DNA of 47,005 nt. It comes from Candidatus Blautia intestinavium. Its GTDB lineage: Bacteria > Bacillota > Clostridia > Lachnospirales > Lachnospiraceae. The notes beneath the pieces are model-generated. The model was not told the origin of the DNA. It was given only the letters and a program-made list of their open reading frames with translations, and made no database searches. Position numbers and translations under genes: made by a program. Shown here piece after piece: positions 1 through 47,005 of this stretch (its first letter is position 1; the number at the start of each line of letters is the position of its first letter). The DNA lies in contig DXGV01000015.1 in the NCBI GenBank assembly GCA_019113745.1, forward strand, positions 1 to 47,005, written 5' to 3'.

Positions 1-155
1 TTGGAGTCTACGAGTCGAAAAGGTGATGATTTCTGCCCCTTTCAGGCACTTGATCGACGCGTACAGGACGTACGCGGAGTGAAAGTAACGCAAAAGGAGC
101 AGAAATCAGCCCTTTATCGACCGTATTGTCCCCTTGTACATCGATGCTACCGTCC
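1..155. repeat. Palindrome-rich dispersed repeat, copy A (runs off the left edge or begins near it)
   Basis: This stretch has nested inverted repeats. Outer arms of 15 nt lie at 28-42 (GATTTCTGCCCCTTT) and 93-107, with one mismatch. Inner arms CGCGTAC at 58-64 and GTACGCG at 70-76 enclose a 5-nt loop. At about 118-150 it carries a core (CCCCTTGTACATCGATGCTA) that recurs in diverged form near 7.3, 10.1 and 11.5 kb. No convincing protein is encoded. It sits just downstream of the AraC-type gene that ends at 212. I infer a non-autonomous mobile or REP-like repeat; the family was not recognised. Confidence 0.6.
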
Positions 156-211
156 TCTCTGGCATAAATTCTGCATTTTTTATTGTACTCGCAATTTCAC
201 ACATTATCAAG

Positions 212-1189
212 TTAAAGTTTTTCGGACGCCTGGCCTCTTCCTGTCTTCCTGTATGCCGCGGGCGTCATGCCATAAAAACGCCGGAAGGAGGCGATAAAGG
301 CGCTTGGAGATGGAAACTGCAGTTGAAAGGAAATATCCGTCACTGTTTTATCAGAAGATTTTAAAAGCGCCTCTCCCGCCTGCAGGCGGTATCTTAATAG
401 ATATTGACAGGGAGAATAACCTGTATACTTCCGGAAGCACCGGAGACATTCCGTTTTACTCACATTTCCGGCGGTGGCGATTGCTTCAAGGCTCAGCGGA
501 TTCTGATAATTTTCATGGACAAAGGCCAGAAGCGCACGGATACGGTCGTGATCTTTTTTACGTATACGCGGCAGATGCTCCTTTTCCATCAGAACACGGA
601 CTGTTTCCAGCCAGAGTGCGGCAATGGAGAGAGACAGTTCATATTCCCGGAAATCGTCTTCCTTCTTTTCAAAGTAAAGCCCGTCCAGTTTTTTCAGCTC
701 TTTCAGGGCCTTCTCTGCTCTGATATTTCCCGGAGACAGAGGCAGGTACGTCACCGCCGGATTTTTAATGATCCGCTCTACCTGCTTTTCCTCCATGGCG
801 CTTCCTGAAAAAAATCCCAGCATTTTGGGCGGTATCAGAAAACTGTGGTAATGGCAGTCCTCTTTTTCCGTGATCCGGTGCAGCACGCCGGAATTAAGAA
901 ACATACAGCTTCCAGCAGACAGATCGTATTCCTCTTCCCAGATTTTAAAATGCACAGCTCCTTTTTTGATATATACAAACTGCACTTCGTCATGCCAGTG
1001 AAGGACACGGAAACCTTCGTTATAAGGTTCACAGTGTTCTCTTCTCACATCCAGCACAAGAAGAGGAAACTTTGTGCTGTGATAAGGATTATGAGAATAA
1101 ACAGGTCCGGACGGCTGTTCCCTGTAATTCACTTCATCTTCCTCCTCGAATTCATTTACGGTTTTTAATTTGGTTATTTTCATATACAT
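212..1189 (-). CDS. AraC-family transcriptional regulator with cupin sensor domain
   Basis: 325 aa. The N-terminal half (about 60-140) looks like an AraC-type cupin ligand domain, with HWHDEVQFVYIKKG and the downstream GSCMFLNSGVLH. The C-terminal about 100 residues form the double helix-turn-helix DNA-binding domain: first helix unit around LSLEAIATAGNVSKTECLRCFR, second around TDISFQLQFPSPSAFIASFRRFYGMTP. Such proteins sense a small molecule, often a sugar, and control nearby genes. The only divergent neighbour is the Cys-rich gene at 1340, about 150 bp away, but a target cannot be named. No strong ribosome site precedes the ATG at 1189; an ATG two codons inside is an alternative. The second regulator at 4935-5864 shares the CLRCFR motif. 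Confidence 0.85.
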   Translation of the reverse strand: MYMKITKLKTVNEFEEEDEVNYREQPSGPVYSHNPYHSTKFPLLVLDVRREHCEPYNEGFRVLHWHDEVQFVYIKKGAVHFKIWEEEYDLSAGSCMFLNSGVLHRITEKEDCHYHSFLIPPKMLGFFSGSAMEEKQVERIIKNPAVTYLPLSPGNIRAEKALKELKKLDGLYFEKKEDDFREYELSLSIAALWLETVRVLMEKEHLPRIRKKDHDRIRALLAFVHENYQNPLSLEAIATAGNVSKTECLRCFRKYTGYSPCQYLLRYRLQAGEALLKSSDKTVTDISFQLQFPSPSAFIASFRRFYGMTPAAYRKTGRGQASEKL

Positions 1190-1339
1190 ATTACCACTTT
1201 ATCCGCTATCATACCAGAAAATCTTGTGATAATATGATACTCGCAGCAGAGAATCAGCCACGGGTTGTCCGGAAAGAAAAATCATATAAACATAATTTTT
1301 CAACCGGGCAGTCATGAATAAGACCAAGGAGGAAAATAT

Positions 1340-1636
1340 ATGATAATTGACGGAAATGAAATTGAAAAAAGAGCTATGGAAGAATTCCATAAAGGAAACC
1401 GAAAAGAAGGCCTGCGCATCCAGGAGGAATTCGCCGCCGCTTTTCGGACAGAGTACGCGCAGAAGGATCACTGCTCCTGCACAAAAGCATGTCGTTATCA
1501 TGGAAACTGCAAGGAATGCGTCGCCATTCACAGAGCCCATCAGGAACATGTGCCAAACTGTATGCGCCTTATGATCAATAAAAAAATAGCGGTACTTTCG
1601 GAACTTACCGAGCACACTTTTACAACGGAAAAATAA
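1340..1636 (+). CDS. Small Cys/His-rich protein, probably metal binding
   Basis: 98 aa, preceded by a strong AGGAGG-type site. The N-terminal half is a charged helix (EIEKRAMEEFHKGNRKEGLRIQEEF). The centre carries clustered ligands in CSCTKACRYHGNCKEC followed by HRAH and HVPNC, so six Cys and several His lie within about 35 residues. This pattern suggests a zinc or iron-sulphur fold. Similar short proteins occur in Firmicutes without an assigned function as far as I know. It is transcribed away from the AraC-type gene and converges on larE. No signal peptide or membrane segment is visible. I am sure it is a real gene, not of its role. Confidence 0.75.
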   Translation: MIIDGNEIEKRAMEEFHKGNRKEGLRIQEEFAAAFRTEYAQKDHCSCTKACRYHGNCKECVAIHRAHQEHVPNCMRLMINKKIAVLSELTEHTFTTEK

Positions 1637-1689
1637 TTTCTCCGACACCCCGGGGATCCGCTCGCACAATAGAGCCGGATCGGCCGCTT

Positions 1690-2433
1690 TCACCGTGCTT
1701 CCAGATCCAGCAACACCGCCGTAAAATACGGCTTCAGGACATTCAGGATTCTTTCACGATCCTGCGCCGCCTTTTCAAACTGACCCTTTGGAAGCTGTAT
1801 CCTGGCGGCGTCGTGAAACACCCGGACGCGAAAATCAGAAAAACCAAGAGCCGATAAAGCGTCTTCGCTCCTTTCAATCCTTTTCAGGAGTTCTCCACTG
1901 ACCGGTTCTCCTGTGGGGATTCTTGTGGCAAGGCAGGCGTAGGACGGTTTTTCCCAGGTGAAAAGTCCTGCTTCTCTGGACAGTATCCGGATCTCGTCTT
2001 TTGTAAGCCCGCATTCTCTTAAGGGAGACAGCACCTTCATCTCCCGGATAGCTTTCATACCCGGACGGTCCGAAGCGTCGTCAGAGGCGTTTGTCCCGTC
2101 AAGAAGGATTTCGTATCCGTCCTTTAAAGCCTGCTGTTTCAAAGCGCCGAACAGAGCGGATTTGCAGTAATAACAGCGGTTCGGGGGATTTTGGGCCACC
2201 TGGGTTTCCGCCAGAATATCATACTCCACAACAGTAAGCTCTATTCCAAGTTCCTCTGTCAGCCGATGCGCGTCCCGCAGCTCAAATTCCGGCTGAAAAG
2301 CAGTCTTTATGAAGTAGGGGCGGATATCCGCCCCGTATTTCTTTCCCGCGTATAAAAGATATGCAGAGTCTACGCCGCCGGAAAATCCCAGGGCAACACG
2401 GGGATACTTCTCAAAAAATTCTTTTAACTTCAT
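1690..2433 (-). CDS. larE: ATP-dependent sulfur transferase LarE (nickel-pincer cofactor synthesis), three-cysteine type
   Basis: 247 aa, full length for LarE. The PP-loop SGGVDS (18-23) adenylates the pyridinium dicarboxylate mononucleotide, and the enzyme then transfers sulfur to make the NPN cofactor of lactate racemase-type enzymes. Cys87 and Cys90 (NRCYYCKS) plus Cys167 (SYACLATRI) are present. LarE proteins with these three cysteines are known to bind a [4Fe-4S] cluster that can carry the sulfur, in contrast to the single-Cys sacrificial enzyme of Lactobacillus. Its start lies 6 bp after the leuS stop codon, so it is probably co-transcribed with leuS. No larA, larB or larC is in the window, so its client enzyme is encoded elsewhere. 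Confidence 0.9.
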   Translation of the reverse strand: MKLKEFFEKYPRVALGFSGGVDSAYLLYAGKKYGADIRPYFIKTAFQPEFELRDAHRLTEELGIELTVVEYDILAETQVAQNPPNRCYYCKSALFGALKQQALKDGYEILLDGTNASDDASDRPGMKAIREMKVLSPLRECGLTKDEIRILSREAGLFTWEKPSYACLATRIPTGEPVSGELLKRIERSEDALSALGFSDFRVRVFHDAARIQLPKGQFEKAAQDRERILNVLKPYFTAVLLDLEAR

Positions 2434-2439
2434 TGATTT

Positions 2440-4854
2440 TTATTTCATAACAATATTGATGATCTTCTTCGGAACGTAGATTTCCTTGATCACATTTCCG
2501 GTGAGCTTGTCTGCAATGGCTTCTTTTCCTTTTGCGATGGCGTCCTCTTTGGAAATCTCCGCCGGGATGCTGATCACGGCGCGGGTTTTTCCATTAATCT
2601 GAACCGGGATTTCAATCTCGTCGTCCTTCATTGCCTCTTCGTCATGAGCCGGCCACTGGGCATGGAAAACGGAGTCTGTATTTCCAAGATGCTCCCAGAT
2701 CTCTTCCGCTACATGGGGAGCAAAAGGCGCAAGAAGGATCGTCGCGGTGCGGATCGTTTCTTTATCCATTCCGCCTGTCTTTTTCGCAAGGTCGATCATC
2801 TTATTGGTGTATTCCATAAATCCGGAAATTACTGTGTTCAGACTGAAGGATTCCAGACGCTGGGTAATATCATACACCATCCTGTGACGGATCTTGACCA
2901 TTTCCTTCGTCTCGGCCACATCTGCATCAATACTGTCAAGCGCAAGATTCCAGAAGCGCTTCAGGAAGCGGGAAACGCCGTCGATTCCTCTGTCGTCCCA
3001 TTCCGCGTCCAGTTCCGGTGGACCTACAAACAGCTCGTACATTCTCAGAGAATCACAGCCGTAGTCACGCACGAGATCGTCAGGAGAAACAACGTTTCCT
3101 TTAGACTTACTCATCTTGATGCCGTTCTTTCCGGTGATCATACCCTGATTAAACAGCTTGATAAACGGCTCGTCAAAATCGATTACGCCGATATCATAAA
3201 GGAATTTTGTATAAAATCTGGAATACAGAAGGTGAAGAACCGCATGTTCCACGCCGCCGATATACATATCCACAGGCAGATATTTGTCCGCCTTTTCTCT
3301 GGAAACCAGTTCTTTGTCATTCTTATTGTCCACATAGCGCAGGAAATACCAGGAGGAACCGGCCCACTGGGGCATGGTGTTCGTCTCTCTCTTTGCGGGG
3401 CCTCCGCAGCAGGGACAGGTGGTATTTACCCATTCATCGATCGCAGCCAGCGGGGATTCTCCTGTTCCGGTAGGCTGATAGCTTTCTACTTCCGGAAGGG
3501 TAAGAGGAAGCTGATCCTCCGGCACAGGCACGGCGCCGCACTTCGGACAGTGAACAATGGGAATAGGCTCGCCCCAGTAACGCTGACGGGAGAATACCCA
3601 GTCGCGCAGCTTATAATTCACTGTTTTTCTTCCGATTCCCATTTTCTCGATCATCAGGGGGGCTTCCTTTTTCAGGACGGCCGATTCCATGCCATTCCAG
3701 TCGCCGGAGTTGATCATGGTTCCGGAAGCGTCGGTATAAGCTTCCGTCATGTTTTCAATTTCTTTTCCATCCTTGGCGATAACCTGGATGATGGGAATAT
3801 TAAATTTTGTAGCAAACTCAAAGTCACGGTCGTCGTGAGCCGGCACGCACATGATCGCTCCTGTACCGTAGTCGGCCAGTACGTAATCGGAAAGCCAGAT
3901 GGGGATCTTTTTTCCATTCAGCGGGTTAATGGCATAGGAGCCGGTAAATACGCCTGTTTTCTCCTTGTCCTGAAGACGGTCCACATTAGATTTCATGGAA
4001 GCGTCGTAGATATATTTGTCAACTGCTTCTTTTGTTTCCGGAGTCGCCAAAGACGTCGCCAGGGCATGCTCCGGAGCCAGAACCATAAAGGTCGCGCCGT
4101 GAAGGGTATCCGGTCTTGTGGTGTAGACAGTGATCTTCTCTTCTCTTCCGTCAACCGGGAAGTCCACCTCCGCTCCGTAAGACTTTCCGATCCAGTCTGT
4201 CTGCATCTTTTTAACTTTTTCCGGCCAGTCAAGTTTGTCCAGATCGTTCAGAAGGCGGTCCGCATACTTGGTGATGCGCAGCATCCACTGACGGAGATTC
4301 TTCTTGGTTACCGGGGAACCGCAGCGCTCGCAGCAGCCGTTTACCACTTCCTCGTTGGCAAGTCCGGTCTTGCAGGACGGACACCAGTTGATCGGAAATT
4401 CTTTTTCGTAAGCCAGTCCCTCTTTAAACATTTTTACAAAGATCCACTGGGTCCATTTATAGAAATTTGGATCCGTCGTGTTGACTTCCATATCCCAGTC
4501 GTAGATCGCCGCGATATCGTTAATCTGCTTCTTGATATTTTTTACATTTTCCGCAGTGGAGATAGCAGGGTGAACGCCCATCTTAATCGCGTAATTCTCC
4601 GCAGGAAGTCCGAACGCGTCCCATCCCATGGGGTGGATCAGATAATACCCCTGCAGCATTTTATAACGGCTCCATACGTCGGAGATCACATATCCTCTCC
4701 AGTGTCCTACATGAAGTCCGTTTCCTGACGGATATGGGAACATATCCAGACAATAATATTTCGGTTTTTTGCCGTCGTTGACGTTTACCGGATGTTTCTC
4801 CCAGTTGGCACGCCACTTTGCTTCGATTGCCTTATGATTATAAGGTACTGCCAT
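2440..4854 (-). CDS. leuS: Leucyl-tRNA synthetase
   Basis: 804 aa class I synthetase, normal bacterial length, charging tRNA-Leu in the cytoplasm. The HIGH-type signature is at 43-51 (SGNGLHVGH), the editing domain spans about 220-415 with TTRPDTLHGATF and the downstream GTGAIMCVPAHDDRDFEF, and KMSKS is at 580-584. Zinc-ribbon-like cysteines are at CPSC/CCERC (about 158-178) and CPKC/CPCC (about 436-483). The start has AGGAGG eight bases upstream. A consensus-like promoter lies in the end of the upstream araC-type gene. No T-box leader fits in the 80-bp leader. larE follows after 6 bp. Confidence 0.97.
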   Translation of the reverse strand: MAVPYNHKAIEAKWRANWEKHPVNVNDGKKPKYYCLDMFPYPSGNGLHVGHWRGYVISDVWSRYKMLQGYYLIHPMGWDAFGLPAENYAIKMGVHPAISTAENVKNIKKQINDIAAIYDWDMEVNTTDPNFYKWTQWIFVKMFKEGLAYEKEFPINWCPSCKTGLANEEVVNGCCERCGSPVTKKNLRQWMLRITKYADRLLNDLDKLDWPEKVKKMQTDWIGKSYGAEVDFPVDGREEKITVYTTRPDTLHGATFMVLAPEHALATSLATPETKEAVDKYIYDASMKSNVDRLQDKEKTGVFTGSYAINPLNGKKIPIWLSDYVLADYGTGAIMCVPAHDDRDFEFATKFNIPIIQVIAKDGKEIENMTEAYTDASGTMINSGDWNGMESAVLKKEAPLMIEKMGIGRKTVNYKLRDWVFSRQRYWGEPIPIVHCPKCGAVPVPEDQLPLTLPEVESYQPTGTGESPLAAIDEWVNTTCPCCGGPAKRETNTMPQWAGSSWYFLRYVDNKNDKELVSREKADKYLPVDMYIGGVEHAVLHLLYSRFYTKFLYDIGVIDFDEPFIKLFNQGMITGKNGIKMSKSKGNVVSPDDLVRDYGCDSLRMYELFVGPPELDAEWDDRGIDGVSRFLKRFWNLALDSIDADVAETKEMVKIRHRMVYDITQRLESFSLNTVISGFMEYTNKMIDLAKKTGGMDKETIRTATILLAPFAPHVAEEIWEHLGNTDSVFHAQWPAHDEEAMKDDEIEIPVQINGKTRAVISIPAEISKEDAIAKGKEAIADKLTGNVIKEIYVPKKIINIVMK

Positions 4855-4931
4855 CGCTTCTTTCCTCCTGTTGTCTATTTCAAAATTCTCCCGTAATATT
4901 TGAAGAATGATGCATATTTATTCCTTTTGTC

Positions 4932-4960
4932 ATTCTACCCACTTGTATGAGGTTTGTCAA
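4932..4960 (-). promoter_or_regulatory. Probable sigma-70 promoter of leuS-larE
   Basis: On the minus strand a perfect -35 TTGACA (4955-4960) and -10 TAGAAT (4932-4937) are separated by exactly 17 bp, about 80 bp upstream of the leuS start. The -35 lies within the last codons of the upstream AraC-type gene. Confidence 0.65.
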
Positions 4961-5864
4961 GATGACTTGCGTTCTGTTCCCGGTATTTTGACGGGGCCTC
5001 GCCGCATTTTTCCCGAAATATCTTCCCAAAGTATGCATTGGAGGAGAACCCACACTGCAGGCCGATCTCCGTAATGCTCATCTCTGTTTCAACAAGAAGT
5101 TTTTTCGCCATATCCAGACGGTATTCTGTAAGATATTCCGCCGGAGATTTCCGGATTGTATTCCGGAAGCAGCGGAGGCATTCCCGGGAGCTTACCGCCG
5201 CCGAGGCCGCGATTTCGTCCAGAGTGATTTTTTCCGCGAAATTCTGATGGATAAAGGCCAGCATAGTTTGAATCCGATCCTGGTTTCTGAGATTTACCTG
5301 CTGTACCGGGCGGCTGCGGATTTCATTCAGAAGGAGCAGCCAGATTTCTGAGAAGAGATTCCTTGTCTGGAATTCCGTATCCGTCTGTTCCTGCAGACGG
5401 GCCGCTGCTTTTAATTTCCCGAGGATCTGTTTCTGGGCGCTGTTCTCCCCTTTCAGTTCGATGATTTCTATATTTTTATTGTGGATTACCGGATTTATGT
5501 ATTTTGTCTCAAATATGCTTTGGAAATGCCCGCCGAGAAAGACCGGATAAAAAATATGTGTCTGCAGTCTAGTCTTTCCCGCCCCGGCGCTTTTGTGCAT
5601 AGAGGAAAGGACATTACTGTTCATAAAATATCCCTGCCCGGCGGAAAATTGATATCTCCGGTCTATGGTGACAATCTCCAGTTCTCCTTCCCGGATATAT
5701 CCGAACTCCACTTCTTCATGCCAGTGCCAGGGAATGGACACCCGGTCAAAATCCGAATCGTGCATGACATAGGGAAACTCTGTGGTAATCCCTCCCACAG
5801 ATTCTCTCTGGTTTGCCTGTACCTGTATATGTTCCGTATGAAAGATCCGGCTGTGTGGTTTCAA
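4935..5864 (-). CDS. AraC-family transcriptional regulator with cupin sensor domain
   Basis: 309 aa. The N-terminal cupin carries IPWHWHEEVEFGYIREGELEI (about 43-63) and GQGYFMNSNVLSSMH. The C-terminal DNA-binding domain has two helix-turn-helix units, ITLDEIAASAAVSSRECLRCFR and MSITEIGLQCGFSSNAYFGKIFREKCGEAPSKYR, the classic AraC end. It starts with TTG, placed seven bases after GGGAGG. It is divergent from the small gene at 6047, with an AT-rich dyad between them. The target is unknown; sugar-responsive regulators of this type usually sit next to the genes they control, which are not evident here. It shares CLRCF in its first recognition unit with the regulator at 212-1189. Confidence 0.87.
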   Translation of the reverse strand: MKPHSRIFHTEHIQVQANQRESVGGITTEFPYVMHDSDFDRVSIPWHWHEEVEFGYIREGELEIVTIDRRYQFSAGQGYFMNSNVLSSMHKSAGAGKTRLQTHIFYPVFLGGHFQSIFETKYINPVIHNKNIEIIELKGENSAQKQILGKLKAAARLQEQTDTEFQTRNLFSEIWLLLLNEIRSRPVQQVNLRNQDRIQTMLAFIHQNFAEKITLDEIAASAAVSSRECLRCFRNTIRKSPAEYLTEYRLDMAKKLLVETEMSITEIGLQCGFSSNAYFGKIFREKCGEAPSKYREQNASHLDKPHTSG

Positions 5865-5952
5865 GATCCCGCCTCCCTGTTTATGATATAAAGCAATTTC
5901 TGTCGATATTCTAATATTATTATATGGAAATTATATATAAAATCAGATTTAT

Positions 5953-5996
5953 GTGCAATATAATGATATCAGAATCAAAAGAAAATCTGATTGCAC
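5953..5996. promoter_or_regulatory. Bulged inverted repeat in the divergent intergenic region
   Basis: The right arm TCTGATTGCAC (5986-5996) pairs with GTGCA (5953-5957) and ATCAGA (5968-5973), leaving a 10-base bulge. It lies in AT-rich DNA between the AraC-type gene and the small gene at 6047. It may be an operator or part of a leader; no known site was recognised. Confidence 0.35.
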
Positions 5997-6046
5997 AAAG
6001 TTTTCGATAAAATCTTATCTGACCGAAAAGGGGGAAATATCCATTT

Positions 6047-6211
6047 ATGAAATATGAAGTTTTCTTTTTGCTGCAGCAATATTATAAAAAATATCCTGAA
6101 CGGTTCCATAAGGTAGAACCTCAGGAGCTGAAGGAAAAATATACGGAATTAAGATCGGAGCATGAAAAAAACAGCGTCAAAAGGCGCTGTTTTCCTGAAT
6201 CTCATCTATGA
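6047..6211 (+). CDS. Possible small protein of unknown function
   Basis: 54 codons from ATG at 6047, with GGGGGAAA about 12 bases upstream. The product is charged and helix-like (FLLQQYYKKYPERFHKVEPQ, then ELKEKYTELRSEHEK), which reads like real protein. The last ten or so codons run through the bidirectional terminator of the pfl operon and overlap the last codons of pflA on the other strand, so the 3' end may have been displaced or the gene truncated. I do not recognise a family. It could also be a fortuitous frame. Confidence 0.35.
   Translation: MKYEVFFLLQQYYKKYPERFHKVEPQELKEKYTELRSEHEKNSVKRRCFPESHL
6165..6194 (-). terminator. Intrinsic terminator of the pyruvate formate-lyase operon
   Basis: Stem ACAGCG (6171-6176) / CGCTGT (6185-6190), extended by A/T pairs, gives on the minus strand a hairpin followed by a run of seven T. 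It lies about 10 bp past the pflA stop codon. T residues on the other side could make it work in both directions. Confidence 0.8.
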
Positions 6212-6967
6212 TTTTCCTGTCCTGACCTGGCGGATACCTTCCAGAATGATATTCCTCGCTTCTTTTGCCTTTTCCGGCGACAGATTCTCAAGCCCCGCAA
6301 GAGGATAATCCAGTCCGAGATTTTTATATTTTACTTCACCCATGGTATGATATGGGAGAACTTCAAGTCCTTTCAGATTGCGGAATCCTCCGATCAGTTT
6401 TCCCAGACGGAGGAGGTGTTCCCGTGAATCCGTGATCCCCGGCACGACTACGTGACGTACGATCATGGGGATTCCGGCTTTTTCCAGGGCATGGGCAAAT
6501 TCCAGGATATGTTTCTGGCTCTGCGCGGTAAGCTTTTTATGGTCTTCTTCCGTACTGTGCTTGATATCAAGGAGCACAAGATCCAGAACCTGGAACAGTT
6601 TTTCATACTCTTTCTGTTTTTCTTCCTGGTACATGATTCCCGAGGTATCCAGGCAAGTTTGGATACCCTCTTTCTTCGCCGCTGAAAAAAGAGCGGTCAG
6701 AAAGGAAAGCTGCATCAGAGGCTCGCCTCCTGTGGCCGTGATCCCGCCGGATTTATAAAATACTTCGTTTCTTTTATACTCTCTCAGGATCTCCTCCACT
6801 GTCATTTCCGTTCCTTTTCCCGGCGTCCAGGTATCTGGGTTATGACAGTACAGGCACCTCATGGGACATCCCTGAAAAAATACCACAAAACGAACTCCGG
6901 GACCGTCAACGGTCCCGAAGCTCTCTGTGGAATGAATATGTCCCTTTGGGCTATATTCCTCCGTCAT
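6206..6967 (-). CDS. pflA: Pyruvate formate-lyase activating enzyme (radical SAM)
   Basis: 253 aa from ATG at 6967, which has AAGGAA eight bases upstream; a GTG two codons earlier (6973) is a poorer choice. The radical SAM cluster motif CxxxCxxC is in GCPMRCLYCHNPDTW near residue 30, followed by SAM-binding TGGEPLMQ. The enzyme abstracts hydrogen from a specific glycine of pyruvate formate-lyase to make the glycyl radical. Here that glycine is in the separate 80-aa protein directly upstream, whose stop codon is two bases before this start. The arrangement catalytic chain, radical chain, activase is a single minus-strand operon. Confidence 0.95.
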   Translation of the reverse strand: MTEEYSPKGHIHSTESFGTVDGPGVRFVVFFQGCPMRCLYCHNPDTWTPGKGTEMTVEEILREYKRNEVFYKSGGITATGGEPLMQLSFLTALFSAAKKEGIQTCLDTSGIMYQEEKQKEYEKLFQVLDLVLLDIKHSTEEDHKKLTAQSQKHILEFAHALEKAGIPMIVRHVVVPGITDSREHLLRLGKLIGGFRNLKGLEVLPYHTMGEVKYKNLGLDYPLAGLENLSPEKAKEARNIILEGIRQVRTGKS

Positions 6968-6969
6968 AA

Positions 6970-7212
6970 TCACATTCCTTCATGGAAGGTTCTGGAAATA
7001 ACCTCATCCTGCTGCTCTTTTGTAAGCTTATTGAAGTTTACCGCATAACCGGAAACACGTACAGTAAGCTGGGGATATTTTTCAGGATGGGCCTGAGCGT
7101 CCAGAAGTGTTTCTCTTGTGAATACATTTACGTTCAGATGATGGCCGCCTTTTTCTGCGTATCCGTCCAGTAAGTTTACTAAGTTATCTACCTGTGCGTC
7201 GCTGATGTTCAT
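6970..7212 (-). CDS. Stand-alone glycyl-radical domain, C-terminal part of split pyruvate formate-lyase (GrcA/YfiD-like)
   Basis: 80 aa. The whole protein corresponds to the C-terminal end of ordinary pyruvate formate-lyase: [18 protein letters not shown], then [15 protein letters not shown] with the radical-bearing glycine at residue 55. It has its own strong ribosome site (AAGGAGG, 10 bases before ATG). In Escherichia coli a similar free domain (YfiD/GrcA) repairs oxygen-damaged enzyme. Here, however, the neighbouring catalytic chain lacks its own radical domain, so this small chain should be an essential subunit, not a spare part. It lies between pflB and pflA in the same operon. Confidence 0.93.
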
Positions 7213-7277
7213 AATATGATTCCTCCTTATATTCTATAAATCTGGCTGCCGGAATCAGGCTCCTGGGGTTATCGTTG

Positions 7278-7322
7278 GCATCGGTGTACAATGGGCAATA
7301 CGCTCTCCTTGTACATTGATGC
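7278..7322. repeat. Dispersed repeat, copy B, palindromic, in the pflB-radical domain gap
   Basis: Arms GCATCGGTGTACA (7278-7290) and TGTACATTGATGC (7310-7322) are inverted repeats with two mismatches around a 19-nt centre that contains GGGCAATACGCTC. The sequence matches the core of copies A, C and D. It lies within the 195-bp gap between the two parts of the split pyruvate formate-lyase, so the transcript would carry the hairpin. Confidence 0.65.
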
Positions 7323-7407
7323 TATATTTACGAAAGAGTCATCCGGCGTATTTTTCTGTGTTTTCATAGAAGCTACTACAGATTGAAGTTTCATCTGCCG
7401 CTGTTTA

Positions 7408-9510
7408 TTACATATCGTCTTCCACAGTCAGGTTCGGCTCGCAGCATGCGCAGTCCGGCTCCATGGAGAAGCTGAGATCGCCCAGACTGATGGCTTCGTC
7501 CAGAATAACGGCGTCTTCTTTTCCGAGGGCGCCCGGAATAATGGAGAAGGTATTGGAAATACCATCCTGGCATTCTTTAAACGGAAGCTTCGCTACGGAA
7601 CTTAAAGAAGCTACCGCGCCGTGGCTGTCTCTTCCGTGCATGGGATTTGCGCCTGGCGCGAAGGGTTCTCCTGCCTTACGTCCGTCCGGTGTAGCTCCTG
7701 TATTCTTTCCATATACTACGTTGGAAGTAATGGTCAGAATGGAAGTGGTGGGGATTCCGCCTCTGTATGTCTGCGTGGTTCCCACATAATGCATGAAGTC
7801 TTTTACAATCTTGTACGCGATTTCGTCCACACGGTCGTCGTCGTTTCCGAATTTCGGATAATCGCCCTCTACCTCAAAGTCCACAACAATACCATTTTCA
7901 TCACGGATAGTTTTTACTTTCGCGTACTTGATAGCGGAAAGGGAGTCTGTGATTACAGAAAGTCCCGCAATACCTGTGGCGAACCATCTGGTCACATTTT
8001 TATCGTGAAGAGCCATCTGGATACGCTCGTAGCAGTATTTGTCGTGCATGTAGTGAATGATATTCAGCGCGTTCACATATACGTGGGACAGCCAGCGGCT
8101 CATATCGTTGTAGCGGTCCATAACCTCGTCGTAGTCCAGATACTCGGAAGTGATCGGACGGTATTTCGGTCCCACCTGCTTCTTGGTGATCTCATCCACA
8201 CCGCCGTTGATGGCGTAAAGAAGGCATTTCGCAAGGTTTGCCCGGGCGCCGAAGAACTGCATTTCTTTTCCTACTCTCATGGAAGATACGCAGCAGGCAA
8301 TGGCGTAATCGTCTCCGTGGGTAACTCTCATCAGATCGTCGTTCTCATACTGGATAGAGGAAGACGCAATGGAAGTCTTCGCGCAGAAACGTTTGAAGTT
8401 TTTCGGAAGCCTGGTAGACCACAGTACCGTAAGGTTCGGCTCCGGAGCCGGTCCAAGATTCTCCAGCGTATGAAGATACCGGAAGGACATCTTTGTTACC
8501 ATGCTTCTTCCGTCGATTCCCATTCCGCCGATAGACTCTGTTACCCAGGTAGGATCTCCGGAAAACAGCGCGTTATATTCCGGCGTTCTTGCGAATTTTA
8601 CCAGGCGGAGCTTCATGATAAAGTGATCGATAAATTCCTGGATCTGCTCCTCGGTGAACGTTCCGTTCTTCAGATCTCTTTCCGCATAAATATCAAGGAA
8701 GGTGGAGGTTCGGCCCAGGGACATCGCCGCGCCGTTCTGTTCCTTAATGGCTGCAAGATAACCGAAATACAGCCACTGAATAGCCTCCTGTACATTTGTG
8801 GCAGGTTTGGAAATATCATAGCCGTAAATCGTACCAAGCTGTTTTAATTCTTTAAGAGCCTTGATCTGCTCGGACAGTTCCTCTCTGTTGCGGATAACAT
8901 CCTCGTACATATTGCTTCGTGTTCCGGCCTTCTGCTCTTCTTTATCCTCGATCAGCCTGTCCACGCCGTAAAGCGCCACGCGCCGGTAGTCGCCGATGAT
9001 ACGTCCACGGCCGTAAGCGTCGGGCAGACCTGTAATAATATGGCTGGAGCGGCAGGCGCGCATTTCCGGGGAATATGCGTCAAATACGCCGTCGTTATGT
9101 GTTTTGCGGTACTTTGTATAAAATTCAACGATTTCAGGGTCAACGTGGTATCCGTTGTCTTCGCAGGCTTTCACTGCCATACGGATTCCGCCATTTGGCT
9201 GCAGTGCCCGTTTAAAAGGTTTATCTGTCTGAAATCCGACGATTTTTTCTTTTTCTTTGTTCAGGTATCCCGGTCCATGGGAGGTGATAGTGGAAATGAT
9301 GTGGGTGTCCATGTCCAGAACACCGCCTTTTTTGCGTTCCTCCTCGGACAGCTCCATTACCTGCGCCCATAATTCTTTTGTGGTTTCTGTAGGTCCGGCA
9401 AGAAAAGACTCGTCCCCGTCATAGGGGGTGTAATTTTTCTGGATGAAGTCGCGGACATTAATTTCCTTTTCCCATACGCCTCCTGTGAATGAATCCCATT
9501 CCTGTCTCAT
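7408..9510 (-). CDS. pflB: Pyruvate formate-lyase catalytic chain lacking the C-terminal glycyl-radical domain
   Basis: 700 aa. Formate acetyltransferase converts pyruvate and CoA to formate and acetyl-CoA in anaerobic cytoplasm. The catalytic cysteine pair is at 406-407 ([10 protein letters not shown]), and [17 protein letters not shown] plus the downstream [11 protein letters not shown] are the usual late barrel motifs. The chain ends in [20 protein letters not shown] with no RVSGYAV radical motif; usual full-length enzymes are about 750-760 aa and include it. That motif is supplied by the next gene. The start has AGGAGG eight bases upstream and a promoter at 9572-9599. The Cys-rich acidic tail (CACC) is unusual and could be an interaction or metal site; that is inference. 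Confidence 0.95.
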
Positions 9511-9571
9511 AAGTTTCCTCCTTGGCTTTAATTAAGTGCAGTTATATGTAACTCACATCTTATGCCAACAA

Positions 9572-9599
9572 TATATAGTATATCAGTGGTTTCAGTCAA
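9572..9599 (-). promoter_or_regulatory. Probable promoter of the pfl operon
   Basis: Minus-strand TTGACT (9594-9599) and TATATA (9572-9577) are 16 bp apart; because the -10 region is a TA repeat, 16 to 18 bp spacing is possible. It lies about 60-90 bp upstream of pflB. Confidence 0.55.
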
Positions 9600-9610
9600 G
9601 GTATATATTG

Positions 9611-9772
9611 TACTAATTCAAAAACATAGGCAGGGGGGCAATGTATAAAATTAAATACTTGACAAATTTTGTCACTTATAATCCGATCGACATTCATTTT
9701 GGTGTAGTGTTCATCGTTTTTATGTGCTATTTTTACATAAGTCTATATAATTCTTTATAAATTGCCTTCAAA
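9611..9772. promoter_or_regulatory. Gene-free AT-rich stretch with a TGACAAA dyad
   Basis: The gene-free interval from 9511 to 9811 is AT rich. Besides the pfl promoter it holds the perfect dyad TGACAAA/TTTGTCA with a single central base at 9660-9674, and TGGTGTAGTG at 9700-9709. The dyad could bind a regulator of the pfl operon or be a leftover integrase site. No gene is visible here. Confidence 0.35.
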
Positions 9773-9831
9773 ATGGTGTAGTAATGGTGTAGTAAACATA
9801 ATATTGTTTTTTCATGGTGTAGTAGACATAA
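9773..9831 (+). repeat. Direct repeats ATGGTGTAGTA at the end of the integrase remnant
   Basis: ATGGTGTAGTA occurs at 9773-9783, 9784-9794 and 9814-9824, and the last two extend to ATGGTGTAGTARACATAA (9784-9801 and 9814-9831, 30-bp period). A weaker copy is near 9700. The third copy is inside the last integrase codons. Position beside a tyrosine integrase suggests arm-type binding sites or an old attachment site. Confidence 0.45.
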
Positions 9832-10440
9832 CATTCTCACCTGAGTTCATAACCTTTTTCATTTGTTTAAACACATGTTCGTAATTAATATGTGAATAAA
9901 CATCTAATGTTGTTGATGCCTCTGAATGCCCCATGAGATACTGTAAATATTTTATATCTATACCTTTCTCCATCAAATTTGTACAAAAGGTATGACGGAA
10001 TGTATGAGGGGTAATATATTCAATTTGTCTGTCTGGATTCAATTTGTTATACCTTATTAAAGCACGGTTTGGAGCGTGTTGCCCCTTGTACACTGACGTT
10101 ATATAAGTCATTTTGCTTCCATCCTTTTTATACAGGATTGATGATGATCCACGCATATTGTTCTGTTTTCAAAATCCAGATTTTTTCATTAATCCACAAA
10201 ATTCACTTACCCTCATTCCAGTTCCTAACAGTATTACATAATCATCGTAATATCTGGAGAAATAGAGATCTTTTTAAAAAAATCTAGCCGCCACTTCTGT
10301 TCTTGAATACCTGTTTCTTTTTTGTATTACCCACAATAAAATCAGTAATTTTGAAATCAAAAGGATTTTTAAGGATAACATCGTCTTCATAGGCCAAACG
10401 AAATGCAGGATTAAGAATCCCTTTTCTCCTCGTATTATAT
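9812..10440 (-). pseudogene. Decayed Tn916-type tyrosine integrase
   Basis: Pieces of one integrase appear in order in different minus-strand frames. About 10440-10290 encodes GILNPAFRLAYEDDVILKNP, the end of the core-binding part. About 10270-10190 encodes YYDDYVILLGTGMRVSEFCG with the first catalytic Arg. About 10185 encodes LDFENRTICVDH in another frame. 10156-9812 encodes a 114-codon end with ITPHTFRHTFC, GHSEASTTLDVYSH and the nucleophile Tyr. At least three frameshifts, an internal deletion, and a dispersed repeat (copy C) replacing the stretch before ITPH make it non-functional. The family is that of Tn916-like and related integrative elements. It marks an old integration event next to the pfl operon. 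Confidence 0.85.
10067..10101 (+). repeat. Dispersed repeat, copy C, inside the integrase remnant
   Basis: The sequence GTTTGGAGCGTGTTGCCCC followed by TTGTACACTGACGTTAT matches copy D at 11481-11513 in opposite orientation with few mismatches, and the core of copies A and B. Here it is read through in frame by the integrase fragment (SVYKGQHAPN), in place of the residues that normally link the two catalytic segments. Confidence 0.65.
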
Positions 10441-10488
10441 AGCAGTATAGTAAACAGACCCTCTCCAATGTCTGTTTACTATACTGCT
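10441..10488. repeat. Perfect 18-bp inverted repeat at the integrase/IS110 junction
   Basis: AGCAGTATAGTAAACAGA at 10441-10458 is exactly mirrored at 10471-10488 around a 12-nt loop. No T-run follows on either side, so it is unlikely to be a terminator. It lies where the integrase remnant stops and just before the IS110 remnant. It may be an element end or part of the IS110 left-end RNA. Confidence 0.6.
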
Positions 10489-10491
10489 TGG

Positions 10492-10690
10492 AGATACTGT
10501 AGCCCTAAACAGTATCTAAATCTGTTGCTGGGGAGTGTTCTTATGATCTACGTTGGAATTGATGTTACTAAGGATAAGCATGACTGCTTTATCATTAACT
10601 CAGATGGTGAAGTCCTCTTTCCTGTTTTTATCATTCAGAATAACCGGAATGGATTTCTCTTATTCCCATATGGAAAAGCCTCACCATTAT
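10492..10690 (+). pseudogene. IS110-family transposase, N-terminal remnant with upstream hairpin
   Basis: From ATG at 10543 the reading frame begins MIYVGIDVTKDKHDCFIINS, the typical start of the DEDD (RuvC-like) domain of IS110 transposases, including the first acidic residue in GID. Homology fades after about 42 codons (NNRNGF), and the frame ends near 10728 without the rest of the roughly 400-aa protein. Upstream, AGATACTG (10492-10499) and CAGTATCT (10510-10517) form a perfect hairpin in the region where IS110 elements encode a bridge RNA. This is a truncated, inactive insertion sequence. Confidence 0.75.
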
Positions 10691-10691
10691 A

Positions 10692-10733
10692 CTTTCTTAA
10701 AAAGAAAAAGGGCAGTAGGGATTTTTAATGCCC
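10692..10733 (-). terminator. Intrinsic terminator of the DUF1275 gene
   Basis: Minus-strand stem GGGCA (10729-10733) / TGCCC (10710-10714) is followed by TTTTTCTTTTT. The DUF1275 stop codon lies within the loop. Confidence 0.65.
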
Positions 10734-11459
10734 GGAAGGTTTCTTTTCCACCATATTTTTTTCTGTAGTCAGATCCGCGTGAAGCAGGGCGGCAAAAATA
10801 ACGCCAAAGGGGAGCAGAGTGATCCAGATTGCTTTCCCCACAAAAAGATTGCAGAAGACGGTTCCCACTACCGCGCCGAAAAGAAAATAGAGCAGCATTC
10901 CCAGATGCCGCAGCAATTTTTCCCGGAAAGGCTTTTCTTTATCATGGAAATGCTGCAGCTCCTTGGCAAGCCCCACTCCGATCTGCCGGATATGATTTGT
11001 GGCAAAGGTAGTCGCCACCGGGATTCCTTCCGCCTGGCGGAAAGTGTTGTACTGCATGGATGCAATAAAATTTATCGTTACCTGGGCAATCTGGACAGGT
11101 GCGGATTCTGGCACAAAGCCAAGACAGGCAACCGCAAGCATCTCTATCCCGATCAGCAGGGTGTCCCAGCGCACAGGCAGATGGTGCTTGACCGGATTCG
11201 GTACCAGTTCCGACAGAAAAGCCCCCATAAGATAAGCAGTGATTGGGATCAGGTAATAAAAACCCTCTTCCCATTTCCCGGCTCCCAGCGCCATTCCCAT
11301 CAGAACCACGTTGCCTGTCTGCGCGTTGCAAAATACATTTCCACGCAAAAGATATGTATACGCGCCGAAAAATCCGGCTACCGTCATCAGAGTGTAATAG
11401 ATCCATTTTCGTTCGCACATGAGATAATATCTGTCTCTGGCCTGTACTTTTTTATTCAT
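10725..11459 (-). CDS. DUF1275 (YoaK-type) integral membrane protein
   Basis: 244 aa with about six hydrophobic segments: WIYYTLMTVAGFFGAYTYLL, VVLMGMALGAG, FYYLIPITAYLMGAFLSEL, LIGIEMLAVACLGFV, HLGMLLYFLFGAVVGTVFC and WITLLPFGVIFAALLHA. The conserved QTGNVVLMG motif near residue 48 and the NTFR signature near 138 fit the DUF1275/YoaK family, whose transport substrate is not established. Ribosome site GGAGA lies before the ATG. It stands alone on the minus strand between mobile-DNA remnants, flanked by inverted repeat copies C and D, so the segment could have moved or inverted as a unit. Confidence 0.85.
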   Translation of the reverse strand: MNKKVQARDRYYLMCERKWIYYTLMTVAGFFGAYTYLLRGNVFCNAQTGNVVLMGMALGAGKWEEGFYYLIPITAYLMGAFLSELVPNPVKHHLPVRWDTLLIGIEMLAVACLGFVPESAPVQIAQVTINFIASMQYNTFRQAEGIPVATTFATNHIRQIGVGLAKELQHFHDKEKPFREKLLRHLGMLLYFLFGAVVGTVFCNLFVGKAIWITLLPFGVIFAALLHADLTTEKNMVEKKPSGH

Positions 11460-11480
11460 AATAATTCTCCGTAATTGTCA

Positions 11481-11513
11481 GTGTCAGTATACAAGGGGCA
11501 ACCCGCTCCAAAC
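11481..11513 (-). repeat. Dispersed repeat, copy D
   Basis: Read on the minus strand this is GTTTGGAGCGGGTTGCCCC followed by TTGTATACTGACAC, nearly the same as copy C at 10067-10101 on the plus strand. It lies just upstream of the DUF1275 start, so C and D are inverted repeats about 1.4 kb apart. Confidence 0.65.
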
Positions 11514-11566
11514 TGCATAATTTCAATGATTTTCAGCTTATCCTCAGTCAGCGTATCCCCATCTTT

Positions 11567-11944
11567 TCAGATCATCAACTGGTTTGTCAGCATTTCTCCT
11601 GCAAACACGGCGCAGATCCCTAAAGCAACACTTAAACCCCCATATAAAATGCAGATGCCAAGATTCCCTTGCCTGATCAATCCTTCCGTTTCCAGAGCGA
11701 AAGTGGAAAAGGTGGTAAATCCCCCGCAGATCCCGGTTTTCAGAAATAGGACAAGCCGCGGATCCAGATCATGATTTTTCAGGGCTGCTGCTGTTATTAC
11801 GCCGATCAGAAATGAGCCGAATATATTTATAACAAAAGTTTTTACCGGAAACAGGGTACTTTCATTTACCGGAATCAGACCGATCAGATACCGGCATACC
11901 GACCCGATAAAACCACCCAAACCTACTGCGATACATTCAATCAC
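11567..11944 (-). CDS. crcB: Fluoride exporter CrcB/Fluc
   Basis: 125 aa with four membrane helices, normal for the dimeric Fluc fluoride channel. Family marks are GGFIGSVCRYL near the start, FVINIFGSFLIG (the conserved Asn-Gly helix) and GGFTTFSTFALE with the phenylalanine-box residues. The start is GTG at 11944, six bases after GGAGG; the next residues IECIAVGLGG fit the family. Only one crcB is present here, although many Firmicutes have a tandem pair to form a heterodimer. I looked for a fluoride riboswitch upstream and did not find the GGCGATGG-type core. Confidence 0.93.
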   Translation of the reverse strand: MIECIAVGLGGFIGSVCRYLIGLIPVNESTLFPVKTFVINIFGSFLIGVITAAALKNHDLDPRLVLFLKTGICGGFTTFSTFALETEGLIRQGNLGICILYGGLSVALGICAVFAGEMLTNQLMI

Positions 11945-12063
11945 TGTTCTCCTCCTTCGTTCCTTTTATAGATTCTGCTGTCAGTCCTTTCCTGATTATA
12001 TCATCTTTATTAAAATATGCAAATTTTTCATTCTCCGGAGATAGCATCGATAATCTTTTTATG

Positions 12064-12114
12064 ACAAAAGAAGTGCCATGTCATGGATTGCGGTTCCTGA
12101 CCTGGCACTTCTTT
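12064..12114 (-). terminator. Intrinsic terminator of the Fn3-repeat protein gene
   Basis: AAAGAAGTGCCA (12067-12078) and TGGCACTTCTTT (12103-12114) pair perfectly, and further pairs extend the stem inward. On the minus strand the hairpin runs into TTTTGT. It lies about 30 bp past the stop codon. Confidence 0.75.
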
Positions 12115-12140
12115 GATTTTGGATCACATAATCAGATATT

Positions 12141-13544
12141 TTATCTGCTTGTAGGCGCGCATATATAGGTATATTCTTTAAGCTTTCCACCGGAGAATAC
12201 AACCTTTACCTGCCAAGCATTTGCGTTGGTATAAGTTTTACCTCCATCATAGCTTTGGATATTATATTTACGGAATTTATTTTCCATTTGCTGCTTCGTA
12301 TCTCCTATCTTGACGCCATAAAACTGAACATTTGTGTTACCGCTGTTCTGGATACGGACATATTCATCCTTATACGTTCCATATAATGCATTTAGATTAA
12401 CACCTACTGTCATATTATTCCCGGTATAATACAGACTGGGATATTTGGAGTTTGTACTTTTTTTCATTCCGCCAATATCCGAGATCAATCTCTGCATCTC
12501 CGATCTGGAGACTCCCTGCTGGAAATAATTTTTCATCTCCACAACTTTTCCGGGGATAGAAACGCTCAGACCATTTTTATTATATCCGCCCCAGATAACC
12601 TTTCCGTTCACCCTTCTGTATGCCCGTACCGTGTACGTATATTTCGTTCCTGGTTTTACTGTGGTGTCCGTACAAGCCCATGCGGCTGCACTTCCGTTTT
12701 TTAATGCTTTCCATCCGGAATTTCCTGTCTTCCTGTATACTCTGTACCCGCTTGCCTGAGGAACCTTATTCCAGGTCAGGCGTACTTTTGTGGAAGAAAT
12801 AGTGCTGATTGTACCCAGACGTACCGTCCCCACAGATGTATTGGATGCTTTGGGAATCGTCACTGTCAGTCCTTTTTTATCATATCCGCCCCAGATAACC
12901 TTTCCGTTCACCCTTCTGTATGCCCGTACCGTGTATGTATATTTTGTTCCCGGCTTTACTGTGGTGTCCGTACAAGCCCATGCGGCTGCGCTTCCGTTTT
13001 TTAATGCTTTCCATCCGGAATTTCCTGTCTTCCTGTATACTCTGTATCCGCTTGCCTGAGGAACCTTATTCCAGGTCAGACGTACTTTTTGGGAGGAAAT
13101 ACGATTGACCGCACGCAGCCGCACTGTCCCCACAGATGTATTGGATGCTTTGGGAATCGTCACTGTCAGCCCTTTTTTATCATATCTGCCCCAGATAACT
13201 TTTCCATTTACTCTTCTGTATGCCCGTACCGTGTATGTATATTTCGTTCCCGGCCTCACCGTCGTGTCCGTACATGCCCATGCGGCTACGCTTCCGTTTT
13301 TTAACGCTTTCCAGCCGGAATTTCCTGTCTTCCTGTATACTCTGTACCCGCTTGCCTGAGGAACCTTATTCCAGGTCAGGCGTACTTTTGTGGAGGAAAT
13401 ACGATTGACCGCACGCAGCTGTACTGTTCCCACAGTATTATTTGCGGCAGATACTTCTGCGGCCCCTGATGTGAAAGTCAGACTGCCCAGCAACATCAAA
13501 GCCACAAGGAAAATCGTGCATAAAAACAATTTTTTCTTTTTCAT
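12141..13544 (-). CDS. Secreted protein with three near-identical Fn3-like repeats and a C-terminal domain
   Basis: 467 aa. Residues 1-34 form a signal peptide (KKKK, then LFLCTIFLVALMLLGSLTF, cleavage near SGAAEVSA). Residues 38-337 are three 100-aa units of fibronectin type III character, with KVRLTWNKVPQASGYRVYRK, YTYTVRAYRRVNGKVIWG and IPKASN. They differ by only a few residues. Residues about 340-467 form a different domain (VKIGDTKQQMENKFRKYNIQ), resembling small secreted domains whose role I cannot name. No LPXTG or membrane anchor is visible, so it is probably released or loosely bound. It is a single gene between its terminator and that of the EF-G-like gene. A role in adhesion or glycan contact is only a guess. 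Confidence 0.85.
   Translation of the reverse strand: MKKKKLFLCTIFLVALMLLGSLTFTSGAAEVSAANNTVGTVQLRAVNRISSTKVRLTWNKVPQASGYRVYRKTGNSGWKALKNGSVAAWACTDTTVRPGTKYTYTVRAYRRVNGKVIWGRYDKKGLTVTIPKASNTSVGTVRLRAVNRISSQKVRLTWNKVPQASGYRVYRKTGNSGWKALKNGSAAAWACTDTTVKPGTKYTYTVRAYRRVNGKVIWGGYDKKGLTVTIPKASNTSVGTVRLGTISTISSTKVRLTWNKVPQASGYRVYRKTGNSGWKALKNGSAAAWACTDTTVKPGTKYTYTVRAYRRVNGKVIWGGYNKNGLSVSIPGKVVEMKNYFQQGVSRSEMQRLISDIGGMKKSTNSKYPSLYYTGNNMTVGVNLNALYGTYKDEYVRIQNSGNTNVQFYGVKIGDTKQQMENKFRKYNIQSYDGGKTYTNANAWQVKVVFSGGKLKEYTYICAPTSR
12534..13433 (-). repeat. Three tandem 300-bp coding repeats
   Basis: Units at 13134-13433, 12834-13133 and 12534-12833 are each exactly 300 bp (100 codons) and nearly identical at the DNA level, including synonymous sites. 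This implies recent duplication or ongoing homogenisation and makes copy number prone to change. Confidence 0.9.
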
Positions 13545-13563
13545 AACATTTCTCCTTTCATAG

Positions 13564-13612
13564 CAAAAAGAGACAGTGAATCTTTTCTATGCCAAAATCT
13601 AACTGTCTCTTT
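13564..13612 (-). terminator. Intrinsic terminator of the EF-G-like gene
   Basis: ACTGTCTCTTT (13602-13612) and AAAGAGACAGT (13567-13577) pair perfectly; the minus-strand transcript ends in CTTTTTGC. It lies about 35 bp past the stop codon. Confidence 0.75.
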
Positions 13613-13644
13613 CTACTTATTCTTTTCTATTTATCTTGTTTCAC

Positions 13645-15735
13645 TCAATCTTCCCCATCGCTCTCTTTTGCGGCTCTCGCTTCGATCTCTTTTTTCTGGA
13701 TCTCTGCCGGAGCCTGCTCATAACGGGCAAATTCATAGGAGAAATCTCCGCTTCCGCCTGTCATGGAACGAAGATCAGTGGAGTATCCGTAAATTTCAAG
13801 CTGCGGCACGTCCGCTTCGATCACTGTATTTCCATCGTGATCCGGATTCATACCAAGGACACGGCCGCGGCGTTTATTCAGATCTCCCATAACATCGCCG
13901 GTAAATTTATCCGGTACTGTGACCTTCATGCTTACGATAGGCTCAAGAAGAACCGGGGAAGCATCCATAAATCCCTTCTTGAAGGCGAGGATCGTTGCCA
14001 TCTTGAACGCCATTTCAGATGAGTCTACCGGATGATAGGAGCCGTCGTAAAGCGTCGCTTTTACGCCTACTACCGGATAGGAAGCAAGGGGCCCCTTCTG
14101 AACGCACTCCTGAAGTCCCTTTTCCACTGCCGGGAAATAGTTCTTGGGAACGGCGCCGCCTACGACTACCTGCTCAAATACATAAGGCGTTTCCAAATCT
14201 CCGGAAGGCTCAAAGCGCATCTTTACATGTCCGTACTGTCCATGTCCTCCAGACTGTTTCTTATGCTTTCCTTCCACATCAGAATTCTTGCGGATTGTTT
14301 CACGGAAGGGAACCTTTGGTTTTGAAAGCTCTATATCTACTTTATAGCGTTCTTTCAGCTTGCTTACAACAATATCCAGGTGCTGGTCGCCCATGCCGTA
14401 GAGCAGCGTCTGCCTGTTGGCAGAATCGTTTTCCATGCGCAGCGTCTTGTCTTCGCTTGCCATTTTGGAAAGAGCCTGAGAAATTTTATCCTCATCGCCC
14501 TTTTTCACTGCCTTATATCTCTTACAGGTATACGGCGTGGAGATCACAGCTTTTGGATAGAGGACCGGTGCGTTCTTCGCGGCAAGGCTGTCGCCGGTCT
14601 GCACGCTGTTCAGTTTTGCGATCGCTCCGATATCTCCGGCGTGAAGCTCCGGCACTTCGTAAGGCTTGGAGCCTTCCAGCACATAAAGCTTATTCAGTCT
14701 TTCTTCCTCTCCCTTTTCTACATTCAAAAGAGTATCGTCAGATTTAAGGACTCCTGACGCCACTTTGATAAGGGAATATTTGCCAAGGAACGGATCTACG
14801 ATCGTCTTCCATACATATGCGGATTTTGATTTTGCAAAATCGTAATTTGCCTCAAAAATCTCGTTTGTCTTCTGGGAAATACCGTTGCAGGCGCGCTTGT
14901 CCGGGCTCGGGAAATATCCGCAGATATCGTCCAGAAGGTTGGATACGCCCCTTAAATTCACCGGAGAACCCATGCACACAGGAACAATGCTTCCGTCCTG
15001 TACGTTGGTGGCAAGAGCTGCGGAAACCTCTGTTACAGAGAATTCATCGCCCTCAAAATAGCGGTCCATAAATTCCTCGCTGGTCTCAGCGACGGATTCC
15101 ATCAGGATCTCATGATATTTTTCCAGATATTCGTTCAGATATTCCGGAATATCACATGGTTCCTTTTTGCCCTTGTCGATATATTTTCTTCCGGCCTGTT
15201 TTACGACATTGACATAGCCCACAAATTTGCCGTCTTCACGAATGGGGAAATGGAGCGGAGCGATCTTTTTGCCGTAAAGCTCTGTCAGTTCTTCCACAAC
15301 CTTACGGTAGCTGACGTCATCCACATCCATGTCCGTAACAAAAAACATACGGGGGAGTTTATATTTCTCGCACAGTTTCCACGCCTTCTGAGTTCCTACC
15401 TGAACTCCCGCTTTGCCGGAAACAACGATGATTGCCGCGTCTGCCGCACTGACAGCCTCTTCCACTTCGCCTACAAAGTCAAAATATCCGGGGGTATCCA
15501 GTATATTTACTTTTATCTTATCCCACGGAATCGGAAGCAGTGATGTGGAAATTGAAAAATGTCTCTTAATCTCTTCTTTATCAAAATCGCTGACTGTATT
15601 TCCGTCCTCTACTCTTCCCAGCCGGCTTGTCATTCCGGCCAGATAAGCCATTGCCTCTGCCAAAGTTGTTTTGCCGGATCCGCCGTGACCTAATAGGACT
15701 ACATTTCTGATTCGGTCAGTTCTATAAACGTCCAT
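13645..15735 (-). CDS. Elongation factor G paralogue (EF-G-like, FusA2 type)
   Basis: 696 aa with EF-G layout: GTPase domain, beta-barrel domain II and domains III-V (HGQYGHVKMRFEP and DPDHDGNTVIEADVPQ-type region near the end). The P-loop is GHGGSGKT (16-23), not the GHIDAGKT of canonical EF-G. Switch II reads DTPGYFDF (80-87), with Tyr where translational GTPases have the catalytic His. The guanine motif reads TDMD (134-137), not NKMD. These changes are typical of EF-G-like paralogues and suggest weak or altered GTP hydrolysis. It is a lone gene, not beside rpsL/rpsG/tuf as the true fusA is. Its exact ribosomal role is not established. Start ATG has GGGAGG upstream. Confidence 0.88.
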   Translation of the reverse strand: MDVYRTDRIRNVVLLGHGGSGKTTLAEAMAYLAGMTSRLGRVEDGNTVSDFDKEEIKRHFSISTSLLPIPWDKIKVNILDTPGYFDFVGEVEEAVSAADAAIIVVSGKAGVQVGTQKAWKLCEKYKLPRMFFVTDMDVDDVSYRKVVEELTELYGKKIAPLHFPIREDGKFVGYVNVVKQAGRKYIDKGKKEPCDIPEYLNEYLEKYHEILMESVAETSEEFMDRYFEGDEFSVTEVSAALATNVQDGSIVPVCMGSPVNLRGVSNLLDDICGYFPSPDKRACNGISQKTNEIFEANYDFAKSKSAYVWKTIVDPFLGKYSLIKVASGVLKSDDTLLNVEKGEEERLNKLYVLEGSKPYEVPELHAGDIGAIAKLNSVQTGDSLAAKNAPVLYPKAVISTPYTCKRYKAVKKGDEDKISQALSKMASEDKTLRMENDSANRQTLLYGMGDQHLDIVVSKLKERYKVDIELSKPKVPFRETIRKNSDVEGKHKKQSGGHGQYGHVKMRFEPSGDLETPYVFEQVVVGGAVPKNYFPAVEKGLQECVQKGPLASYPVVGVKATLYDGSYHPVDSSEMAFKMATILAFKKGFMDASPVLLEPIVSMKVTVPDKFTGDVMGDLNKRRGRVLGMNPDHDGNTVIEADVPQLEIYGYSTDLRSMTGGSGDFSYEFARYEQAPAEIQKKEIEARAAKESDGED

Positions 15736-15769
15736 ATGTAATACCTCCCTGTTTGTCTAATATGTTCAT

Positions 15770-15798
15770 ATTTTACTAAAAAACTATGTGTTTTTCAA
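15770..15798 (-). promoter_or_regulatory. Probable promoter of the EF-G-like gene
   Basis: Minus-strand TTGAAA (15793-15798) and TAAAAT (15770-15775) with exactly 17 bp between, about 35 bp upstream of the start codon. Confidence 0.65.
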
Positions 15799-15857
15799 GT
15801 ATTTTATATAATTTTAACAACTTTTTTTCAAAAAATCCTGTATAATTTCCCCAGTAT

Positions 15858-15886
15858 TTGACTTTTTATCCTGTATATTTTAAAAT
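15858..15886 (+). promoter_or_regulatory. Probable promoter of tyrA-aroA
   Basis: TTGACT (15858-15863) and TAAAAT (15881-15886), spaced 17 bp, about 60 bp upstream of the chosen tyrA start. Confidence 0.65.
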
Positions 15887-15945
15887 AGCTAGAGAGATTC
15901 CTGCGATGCTTTGATCTGCGCAGGTGGGAAAGGATGCTTATACAT

Positions 15946-17037
15946 ATGAAAACCATTGGTTTTATCGGGCTTGGACTGATCGGAGGATCTATTGCGAAGG
16001 CAATACGTAAGTTTCATCTGGATTATAATATCCTTGCCTATGCAAAACATAAAGAAACTCTGGCCGCCGCCCTTCAGTGCGGGGCTATTGACGGAGTACT
16101 GGACGCAGAAGACGACCGCTACCGCCTGTGCGATTACATTTTTCTCTGCGCTCCTGTGGAATATAATATAGAATATCTGAAATACCTGAAAAATGTGATC
16201 TCAGACGCCTGCATTATTACAGACGCAGGAAGTGTAAAAGGTCCCATACACCAGGCTGTAGAAGAACTGGGAATGGATCACTGTTTCATCGGCGGACATC
16301 CCATGGCAGGCTCGGAGCGTTCCGGTTTTGCCAATTCTACGGATCACCTTCTGGAAAACGCATATTATATTCTTACGCCAGGAGGAGAAGTTTCGCTGGA
16401 AAAGCTTACGGAATTTTCGGAGCTGATCGACTCTCTCGGGGCGATTCCTATGGTGCTTACCGCGGAGGAGCATGACTTTATTACTGCCGGGGTCAGTCAT
16501 CTGCCTCATATCATAGCCTCCTCCCTTGTCAATCTGGTAAACGCCCTGGACAATGACGCCGAATATATGAAGACCATTGCCGCGGGAGGTTTCCGGGATA
16601 TTACCCGGATCGCCTCCTCTTCTCCTGTGATGTGGCAGCAGATCTGTTTGGAAAACAGCAAAAATATTTCTTCCGTACTGGATGAATATATCCGTATGCT
16701 CATTCAGATACGCTGCTCCATCGACAATCACGAGGCGGACAATATTTATCAGATGTTTGCCAGCTCCAGAGATTACAGAGACTCTATCGACGTTACCTCC
16801 AGCGGCCTGATCACCAGGGCGTATGTGCTTTATCTGGACATTGTGGATGAAGCCGGGGGGATCGCCACTATCGCTACTATTCTGGCTATGGATAATATCA
16901 GCATCAAAAATATCGGTATTATCCATAACAGGGAGTTTGAGCAGGGCGTGCTGAAAATCGAATTCTATGAGGAAGACGCGATGAACAGAGGAGCCGCTCT
17001 CCTTCGAAAAAGAAATTACATTATATATGAACGGTAG
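15946..17037 (+). CDS. tyrA: Prephenate dehydrogenase with C-terminal ACT domain
   Basis: 363 aa from ATG at 15946. The upstream in-frame ATG at 15934 abuts the GGGAAAGG ribosome site with no spacing, so the second start is preferred. The Rossmann motif GFIGLGLIGGSIAKA binds NAD(P), and HPMAGSERSGF (about 119-129) contains active-site residues that bind prephenate. Prephenate is oxidatively decarboxylated to 4-hydroxyphenylpyruvate in tyrosine synthesis. The C-terminal 70 residues (VDEAGGIATIATILAMDNIS and onward) form an ACT domain, consistent with tyrosine feedback. aroA follows after 10 bp, so the two share a transcript. Confidence 0.94.
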   Translation: MKTIGFIGLGLIGGSIAKAIRKFHLDYNILAYAKHKETLAAALQCGAIDGVLDAEDDRYRLCDYIFLCAPVEYNIEYLKYLKNVISDACIITDAGSVKGPIHQAVEELGMDHCFIGGHPMAGSERSGFANSTDHLLENAYYILTPGGEVSLEKLTEFSELIDSLGAIPMVLTAEEHDFITAGVSHLPHIIASSLVNLVNALDNDAEYMKTIAAGGFRDITRIASSSPVMWQQICLENSKNISSVLDEYIRMLIQIRCSIDNHEADNIYQMFASSRDYRDSIDVTSSGLITRAYVLYLDIVDEAGGIATIATILAMDNISIKNIGIIHNREFEQGVLKIEFYEEDAMNRGAALLRKRNYIIYER

Positions 17038-17047
17038 GTAAAGACTT

Positions 17048-18319
17048 ATGGAAATAAAAAAGCAGCAAAGTTTAAAGGGTGTTCTTTCTGTCCCCGGCGA
17101 TAAATCTATTTCTCACAGGGCAGTTATGTTCGGCGCTCTTGCCAGGGGAACCACCCGTGTGTCTCATTTTCTGGAGGGAGCGGACTGTCTTTCCACAATC
17201 TCCTGCTTCCGTAAGATGGGGATTGACATAGAAAAAGACGGAGAAGAGCTGTTGATCCACGGGCGCGGTCTGCGGGGGCTGAATTCCCCCAGAGAAATTC
17301 TCAATGCAGGAAACAGCGGCACTACCACGCGCCTTATTTCCGGTATTCTGGCCGGACAGAAATTTATCTCGGAACTGGACGGAGACGCTTCTCTCCGAAG
17401 CCGTCCCATGAAGCGGATCATGGATCCCCTGACTGCCATGGGGGCGGATATAAGAAGCCTGATGGACAACGGATGTATGCCTCTTCGTATTGCAGGCCGT
17501 CCTCTTCACGCTGTCCATTATAATTCTCCGGTGGCTTCCGCCCAGGTAAAATCCTGCGTACTTCTTGCGGGCATGTACGCGGACGGTGTTACCAGTGTTA
17601 CGGAACCGTTTCTTTCCAGAAATCACACAGAGATCATGCTGAATTATTTTGGGGCGAAGGTAACGTCTCAGGGCACTACTGCGTCAATCCTGCCGGAGCC
17701 GGAACTTTCCGCCCGGGAAGTCTGCGTGCCCGGAGATATCTCCTCTGCGGCCTTCTTTATCGCCGCAGGTCTTCTCACCCCCAACAGCGAGATTCTTTTG
17801 AAGAATGTGGGGATCAATCCCACAAGAGCCGGTATTTTAAAAATCTGCCGCCAGATGGGAGCGGATATTACGCTTCTGAACGAAAAACATCAGGGCGAAC
17901 CGACGGCTGATATTCTTGTCCGTACAAGCAGTCTGAAAGGTACTGTCATCGAGGGGGCCGATATTCCCACTCTCATTGACGAAATTCCCGTTCTGGCTGT
18001 AATGGCCGCTTTTGCAGACGGTACTACTGTTATCCGCGACGCGCAGGAACTGAAGGTAAAAGAATCAGACCGTATTGCGGTTATGGTAGAAAATCTGAAG
18101 CGGATGGGAGCCGACATTGAAGGAACCGACGACGGAATGATAATCCGCGGCGGGAAACCGCTTCACGGAGCCGTTATCGATCCTCACATGGATCACAGAG
18201 TAGCGATGTCCTTCGCCGTAGCCGGAACTGTCTGTCAGGGTTCCATGGAGATCACAGACGGGGACTGTGTAAAAATTTCCTATCCGGGCTTTTATGAAGA
18301 TCTTTACCGTCTTGGCTGA
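17048..18319 (+). CDS. aroA: 3-phosphoshikimate 1-carboxyvinyltransferase (EPSP synthase)
   Basis: 423 aa, normal length. It joins phosphoenolpyruvate and shikimate 3-phosphate in the shikimate pathway. PGDKSISHR (16-24) contributes the substrate-binding Lys and Arg; LNAGNSGTTTRL near 90 binds phosphoenolpyruvate; LRSRPMKRI, PGDISSAAFF and the DEIPVLAVMAAF segment with the catalytic Asp-Glu are present, and DHRVAMSF is near the end. The wording of the GNSGTT and DKSISHR motifs resembles the Gram-positive branch more than the enterobacterial one. The ribosome site is weak, which fits translational coupling to tyrA. The next gene starts about 130 bp downstream behind its own AAAGGAGG site. Confidence 0.95.
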   Translation: MEIKKQQSLKGVLSVPGDKSISHRAVMFGALARGTTRVSHFLEGADCLSTISCFRKMGIDIEKDGEELLIHGRGLRGLNSPREILNAGNSGTTTRLISGILAGQKFISELDGDASLRSRPMKRIMDPLTAMGADIRSLMDNGCMPLRIAGRPLHAVHYNSPVASAQVKSCVLLAGMYADGVTSVTEPFLSRNHTEIMLNYFGAKVTSQGTTASILPEPELSAREVCVPGDISSAAFFIAAGLLTPNSEILLKNVGINPTRAGILKICRQMGADITLLNEKHQGEPTADILVRTSSLKGTVIEGADIPTLIDEIPVLAVMAAFADGTTVIRDAQELKVKESDRIAVMVENLKRMGADIEGTDDGMIIRGGKPLHGAVIDPHMDHRVAMSFAVAGTVCQGSMEITDGDCVKISYPGFYEDLYRLG

Positions 18320-18447
18320 TTTCCGGGAACAGACCTGGATCCCTGTGATTTAAAATCGCTGCATAAATCTCCGATTACAGGAAATCTTAAATTGTAGATC
18401 ACCGCCTGAACAGGAGCGGAAAATTCATATTACAAAGGAGGCATCTT

Positions 18448-19437
18448 ATGAAAATTCTATTCTACGGAACCAAAGATTACGACCAGCGTTTTTTTGATAA
18501 GCTGGCCCCGGAATATCCGGGAATCTCTATCAAATTTATTGAGGCGAATATTCACGAAGAGACGGCTTCCCTCGCGGGAGGATACGACGGCATATGCGCC
18601 TTCGTAAACGCCGACCTTGGCACAGAAGTAATTGAAGAGCTTCACAGACAGGGCGTAAAGGTTATCCTTATGAGATGCGCGGGTTACAATAACGTGGATC
18701 TGAAAACCGCTGCCAAATACGGGATCAGGGTTCTCCGTGTTCCCGGATACTCCCCCGAGGCGGTTGCGGAGCACGCCATGGCCCTTGTTCTCACCGCCAA
18801 CCGGCATACGCACAAAGCGTATATCAAATGCCGGGAAAACAATTTTGCCCTGAACGGTCTTATGGGCGTAAATCTTTATCAGAAAACAGCCGGAATCGTA
18901 GGAACAGGAAAGATCGGCCTCGCTATGGCGAGGATCTGCCGGGGCTTCGGCATGAAAGTGATCGCCTATGATCTCTATCCCAATAAAGAACTTGATTTTC
19001 TGGAATATGTGTCTCTCGACGAGCTTTTCCAGAGAAGCGACCTGATCAGTCTCCACTGCCCTCTTACTGAGGAAACCCACCATCTTATCAACGAGGAATC
19101 CATTGCCAGAATGAAGGACGGCGTGATACTGGTCAACACCTCCAGAGGCGGTCTGATCAAAACAGACGACCTGATCGCCGGGATCCGCGATCACAAGTTC
19201 TTCGCAGTGGGTCTCGACGTATACGAAGAAGAAACTGATTTTGTCTACGAAGATATGTCAGAACGTATTCTTCAGAGCTCCACGATCCAGAGACTCCTCT
19301 CCTTCCCCAACGTGGCAATGACTTCCCATCAGGGATTTTTCACAGAGGAGGCTCTGACAAATATTGCGGAGACAACTCTTCAGAATGCAGTTGCCTTTCG
19401 TGATGGAAAAGAATTAAAGAACGAAGTCCGCGGCTGA
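18448..19437 (+). CDS. D-2-hydroxyacid dehydrogenase, probably D-lactate dehydrogenase
   Basis: 329 aa NAD-dependent enzyme of the D-isomer 2-hydroxyacid dehydrogenase family. The N-terminal [17 protein letters not shown] and the overall length match fermentative LdhA-type enzymes that reduce pyruvate to D-lactate. The Rossmann motif [20 protein letters not shown] lies near 150. Catalytic Arg is in NTSRGGLI, Glu in DVYEEETDF and His in [12 protein letters not shown], in the usual order. AAAGGAGG precedes the ATG. Its last 24 bases overlap the end of nfo on the other strand. Related 2-hydroxyisocaproate enzymes cannot be excluded. Confidence 0.88.
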
Positions 19438-20256
19438 TTCCCGCAGAAGCCGGATTTCTCTTGTCCACCCTTCATCGTCATTAGGGGTTTCCAGAATAAA
19501 CGGAAGCCCCTGAAGGGCCGGATGGCAGACGACTCTTACAAGGGCGTCCAGTCCGATCTGTCCTTCTCCTATCTTTGCATGGCGGTCCTTGTGGCTTCCC
19601 AGTCCGTTCATACTGTCGTTTAAATGTACAGCCTTTAATTTCTCAAGTCCGATAATCCTGTCGAATTCCTCTAATACCCCGTCAAGATCGTGAACAATAT
19701 CATACCCGCCGTCCCATACATGACAGGTATCCAGGCAGACCCCCATTTTTTCTTTTTTATCTACAAGCGCAAGGATCTCCTGGATTTCCTGGAAGTTTCT
19801 TCCTACCTCGGAGCCTTTTCCAGCCATAGTTTCCAACAGCACAGTGGTGGTCTGCCCGTCTGTCAGCACTTCATTCAGAATCTCCGCGATCTTATGGATC
19901 CCGATTTCCGCTCCCTGGCCCACATGGCTTCCTGGATGAAAATTATAGTAATTCCCCGGTGTATATTCCATCCTTTTCAGGTCGTCGGCCATGGTTTCTC
20001 TTGCAAAATCGCGAAGGTTTTCCTTCGCCGCGCAGGCATTCAGCGTATAAGGCGCGTGAGCTACGATTTTCCCAAAATGATTTTCCTTTGCAAGAGCAAG
20101 AAATTTTTCTATATCCGTCTCATTAATTTCTTTCGCCTTTCCTCCTCGAGGATTCCGGGTAAAAAAGGCAAAGGTGTTTCCGCCGTTTGCGATCATCTGA
20201 CGGGCCATTTTTTCATATCCTTTTGAGGATGTAGTATGATTTCCGATATATAGCAT
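19414..20256 (-). CDS. nfo: Deoxyribonuclease IV (endonuclease IV)
   Basis: 280 aa TIM-barrel AP endonuclease of base-excision repair that cuts 5' to abasic sites. Zinc ligands appear in the expected order: HAPYTLN (about 71), NFHPGSHVG (about 108-116), [29 protein letters not shown] and [10 protein letters not shown], ending with LETPNDD. GGAGA precedes the ATG at 20256. It converges on the 2-hydroxyacid dehydrogenase gene with a 24-bp overlap, so no separate terminator space exists. It appears to be a single-gene transcript. Confidence 0.95.
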
Positions 20257-20438
20257 ATGATTATCTCCATTTCTCCTTCTGATTTTTCTTTACAGAACCG
20301 GGGCTGTTTCTATTCGTCAAAAATCCGGCACAGCACATTCCCGGCTCTGTTTTGTTATTGTACCAGACATATCCTGATAATTCCAGTCCTGAAATATATC
20401 TGAAAAACTGCCATCGCCGGTATAATTATATTTTCTCA

Positions 20439-20467
20439 TTGACGGGCATCAGAAAAATCCATATACT
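20439..20467 (+). promoter_or_regulatory. Probable promoter of the CapA-like gene
   Basis: TTGACG (20439-20444) and TATACT (20462-20467), spaced 17 bp, about 40 bp upstream of the chosen start at 20509. Confidence 0.6.
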
Positions 20468-20508
20468 GGAATCAGTTGATATCACTTCAAATGAAACAGG
20501 GGAATTTT

Positions 20509-21807
20509 ATGAACGACACACAAAAGAAAAAAAGAAACAATAGATCAAAGAGCGGATCAAAATATAAAACAGGGAAAAACAGCAGGCAGAACCTGTACCG
20601 GAAATCCCGCTATTATCAGAAACAGAGGCAGAAAAGACTCCGTATACTCTTTGGCGGAGCCGTTGTCCTTCTTCTTATCCTGCTGGCGCTTATCGTCCGT
20701 GGCTGCTCTCAAAAAAAACAGGACTTGGCGGAAGTCTCTTCCGACAGCGCCGGGACGGTTTCCACAACCAATGCAGAAAACGAAAAGGGCAGTGATTTCG
20801 AAAAGAAATCCCAGGATACGGACGGAGAATCTGAAGCGGATCCTTCTCTTCCAAAGGAGCCCGTTTCTCTCACCGTCAGCGTTGTAGGCGACTGTACCCT
20901 CGGCACAGATGAAAACTTCGATTACGACACCAGTCTGAACGCCTACTATGAAAGTTACGGAGCGGATTATTTTTTCGCAAATGTAAAAAGTATCTTTTCC
21001 GCAGACGATCTTACGATCGCCAATTTTGAAGGCACCCTTACTGATTCCGAAGCGCGGGAGGATAAACAGTTCGCCTTTAAAGCTCCTGCGGAATTTGCCG
21101 ATATTCTCACTGCCGGAAGCATCGAAGCTGTAAACACGGCCAATAATCACAGCCACGACTACGGAGAACAGAGCTTTTCAGACACAATGGCTGCCCTGGA
21201 CAGCCGCGGGATCGTTCATTTCGGGTATGACGAAACGGCGGTTATGGAAATCAAAGGGGTCAAGGTGGGACTGGTGGGGATTTATGAACTGAACGATCAT
21301 CTTGGCCGTGAGGAACAATTGAAACAGAACATCGCAAAAGTAAAGGAAGACGGCGCCCAGATCATCATCGTGATCTTTCACTGGGGAAATGAAAAAGAGG
21401 AAGTTCCCGACAGTAACCAGACTACTCTTGGACGCCTTGCCATAGATGAGGGAGCAGATCTTGTCTGCGGCCATCATCCTCACGTTCTCCAGGGCATTGA
21501 AGAATACAAAGGAAAAAATATCGTTTACAGTCTGGGGAATTTCTGTTTCGGAGGCAATTCCTACCCCAGCGATATGGATTCCATGATTTTCCAGCAGACC
21601 TTTACAGTTGATCAGAACGGATTGAAAGAGGATAATGTGACGAATATTATCCCCTGCTCCATCTCTTCTGATTACGATTATAATAATTACCAGCCCACTC
21701 CTGCCGAGGGCGAGGAGGCGGACCGTATTTTGCAAAAGATCAATGAGAGAAGCTCCTGGATACCGACTGCCGGAAATACAGGAGAGGGAGATACCGGCTC
21801 TGAATAA
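20509..21807 (+). CDS. CapA/PgsA-family metallophosphatase-like protein, membrane anchored
   Basis: 432 aa from ATG at 20509, six bases after AGGGGA; an earlier in-frame ATG at 20476 lacks a ribosome site and overlaps the promoter region. A very basic N-terminal stretch is followed by one membrane helix (ILFGGAVVLLLILLALIV, about 45-65) and a charged linker. The outer domain is that of CapA, linked in Bacillus to poly-gamma-glutamate capsule synthesis: VVGDCTLGTD, ANFEGTLTD, NTANNHSHDYG, VCGHHPHVLQGIE and YSLGNFCFGGN supply metal-binding Asp, Glu, Asn and His. No capB or capC neighbours are present, so the family name should not be taken as proof of capsule synthesis. Confidence 0.85.
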   Translation: MNDTQKKKRNNRSKSGSKYKTGKNSRQNLYRKSRYYQKQRQKRLRILFGGAVVLLLILLALIVRGCSQKKQDLAEVSSDSAGTVSTTNAENEKGSDFEKKSQDTDGESEADPSLPKEPVSLTVSVVGDCTLGTDENFDYDTSLNAYYESYGADYFFANVKSIFSADDLTIANFEGTLTDSEAREDKQFAFKAPAEFADILTAGSIEAVNTANNHSHDYGEQSFSDTMAALDSRGIVHFGYDETAVMEIKGVKVGLVGIYELNDHLGREEQLKQNIAKVKEDGAQIIIVIFHWGNEKEEVPDSNQTTLGRLAIDEGADLVCGHHPHVLQGIEEYKGKNIVYSLGNFCFGGNSYPSDMDSMIFQQTFTVDQNGLKEDNVTNIIPCSISSDYDYNNYQPTPAEGEEADRILQKINERSSWIPTAGNTGEGDTGSE

Positions 21808-21818
21808 AGCCGGCATCT

Positions 21819-22178
21819 TCAATATACTTCCGCGCCAAATGGCATCAATGCCAGTTTCGCCAGTTTAAAATGCTGAAGACCAAAGGGAATCCCTATAATC
21901 GTCACACACAGGATGCATCCGAATACGGCGTGTTCCAACGCCAGAGGCAGACCGGATACAATCAGCCAGATAATATTTACCAGCATGGAAACCGCCCCGC
22001 CTCCATACCGCACTTCTTTTCCAAAAGGAAAAAAGCTGAGGGAGGCGAATTTGAAGCACTGCATTCCTATGGGGATTCCCACAATAGTAACGCACCAGAG
22101 ACATCCGGCCAGACACCAGCTTAATCCACTGAGCGCGCCTCCGAAAACAAACCATAACAAGTTACCAAGACAACCCAT
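21819..22178 (-). CDS. YccF-type integral membrane protein
   Basis: 119 aa from the ATG at 22178, which has GGAGG seven bases upstream (a start nine codons earlier lacks one). Two copies of the YccF unit are clear: VGIPIGMQCFKFASLSFFPFGKEV and GIPFGLQHFKLAKLALMPFGAEV, each after hydrophobic helices. The function of the family is not known to me. It converges on the CapA-like gene with only an 11-bp gap. Confidence 0.88.
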   Translation of the reverse strand: MGCLGNLLWFVFGGALSGLSWCLAGCLWCVTIVGIPIGMQCFKFASLSFFPFGKEVRYGGGAVSMLVNIIWLIVSGLPLALEHAVFGCILCVTIIGIPFGLQHFKLAKLALMPFGAEVY

Positions 22179-22261
22179 TTTATTTCCTCCATTTCTTTTA
22201 TTCACTGTCCTTTGTTATCTATAACGAAATATCAGCCTGTTTTTTTTCATCTCCCTCCCCT

Positions 22262-22321
22262 AAAGAAAAAGAGTATCCGGGGATCCGGTCTGTCCAGACC
22301 GTTTCCCCTGCGGATACTCTT
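22262..22321 (-). terminator. Strong intrinsic terminator of the secreted-protein gene
   Basis: Long hairpin with outer arms AAGAGTATCCG (22269-22279) and CGGATACTCTT (22311-22321) and inner arms CGGTCTG/CAGACCG (22286-22301). On the minus strand it ends in TTTTTCTTT. It lies about 35 bp past the stop. Confidence 0.85.
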
Positions 22322-22354
22322 AGTTCTTTTACGTCCAAATTACTCTTTCAGCAT

Positions 22355-24049
22355 TTATGCCACTGCATCGGATGTTCCGTCCGCTGCATCGGAGGCCTCT
22401 GCATCCGCTCCGTCTGCAGTCTCCGCCGTACTGTCTGCAGAATCAGCTGCGTCCGGTTCTTCAGTAACTGTGGCGGAACCTGCCGCTTCTTCCGTTGACC
22501 CTGATACTGCTGCCTGTAAAGCCGCGTCAATCTGTGTTACCAGCTCTTCCGGAACGCCTGCTGCCCTTGCGTTATCTAAAAGAGTGGTCCAGTCCATTCC
22601 CTGAAGATATGCCATCATATCCTCTTCGCTGTCCGCGCTTAAGGTTTCACCTACAGAAGACGGATCTGTTATTTCTGCTCCCTCTCCGTAGCCGCTGGTC
22701 ATGCTCAGTGTTGCCAGGGGAGCGCCGGAACTGGTGACAGAAAGATCGATCTGGCTTGTTTCTGCTTCCGCATCGGAAATCATGTTGATCACAGCTCCGA
22801 ATCCTGACAGCGGATTAGGCTCATCCTCTGTTCCATTGTTTGGGAAGGAAACTGTGATCGTTCCGTTATAATAACCAGTCTTTTCAGGGCTGATTTCCAG
22901 GTTTTCCACTTCAAAATCCGCCACCTCAACGCCGTTGTACGCAGCAAGATAACTTCCGTTTAAAAGTCCCTCTGCCGTCTGTCCGGAGCCTGTAAGGGTA
23001 AGAGATTCAGTACCGCTGGAAAGCTCGATAAGCAGTGCGGAATTGCCGTCCTGAGAGGGGTTCTTCCAGGTAAATACAGGAATACTGTCCGTTCCATCCG
23101 TTACCGCCAGTTCCCGTCCTACGATCTTTCCGTCTGCGTTGGTCCATACTTTTGAGGTAAGTATCGCATCGTCGGAGGCTTCCGGATCTTCCGACAGGTC
23201 AGCCAGCAGAGAGTCGATCCCTGTCTGCATCTGATTGTATAAATCCCCGGAAATAGCTCCGGCTTCTGTCCAGGAATCAAACAGTGATTTCAGTTCCTGG
23301 TCGTCCTTTGCCGCGGTAAGAACCGCCTCCGCTATAGTTCCCAGATTTTCTTCTGTAAGATATCCCTCATATACGGTACAGTCCTCGCTGATACCTTCCA
23401 CAGACACGGCTTCTTCCATCGAAGATCCCTCTGCCAGATTGTCGATGATCAGGTTTCCGTAACGGTCAAGCAGCGTACCCACTGTTTCAGAATCGGGAAC
23501 CAGATCCATGATCTCCGACATCGCCTGGAAATACTGCTGCATCGCCTCGTCAGAAATTTCCGCTCCGGACGCGTCCGTCGCTGTAACCATAAGAGGCATA
23601 GACATCCAGCTCTGAGAAAGCTCCGGAATCTGAATATACTCCGCAAGTCCCGCCATATCGACCATAACGTTCATTGTGCAGAGCGCGGAATCGTTTACCA
23701 GAAAATCTACTGCCATAGCTTCCACACTGTCTTTAATCGTCACGTCCATATCCATGGAAACGGTATTCAGCCAGGAAAAATCCATGCCGGAGGCCATTCC
23801 AAGAAGAGATTTACCGGCGTCCTCCGCTGTAAGCGTTAATGTAGCCTTACTTCCTGCTTTCGCTTTGTCCAGTTCTTCCGCATAAGTATCCAGATATGCC
23901 TCCACGCCGGAAACAAGTTTATCTAAAGCGCCTTTTTCTGTTTCCTGGTAGGATCCTGCTGCAAACACGGTGCTGCTGCCAGAAAGGATCAGTGCAGATG
24001 CAGCAATCCCGGCTGTCATTTTTTTCAAAAGCTTTTTAGTTTGATTCAT
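22355..24049 (-). CDS. Large secreted protein of unknown function with acidic, Ala-rich tail
   Basis: 564 aa from the ATG at 24049, which follows AAGGAGG; upstream in-frame codons lack a ribosome site. Residues 1-31 are a signal peptide (KKLLKKMTAGIAASALILSG, cleavage after VFAAG or nearby). There is no lipobox cysteine and no LPXTG. The body is acidic, rich in Ser, Thr, Ala, Asp and Glu, with alternating helical and beta-type segments, and the last 60 residues are low-complexity (Ala, Asp, Ser, Glu). It resembles lineage-specific secreted proteins of gut Clostridia. I do not recognise a domain. It stands alone, with its own terminator. Confidence 0.75.
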   Translation of the reverse strand: MNQTKKLLKKMTAGIAASALILSGSSTVFAAGSYQETEKGALDKLVSGVEAYLDTYAEELDKAKAGSKATLTLTAEDAGKSLLGMASGMDFSWLNTVSMDMDVTIKDSVEAMAVDFLVNDSALCTMNVMVDMAGLAEYIQIPELSQSWMSMPLMVTATDASGAEISDEAMQQYFQAMSEIMDLVPDSETVGTLLDRYGNLIIDNLAEGSSMEEAVSVEGISEDCTVYEGYLTEENLGTIAEAVLTAAKDDQELKSLFDSWTEAGAISGDLYNQMQTGIDSLLADLSEDPEASDDAILTSKVWTNADGKIVGRELAVTDGTDSIPVFTWKNPSQDGNSALLIELSSGTESLTLTGSGQTAEGLLNGSYLAAYNGVEVADFEVENLEISPEKTGYYNGTITVSFPNNGTEDEPNPLSGFGAVINMISDAEAETSQIDLSVTSSGAPLATLSMTSGYGEGAEITDPSSVGETLSADSEEDMMAYLQGMDWTTLLDNARAAGVPEELVTQIDAALQAAVSGSTEEAAGSATVTEEPDAADSADSTAETADGADAEASDAADGTSDAVA

Positions 24050-24230
24050 TTGAATCCTCCTTCCATTCTTTCTTAAAGGTTTTTTAAGACAGCTCCATAT
24101 TATCATAATTCTTATCTTCCTTCAACATAATCTGACAAATATCTTTTATTTTTCTCTTTATTCTAGTATATTTATCCAATTTAACAGAAATGCCAAAAAT
24201 TCTTTTTTCCAGTCCAAAACAAATATAGCG

Positions 24231-24264
24231 TAAAAAATCTCATCGTCTGGGACGGTGAGATTTT
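24231..24264 (-). terminator. Intrinsic terminator of the aldo/keto reductase-TetR operon
   Basis: Arms AAAATCTCATCGTC (24234-24247) and GACGGTGAGATTTT (24251-24264) pair with one wobble around a 3-nt loop; the minus-strand transcript then has six T. A second weak hairpin (CAGAC/GTCTG, about 24273-24298) lies between it and the tetR stop. Confidence 0.8.
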
Positions 24265-24310
24265 CCAAAAACTCACAGACAGATCTTTTCCGTCTGGAAA
24301 GCATTGCATA

Positions 24311-24955
24311 TTATTTTTTTAAGGCAAAGAACAGATTCATATAGATGAAACTTTTCATCCTCTCCCGGAAATCCGGCATGGTAAGTTTTATTTCCGCCAT
24401 CCGCAGCGCTTCTTCCACCATCTCTCCGGCGTTGCAGTATCCGTACAGCCCTACCGCCTGATAATGGACTGTCATAAAGATTTCATAAGCTTTTTCCTGG
24501 GAAAGCCCGAAATTCAGGTGAAGAAGCTCTGTAAATGCATCTGTCTGCCGATGAAAAAATTTTTTGAATGCGGCAAGTTTTTCTATTGAAACATTTGTCT
24601 CAATAATCGAAGGAAGTATGGCGGAATATTTCAGATGGCCGTTATTGGCGTTCAGTATCCCCGCCCATACTTCCGCCGCCACCTCCGGAGAATACCTGCA
24701 TCCCGGAGGAAAAGCAGACCGGAGAGCTGTAAAATAGGCGTTCCATTTGTCTCTGGTAAGTTCCAGAAAAATTTCTTCTTTTGTGGTTATATACTTATAC
24801 AGATTTGCCCGGGACCAGGACAACTGCTCCGCAATGGTGGTGAGCGTGATCATATGATAAGGTCTTTCTGCAAACTGGGCGTCCGCCGCTTTTTTAATCT
24901 CCTTCATCCGCTCTTCTTTCTGGCCGCTGCTCCTGGCCCTTAAAAAATCCGCCAT
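24311..24955 (-). CDS. TetR-family transcriptional regulator
   Basis: 214 aa. The N-terminal DNA-binding domain (about 15-65) has HMITLTTIAEQLSWSRANLYKYITTKEEIFLEL, the TetR helix-turn-helix with the YKY(F) end motif. The C-terminal two thirds is the helical ligand domain without a recognised ligand signature. It starts 24 bp after the aldo/keto reductase stop and shares its transcript, so it probably controls that operon and itself. GGAGA precedes the ATG. Confidence 0.88.
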   Translation of the reverse strand: MADFLRARSSGQKEERMKEIKKAADAQFAERPYHMITLTTIAEQLSWSRANLYKYITTKEEIFLELTRDKWNAYFTALRSAFPPGCRYSPEVAAEVWAGILNANNGHLKYSAILPSIIETNVSIEKLAAFKKFFHRQTDAFTELLHLNFGLSQEKAYEIFMTVHYQAVGLYGYCNAGEMVEEALRMAEIKLTMPDFRERMKSFIYMNLFFALKK

Positions 24956-24979
24956 ATATCTCCGCTCTCCTGTTTTTGT

Positions 24980-26101
24980 TTACTTATAAAGATTTTTGAC
25001 AACTGCCTCCAGATTCTCCCGTATCCTGATATGCTGCGGACAGACTTCCTCGCATTTTCCGCATTTGATACATTCGGAAGCCGGTTTTCTGCCGTGACCG
25101 CCTACCAGCCACTCTTCCTGATGTTTTGCCATATCCATATTTCCATATAAAGTCAGATAATTCATTGCTGTAAAGGATCCTGAGATCCCAATATCCATAG
25201 GACATACTTTCGCGCAGTAGTTACAGGTGGTGCAGGGGATCAGCGGGATCTTCGCCAGCTCCGCCTGGGCTTTTTTCAGTACTTCTTTCTCTCTGTCGCT
25301 TAAGCCGTGGAAATCCTTCATATAAGATAGATTGTCCTCCATCTGGGAAAGATTACTCATACCGGAAAGAACGGTGACCACGCCTTCCAGATCCGCCGCA
25401 AACCGGATCGCCCAGGAAGCTGCCGAGGACTGAGGTTCCGCGTCTTTTAAAATCTTTTCCACAGATTCCGGGGGTGTTGCCAGCATTCCGCCTTTTACCG
25501 GCTCCATAATGATCACTGGTTTTCCATGCTTTCTGGCCACTTCATAACATTTTCCGGACTGTACCGCAGGATTTTCCCAGTCGGCGTAATTGATCTGAAG
25601 CTGTACAAATTCCATTTCCGGATGAGCGGTAAGGATCTCATCCAGTTCCTCCGGTGTGGAATGGAAGGAAAAGCCGATATGCTTTACCAGTCCCTGAGCC
25701 TTCTTCTCACGTATCCAGCTCCACATGTCGAAATCGTCAAAATAATGGGTGCGGCCTTCTCCCAGATTGTGAAGAAGGTAAAAATCAAAATATCCGGCTC
25801 CTGTCTGTTTCAGAGAGGTATCGAACTGCGCCATGGCCTCTTCTTTCGTTTTACAGTTGATCCACGCCGCGTTTTTTGTGGCAAGCTGATATTTTTCCCG
25901 GGGATATCTCTCTACAAGAGCCTGACGGATGGCGTCCTCGCTTCCTGCGTACGCCCATGCCGTATCAAAATATGTAAAACCGGCATCCAGAAACGCGTCT
26001 ACCATCGCTTTTGTCTCTTCTACGTCGATCGCTTCGTCTTTCTGAGGCAGGCGCATCAGGCCAAAGCCAAGTTTTTTAATCTCTTCTCCTAAATATGACA
26101 T
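24980..26101 (-). CDS. Aldo/keto reductase with C-terminal 2x[4Fe-4S] ferredoxin domain
   Basis: 373 aa. Residues 1-270 form the TIM barrel: GFGLMRLP at the start, FDTAWAYAGSEDAI with the catalytic Tyr, and DFYLLHNLGE with the active-site His. Residues about 285-365 carry CTTCNYCAKVCPMDI and CIKCGKCEEVCPQHI, two [4Fe-4S] motifs. This fused form is common in anaerobic Firmicutes and presumably exchanges electrons with ferredoxin while reducing or oxidising a carbonyl; the substrate is unknown. First gene of an operon with tetR, with a promoter at 26173-26201. Confidence 0.92.
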   Translation of the reverse strand: MSYLGEEIKKLGFGLMRLPQKDEAIDVEETKAMVDAFLDAGFTYFDTAWAYAGSEDAIRQALVERYPREKYQLATKNAAWINCKTKEEAMAQFDTSLKQTGAGYFDFYLLHNLGEGRTHYFDDFDMWSWIREKKAQGLVKHIGFSFHSTPEELDEILTAHPEMEFVQLQINYADWENPAVQSGKCYEVARKHGKPVIIMEPVKGGMLATPPESVEKILKDAEPQSSAASWAIRFAADLEGVVTVLSGMSNLSQMEDNLSYMKDFHGLSDREKEVLKKAQAELAKIPLIPCTTCNYCAKVCPMDIGISGSFTAMNYLTLYGNMDMAKHQEEWLVGGHGRKPASECIKCGKCEEVCPQHIRIRENLEAVVKNLYK

Positions 26102-26172
26102 ATTGTCTCCCTTCTCTTTGTTTCAAAATGCTTCTTTTTTGTTTTATAAGTTACGTTTTGTAATTTATTTTT

Positions 26173-26201
26173 AATTTAACACTCTTTCTGTTATTTGTCA
26201 A
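26173..26201 (-). promoter_or_regulatory. Probable promoter of the aldo/keto reductase-tetR operon
   Basis: Minus-strand TTGACA (26196-26201) and TAAATT (26173-26178), spaced 17 bp. The -35 overlaps the stop codon of the upstream nuclease gene. The following 70 bp of AT-rich leader would be the place for a TetR operator, but no clean dyad was seen. Confidence 0.6.
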
Positions 26202-26932
26202 TCGGCAAATGCACTTTCACCTGTTTCATAATCAATTTCAACGCCAGGCTCTACGTTATAGACAAACACATGGAAACTGATCCCTTCTCCTTCATCTTCT
26301 ACAGAATATCCTTCCATTTCCACGCCTCTGGCTACCAGCTCGTCTCCCTCAAATACTGGCGTCACCTGATACAGAACATGGTTGTCTGTCTCTTCTATGT
26401 AATCGGCAACCATGTTTTCAAAAGGCAGCATGCCGTCCACGTTCATATACCGCGTTCCGGTGATCAGATTTTCTTCATTGGCATTTTCGCCCGTAAGCTG
26501 GTATCCGATCAGATGACAGCGGTTATAAAGGTTTTCTCCTTCAATGAAATTGTACTGGGCCTGTTTCCATCCGGTAGGCTTTATCTGGCTGATGCTCTCT
26601 CTTTCTCCTTCCGGCATAAGATCCTGGCCGATATTGGCGCAGGCGGTCTGACAGCGGCCGAGACTGTCCAGACTGCTGTAGCTCTCAAAGGATACTTCTG
26701 TTTTCTCCTCTTCCGGAAACTGGGGGATATTATTGTTCAGATATACAAAGGGCTCTCCGCTGTACTCCGGCACATCTTCCACCGAAACGGCAGATTCATC
26801 CAGATAAACGGCTCCCTTATCGCTGTCCTGGGGAAATTTTTCATAAAATATTCCGATCAGACAGGCAAGGATCAGTACCGGGATCCTGATTTTTTTTCTT
26901 CTTCTGCCTCTTTTTTTCCGTCTGCCTGCCAT
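26198..26932 (-). CDS. Membrane-anchored or secreted DNA/RNA non-specific endonuclease
   Basis: 244 aa. A very basic start (RRKKRGRRRKKIRIP) precedes one hydrophobic segment (VLILACLIGIFYE), giving an N-terminal anchor or signal. The nuclease core carries NRCHLIGYQLTG, corresponding to the DRGH motif with the general-base His, and NLITGTRYMNVDGMLPFE with the Mg-binding Asn, as in EndA/streptodornase-type enzymes. Cys in place of Gly before the His is a variant seen in this subgroup. Likely use is breakdown of extracellular DNA, or DNA processing at the surface. It is divergent from the alcohol dehydrogenase gene. Confidence 0.87.
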   Translation of the reverse strand: MAGRRKKRGRRRKKIRIPVLILACLIGIFYEKFPQDSDKGAVYLDESAVSVEDVPEYSGEPFVYLNNNIPQFPEEEKTEVSFESYSSLDSLGRCQTACANIGQDLMPEGERESISQIKPTGWKQAQYNFIEGENLYNRCHLIGYQLTGENANEENLITGTRYMNVDGMLPFENMVADYIEETDNHVLYQVTPVFEGDELVARGVEMEGYSVEDEGEGISFHVFVYNVEPGVEIDYETGESAFAD

Positions 26933-27018
26933 CCTTTTCTCCTCCTTTTACCGATGGTCCATAGAATGTATAGGAGATCTTCAGCGGTCGTATCACAGAC
27001 GCCGTGCCTCCATAACGT

Positions 27019-27030
27019 ATAGTATACTAT
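27019..27030. promoter_or_regulatory. 12-bp perfect palindrome between the nuclease and alcohol dehydrogenase genes
   Basis: ATAGTATACTAT lies in the divergent intergenic region. It contains TATACT on both strands, so it may be a -10 element for the nuclease gene, an operator, or both. Confidence 0.35.
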
Positions 27031-27083
27031 GATCCGGCCATATCTGCCAGAAAAATCCGAAAGCCCGGCCGGAAGCGCATACG

Positions 27084-27112
27084 TTGACAAGCCGTTTTCA
27101 TCCTGCTATATT
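27084..27112 (+). promoter_or_regulatory. Probable promoter of the alcohol/aldehyde dehydrogenase operon
   Basis: A perfect -35 TTGACA (27084-27089), 17-bp spacer and TATATT (27107-27112). Its position rules out a translation start at the in-frame TTG at 27084 and supports the ATG at 27174. Confidence 0.75.
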
Positions 27113-27173
27113 TAACTCGACAAATTATTTTCCTGAGAATGATCAGAAGGAGATACAGAAAGGAACCAGTGTC

Positions 27174-28448
27174 ATGAATTCACTAAAAAAAATATATTGC
27201 AGAGGTTTTCAGAAGGTTTTCCGCATTGCCATTCCCTTCCTGCCTTACCGGAAACCGAAGATCGTCGGCAGTGTGAAAGAGCTTCCAGATATTATACGAA
27301 AACACAAATGCTCGCATATCCTTATCATTACAGACCAGGGAATTACAAAGCTTGGGCTGACAAAACGTCTGGAAAAAACATTAAACAGGGAAGAGATTCC
27401 CTATACCCTTTACGACCGCACAGTAGCTAATCCTACAACCGTCAATGTAGCCGAGGCTCTGGAGCTTTATAAACAGAACGGCTGTGACGCGATCATCGGA
27501 TTCGGAGGAGGCTCCAGCATGGACTGCGCCAAGGCGGTGGGAGCCCGGGCAGTAAAACCCAATCAGTCCCTTGCCAAAATGAAAGGAATCCTGAAGGTTC
27601 ACAAAAAGCTTCCTCTTTTGATGGCGGTTCCGACTACTGCAGGCACCGGAAGCGAGACGACTCTGGCCTCCGTCATTACAGATGCGGAAACACGCCACAA
27701 GTACGCTATTAACGATTTTCCGCTGATTCCACGCTATGCCGTGCTGGATCCGAAGGTCACCTTAAGCCTTCCGCCTTTCATCACAGCCACCACCGGAATG
27801 GACGCCCTGACCCACGCGGTTGAGGCATACATCGGAAATTCCAGTACCATTGATACCAGAAAGGACGCCCTGAAAGCGGTACGGCTGATTTTTGAAAATA
27901 TTGACGATGCCTATACTCACGGAGACGATGTTACGGCAAGAAGAAACATGCTTCACGCTTCTTTCTACGCCGGCTGCGCCTTTACGAAATCCTATGTGGG
28001 CTATGTTCACGCCGTGGCTCATTCTCTGGGCGGGCAGTATAATGTTCCTCACGGTTACGTAAACGCAGTCCTCCTTCCTGTGGTTCTGAGAGAATACGGC
28101 TCCTGTATTTACAAAAAGCTCCACAGACTTGCAGAGGCGGCAGGCGTTGCGGAAAAAGATACTCCGGATAAAGAGGCGGCGGAAAGCTTTATCAAAGCCA
28201 TTGAGGATATGAAACAGCGTTTTGGGATCGGTGATACTATTCCGGAGATCCAGGAAACAGATATTCCCATGCTCGCTCATTACGCGGATAAAGAGGCAAA
28301 TCCCCTTTATCCCGTTCCAAAGCTTATGGACGCCCACGAGTTGGAAAAATTCTACTATATGCTGATGGGAAAAACAGGATCTGAAAAAGAATCAGATTCA
28401 GAAGATCAGAAAAGCCAAACCGGACAGGAGGAAGATAGTGATGAATGA
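27174..28448 (+). CDS. Iron-containing alcohol dehydrogenase
   Basis: 424 aa from ATG at 27174 (GAAAGGA upstream). Type III metal-dependent enzyme: the NAD-binding GFGGGSSMDCAKAVG lies near 107, the TTAGTGSETT motif near 160. The metal site is formed by Asp and His in the MDALTHAVEAY, HAVAHSLGGQYNVPHG region, with the three His in place. It interconverts an alcohol and an aldehyde with NAD(P)H. The C-terminal 25 residues are a charged tail outside the family core. The stop codon overlaps the start of the aldehyde dehydrogenase gene, so the two are translationally coupled and probably act in series. Confidence 0.93.
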   Translation: MNSLKKIYCRGFQKVFRIAIPFLPYRKPKIVGSVKELPDIIRKHKCSHILIITDQGITKLGLTKRLEKTLNREEIPYTLYDRTVANPTTVNVAEALELYKQNGCDAIIGFGGGSSMDCAKAVGARAVKPNQSLAKMKGILKVHKKLPLLMAVPTTAGTGSETTLASVITDAETRHKYAINDFPLIPRYAVLDPKVTLSLPPFITATTGMDALTHAVEAYIGNSSTIDTRKDALKAVRLIFENIDDAYTHGDDVTARRNMLHASFYAGCAFTKSYVGYVHAVAHSLGGQYNVPHGYVNAVLLPVVLREYGSCIYKKLHRLAEAAGVAEKDTPDKEAAESFIKAIEDMKQRFGIGDTIPEIQETDIPMLAHYADKEANPLYPVPKLMDAHELEKFYYMLMGKTGSEKESDSEDQKSQTGQEEDSDE

Positions 28449-29820
28449 AACAGAGATTAAAGATCTTGTATCCAGACAGCGCCGTTATTTTCTCACTGGA
28501 GAAACGCTTCCCGTGGAATCACGTCTGGAAGCCCTGAAAAAGCTGAAAAAGTGCATCCAGGAACATGAACAGGAAATCAATGAAGCTTTGAAAGCAGACC
28601 TGGGGAAAAGCGCCTTTGAATCCCATATGTGTGAAACCGGCCTTGTGCTCAGCGAACTCAGCTATATGATAAAAAACACTCCCTCCTATGCCCGGGAACA
28701 GACGGTGCCTACGCCTCTGGCGCAGTTCTCTTCAAGGAGCTACCGGAAACCTTCCCCCTATGGTGTAGTGCTTATCATGAGCCCCTGGAACTATCCCTTC
28801 CTTTTGAGCATCGATCCCCTTATCGACGCCATAGCCGCAGGAAACACAGCCATTGTAAAACCCAGCGCCTACTCTCCCAATACCAGCCGTGTCATTGAGA
28901 AGATCTTAAGCCAGTGCTTCGACCGCTCCTATGTGGCTGTGGTTACAGGCGGACGGGCAGAAAATACCTGTCTTCTCAACGAACATTTTGATTATATCTT
29001 TTTTACCGGAAGCCAGCATGTGGGCAGAGAAGTTATGGAAAAGGCTTCCCGCTATCTGACTCCGGTCACTCTGGAGCTTGGCGGAAAGAGTCCCTGCATT
29101 GTGGAAAAAAGCGCCAATCTGAAACTTGCCGCCAGAAGGATTGTTTTCGGAAAATATCTGAACTGCGGCCAGACCTGCGTGGCTCCCGATTATATATACT
29201 GTGACAGGGAGATCAAGGACGAGCTTATCCGCCAGATTAAAAAACAGATCAGGAAACAGTATTCAGCTTCGCCTCTTGACAACAAAAACTATGGAAAAAT
29301 CATCAACGAAAAGCATTTTTCCCGGATCCTCGGCCTGATCGACAGCCAGAAAGTCGTCCACGGAGGAGAAAACAATCCCGACACTCTTCAGATAGCGCCT
29401 ACTGTAATGGATAACGTTATATTTGAGGACGCTGTAATGCAGGAAGAAATTTTCGGCCCGGTACTTCCGGTCCTCACCTACGACTCGCTTGACGAGGCCA
29501 TCGGCAAAATAAATTCCATGGCGCATCCTCTGGCACTTTATATCTTCACGTCAGATAAATCCGCAGCGGAAAAAGTCACTTCCCGGTGCAGCTACGGAGG
29601 AGGATGCGTCAACGACACCATCATCCACCTTGCCACCAGCGAAATGGGATTCGGCGGTTTCGGTGAAAGCGGTATGGGCGCTTATCATGGGAAAGACGGC
29701 TTCGATACTTTTACTCATTATAAGAGTATTGTAAACAAAAAGACATGGATCGATCTGCCCATGCGTTATCAGCCCTACCGGAAATTAAACGAAAAGCTTC
29801 TGAAGAAGTTCCTGAAATAA
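28441..29820 (+). CDS. Aldehyde dehydrogenase (NAD(P)-dependent, class 3-like)
   Basis: 459 aa from ATG at 28441 (a GTG directly before it, at 28438, is also possible); GGAGG lies 9-13 bases upstream. The glutamate is in VTLELGGKSP, the catalytic cysteine in LNCGQTCVAPDY, and the cofactor region includes PWNYPF and FTGSQHVGR. The C-terminal GFGGFGESGMGAYHGKDGF matches the class 3/coniferyl-type subfamily, which acts on medium or long chain or aromatic aldehydes. The short hydrophobic anchor of some relatives is absent. Coupled to the alcohol dehydrogenase, it would oxidise the aldehyde to the acid; the physiological substrate is unknown. Confidence 0.93.
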   Translation: MNETEIKDLVSRQRRYFLTGETLPVESRLEALKKLKKCIQEHEQEINEALKADLGKSAFESHMCETGLVLSELSYMIKNTPSYAREQTVPTPLAQFSSRSYRKPSPYGVVLIMSPWNYPFLLSIDPLIDAIAAGNTAIVKPSAYSPNTSRVIEKILSQCFDRSYVAVVTGGRAENTCLLNEHFDYIFFTGSQHVGREVMEKASRYLTPVTLELGGKSPCIVEKSANLKLAARRIVFGKYLNCGQTCVAPDYIYCDREIKDELIRQIKKQIRKQYSASPLDNKNYGKIINEKHFSRILGLIDSQKVVHGGENNPDTLQIAPTVMDNVIFEDAVMQEEIFGPVLPVLTYDSLDEAIGKINSMAHPLALYIFTSDKSAAEKVTSRCSYGGGCVNDTIIHLATSEMGFGGFGESGMGAYHGKDGFDTFTHYKSIVNKKTWIDLPMRYQPYRKLNEKLLKKFLK

Positions 29821-29892
29821 GGAGCTTCTCCGGAAGCTTTTTCTTTCTGGTATAAAGTATTCGTCCGCCTCTTTAGGAGTCCCGAAAAATGG

Positions 29893-31194
29893 CTACAGTA
29901 TCGCCTCTGTTTTTTCTGCCCTGACCGCCTTCTCCGCCTCTCCAAGAAACGAAAGAGAACCGAAGATAACGATCACATCATCTTCCGATGCCTGGGAAAA
30001 CATTTTTTTCACAGCGGAGGAAATACTTTCAGCCGCTTCCACAGACGGATTCACTTTTGCGACCTCTTCCTTTAATCTCTCCGCCGGCATAGCTCTCGGG
30101 TTGCCCGGCGTTTCCACAGTAATGATATTCTTTGCCAGAGGGGCTGTAAGCGCGATCACTTTTTCGTAATCTTTGTCTTTAAACATGCCGAATATATAAC
30201 GGATGGTTCTGCCGGAAAAATACTGTTCCAGGGAATTGCGCAGCTCCCTGGCGGCTCCCGGATTATGGGCGCCGTCCAGGATCACAACAGGATCCCTGTG
30301 GATCACGGTAAATCTCCCTCTCCAGACGGTTTCCCGCATACCATCATAAACGTCGGAATCTGCGATCTTATACTCCAGTTCCCGCAAAGCGTTCACGGCT
30401 TCCAGAGCCGTCATGGCGTTCTGGATCTGGTATCTTCCCGCAAGAGATATCTCTACATCTTTCCAGTTCCGGTAACTGAGTTTCTGCCTGTCCCATCCAT
30501 ACACAACATCAGACAGAGTTTCCTGATCCACTGTATGGAGCGTACATTCTTTTTCTCTGCATGTCTTTTCGATCACTTCCATCGCCTCAGCTTCCTGCGG
30601 CGCGGATATCACAGTGGTATGAGGTTTGATGATGCCGGCCTTCTGTCCTGCTATTGCGGCAAGTGTATCGCCCAGAAACTCCATATGATCCATGCTGATG
30701 GGCGTAAGGATCTCCAGAACCGTCGTTTTCACAATGTTTGTAGCGTCCAGCGCTCCTCCCATTCCAGTTTCCAGTACCACGATATCACACTTCTTTTCCC
30801 GGAAATAAAGCCATGCAATGGCTGTTTCGACCTCGAAAGATGTGGGATGGGCCAGACCTTCCCGCGCCATCTTTTCTGCCGCGTCCCTGACCGTTTCCGT
30901 CAGACGGGCAAGCTCCTCTCTTTCGATCATCACGCCGTCCACCTGAATTCTTTCCCGATAGGAAAAAAGTGTAGGCGAAACGTATCTTCCTGTCCGGTAT
31001 CCGGCTTTCTTAAGGATGGTGGAAAGATAAGCCAGAACAGACCCTTTTCCGTTTGTTCCGGCAATGTGGATGAATTTCAGTTCATCCTGGGGATTTCCCA
31101 GTCTCTTCATCAGTTCCCGGATATTGTCAAGTCCCGGTACGCTGCCATATTTCGTAACGTCTGCTAAATATTTTCTTGCTTCTTCGTAATTCAT
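29893..31194 (-). CDS. folC: Folylpolyglutamate synthase/dihydrofolate synthase
   Basis: 433 aa from the ATG at 31194, which has GGGTGA just upstream; an ATG four codons earlier has none. Mur-ligase type fold: the P-loop IAGTNGKGSVLAYLS, the lysine/DHF region RYVSPTLFSYRERI, the SMDHMEFLGDTLAAIAGQKAGI motif and DGAHNPGA in the C-terminal domain. It adds glutamate to dihydropteroate and to folates. It follows ppdK on the minus strand by about 110 bp with a hairpin between, so it may be on a separate or read-through transcript. Confidence 0.94.
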   Translation of the reverse strand: MNYEEARKYLADVTKYGSVPGLDNIRELMKRLGNPQDELKFIHIAGTNGKGSVLAYLSTILKKAGYRTGRYVSPTLFSYRERIQVDGVMIEREELARLTETVRDAAEKMAREGLAHPTSFEVETAIAWLYFREKKCDIVVLETGMGGALDATNIVKTTVLEILTPISMDHMEFLGDTLAAIAGQKAGIIKPHTTVISAPQEAEAMEVIEKTCREKECTLHTVDQETLSDVVYGWDRQKLSYRNWKDVEISLAGRYQIQNAMTALEAVNALRELEYKIADSDVYDGMRETVWRGRFTVIHRDPVVILDGAHNPGAARELRNSLEQYFSGRTIRYIFGMFKDKDYEKVIALTAPLAKNIITVETPGNPRAMPAERLKEEVAKVNPSVEAAESISSAVKKMFSQASEDDVIVIFGSLSFLGEAEKAVRAEKTEAIL

Positions 31195-31229
31195 GATTTC
31201 ACCCATCTGATATGGAATTTATACAGACT

Positions 31230-31262
31230 GAGAGATCCATCAGTACAACTGATGGATCTCTC
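31230..31262. terminator. Perfect 15-bp stem-loop between ppdK and folC
   Basis: GAGAGATCCATCAGT (31230-31244), a 3-nt loop ACA, and its exact complement at 31248-31262. No T-run follows on the minus strand, so it may act as an mRNA stabiliser or a factor-dependent stop for ppdK more than a classical terminator. Confidence 0.5.
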
Positions 31263-31307
31263 CTGACTTAAGATCAGAAGATCTCAAGCATATTATTCCT
31301 GTAATTC

Positions 31308-33938
31308 TTATGCGTTCTTTTCAGCGATAGCTGCCTGCGCTGCTGCCAGGCGGGCGATCGGAACACGGAACGGTGAGCAGGATACATAGTCAAGACCGAT
31401 CTTGTTGCAGAATTCTACAGAAGACGGATCTCCGCCGTGCTCGCCGCAGATACCTACATGCAGGTTCGGGTTAACCGGTTTGCCAAGCTCGATAGCCATC
31501 TTCATCAGCTTGCCAACGCCAACCTGATCCAGTTTCGCGAACGGATCGTTCTCGAAGATCTTCGCATCATAGTATGCGTTCAGGAACTTGCCTGCGTCGT
31601 CACGGGAGAATCCGTATGTCATCTGGGTAAGGTCATTTGTACCGAAGCAGAAGAAGTCAGCTTCTTTAGCGATCTCGTCGGCTGTCAGAGCTGCTCTCGG
31701 GATCTCGATCATGGTACCAACCTCATATTTCAGGTCGATGCCTGCTGCTGCGATCTCAGCGTCAGCAGTCTCAACAACAAACTTCTTAACATATTTCAGC
31801 TCTTTGATATCGCCTACAAGCGGGATCATGATCTCAGGATGCACATCCCAGTCTGCATGAGCTTTCTTCACGTTGATAGCCGCACGGATAACAGCTTTGG
31901 TCTGCATCTTGGCAATCTCCGGATAGGTAACTGCCAGACGGCATCCACGGTGACCCATCATCGGGTTGAACTCATGGAGAGAATCGATGATCGTCTTGAT
32001 CTGCTCAACAGTCTTGCCCTGTGCGTCAGCCAGTTTCTTGATGTCCTCTTCCTCAGTGGGAACGAACTCATGAAGCGGCGGATCCAGGAAACGGATCGTA
32101 ACCGGGTTGCCTTCCAGAGCTTCATACAGCTTCTCGAAGTCGCCCTGCTGTTCCGGAAGGATCTTCTCCAGAGCTGCTTCTCTCTCTTCTACTGTCTCAG
32201 AGCAGATCATCTCACGGAATGCGTCGATTCTGTCGCCTTCGAAGAACATATGCTCTGTACGGCACAGACCGATACCTTCTGCGCCAAGCTCACGTGCTTT
32301 TTTAGCGTCAGCCGGTGTATCTGCGTTTGTACGAACCTTCATGGTTCTGTATTTGTCAGCCCATGCCATGATTCTTCCGAATTCGCCGGCGATTGTAGCG
32401 TCTACAGTGGGGATGATTCCGTCGTAGATGTTACCTGTTGTACCGTCGATAGAGATCGGATCTCCTTCGTGGAATTCTTTGCCTGCAAGGGTGAATTTCT
32501 TGTTTGCTTCATCCATAGCGATGTCGCCGCATCCGGATACACAGCAGGATCCCATACCACGTGCAACTACTGCTGCGTGGGAGGTCATACCGCCACGTAC
32601 TGTCAGGATACCCTGAGCGGATTTCATACCGGTGATATCTTCCGGAGATGTCTCAAGACGTACAAGAACGACTTTTTCACCTCTTGCCGCCCATTCTACT
32701 GCGTCGTCAGCAGAGAATACGATCTTACCGCATGCAGCTCCCGGGGAAGCGCCAAGACCTTTGCCCAGCGGAGTAGCTGCTTTCAGCGCAGCTGCGTCGA
32801 ACTGCGGATGAAGAAGTGTATCCAGGTTACGCGGATCGATCATTGCAACAGCTTCTTCTTCTGTTCTCATGCCCTCGTCAACAAGGTCGCAGGCAATCTT
32901 CAGAGCAGCCTGTGCAGTTCTCTTACCGTTACGTGTCTGAAGCATGTACAGTTTACCATGCTCTACAGTGAACTCCATATCCTGCATATCTCTGTAATGT
33001 GTTTCCAGAGTATGGCATACTTCCTTGAACTGTTTGAATGCCTCCGGGAACTTCTGCTCCATCTCGGAGATGTGCATAGGTGTACGAACACCTGCAACAA
33101 CGTCCTCGCCCTGAGCGTTGGTCAGGAACTCGCCGAACAGTCCGTTCTGGCCTGTAGCCGGGTCACGGGTAAATGCAACACCGGTACCGCAGTCGTCGCC
33201 CATGTTACCGAAAGCCATCATCTGTACGTTAACGGCTGTACCCCAGGAATACGGGATATCGTTGTCACGACGGTATACGTTTGCTCTCGGGTTGTCCCAG
33301 GAACGGAATACGGCTTTGATAGCGCCTACCAGCTGCTCCTTGGGATCTGTCGGGAAATCAGAACCGATTTTTTCTTTGTATTCAGCCTTGAACTGGTCTG
33401 CCAGCTCGTGAAGGTCGTCAGCAGTAAGCTCAACGTCCTGCTTAACGCCTCTCTTCTCTTTCATCTGGTCGATCAGTTCTTCGAAATATTTCTTGCCGAC
33501 TTCCATAACTACGTCAGAATACATCTGGATGAATCTTCTGTAGCAGTCCCAAGCCCAGCGGGGATTGTTGGACTTCTCAGCCAGCACATTAACAACTTCT
33601 TCATTCAGACCAAGGTTGAGGATAGTATCCATCATACCCGGCATGGATGCTCTTGCACCAGAACGAACGGAAACAAGCAGAGGATTTTCTTTGTCACCGA
33701 ATTTCTTACCGGTAACTCCTTCCATTTTGGTGATCGCTTCCATGATCTGAGCCATGATCTCGTCATTGATCTGTCTTCCGTCCTCATAATACTGAGTGCA
33801 GGCTTCTGTTGTGATTGTGAAGCCCTGGGGAACCGGAAGGCCCAGAGAAGTCATTTCAGCAAGATTGGCACCTTTACCACCCAGAAGGTTTCTCATTGTG
33901 GCGTTACCTTCTGTAAACATGTAAACCCATTTTGCCAT
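31308..33938 (-). CDS. ppdK: Pyruvate, phosphate dikinase
   Basis: 876 aa, the usual length. It interconverts ATP, phosphate and pyruvate with AMP, PPi and phosphoenolpyruvate. The N-terminal ATP-grasp part begins KWVYMFTEG followed by LLGGKGANLAEM; the swivelling phosphohistidine domain has GGMTSHAAVVARGMG near 455; the C-terminal barrel has GLCRTEHMFF and the CGEHGGDPSSVEF end with the catalytic Cys. It lies directly downstream of a PPi-type phosphofructokinase gene, each with its own promoter. In anaerobes the dikinase can replace pyruvate kinase so that PPi made elsewhere spares ATP in glycolysis. Confidence 0.96.
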   Translation of the reverse strand: MAKWVYMFTEGNATMRNLLGGKGANLAEMTSLGLPVPQGFTITTEACTQYYEDGRQINDEIMAQIMEAITKMEGVTGKKFGDKENPLLVSVRSGARASMPGMMDTILNLGLNEEVVNVLAEKSNNPRWAWDCYRRFIQMYSDVVMEVGKKYFEELIDQMKEKRGVKQDVELTADDLHELADQFKAEYKEKIGSDFPTDPKEQLVGAIKAVFRSWDNPRANVYRRDNDIPYSWGTAVNVQMMAFGNMGDDCGTGVAFTRDPATGQNGLFGEFLTNAQGEDVVAGVRTPMHISEMEQKFPEAFKQFKEVCHTLETHYRDMQDMEFTVEHGKLYMLQTRNGKRTAQAALKIACDLVDEGMRTEEEAVAMIDPRNLDTLLHPQFDAAALKAATPLGKGLGASPGAACGKIVFSADDAVEWAARGEKVVLVRLETSPEDITGMKSAQGILTVRGGMTSHAAVVARGMGSCCVSGCGDIAMDEANKKFTLAGKEFHEGDPISIDGTTGNIYDGIIPTVDATIAGEFGRIMAWADKYRTMKVRTNADTPADAKKARELGAEGIGLCRTEHMFFEGDRIDAFREMICSETVEEREAALEKILPEQQGDFEKLYEALEGNPVTIRFLDPPLHEFVPTEEEDIKKLADAQGKTVEQIKTIIDSLHEFNPMMGHRGCRLAVTYPEIAKMQTKAVIRAAINVKKAHADWDVHPEIMIPLVGDIKELKYVKKFVVETADAEIAAAGIDLKYEVGTMIEIPRAALTADEIAKEADFFCFGTNDLTQMTYGFSRDDAGKFLNAYYDAKIFENDPFAKLDQVGVGKLMKMAIELGKPVNPNLHVGICGEHGGDPSSVEFCNKIGLDYVSCSPFRVPIARLAAAQAAIAEKNA

Positions 33939-33973
33939 TTTACGTCTTCCTCCTATTAATTTGTTCTTTGAAC

Positions 33974-34032
33974 ATAGAAAATGTTTTCTATACGCACATA
34001 ATCATTGTATAGATTTCTTGCTGAATAGTCAA
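33974..34032 (-). promoter_or_regulatory. ppdK promoter and leader palindrome
   Basis: Minus-strand TTGACT (34027-34032) and TACAAT (34004-34009), spaced 17 bp. Downstream, in the leader, lies the perfect palindrome ATAGAAAATGTTTTCTAT (33974-33991, 8-bp arms). Its place just after the start of transcription suits a repressor site; it only loosely resembles a catabolite (cre) box. Confidence 0.6.
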
Positions 34033-34041
34033 GGAGAAACT

Positions 34042-34084
34042 GGGAAAAAGGGGAAAAACTTTGAAAATCCTCAAAATTTTCCCC
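34042..34084 (-). terminator. Intrinsic terminator of the phosphofructokinase gene
   Basis: TTTTCCCC (34077-34084) and GGGGAAAA (34050-34057) pair, with additional A/T pairs; the minus strand continues with TTTTTCCC. It is about 20 bp past the stop codon. Confidence 0.7.
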
Positions 34085-34103
34085 CTGATTTCTTTTTAAT
34101 TTC

Positions 34104-35354
34104 TCAGCGTCTCTTCTTCAGATTCAGAACCAGATGTCTGGGCAGGCCGTTTACCATGATGGGCTGATAGTCTCCCTGTATCAGCGGGCTGATGTAGTCG
34201 ATAAAATCTTTTGTCACATAAGTGGCGTCTCTGTTCATCCAGTTCCTCGGAACAAGCTTTTCTTCATTGGCGATCCGGTGCACGTCATAAATTCCTGTCT
34301 TTGCCATATAAGGGTCGTCGGACACACGGTCGATCACCACCATCTTTCCTGTGTCCCCTTCGTCCGCAGCCTTTACCGCAGCGCCGCCGACCATGAAAGC
34401 CTCGTCTATATCCACTCTGGACGCCATATGGGAAGCGCTTCTCTGAAGGGTGGACAGTTCCACCGCCCTTGTCTTACAGCCGCACTCGGCAGCCAGGAAG
34501 TTTGCCAGATATGTGGCGGTTCCGGTAAGCTGCTTATGGCCGAAAGCGTCCACATAGTCTCCGGAATTGCCGAGCTCGCAGACATATCTTCCGTCCTCCA
34601 GACGGATGCCCTCGGAAACAGCGATCACTACGGAGGATTTCTTTTTCAGAAGATCTTTTACTTTTACAAGGAATTTTTCAATGTCAAAGGAAACCTCCGG
34701 CAGATAAATCAGATCCGGTCCGTCGCAGTCCTCTGTTTTGGCAAGAGCCGTAGCCCCTGTAAGCCATCCCGCGTTCCTTCCCATAACCTCCATGATCGTG
34801 ATCATGTTTTTCTTGTAGGTAAGTCCCTGGGCGTCCCGGATCACCTCCTTTGTGGACGCGCCGATATACTTCGCCGCGCTTCCGAATCCTGGAGTATGGT
34901 CCGTCAGGGCAAGATCGTTGTCAATGGTCTTGGGAACGCCCAGAAATTTCTGGGTCTGCCCGGTAAGGATCGCGTAATCGGACAGTTTCTTAATGGTATC
35001 CATAGAGTCGTTTCCGCCGATATAAATAAACGCGTCGATATCAAGCTTGTTCAGGATTTCAAAAATCTTTTCATAGATGGACTTATCCTCGTGGATTTCC
35101 GGAAGTTTAAAGCGGCAGGAACCCAGAAATGCGGAGGGCGTTCTTTTTAGCAGCTCAATATCCAGTTCAGAATGAATATGCGTAGAAAGGTCGATATACT
35201 GTTCGTCCAGAAGGCCCTGGATCCCGTGGAGCATTCCGTACACCTTGTCAAATCCCCGCTCGATGGCGTTTTTGTAAACTCCCGCCAGACTGGAATTAAT
35301 CACAGCCGTGGGGCCTCCCGACTGTCCTACAATGATATTTCTTTTTTTCGCCAT
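34104..35354 (-). CDS. 6-phosphofructokinase, PPi-dependent type
   Basis: 416 aa. It phosphorylates fructose 6-phosphate. Two residues set the phosphate donor in this family: the Gly of GGDGS in ATP enzymes is Asp here (GGNDS, 113-117), and PGTIDND is PKTIDNDL here (141-148). Asp plus Lys at these places is the mark of pyrophosphate-dependent enzymes. Other motifs are GQSGGPTAVINSS at the start and MEVMGRNAGWL in the middle. The length exceeds the 320 aa of bacterial ATP enzymes, as expected for the PPi clade. Neighbouring ppdK produces or uses PPi, so the two genes fit a PPi-linked glycolysis. Confidence 0.9.
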   Translation of the reverse strand: MAKKRNIIVGQSGGPTAVINSSLAGVYKNAIERGFDKVYGMLHGIQGLLDEQYIDLSTHIHSELDIELLKRTPSAFLGSCRFKLPEIHEDKSIYEKIFEILNKLDIDAFIYIGGNDSMDTIKKLSDYAILTGQTQKFLGVPKTIDNDLALTDHTPGFGSAAKYIGASTKEVIRDAQGLTYKKNMITIMEVMGRNAGWLTGATALAKTEDCDGPDLIYLPEVSFDIEKFLVKVKDLLKKKSSVVIAVSEGIRLEDGRYVCELGNSGDYVDAFGHKQLTGTATYLANFLAAECGCKTRAVELSTLQRSASHMASRVDIDEAFMVGGAAVKAADEGDTGKMVVIDRVSDDPYMAKTGIYDVHRIANEEKLVPRNWMNRDATYVTKDFIDYISPLIQGDYQPIMVNGLPRHLVLNLKKRR

Positions 35355-35436
35355 AATGACATCTCCTCCTGTATTTGGCGCCGGTATGAATAAACGTGAC
35401 TGTATTCACAAACCGACGCCGCGCCTATAATAGTAA

Positions 35437-35465
35437 ATTTTAACAATGTAATACAAGAAAGTCAA
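35437..35465 (-). promoter_or_regulatory. Probable promoter of the phosphofructokinase gene
   Basis: Minus-strand TTGACT (35460-35465) and TAAAAT (35437-35442), spaced exactly 17 bp, about 80 bp upstream of the start codon. Confidence 0.65.
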
Positions 35466-35524
35466 GTTTTCTTTGTACGAAATGCCATATATTATTCAAA
35501 TAAATCCGACATTATCCATAAATT

Positions 35525-35573
35525 ATAGAAAAAGTCCCCGGCACGGCTGGAACAGCCGCATCCGGAGACTTTA
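35525..35573 (-). terminator. Strong intrinsic terminator of glyS
   Basis: Long stem with AAAGTCCCCGG / CCGGAGACTTT outside and CGGCTG / CAGCCG inside a GAA-type loop (35531-35573). On the minus strand it ends in CTTTTTC. Confidence 0.85.
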
Positions 35574-35627
35574 CTTTGTATATTTATAACCGCCACCTGC
35601 TGCGGCACTTTTCTGTTAAATACAGGA

Positions 35628-37022
35628 TCAGAAGGTGAACTTGTCTGCAAAGTAAGCGTCAAGCTCCTCAATTTTTATGCGGACCTGTTCCATGGTATCG
35701 CGGTCGCGGACAGTAACCGCCCCGTCTGTCTCAGAATCAAAATCATATGTCACACAGAACGGAGTTCCGATCTCATCCTGTCTTCTGTAACGCTTTCCGA
35801 TATTTCCGCGATCGTCGTACTCGCAGTTGTACTTTTTGCTGAGATGCTGGTAGATCTTCTCAGCTCCTTCGCTCAGCTTCTTGGAAAGAGGCAGCACGCC
35901 GATCTTGACAGGAGCCAGAACCGGGTGGAAATGAAGAACTGTGCGGACGTCGTTTTTCTCAGCGTCAAGTACTTCCTCGTCATATGCGCTGCACAGGAAA
36001 GCCAGCACCATACGGTCTGCGCCGAGAGACGGCTCGATCACATAAGGAATATACTTCTGCTTCTTCTCATCGTCAAAGTAGGTCAGATCCTGACCGGACA
36101 CATTCTGATGCTGCGTCAGATCGTAGTCTGTTCTGTCCGCAATTCCCCACAGCTCGCCCCAGCCGAAGGGGAAGAGGAATTCCACGTCAGTAGTCGCCTT
36201 GCTGTAAAAACTAAGCTCCTCCTTCTCGTGATCACGGTAGCGTACTTCGTCGTCTTTCAGGCCAAGAGAGCTGAGCCAGTCAAGACAGAATTTCTTCCAG
36301 TAATCAAACCACTCAAGGTCGGTATCCGGCTCACAGAAGAATTCCAGCTCCATCTGCTCGAATTCGCGGGTACGGAAAGTAAAGTTTCCGGGAGTGATCT
36401 CGTTTCGGAAAGATTTACCAATCTGGCCGATGCCGAAAGGAATCTTCTTTCTTGAGGTTCTCTGTACATTTTTGAAGTTCACAAAAATACCCTGGGCTGT
36501 CTCCGGTCTTAAATACACCGTGTTTTTCGCGTCCTCGGTAACGCCCTGGAACGTTTTGAACATCAGATTAAACTGGCGGATATCGGTAAAATTATGTTTT
36601 CCACAGGTAGGACAGGGAATTTCATGTTCTTTGATGAAATCCATCATCTTTTCCTGGGACCATGCGTCTACGCTGCCCTCAATGGCAATTCCATGCTCCT
36701 CACAGAAATCTTCAATCAGTTTGTCGGCGCGGAAACGCTCATGGCACTCCTTGCAGTCCATCAGAGGGTCGGAAAATCCTCCCAGATGTCCGGACGCCAC
36801 CCATGTCTGGGGATTCATAAGGATCGCGCAGTCCACACCCACGTTATACGGGGACTCCTGGATAAATTTCTGCCACCAGGCACGTTTTACATTGTTCTTC
36901 AGCTCCACACCCAGATTTCCATAATCCCAGGTATTGGCAAGACCACCGTAAATTTCGGAACCGGGATAAACAAATCCTCTTGCCTTTGCCAGAGCTACGA
37001 TTTTTTCCATTGTTTTTTCCAT
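35628..37022 (-). CDS. glyS: Glycyl-tRNA synthetase (single-chain class II)
   Basis: 464 aa, the dimeric alpha2-type enzyme found in many Firmicutes and in archaea and eukaryotes, not the alpha2beta2 GlyQ/GlyS type. Class II features are the motif around [20 protein letters not shown], motif 2 [26 protein letters not shown] and motif 3 [11 protein letters not shown] zinc-like CKEC and CPTC pair is in the insert (about 91-145). GGAGA lies upstream of the start, and a promoter is found at 37071-37099. I looked for a T-box leader; the 50-base untranslated leader is too short for one. Confidence 0.96.
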
Positions 37023-37070
37023 GGTATCTTATCTCTCCTAAAATATAATGATCATTTTCAAATCTTTTTT

Positions 37071-37099
37071 ATTATACTAGCATCTTTCCGCTTTTTCAA
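37071..37099 (-). promoter_or_regulatory. Probable promoter of glyS
   Basis: Minus-strand TTGAAA (37094-37099) and a perfect TATAAT (37071-37076), spaced 17 bp, about 50 bp upstream of the start codon. Confidence 0.7.
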
Positions 37100-37129
37100 C
37101 CGCAATCCGCGAACATCTTAAGATCGGAC

Positions 37130-37169
37130 AGAAAGAAATCCGGCAAGACTCTGTCTGTTCTTACCGGAT
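37130..37169 (-). terminator. Intrinsic terminator of the M16 peptidase-era-recO operon
   Basis: Arms ATCCGGCAAGA (37138-37148) and TCTTACCGGAT (37159-37169) pair with one wobble; TTTCTTTC follows on the minus strand. It is the first terminator downstream of the AllA-like gene. Confidence 0.7.
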
Positions 37170-37209
37170 CTCCTTCGATATCCCGTCTCATGCGGGAACT
37201 GTGCCGTCC

Positions 37210-37692
37210 TTAAAGTGTGATCTCCACCCACTGTTCCTCCGGATAATCAACCACAACGCAGTCGTTGAAATAGGTTCTCTCCGGGAGCACGATCAGCACG
37301 TGAGCCAGTTCTTTATGTACAGGGATTGCGCTTAAATGCCATACGCCGGTATTCAGAAGCACCATAGTCCCCTGGGGTACCAGAAAAGCTTCCGTAAGCT
37401 CCGGAACCGCTTCCTTTCCGGCCGGAGCCACATGAACCACTACGTCGTCGTCAAGGCAGAGAACTCCCTCCTGAGTATAATTGTGATACTCCGCGCTGCT
37501 TACCACCATTTTTTCCGGTTTACGTATCAGCAGCGGAGAAAACGCTGTCTGCAGATTTCCGGAACAGTGCATTTTCAGCCTGTCCTGATAAAAATCTCCC
37601 AGACTGAAGCCTTCCGGATTCATAAGATCCGTAAAGCTTCCGAATTCTTTAAAATTTTCTGCTGTGATCGGTTTTGCCTTGATCTGTTTCAT
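37210..37692 (-). CDS. AllA-like cupin (ureidoglycolate lyase family)
   Basis: 160 aa. The start KAKPITAENFKEFGSF and the cupin core with EYHNYTQEGVLCLDDDVVVHVAP and LNTGVWHLSAIPV fit the ureidoglycolate lyase/AllA family. The known enzyme releases glyoxylate and urea in allantoin breakdown. No other allantoin genes are here; the gene sits as the last one in a DNA repair/ribosome assembly operon, 38 bp after recO, so its true substrate may differ. GGGAGG precedes the ATG. Confidence 0.75.
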   Translation of the reverse strand: MKQIKAKPITAENFKEFGSFTDLMNPEGFSLGDFYQDRLKMHCSGNLQTAFSPLLIRKPEKMVVSSAEYHNYTQEGVLCLDDDVVVHVAPAGKEAVPELTEAFLVPQGTMVLLNTGVWHLSAIPVHKELAHVLIVLPERTYFNDCVVVDYPEEQWVEITL

Positions 37693-37730
37693 TTACATTT
37701 CCTCCCAATATTTTATATGTTTCTGCTTTT

Positions 37731-38483
37731 TCAGCGCATTACCTTCAGGATTTCCAGACTTTTGAACTTTTTATCTGTATTTCTCTCCGTATATGTATAG
37801 ATAACCCGTTTCAGTTCAGCCAGAACATCTTCGTTTACGGCAAAAGTATACAGTTTTCCCATTGGAGAACAGACTATATAGCGCATGGCGCAGAGAGCCG
37901 CCCCGGAAATCCTCTCCGCGTCACGGACTCCTTTGGCGCAGGAGCTGCATAAGACGCCGTGGTGCGCCTGGGAAAAAAAGAACTCATCCGGTTCAGGCCC
38001 GTCTTTTCCGCAGGATTCACAGGAAAAAAGTTCCGGGCAGTATCCCTCTTCCGCCATTGTGCGAAGCTCAAAGATACAGCGTACCAGCTCATTGTCTACA
38101 TGAGGATTCAAAAGCGCCTTTACCGTAACGTACAGAAGATTCATCATCTCCTTTTCGTCCGTTCCCTCCCGGCCGAAATAATCTGCCAGTTCCAGAAAGT
38201 AATACCCATAATAGATCCCCGGCTGCGCTGCGGCCAGTTCTACAAACTGGTGAATGACACTGACCTGATTCAGGTTATAGCTCGTCCTGCCCTCATACAG
38301 GGTAAAGTTTCCAAATACAAAAGGACTGGCCGCCGCCATAAAAGGACTGTTCATCCGTCTTGCGCCTCTGGCAAAGGCGGAGATTTTTCCCCGCTCCCTT
38401 GTAAGAAGCACAATACGCTTGTCATATTCTCCCACAGGCATAGCGGAGATCACCACACCCTGTACAGTAATCAGATCACTCAT
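37731..38483 (-). CDS. recO: DNA repair protein RecO
   Basis: 250 aa. The N-terminal OB-fold has GVVISAMPVGEYDKRIVLLTRERGKI and ARGARRMNSP; the middle helical domain contains YFLELADYFG; the zinc site has CESCGK and VLCSSC (about 164-190). RecO loads RecA with RecF and RecR and anneals single strands. The start is three bases after the era stop codon, so both are read from one mRNA; era-recO pairing is a standard Firmicute arrangement. Confidence 0.94.
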   Translation of the reverse strand: MSDLITVQGVVISAMPVGEYDKRIVLLTRERGKISAFARGARRMNSPFMAAASPFVFGNFTLYEGRTSYNLNQVSVIHQFVELAAAQPGIYYGYYFLELADYFGREGTDEKEMMNLLYVTVKALLNPHVDNELVRCIFELRTMAEEGYCPELFSCESCGKDGPEPDEFFFSQAHHGVLCSSCAKGVRDAERISGAALCAMRYIVCSPMGKLYTFAVNEDVLAELKRVIYTYTERNTDKKFKSLEILKVMR

Positions 38484-38486
38484 TCA

Positions 38487-39395
38487 TCAAATTTCCTTTT
38501 TGTCATATCCGAAGTTCTTGATGAGGAAATCGCTGTCCCTCCAGTCTTTTTTAACCTTTACCCAGAGCTTCAGATTCACTTTTGCCTCCAGCATTTTTTC
38601 CAGCTCATAACGGGCGTTGCTTCCGATCTTTTTCAGCATGGCTCCCTGTTTTCCGATAATGATCCCCTTATGGGACTCCCGTTCACAGATGATCGTGGCG
38701 TCAATATCCACCAGCCTGTTTTTCCCCGGCCGCTCTTTCATCCGGTCGATAGCCACGGCTATTCCGTGGGGAATTTCCGCATCCAGGGCATGAAGGGCTT
38801 TTTCCCGGATGATCTCCGCCGCGATCTGTCTCTGGGGCTGATCCGTTACCGTATCCTCATCATAAAACATGGGTCCATAAGGCAGATACTTCAGGATACA
38901 TGGGATGATATCCTCTGTATTGACCGCCCGCAGAGCCGATACCGGAATGATCTCGTCAAAATCATAAAGCTTCCGGTAGGTATCAATGGCTCTGGCGATC
39001 TCTTCTCTGTCTACAGTATCCACTTTATTAATGATCAGAATAACCGGAAGATGAAGCCCCTTAAGCTGTTCCGCAATGTGGCGTTCTCCTGCCCCGATAA
39101 AAGTGGTGGGCTCTACCAGCCAGAGAATCACGTCCACGTCCTTCAGCGTTCTCTCCGCCACCTGAACCATATATTCTCCCAGCTTATTTTTCGCTTTGTG
39201 GATACCGGGAGTATCCAGGAATACGATCTGTCCGTCTTCGCAGGTGTAGACCGTCTGGATACGGTTTCTGGTGGTCTGGGGCTTTTTGGAGGTAATGGCG
39301 ATCTTCTGCCCGATCAGATGATTCATCAGCGTGGATTTTCCTACGTTCGGCCTTCCGATAATAGCTGCAAAACCTGATTTAAAATTTTCTTTCAT
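38487..39395 (-). CDS. era: GTPase Era
   Basis: 302 aa. GTP-binding motifs are GRPNVGKSTL (14-23), the switch region QTTRNRIQ, DTPGIHKAKNKLGEYM and NKVD (about 124). The C-terminal KH domain begins around IIGKQGAMLKKIG and binds the 3' end of 16S rRNA during small-subunit assembly. Its ATG overlaps the stop of the M16 peptidase gene (ATGA), indicating translational coupling. Confidence 0.96.
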   Translation of the reverse strand: MKENFKSGFAAIIGRPNVGKSTLMNHLIGQKIAITSKKPQTTRNRIQTVYTCEDGQIVFLDTPGIHKAKNKLGEYMVQVAERTLKDVDVILWLVEPTTFIGAGERHIAEQLKGLHLPVILIINKVDTVDREEIARAIDTYRKLYDFDEIIPVSALRAVNTEDIIPCILKYLPYGPMFYDEDTVTDQPQRQIAAEIIREKALHALDAEIPHGIAVAIDRMKERPGKNRLVDIDATIICERESHKGIIIGKQGAMLKKIGSNARYELEKMLEAKVNLKLWVKVKKDWRDSDFLIKNFGYDKKEI

Positions 39396-42325
39396 TCTGC
39401 TCCGCTCCCGATCAAAGATTTAATCTCTCCGAAAATTTCCCTTTCCTTCTGTACAGCAGTTTCACTTCCCACCACACAGATGGCATTCTCCGCCAGAATG
39501 GCTTCGATAAGGGGAGCAAGTCCGCGGATATCTTCTACATCCGCCTGAAGGATCTCATCCCTCTCTTTCTGGACCATCTCTTCCGTAATGCCGCAGAACC
39601 AGGCTGTTTTTGAAATACTGCCCTGCATCTGCGGAGTTTTCGGCACATCCTTTCCGCTGATGGTTCCAATGATATACTTTGTCATCTCCCTCTCGTCCGC
39701 CTGGAAGTTTCTCACATAATCCGGAATGCCCTGATATACCTCAAGCGTCCGTTTCAGATGAGGATCGCGGTAAGATACAAAATAGCTTTCTCCGTTTCTG
39801 CGGAATCCGCACATACATCCGTAAGCTCCTCCTTTTACGCGGAGATTGATCCAGAGATAATCGTAGCTCAGCGCCACTTTGAGGATATTTAACGCCCCGT
39901 GATAGGACAGGCCTTTTTTCCGGAAGTTTCCGGTCTGGGCGACAAACTGCACCTGTCCGGAAGTCATAAAACCTTCGTTCTTCTTTACACAGGGCATTTT
40001 CGCCTGAGACGGTTCCATTTCTTCTGTATGGAGGGTCTGTCTGAGTACTTTTACCTGCTTCCGGACCTGATCCAGTGATTCTCTTTCTCCTGTATAGCTG
40101 ACAGAAAGATTTTCCGGACGCAGGATTTCTCTTGTAAGAAGCTCAAGATTTTCTACGATTTCTTCCTTTCGCTGTTCAAACTCCTGCTCCAGCTTTTCTA
40201 TAAACTGATAATAGGCAATGCCCGACATGGCGTCCTGGAAAGCCGCCATGGGAAGACTGTAGGAAGACGCTCTCAGAACAGCCGTGGAATGTCCTCCGCT
40301 CACCAGATTTGCCTGCGCTCTTGATTTAACTTCCGCGATGATCTCATAAAGACGCTTTGTATCATTCAGTCTGGAAGTGTTCAGGATCTCTCTGGCCATT
40401 TTAAATAAAACGTCGATCCTGGGATACATCACTTTACCTCTGAGAGAGAAAAAGGCTTTGTAATCTTCTATAGAATCCGCCTGCTCAAAAACTTCCACGC
40501 CGCACTGGATACCGCCGGTCTGGGCGTTGATCTCGTTTGTCAGATCGCCGTAAGCGTAGCCCGCCGTGTCCACATAGCCCAGAACAGATTTCAGAAGTCC
40601 CAGATACGGAACCTTTTCCGGCGCAAGGCCCTTAAGATCAAACAGAAGATCCAGATAACCGATTCCGTTTGTGGGAACCTGATGATAGAGGAACAGACTG
40701 CCGTCTACATCCAGCGGTTCATTATAAAATCCGGCCGCCTCTTTTTTGATATCCTCCCGCTTCAGCATGGGAATACATTTCTCCGCGCCCTCAGATTCCG
40801 GCGCTTCCTGATATTCCTCAAGAGCCTTTGTCTTACGTACAAGCTCCTCCCTTTCTTCAAGGGAAAGCCCCTCCAGATGCTCCTGGAGTTTTTGCGCCAG
40901 GGCTTTTTCTTTCCGCGCCGCCAGCCCGGGGGAAGGGATCAGGGTGATCACGGAGCTATGAGGATTATCCAGAAGATACTTCTGTACCAGTTCTTCAAAA
41001 TATCCTTTCCCTGTCAGGGACTTCAGCTTATCGAACACCGGCAGCACCTGGGCTGACACAAAGGCTTTTTCGTCACTGTAAAGCCATGTTCCAAGGAAAG
41101 CAAGGCTGTACATCAGTCCTTTGGGGTAGGAAGAAAAATCTGCTTCCCTGTAACGGAATTCCATGCAGTTGATCCCGGCCTCCAGAGACTTTTTGTCAAT
41201 TCCTTTTTCCACAAGTTCTTTCAGGGTATCGCGGATCACGGAGAGGAACTGTTCTTTTTTGTCCGCCTCCGTTCCCTTGGCCACAATCTCAAAATACGGC
41301 TGGCGTATGCCGTCGCCGTAGGAGCCGTAGATATCCGATCCGATCCCCGCATCCAGAAGAGCCTTCTTAAGCGGCGCTCCCGGCGCGCTTAAAAGAGCGT
41401 AATCCAGCACTTCAAAGGCTGTTCCGGTAAGAGTATCCATTGCGTCTCCCACCACCACGCTGTATGCCAGGTAAGCGTTGTCTTTTTCGCTTTCATTTTC
41501 CGCAACCGGATACTCCATCACGAGATCACGCGTTTTCTCAAACGGTTTCTGCATACGGATCTCGGAATCCACTTCCAGCTTCTCAAAGGCAGAAAGATAA
41601 TGACGGTCGATAAAGTCCAGCTTCTCCGCCATGTCCATATTTCCATAAAGGTAGATATAGCTGTTTGAGGGATGATAATAGGTGCGGTGAAAATCCAGGA
41701 ATTCTTCATAGGAAAGATCCGGGATCACATCCGGATCTCCGCCAGACTCGCAGCCGTAGGCCGTATCCGGAAACAGAGAATCCATGATTTCTCTTTCAAG
41801 AACTTCGTCCGGAGAAGAAAAAGCCCCCTTCATTTCATTATAGACCACGCCGTTATAGGTCAGCGGACCTTCCGTATTTTCCAGGTGATAGCTCCACCCT
41901 TCCTGACGGAATATTTCTTCTTTCCTGTAAATATTAGGATAAAAAACAGCGTCCAGATAGACATGCATCAGGTTCTGGAAGTCCTGGTCGTTGCAGCTTG
42001 CCACCGGATAACAGGTTTTGTCCGGATACGTCATGGCATTCAAAAAAGTATTCAGGGAACCTTTCACAAGCTCCACAAAAGGATCTTTCAGAGGAAACTC
42101 CCTGGAGCCGCAAAGTACGCTGTGTTCCAGGATATGCGCCACACCTGTGCTGTTTTTCGGCGGGGTGCGGAAGGCAATGTTAAATACCTTGTTTTCATCT
42201 TCATTTTCTATGGCCATTACCCTTGCTCCTGTTTTTCTGTGCCGAAGGAGATACCCGGTAGAGCGGATATCCTTCAGCTCCTCCTCTTTCAGAAGCTCAT
42301 AAGCAGTTATTTTATCTTTATTCAT
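39392..42325 (-). CDS. M16C family zinc metallopeptidase (presequence-protease/insulinase-like)
   Basis: 977 aa, the length of the two-halves-in-one-chain M16C enzymes. The inverted zinc motif HILEH is at 64-68 (HxxEH), and the third ligand Glu lies in VVYNEMKGAFSSPDEV near 160. The C-terminal half has the inactive second M16 barrel pair with the RVKGGAYGCMCGF substrate-binding loop. Such enzymes degrade short unfolded peptides in an enclosed chamber. No signal peptide is visible, so it is probably cytoplasmic. It is placed upstream of era and recO in one operon, with the stop overlapping the era start. Confidence 0.93.
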   Translation of the reverse strand: MNKDKITAYELLKEEELKDIRSTGYLLRHRKTGARVMAIENEDENKVFNIAFRTPPKNSTGVAHILEHSVLCGSREFPLKDPFVELVKGSLNTFLNAMTYPDKTCYPVASCNDQDFQNLMHVYLDAVFYPNIYRKEEIFRQEGWSYHLENTEGPLTYNGVVYNEMKGAFSSPDEVLEREIMDSLFPDTAYGCESGGDPDVIPDLSYEEFLDFHRTYYHPSNSYIYLYGNMDMAEKLDFIDRHYLSAFEKLEVDSEIRMQKPFEKTRDLVMEYPVAENESEKDNAYLAYSVVVGDAMDTLTGTAFEVLDYALLSAPGAPLKKALLDAGIGSDIYGSYGDGIRQPYFEIVAKGTEADKKEQFLSVIRDTLKELVEKGIDKKSLEAGINCMEFRYREADFSSYPKGLMYSLAFLGTWLYSDEKAFVSAQVLPVFDKLKSLTGKGYFEELVQKYLLDNPHSSVITLIPSPGLAARKEKALAQKLQEHLEGLSLEEREELVRKTKALEEYQEAPESEGAEKCIPMLKREDIKKEAAGFYNEPLDVDGSLFLYHQVPTNGIGYLDLLFDLKGLAPEKVPYLGLLKSVLGYVDTAGYAYGDLTNEINAQTGGIQCGVEVFEQADSIEDYKAFFSLRGKVMYPRIDVLFKMAREILNTSRLNDTKRLYEIIAEVKSRAQANLVSGGHSTAVLRASSYSLPMAAFQDAMSGIAYYQFIEKLEQEFEQRKEEIVENLELLTREILRPENLSVSYTGERESLDQVRKQVKVLRQTLHTEEMEPSQAKMPCVKKNEGFMTSGQVQFVAQTGNFRKKGLSYHGALNILKVALSYDYLWINLRVKGGAYGCMCGFRRNGESYFVSYRDPHLKRTLEVYQGIPDYVRNFQADEREMTKYIIGTISGKDVPKTPQMQGSISKTAWFCGITEEMVQKERDEILQADVEDIRGLAPLIEAILAENAICVVGSETAVQKEREIFGEIKSLIGSGAE

Positions 42326-42369
42326 TCTTGCCTCCGGTTTTCTGTTTATTATTTCTGTTTCTGTAAATG

Positions 42370-42954
42370 TTATTCCGGAAGTCCCCCTTCTCCCGGGAAC
42401 TGGATCTCATAAATTTCTCTGGCCGCCTTTGTGATAAGTCCCAGCTCCTCCTGCATGTTCAACTCTCCGGGGAGACGGACCGCCGTCTCGTAAATGTCTT
42501 TCTGCAGTTTTGCTTTGGCGCTGTCCTTACTGATCGTAATGATCCCGCAGATGATTGTATTGTAAGACTTATCGTGACTGCATAGATTCATATACAAGTC
42601 CACCAGATGACAGCATTCCCGGTAAAGAAGCTGTTCATGAAGCCCGCTTTTCTGCCGGATCTCATGGAATTTTACCGCTGCAAGTTCCTTGCCGATCTCT
42701 TTGCGGGCGCCTCTGGAGCCTGTAAACCACCGGTTTCCCGAATTTCTGTTAAATTCCATAGCCATCCATAATTTCAGAAACCCGTCGGCCAGACTGCCGT
42801 TTTCTCCTTTTTCATGGTAACGGGCTTCCCATATCTCTCTGCGTATTTTATTTGCCTCCGGTTCCTCTCCTGCGGCTTCAGACTGATCCAAAAGCTGCTT
42901 CCGCTTCATAGGATCCGCTTCTCTGTAATATGCTGCGATTGTTGGTGTATCCAT
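42370..42954 (-). CDS. Uncharacterised Lachnospiraceae-type cytosolic protein
   Basis: 194 aa, mostly helical and charged, no signal peptide or membrane helix. It opens MDTPTIAAYYREADPMKRKQ and has a conserved-looking core with RREIWEARYHEKG, ADGFLKLWMAMEF and GARKEIGKEL. I recall similar proteins of unknown function next to era operons in related gut bacteria but cannot name a domain with confidence. It is separated from the M16 peptidase gene by 44 bp, is read in the same direction and probably is the first gene of that operon. AAGGAG precedes the ATG. Confidence 0.75.
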   Translation of the reverse strand: MDTPTIAAYYREADPMKRKQLLDQSEAAGEEPEANKIRREIWEARYHEKGENGSLADGFLKLWMAMEFNRNSGNRWFTGSRGARKEIGKELAAVKFHEIRQKSGLHEQLLYRECCHLVDLYMNLCSHDKSYNTIICGIITISKDSAKAKLQKDIYETAVRLPGELNMQEELGLITKAAREIYEIQFPGEGGLPE

Positions 42955-42990
42955 ATGTTTCTTCTCCTTTATTCAGTCTGTAGAAAAAAA

Positions 42991-43042
42991 CCCTTTTTCT
43001 TTTAATATGCCTATTATTATAGCAAATCAAAAAGAAAAAGGG
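42991..43042 (-). promoter_or_regulatory. Extended -10 promoter enclosed by a 13-bp inverted repeat
   Basis: On the minus strand TGCTATAAT (43016-43024) is an extended -10. Perfect arms CCCTTTTTCTTTT (42991-43003) and AAAAGAAAAAGGG (43030-43042) flank it. The pair may be an operator, or a remnant terminator on the accessory side. It marks the border between the core operon and the accessory region. Confidence 0.55.
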
Positions 43043-43098
43043 TAGCCCTTATTGTTTACTCTATGATCATCGCATCCCCCATACTCACAGGTCTACAC

Positions 43099-43120
43099 CT
43101 AAAATAAACCAGAGGGTTTA
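43099..43120 (-). terminator. Possible terminator of the RHH-Rha operon
   Basis: TAAACC (43105-43110) and GGTTTA (43115-43120) enclose a 4-nt loop; the minus strand then reads ATTTTAGG. A short but plausible hairpin about 35 bp past the small Cys-rich gene. Confidence 0.45.
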
Positions 43121-43152
43121 CAGGATTTACCGAGCAGTCTATTTTCCCGTGC

Positions 43153-43329
43153 TTATCCTCTTCTTTTGCCGTTTTTTGTTGCTTTTTCGGTAATTTCCCT
43201 TTGTACTTCAAACGCCTGCATTTCTTGATCTATTTCCTCTAAACAGCTTTTTACGAACAAACAGGTGTCGCACATGCAGTATCTTTCTCTTTCTTCTTCT
43301 GATAAAGGGCATCTTTTCGATTCAATCAT
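43153..43329 (-). CDS. Small Cys-rich protein coupled to the Rha-type gene
   Basis: 58 aa from ATG at 43329, one base after the stop codon (43331-43333) of the Rha-type gene, so translation is coupled. The sequence is MIESKRCPLSEEERERY, then CMCDTC and LFVKSC, followed by a charged helix ending in KNGKRRG. Five cysteines within about 25 residues suggest a small zinc knuckle. The pattern resembles the Cys cluster at the start of the 122-aa protein at 46504-46872. Probably a prophage or element accessory protein. Confidence 0.65.
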   Translation of the reverse strand: MIESKRCPLSEEERERYCMCDTCLFVKSCLEEIDQEMQAFEVQREITEKATKNGKRRG

Positions 43330-43330
43330 A

Positions 43331-44140
43331 TCAGCGAGCCCCCTTTACTTCTTTTACTGCAATCTTCACCTGGTCATGGAGCAGGCACAAGGCAGCGTCG
43401 AACCTTTCCCGATCCTCGTCATCGAAGTCAGCAAAATTCATTCCGAGATAGCACTGTTCGAACATTTCCAGGGCAGCTTCAGCTTTCTGGAGCTCCTTTA
43501 AACCGGTACGTGGACATAAAGAAACCTTTGTCGAGCTCTGATCTGCCAATGCCGGATACCGGTTTCTTATCTGGTTCAGGCCGTTCACCGTGTTCACGCT
43601 GTTCCTGTTTCCGTCTCTTTCCAGCAGAGCAACGAAGATCCGCAGTCCTTGCTCCGTCATTTCATATGTGCGGAACATGCGTCCCTGGCTGTTCTGGAAG
43701 AACACACGGAAAAACTCAGGCCGGTACTCCGGGTGTTGACGAACCAGACTATCTATGCGGTAACATACTTTGCAGTGTTTCCTTTTCAGCATAGCCGCAA
43801 GATCACGGGCGCCGATCAGCTTATTCTTTGTCTCCGGCTGCGCTAAAGCGTCTTCCATCTCGTGGAAACGATTGATATACCGAGCGGTGAACTCTGTCCC
43901 CTTGACTCCGGTCAGTTTGTGAGCGATAAACTCGCATCCTTTCTTTGTGATCTGATAGCATGGCAATGACCTCCCTGTGCTATCTTTGTATGTGCTTTCT
44001 CTAAAGAAATCACTGGGCGCAATCTTGCGCTCAGTTAATTGCTCCACATATCTGCGGATATCTCGCATTAAATCTTTATGATTCTTTTCTACCATATCTG
44101 CAACTTCCCTGCTATCAATCGTGTTTTCAATTTTGAACAT
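43331..44140 (-). CDS. Phage-type regulatory protein with two Rha-like domains
   Basis: 269 aa. Residues about 5-95 match the Rha/antirepressor-type domain: IDSREVADMVEKNHKDLMRDIR, FFRESTYKDSTGRSLPCYQITKKGCEF and the RYINRFHEME end. Residues about 105-180 repeat the theme: ARDLAAMLKRKHCKVCYRID, FFRVFFQNSQGRMFRTYEMTEQGLRIF. Such proteins control prophage or plasmid-host interplay. The last 65 residues are helical. It follows the ribbon-helix-helix gene across a structured 120-bp gap and is coupled to the 58-aa Cys-rich protein. GAAAGGA lies upstream of the ATG. Confidence 0.85.
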   Translation of the reverse strand: MFKIENTIDSREVADMVEKNHKDLMRDIRRYVEQLTERKIAPSDFFRESTYKDSTGRSLPCYQITKKGCEFIAHKLTGVKGTEFTARYINRFHEMEDALAQPETKNKLIGARDLAAMLKRKHCKVCYRIDSLVRQHPEYRPEFFRVFFQNSQGRMFRTYEMTEQGLRIFVALLERDGNRNSVNTVNGLNQIRNRYPALADQSSTKVSLCPRTGLKELQKAEAALEMFEQCYLGMNFADFDDEDRERFDAALCLLHDQVKIAVKEVKGAR

Positions 44141-44170
44141 AAAAATTCCATCCTTTCATTCTTGAATTTT

Positions 44171-44270
44171 CCCTCGTCGAATGATAGAATGGATTTATCA
44201 TCCTTTCGAGGGTGGTATGCGGAGAATAGTCGCTAAGCTTTGGTCGGTGAAGCGGCTATTCTTTATTTTT
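44171..44270 (+). ncRNA. Structured gap between RHH and Rha genes; possible plus-strand antisense RNA end
   Basis: First hairpin: CCCTCG (44171-44176) with CGAGGG (44207-44212), then ATGAT with ATCAT, around an 11-nt loop. Second: GAATAGTCGCT (44224-44234) with AGCGGCTATTC (44251-44261). On the plus strand the second hairpin is followed by TTTATTTTT, so it looks like a plus-strand terminator although no plus-strand gene precedes it. The alternative is an RNA control element in the minus-strand mRNA ahead of the Rha start. Confidence 0.4.
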
Positions 44271-44430
44271 CCAACAATTCATTAATGGCTTTTCTGATTG
44301 CTTCTGCCTTCGATACTCCATTTTTTTCGCAATATTGCAGAAGTTTATCATGCGTTTCATTATCAACGCGGACTTTAATGTCGTTTATTTTGGGATTGTT
44401 GGATATGGGTCTTCCCATCTTGGCACTCAT
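44263..44430 (-). CDS. Ribbon-helix-helix (CopG/MetJ-type) DNA-binding protein
   Basis: 55 aa from ATG at 44430 behind a GTGAGGTG ribosome site. After MSAKMGRPISNNPK comes NDIKVRVDNETHDKLLQYCE, the basic beta strand and first helix, then KNGVSKAEAIRKAINELLEK, the second helix; this is the standard RHH layout. The frame is short and was found by reading the minus strand. A consensus promoter and a 9-bp operator-like dyad stand directly upstream, so it probably represses its own transcript and perhaps the divergent gene at 44605. First gene of the RHH-Rha-Cys operon. Confidence 0.8.
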   Translation of the reverse strand: MSAKMGRPISNNPKINDIKVRVDNETHDKLLQYCEKNGVSKAEAIRKAINELLEK

Positions 44431-44446
44431 TTTTTCACCTCACTTT

Positions 44447-44493
44447 TTGAGTTCCGCTAAGTTTATTATATTTATTGGAACTCAATATGTCAA
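44447..44493 (-). promoter_or_regulatory. Consensus promoter with 9-bp operator dyad for the RHH gene
   Basis: Minus-strand TTGACA (44488-44493), 17-bp spacer and TATAAT (44465-44470): both hexamers are perfect. TTGAGTTCC (44447-44455) and GGAACTCAA (44477-44485) form a perfect inverted repeat with 21 bp between; one arm lies in the spacer and the other at the transcription start. This is a likely autorepression site. Confidence 0.8.
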
Positions 44494-44604
44494 TGCCTTT
44501 CTTCAAACTTACCGAAAAACAATTTTTCTGTATAAAGTTGCCAAAAATACAATTCACTTATCTCTCCACAGTATGTATAATATACTGCAAAGGAGGGGGC
44601 TTTT

Positions 44605-45261
44605 ATGGGTATATTTCATTTTTTCAAAAAATTGATATTTGGTTCAGACAAAGAATCTACTAATGATTCTTCTTCTATTACGTTGGGCCTTGATGAGCTT
44701 CTTACACTTATTCAGGAAAATACGAGCTCGGATACACCAGATCAATCACGCCCAAAATCAATCACGTTCCGCGTCGGAAATTCCAACGATTATTTTTTCT
44801 ACGCGTTGTCCGAGAAAATCCGATCCGGCAATGATGTTTATGCCAAGATCGAAGCATGTGAAGAGTCTTACAATCTTCTCCCTCAATTCATAAAGGACTG
44901 GAAGAAGGACTGCAAGGATCTCCCTCCGACTATATATTGCCGCGATAGAGGACCTACTCTGTATGCCATGACCGGCCAATGGGATAAGGCTATCGAATCC
45001 GTCCAGACTTGTATAGCAGCAAGAGCTTACCAAACAAAAAAGGACGGGACAGAGGCTCTCTCCAGAATCACACGGATGTGCAATATCGGCAAGCGTGTCA
45101 TCTCTTATGTGTCTGATCATCCAGGCTGCCTGCAAAAGGACATTTACAAAGCAGTTGAAATATCTCCTGACGAAAAAGACTCAGCAAAATACTTTCTGCG
45201 GTACAATGTCATTTTAAGGAAAGAGCCTTACAACAAAACCAACCGATTATTCTTAAAATAA
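44605..45261 (+). CDS. Accessory protein of unknown function with probable C-terminal winged helix
   Basis: 218 aa behind AAAGGAGG. A short hydrophobic start (MGIFHFFKKLIFG) is followed by a Ser/Asp-rich linker (about 15-50), a helical core with CEESYNLLPQFIKDW, YCRDRGPTLYAMTGQWDKAIES (tetratricopeptide-like), and a C-terminal stretch HPGCLQKDIYKAVEI, DSAKYFLRYNVILRKEPYNK that looks like a winged helix. I do not recognise the family. It is divergent from the RHH gene with 174 bp between the two starts, and TATAAT at 44576-44581 may be its -10. It converges on the Panacea pair through a shared bidirectional terminator. Confidence 0.7.
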   Translation: MGIFHFFKKLIFGSDKESTNDSSSITLGLDELLTLIQENTSSDTPDQSRPKSITFRVGNSNDYFFYALSEKIRSGNDVYAKIEACEESYNLLPQFIKDWKKDCKDLPPTIYCRDRGPTLYAMTGQWDKAIESVQTCIAARAYQTKKDGTEALSRITRMCNIGKRVISYVSDHPGCLQKDIYKAVEISPDEKDSAKYFLRYNVILRKEPYNKTNRLFLK

Positions 45262-45301
45262 CCTCATCATCATCTTATCCTACCGGCATCTGGTGTCAAG
45301 A

Positions 45302-45330
45302 AAAAAGACTGCCCCTTTGGGACAGCCTTT
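45302..45330. terminator. Bidirectional terminator between the 44605 gene and the toxin-like gene
   Basis: CTGCCCC (45309-45315) and GGGACAG (45319-45325) pair with one mismatch around TTT. A T-run follows on both strands (TTTTTT on minus, CTTTTAT on plus), fitting the convergent genes. Confidence 0.75.
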
Positions 45331-45785
45331 TATGTATGCTTTTTATGCGATGGACAAACTTTGTGTTCTGGATCGTACCAGAGTACATGAAATTTTTCTC
45401 TTTCTCGGATACCGATAATTCTCAATTTATTCTGTAGCGCAAACGAAAAAATTGCATCAGAATAGTCTTCTAACTGTTTGGCTTTAACTCTATCCAGTGC
45501 TTCCCTGGAGATAGAGTCTATCGACAATAAATGGTGCTTTGATTTTCCTTCATCGTGAGTCTGTTGCTTAACTTGCGCCCATGTCATATTACTATAGTCT
45601 ATCATCTTCTCCATGACTTCTTTGTGAAGGAAATCGTCTCTGTTCAAGTCAAATGCATATACTCCAGATCTATCTATCATATCAAAAAGCCAAATTACCT
45701 TTTCTCCGTCTGAACTGTACCCACTCGCTTTTACTGTATATTTACTGGCTTTGCTCCGCCCTTTCTGGTTTGTTCTCTTTGCCAT
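45330..45785 (-). CDS. Probable toxin partner of the Panacea-domain protein
   Basis: 151 aa from ATG at 45785, two bases after the stop codon of the upstream antitoxin-like gene, so the two are coupled. A basic start (MAKRTNQKGRSKASKY) leads to a compact protein whose C-terminal half has KHHLLSIDSISREALDRV, then LRIIGIREREKFHVLWYDPEH and a KVCPSHKKHT end. The GIRE...LWYDPEH pattern recurs in small proteins next to DUF4065 genes as I recall them, but I cannot name a catalytic fold. Toxin function is inferred from size, coupling and partner. A phage accessory protein without toxicity remains possible. Confidence 0.6.
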   Translation of the reverse strand: MAKRTNQKGRSKASKYTVKASGYSSDGEKVIWLFDMIDRSGVYAFDLNRDDFLHKEVMEKMIDYSNMTWAQVKQQTHDEGKSKHHLLSIDSISREALDRVKAKQLEDYSDAIFSFALQNKLRIIGIREREKFHVLWYDPEHKVCPSHKKHT

Positions 45786-45787
45786 TT

Positions 45788-46222
45788 TTATAGCCCGCCG
45801 TAATATTCTCCCATTCTTTCCTTGGTAATTACATTCTGGCATCTTGCACCTTCCGGCAAATCGCCTCTTGCATCTTTCCAGGGAGCTTCACTGTGAGACA
45901 GTTCTCTTAAAGCATACGGTTCCATATTTCCATAATCCTTCAAAACGATATCTATGGATTCTTTTTCGTCATCGTTCAAGTTATCCATGTCTCCTCTCGA
46001 AATATCGTTTTCGCTCACATTAAACATTCCACGATGTTCACGGAATAATTCCGGACACACAGGCCCGTTCGCCCATGCTTCAAAATCTTCCGGGAAGATG
46101 CTTTTTCCGGTCCACGCCAGCTGCCACGCCTGGGAATAATAGCAAAGCTTTTGTAATTTCCAAGTGCTGATATTTCCCTCTTTATGCAAAATATATTTTG
46201 CTACATCAAAAACAGTTGCCAT
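45788..46222 (-). CDS. Panacea (DUF4065/SocA-type) antitoxin-like protein
   Basis: 144 aa from ATG at 46222, six bases after GGAGGT. The fold signature is clear: VFDVAKYILHK, STWKLQKLCYYSQAWQLAWTGKSIFPEDFEAWANGPVCPELF, and the C-terminal LRELSHSEAPWKDARGDLPEG. Proteins with this domain serve as antitoxins for many unrelated toxins, or as proteolysis adaptors like SocA. Directly downstream and coupled is a 151-aa unknown protein, the usual toxin place. The promoter and tandem operator-like repeats at 46255-46301 suggest autoregulation. Confidence 0.87.
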   Translation of the reverse strand: MATVFDVAKYILHKEGNISTWKLQKLCYYSQAWQLAWTGKSIFPEDFEAWANGPVCPELFREHRGMFNVSENDISRGDMDNLNDDEKESIDIVLKDYGNMEPYALRELSHSEAPWKDARGDLPEGARCQNVITKERMGEYYGGL

Positions 46223-46254
46223 GATCACACCTCCCTTTTTTCTGAAATCACCTA

Positions 46255-46301
46255 ACATTTGTTGACATTTGTAGTATATTCTATTTCCGCGCCGTTATCA
46301 A
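46255..46301 (-). promoter_or_regulatory. Promoter and tandem operator-like repeats of the Panacea pair
   Basis: Minus-strand TTGATA (46296-46301) and TATACT (46273-46278), spaced 17 bp. Just downstream, ACATTTGT occurs twice in direct orientation (46255-46262 and 46265-46272, plus-strand reading) with 2 bp between, where a repressor would block transcription start. Confidence 0.65.
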
Positions 46302-46368
46302 TATCCCAATCGCTACTTACCCAAAATATATAACCATCATTTTTTTATAACCAATTGGTAATAAATTC

Positions 46369-46484
46369 TTTAAAAAAGAACTCTTCTATGCTATAATTCG
46401 TTTGTCGGACAAATTATATGCCAGTTGAATGGTGGAAACACTTTCAACAAGCGACCAAGCATCTCCGGGTGCTTGGTTTTTTTC
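46369..46484 (+). ncRNA. Candidate small RNA gene (promoter, hairpin, terminator)
   Basis: Promoter: TTTAAA (46369-46374), 17 bp, extended -10 TGCTATAAT (46389-46397). Transcript of about 80 nt from near 46404. First hairpin: GTTGAA (46424-46429) with TTCAAC (46443-46448), continued by GGTG with CACT, one bulged base and a GAAA tetraloop. Second hairpin: ACCAAGCA (46454-46461) with TGCTTGGT (46470-46477), then seven T, an ideal terminator. No open frame of useful length fits. It is divergent from the Panacea promoter; a palindrome ACCAATTGGT (46350-46359) lies just upstream. No known RNA family was recognised. Confidence 0.6.
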
Positions 46485-46492
46485 TATATAGC

Positions 46493-46518
46493 AAGGACCG
46501 TCCTTATTGGCGGTCCTT
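46493..46518. repeat. Inverted repeat at the end of the Cys-rich gene
   Basis: AAGGACCG (46493-46500) and CGGTCCTT (46511-46518) pair perfectly around 10 nt that include the stop codon of the minus-strand gene. T-runs are weak on both sides, so terminator action is uncertain. Confidence 0.45.
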
Positions 46519-46872
46519 ACTTTTCTGTATTGCATTTCTAAGTTTCCTTATAATCCTCAGCTTTTGTAAAAATGATAGACTCGGATTCCGTATTACGAGC
46601 CCTATATCTTCTTTCGTAATCGGCGGAATGCAACGGCAAAGCTCTCGTAACGCTTTTGCAAGTTCTTCCGTTTTGTAACCCACTGTATTTTCTTCTTTTT
46701 CTATTTTTTCTCTGCTTTCTTGGCATCTCTGGCAATCTCCAAAAGAGGCGCCGAAACAACCATCACAACTCCGATGTTTTTCGCAGGTATCATCCTTTTC
46801 TACCATGAAGCCGGTTCTATCGCAAAGGCCGTCGTCATAATCAATACATGACCTGCATTCTTTCTCGCTCAT
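46504..46872 (-). CDS. Cys-rich accessory protein, probably zinc binding
   Basis: 122 aa. The N-terminal 52 residues hold nine cysteines: CRSCIDYDDGLC, then DTC, RSCDGCFG and FGDCQRCQ, likely two small zinc sites. The remainder is helical (KTEELAKALRELCRCIPPIT) and ends in a basic helix (LQKLRIIRKLRNAIQKSKDRQ). This type is common in prophages and integrative elements with unknown role. Its ATG overlaps the stop of the preceding minus-strand frame (ATGA), showing coupling. Confidence 0.7.
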   Translation of the reverse strand: MSEKECRSCIDYDDGLCDRTGFMVEKDDTCEKHRSCDGCFGASFGDCQRCQESREKIEKEENTVGYKTEELAKALRELCRCIPPITKEDIGLVIRNPSLSFLQKLRIIRKLRNAIQKSKDRQ

Positions 46873-47005
46873 TCAATCCCGCCTTTCTCAACAATCTCAA
46901 TCGCATCTTTAATACCATTATAATAACCATACGAAAACCCGCCACATTGTACTAAATCTGTTCCAACCAATGATTGCGCAAGTTGTGCCGAACTCATAGC
47001 TTTCT
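46869..47005 (-). CDS. Small protein, start at or beyond the window edge
   Basis: A minus-strand frame open to the window edge ends with TGA at 46869-46871, overlapping the next start. From the ATG at 46997 it would give 42 aa: MSSAQLAQSLVGTDLVQCGG, then FSYGYYNGIKDAIEIVEKGGIE. The upstream boundary and ribosome site cannot be judged. It belongs to the same accessory operon as the Cys-rich gene. Confidence 0.45.
   Translation of the reverse strand, partial: KAMSSAQLAQSLVGTDLVQCGGFSYGYYNGIKDAIEIVEKGGIE

Follow-up and report, generated by a model that had tools for sequence, protein, structure and literature searches.

Pyruvate formate-lyase encoded as separate catalytic and glycyl-radical chains in Candidatus Blautia intestinavium and its relatives, with a linked cysteine module

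Organization of the pfl locus

Pyruvate formate-lyase (PFL), which converts pyruvate to formate and acetyl-CoA, is a central fermentative enzyme and the textbook one-chain radical enzyme, and is destroyed by O2. In the window, by which we mean the whole 47,005-nt stretch of the Candidatus Blautia intestinavium contig DXGV01000015.1 analyzed here, we found this enzyme encoded in separate genes, in the minus-strand order PFL body, 195-nt gap, radical chain and pflA, with the following features:

9517..9522: AGGAGG of the catalytic chain, 6 nt 5′ of its ATG, read from the sequence
7408..9510, minus strand: catalytic chain (body) of the split PFL, 700 aa (TIGR01255, 1122 bits, profile positions 2–679 of 744; PF02901)
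8290..8295, minus strand: codons of the adjacent catalytic cysteines, Cys406-Cys407, from the translation
7411..7518, minus strand: acidic C-terminal tail of the body, residues 665–700, in the place of the radical domain
7441..7452, minus strand: cysteine module of the tail, Cys687, Cys689 and Cys690 (DCACCEPN)
7213..7407, minus strand: 195-nt intergenic gap from body to radical chain, without a third gene
7222..7227, minus strand: AGGAGG ribosome-binding site of the radical chain, 9 nt 5′ of its ATG, read from the sequence
6970..7212, minus strand: stand-alone glycyl-radical chain, 80 aa (NCBI "GrcA3"; NF038360, 171.4 bits, cut-off 158)
7039..7059, minus strand: RVSGYAV loop with Gly55, the predicted radical site (codon 7048–7050)
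6206..6973, minus strand: PflA, the PFL-activating radical-SAM enzyme (TIGR02493, 288 bits, cut-off 232)

The first-pass annotation of the window had described a 700-aa body that carries Cys406-Cys407 and ends before the radical domain, followed by an 80-aa gene that is this domain, with Gly55 in RVSGYAV, a strong ribosome site of its own and pflA next in line; both descriptions are borne out, including the coordinates, lengths and residues of the two chains. The body scores above the TIGR01255 cut-off (1122.1 against 994.2 bits) with coverage of only positions 2–679 of the 744-position profile, the remainder of which (663–744) is matched by the small chain. The Pfam glycine-radical domain is likewise divided, with positions 1–58 in the body and 51–106 in the small chain. 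Taken as a TIGR01255 PFL, the body has the adjacent cysteines and a cognate activase and lacks the same-chain radical domain. The break point lies just past ALGK (residue 664), a position from which the fetched one-chain PFLs, except that of locus L112, reach the radical-domain helix within about a dozen residues. The pflA gene adjoins the radical-chain gene, with a GTG start and a 4-nt overlap with the radical-chain stop.

Cys406 and Cys407, which align with the CC of Escherichia coli PFL, are invariant across 46 aligned chains, as are R52, V53, S54, G55, Y56, A57 and V58 across 23 aligned radical chains, in which 45 of the 80 columns are invariant. Between the window and three relatives, dN/dS is 0.02–0.04 for the body (at a dS of 1.4–1.8, which is near saturation) and 0–0.03 for the small chain, and these low values indicate that both are under purifying selection. 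A Foldseek search with the body returned E. coli PFL first (63% identity over the alignment). The single-chain AlphaFold prediction of the body has a moderate mean pLDDT of 73, with very low confidence in the tail (block means of 31–35 from residue 661 on).

A terminator scanner found nothing between the body and the small gene of the window, and no repeats of at least 24 nt were found in its 195-nt gap; with regard to attenuation, all 46 gaps of at least 60 nt from this and related loci were put through a strict script test, which detected no terminator-like hairpin. About 150 nt upstream of pfl there is a perfect 15-nt inverted repeat (9660–9674, with 7-nt arms TGACAAA/TTTGTCA around one base). 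A scan of the region 5′ of the body for four palindrome patterns of a potential redox operator, covering 76 loci, gave a sole match, that of the window (TGACAAAATTTGTCA); as the repeat was not found in the 75 other loci, its role is doubtful. Just upstream of pfl lies a fragment with a phage-integrase domain (PF00589; 9812–10156), and a further upstream stretch (10468–10728) reads by eye as the start of an IS110-type transposase, both being possible mobile-element remnants. Elsewhere in the window, 12141–13544 encodes a predicted protein of 467 aa with three 300-nt tandem repeats (84–90% like the reference copy), which by eye resemble fibronectin-type-III domains.

Distribution and phylogeny of the split

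Using the small chain as query, we took the best 80 of 573 confirmed hits as named loci. These include Blautia, Enterocloster, Lacrimispora, Hungatella, Ruminococcus albus and Holdemania, and also Olsenella, Collinsella, Enorma, Slackia, Atopobium and a Spirochaetales MAG. Of the 80, 79 contain a body, either complete or interrupted by a contig end (the exception being L067, without a body in the stretch examined), and all 79 display the arrangement sought in relatives, namely a truncated pflB in a frame separate from that of an adjacent short radical gene; as the 80 loci were picked by their likeness to the small chain, the proportion cannot be taken as a frequency. We also sampled 150 same-family genomes evenly, the window genome among them, and 128 of these match the small chain. 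Stand-alone radical chains, defined as matches in frames of at most 140 aa, are found in at least 60 of these 150 genomes (at least 68 genes), and most of the remaining matches listed belong to chains of roughly 750 aa or longer. Among 398 genomes of the phylum, 218 match the small chain at E up to 0.001; the GrcA3 cut-off is passed only by the window genome and one same-family genome, both with stand-alone chains, and three weaker matches lie in frames of 110–252 aa. The split PFL is thus widespread and not peculiar to the window genome.

The gaps between the body and radical-chain genes range from −17 to 446 nt across the 79 loci (that of L047 being measured from a misread stop) and are bimodal in size, with 45 below 110 nt, 7 of 110–200 nt and 27 of at least 200 nt. 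Their lengths modulo 3 are distributed 21/31/27, and this spread across the three frames argues against read-through or frameshift into one long chain, a possibility that we rejected on this ground. A ribosome-site core of at least 5 nt precedes the radical chain in 64 of the 79.

A quick IQ-TREE phylogeny of 117 bodies (78 split and 39 fused; LG+G4, with long branches flagged) places all the split rows together with five fused ones in a single branch (SH-aLRT 99). This clade spans Bacillota, Actinomycetota and Spirochaetota, and the nesting of Coriobacteriia among Bacillota suggests transfer. The tree needs three changes between the split and fused states, two of which are forced by well-supported branches, and is most simply explained by one split and two re-fusions. 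An AU test kept the tree in which all split rows are held together without the five fused ones (p 0.152); re-fusion, the likely origin of the five nested one-chain PFLs, therefore leans also on one of them, L112, whose cysteine-rich joint is as expected from such an event.

In the family sample, a full-length PFL was defined as a match of at least 57% identity in a frame of at least 700 aa. Among the matches listed, such a PFL accompanies the stand-alone chain in three of the 60 genomes (G085, G119 and G132) and was not found in 57. Searching 40 genomes chosen from the named loci with the body as query (E up to 1e-40), many of them drafts or MAGs, we found only the split PFL in 35 and a second PFL in five, four of these being full-length and one in pieces. 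In the window assembly, a MAG of 82.7% completeness, the body and the small chain each occur once. Among the five genomes with a second PFL is that of the sister strain Blautia caecimuris DSM 29492, in which it is full-length (777-aa frame, 63% identical), and another close relative, Lachnospiraceae S14_Bin1, has a full-length PFL too. The full-length PFL found with L129 (B. caecimuris DSM 29492, G151) and with L128 (G150) is of a separate clade, with QTINPDALGH at the joint; these two loci are the nearest relatives of the window on the tree, and their second PFL was not found in the incomplete window MAG. The check for a second full-length pflB thus turned up none in the window MAG and one in the sister strain, whose copy means that a single copy in the MAG is no proof of a sole enzyme. 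In the lineage of the window, the split PFL may not be the only PFL, and the term "obligatory", which the first-pass annotation applied to the radical chain, is weakened for the window species.

Two stand-alone radical chains are present in eight of the 60 family genomes, among the matches listed. Five extra radical-chain copies (L024, L029, L190, L191 and L192) have no body gene in the adjoining stretch examined. In L024 and L192 (G042 and G112, respectively), the extra body-less chain lies directly downstream of a gene that by eye resembles a Crp/Fnr-type regulator and may constitute an inducible supply of radical chains.

A cysteine module linked to the split

Long gaps between body and radical chain mostly contain a further gene (66–89 codons in the 32 first read), unlike the gap in the window, and no separate third chain was found in the window genome; Lacrimispora xylanisolvens is one of the three-gene species. 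The encoded third protein, of about 75 aa, starts out as half a radical domain, comprising helix and strand and lacking the radical loop; this N-terminal half aligns with the small chain over 31 columns (hhalign probability 96, E 1.7e-9). The C-terminal end has the consensus SLDCxxGxxACxVPTLxEGLD in 20 aligned members. Most third proteins have two or three cysteines, and those of L010 and L014 stop soon past the CxxC. An HMM search recovered the third gene in L010, L014, L091, L094, L095 and L147, and not in L065, L071 and L082. No curated family scored above its cut-off for the four members tested, the family has no significant PDB match (the best being 9ugr, Syn-F4-Link, at E 0.014), and the predicted fold of the third protein of a relative is one helix at low confidence (pLDDT 56).

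In short-gap loci it is the body tail that bears cysteines, often in a similar motif (e.g., CSNGACGTPTLFEGLD). The cysteine half of the third protein is matched (E up to 0.001) by 22 of the 79 tails, whereas none of the controls, 79 shuffled tails and 13 fused joints, reaches this level. The match of the window tail motif is weak (E 0.03), so its kinship with the third protein is a reading and not a proof; L107 (0.0003) and L109 (0.0006) are possible bridges, by sequence, from the window tail to the third protein. Read by eye, the stretch from ALG to the helix contains at least two cysteines in only one of the 39 fused PFLs, that of L112.

Tail and third gene obey an either-or rule, in which a tail is counted if it has two or more cysteines, a threshold framed post hoc after the tails had been seen. 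In the 80 named loci, 51 have such a tail and no third gene, and 27 have a third gene and no such tail; L059 has neither, nor was a third gene found elsewhere in its 1.2-Mb assembly. In the family sample, which partly overlaps with the named loci, the third gene is present in 38 of the 60 genomes counted as having a stand-alone chain, and the body tail is free of cysteines in all 38; the other 22 have no third gene, and in each of them the tail beside the radical chain has at least two cysteines. The rule is hence kept in 60/60 family genomes and 78/79 named loci. In 36 of the 39 genomes that have it, the third gene immediately precedes the radical-chain gene (24–301 nt between match edges). 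In G002 and G130 it is on another contig, away from PFL (at L188:1596–1898 and in L189 near 2247–2477, respectively), and the body tail is bare, suggesting that the module can act in trans. The gene next to the third gene of G002 reads by eye as a MoxR-type ATPase. Among the 90 family genomes without a counted stand-alone radical chain, the third gene was found in one, the 67% complete G006, and in the phylum sample it was found in one of 398 genomes, one that has the split PFL. At least eight switches between the tail and separate-protein forms are seen on the tree. The split is accordingly near-perfectly linked to the cysteine module, an element overlooked by the first-pass annotation.

Two chains as one enzyme

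The window enzyme shares the barrel, the cysteine pair, the radical loop and a dedicated PflA with the one-chain PflB of E. coli (TIGR01255) and differs from it in having the radical domain as a separate gene and an extra acidic cysteine tail on the body. An engineered counterpart is E. coli PFL cut after residue 695 (tPFL, 1–695) and combined with YfiD/GrcA, with a near-identical cut and a separate radical domain; that pair represents a weak-binding repair route, whereas the window split is the genomic state, without the YfiD arm and with a new tail. In the study of these constructs, binding of YfiD to tPFL is undetectable and activation 32-fold lower, the activity of tPFL once activated with separate YfiD equals that of the wild type, and the first 60 residues of YfiD also matter for binding (PMC8683613). 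Other studies state that E. coli PflB G734A yields formate with GrcA and none without it (PMC12338860), that grcA and pflB fall together in Fannyhessea vaginae (−17.96 and −14.31; PMC11979175), which bears on the present case if its pflB is split, and that Fusobacterium nucleatum is without an autonomous glycyl radical cofactor protein (PMC12288474). As the natural pair resembles the weak-binding tPFL/YfiD pair (the same cut and no arm), it should need other means of joining the chains, for which the tail or the third protein would be the obvious candidate. Control through a small partner has a precedent in benzylsuccinate synthase, another glycyl-radical enzyme with small partner chains (BSS-beta and BSS-gamma), where one of these chains is described as promoting thiyl-radical formation (PMC12590467). 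The BSS subunits have a [4Fe-4S] cluster and a HiPIP-like fold, as against mostly two or three cysteines and half a radical domain in the third proteins, and a tail only in the window.

The database name of the small chain, autonomous glycyl radical cofactor GrcA3, favors a different role, that of a GrcA/YfiD-type spare part for O2-damaged full-length PFL, with the 700-aa chain being decayed or auxiliary. The small chain is a member of NF038360 by score (171.4 > 158), and the name, by which alone we judge the family here, implies a free cofactor protein; the partner in the window, however, lacks a radical domain of its own. The full-length second PFL in two close relatives, the 8/60 genomes with two radical chains and the five extra copies without a body in the adjoining stretch agree with this role, but no full-length PFL was found in 57/60 family genomes (among the matches listed) and 35/40 named genomes with the split, and the body is under purifying selection with Cys406-Cys407 kept. 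The small chain also lacks the N-terminal arm of about 60 aa that YfiD requires to bind well (PMC8683613) and, with a score of 98.7, falls short of the classical GrcA (TIGR04365) cut-off of 170, its residues 19–79 aligning to positions 65–125 of the 126-position profile with only 18 residues preceding. We therefore consider the spare-part role very unlikely, and "GrcA3" is better read as a subunit. The breakage of one gene through an assembly or sequencing error, which the incomplete MAG could have invited, has a negligible probability and is already refuted by independent isolate genomes with the same split (B. caecimuris DSM 29492, Ruminococcus albus 8 and Collinsella tanakaei An368); the split further recurs in MAGs of many projects, with separate ribosome sites and with gap lengths that span −17 to 446 nt and cover all frames.

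The cysteine module, in turn, could be a by-product, with acidic tails that drift and happen to contain cysteines and a third gene that is an unrelated neighbor. The variability of the tail sequences, the weak match of the window tail (E 0.03), the post hoc framing of the rule, the partial overlap of the samples and the exception of L059 are all compatible with this. It is nonetheless an unlikely account, as tail and separate protein are mutually exclusive in 60/60 family genomes and 78/79 named loci with at least eight switches between the forms, as 22/79 tails match the cysteine half against none of the shuffled tails or fused joints, and as the third gene is found in 38/60 split genomes against 1/90 others and in 1/398 of the phylum sample, again with a split PFL.

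We conclude that the window enzyme is very probably a naturally split PFL, with the small chain docked non-covalently as its radical domain. The claim that it is a true two-chain enzyme and not one with a spare part, already made in the earlier reading, is well supported by its conservation in three phyla, by purifying selection on both chains, by the rarity of full-length PFLs beside it and by the full activity, once activated, of E. coli PFL cut near the same place with a separate radical domain. In the mechanism we propose, the 700-aa chain would form the PFL barrel and carry the reactive cysteine pair, and the 80-aa chain would insert where the C-terminal domain of a one-chain PFL sits, without a covalent bond. 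PflA, the product of the neighboring gene, would place the radical on Gly55, from which it would pass across the chain boundary to Cys406-Cys407, allowing pyruvate and CoA to be converted to acetyl-CoA and formate. The cysteine-cluster tail of the body would stand in for the lost covalent link, and this tail, or elsewhere the separate half-radical-domain protein, might aid docking or shield the open active site. We propose from these sequences that the cysteine module docks or guards the detached radical chain, its cysteines possibly serving as a disulfide latch, a metal site or a radical guard.

A more elaborate and tentative reading, which we hold to be somewhat less probable than its negation, is that of a three-part machine, in which a cysteine-pair module, borne by the body tail or by a separate protein made of a duplicated, loop-less half of the radical domain, would be required wherever the radical chain is detached. 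The module would fill the radical-domain groove whenever the radical chain has left for activation or replacement and, as a thiol or metal latch, would set when that chain may enter, thereby serving as an O2-safety device able to act in trans.

The best PDB sequence match to the body is chain A of 38lb (Formate acetyltransferase), of which residues 22–737 of 739 align to an Olsenella body, with a tail ending in ...ENKPDCACAADASAKEGCED; by its sequence, 38lb is a split-type catalytic chain already in the PDB. The radical chain matches 34 PDB sequences, none of them from 38lb. Another entry, 38la, stops at LGKED shortly beyond the split point and could be either a native chain or a cut construct. 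Neither entry is among the best 50 Foldseek matches listed from a copy up to 2026-04-08, so others may be working on split PFLs now. In the open-licence PMC literature, we found no title or abstract opening that names a split PFL or GrcA3 and no biochemistry on any natural split PFL. The family of the small chain is already known as GrcA3, and the cysteine module seems to be the part that is as yet undescribed.

These observations mean that PFL is encoded in parts in Blautia, Ruminococcus albus, Collinsella, Olsenella, Lacrimispora and other anaerobes, and that a curated family labels one of these parts as a free cofactor protein, with consequences for the way in which PFL is to be counted and expressed. 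Split PFLs offer natural systems for the study of a radical that crosses a chain boundary and of the swapping of damaged radical chains, and they also allow one to ask what a thiol module does near a glycyl radical, a function that the either-or rule makes directly testable.
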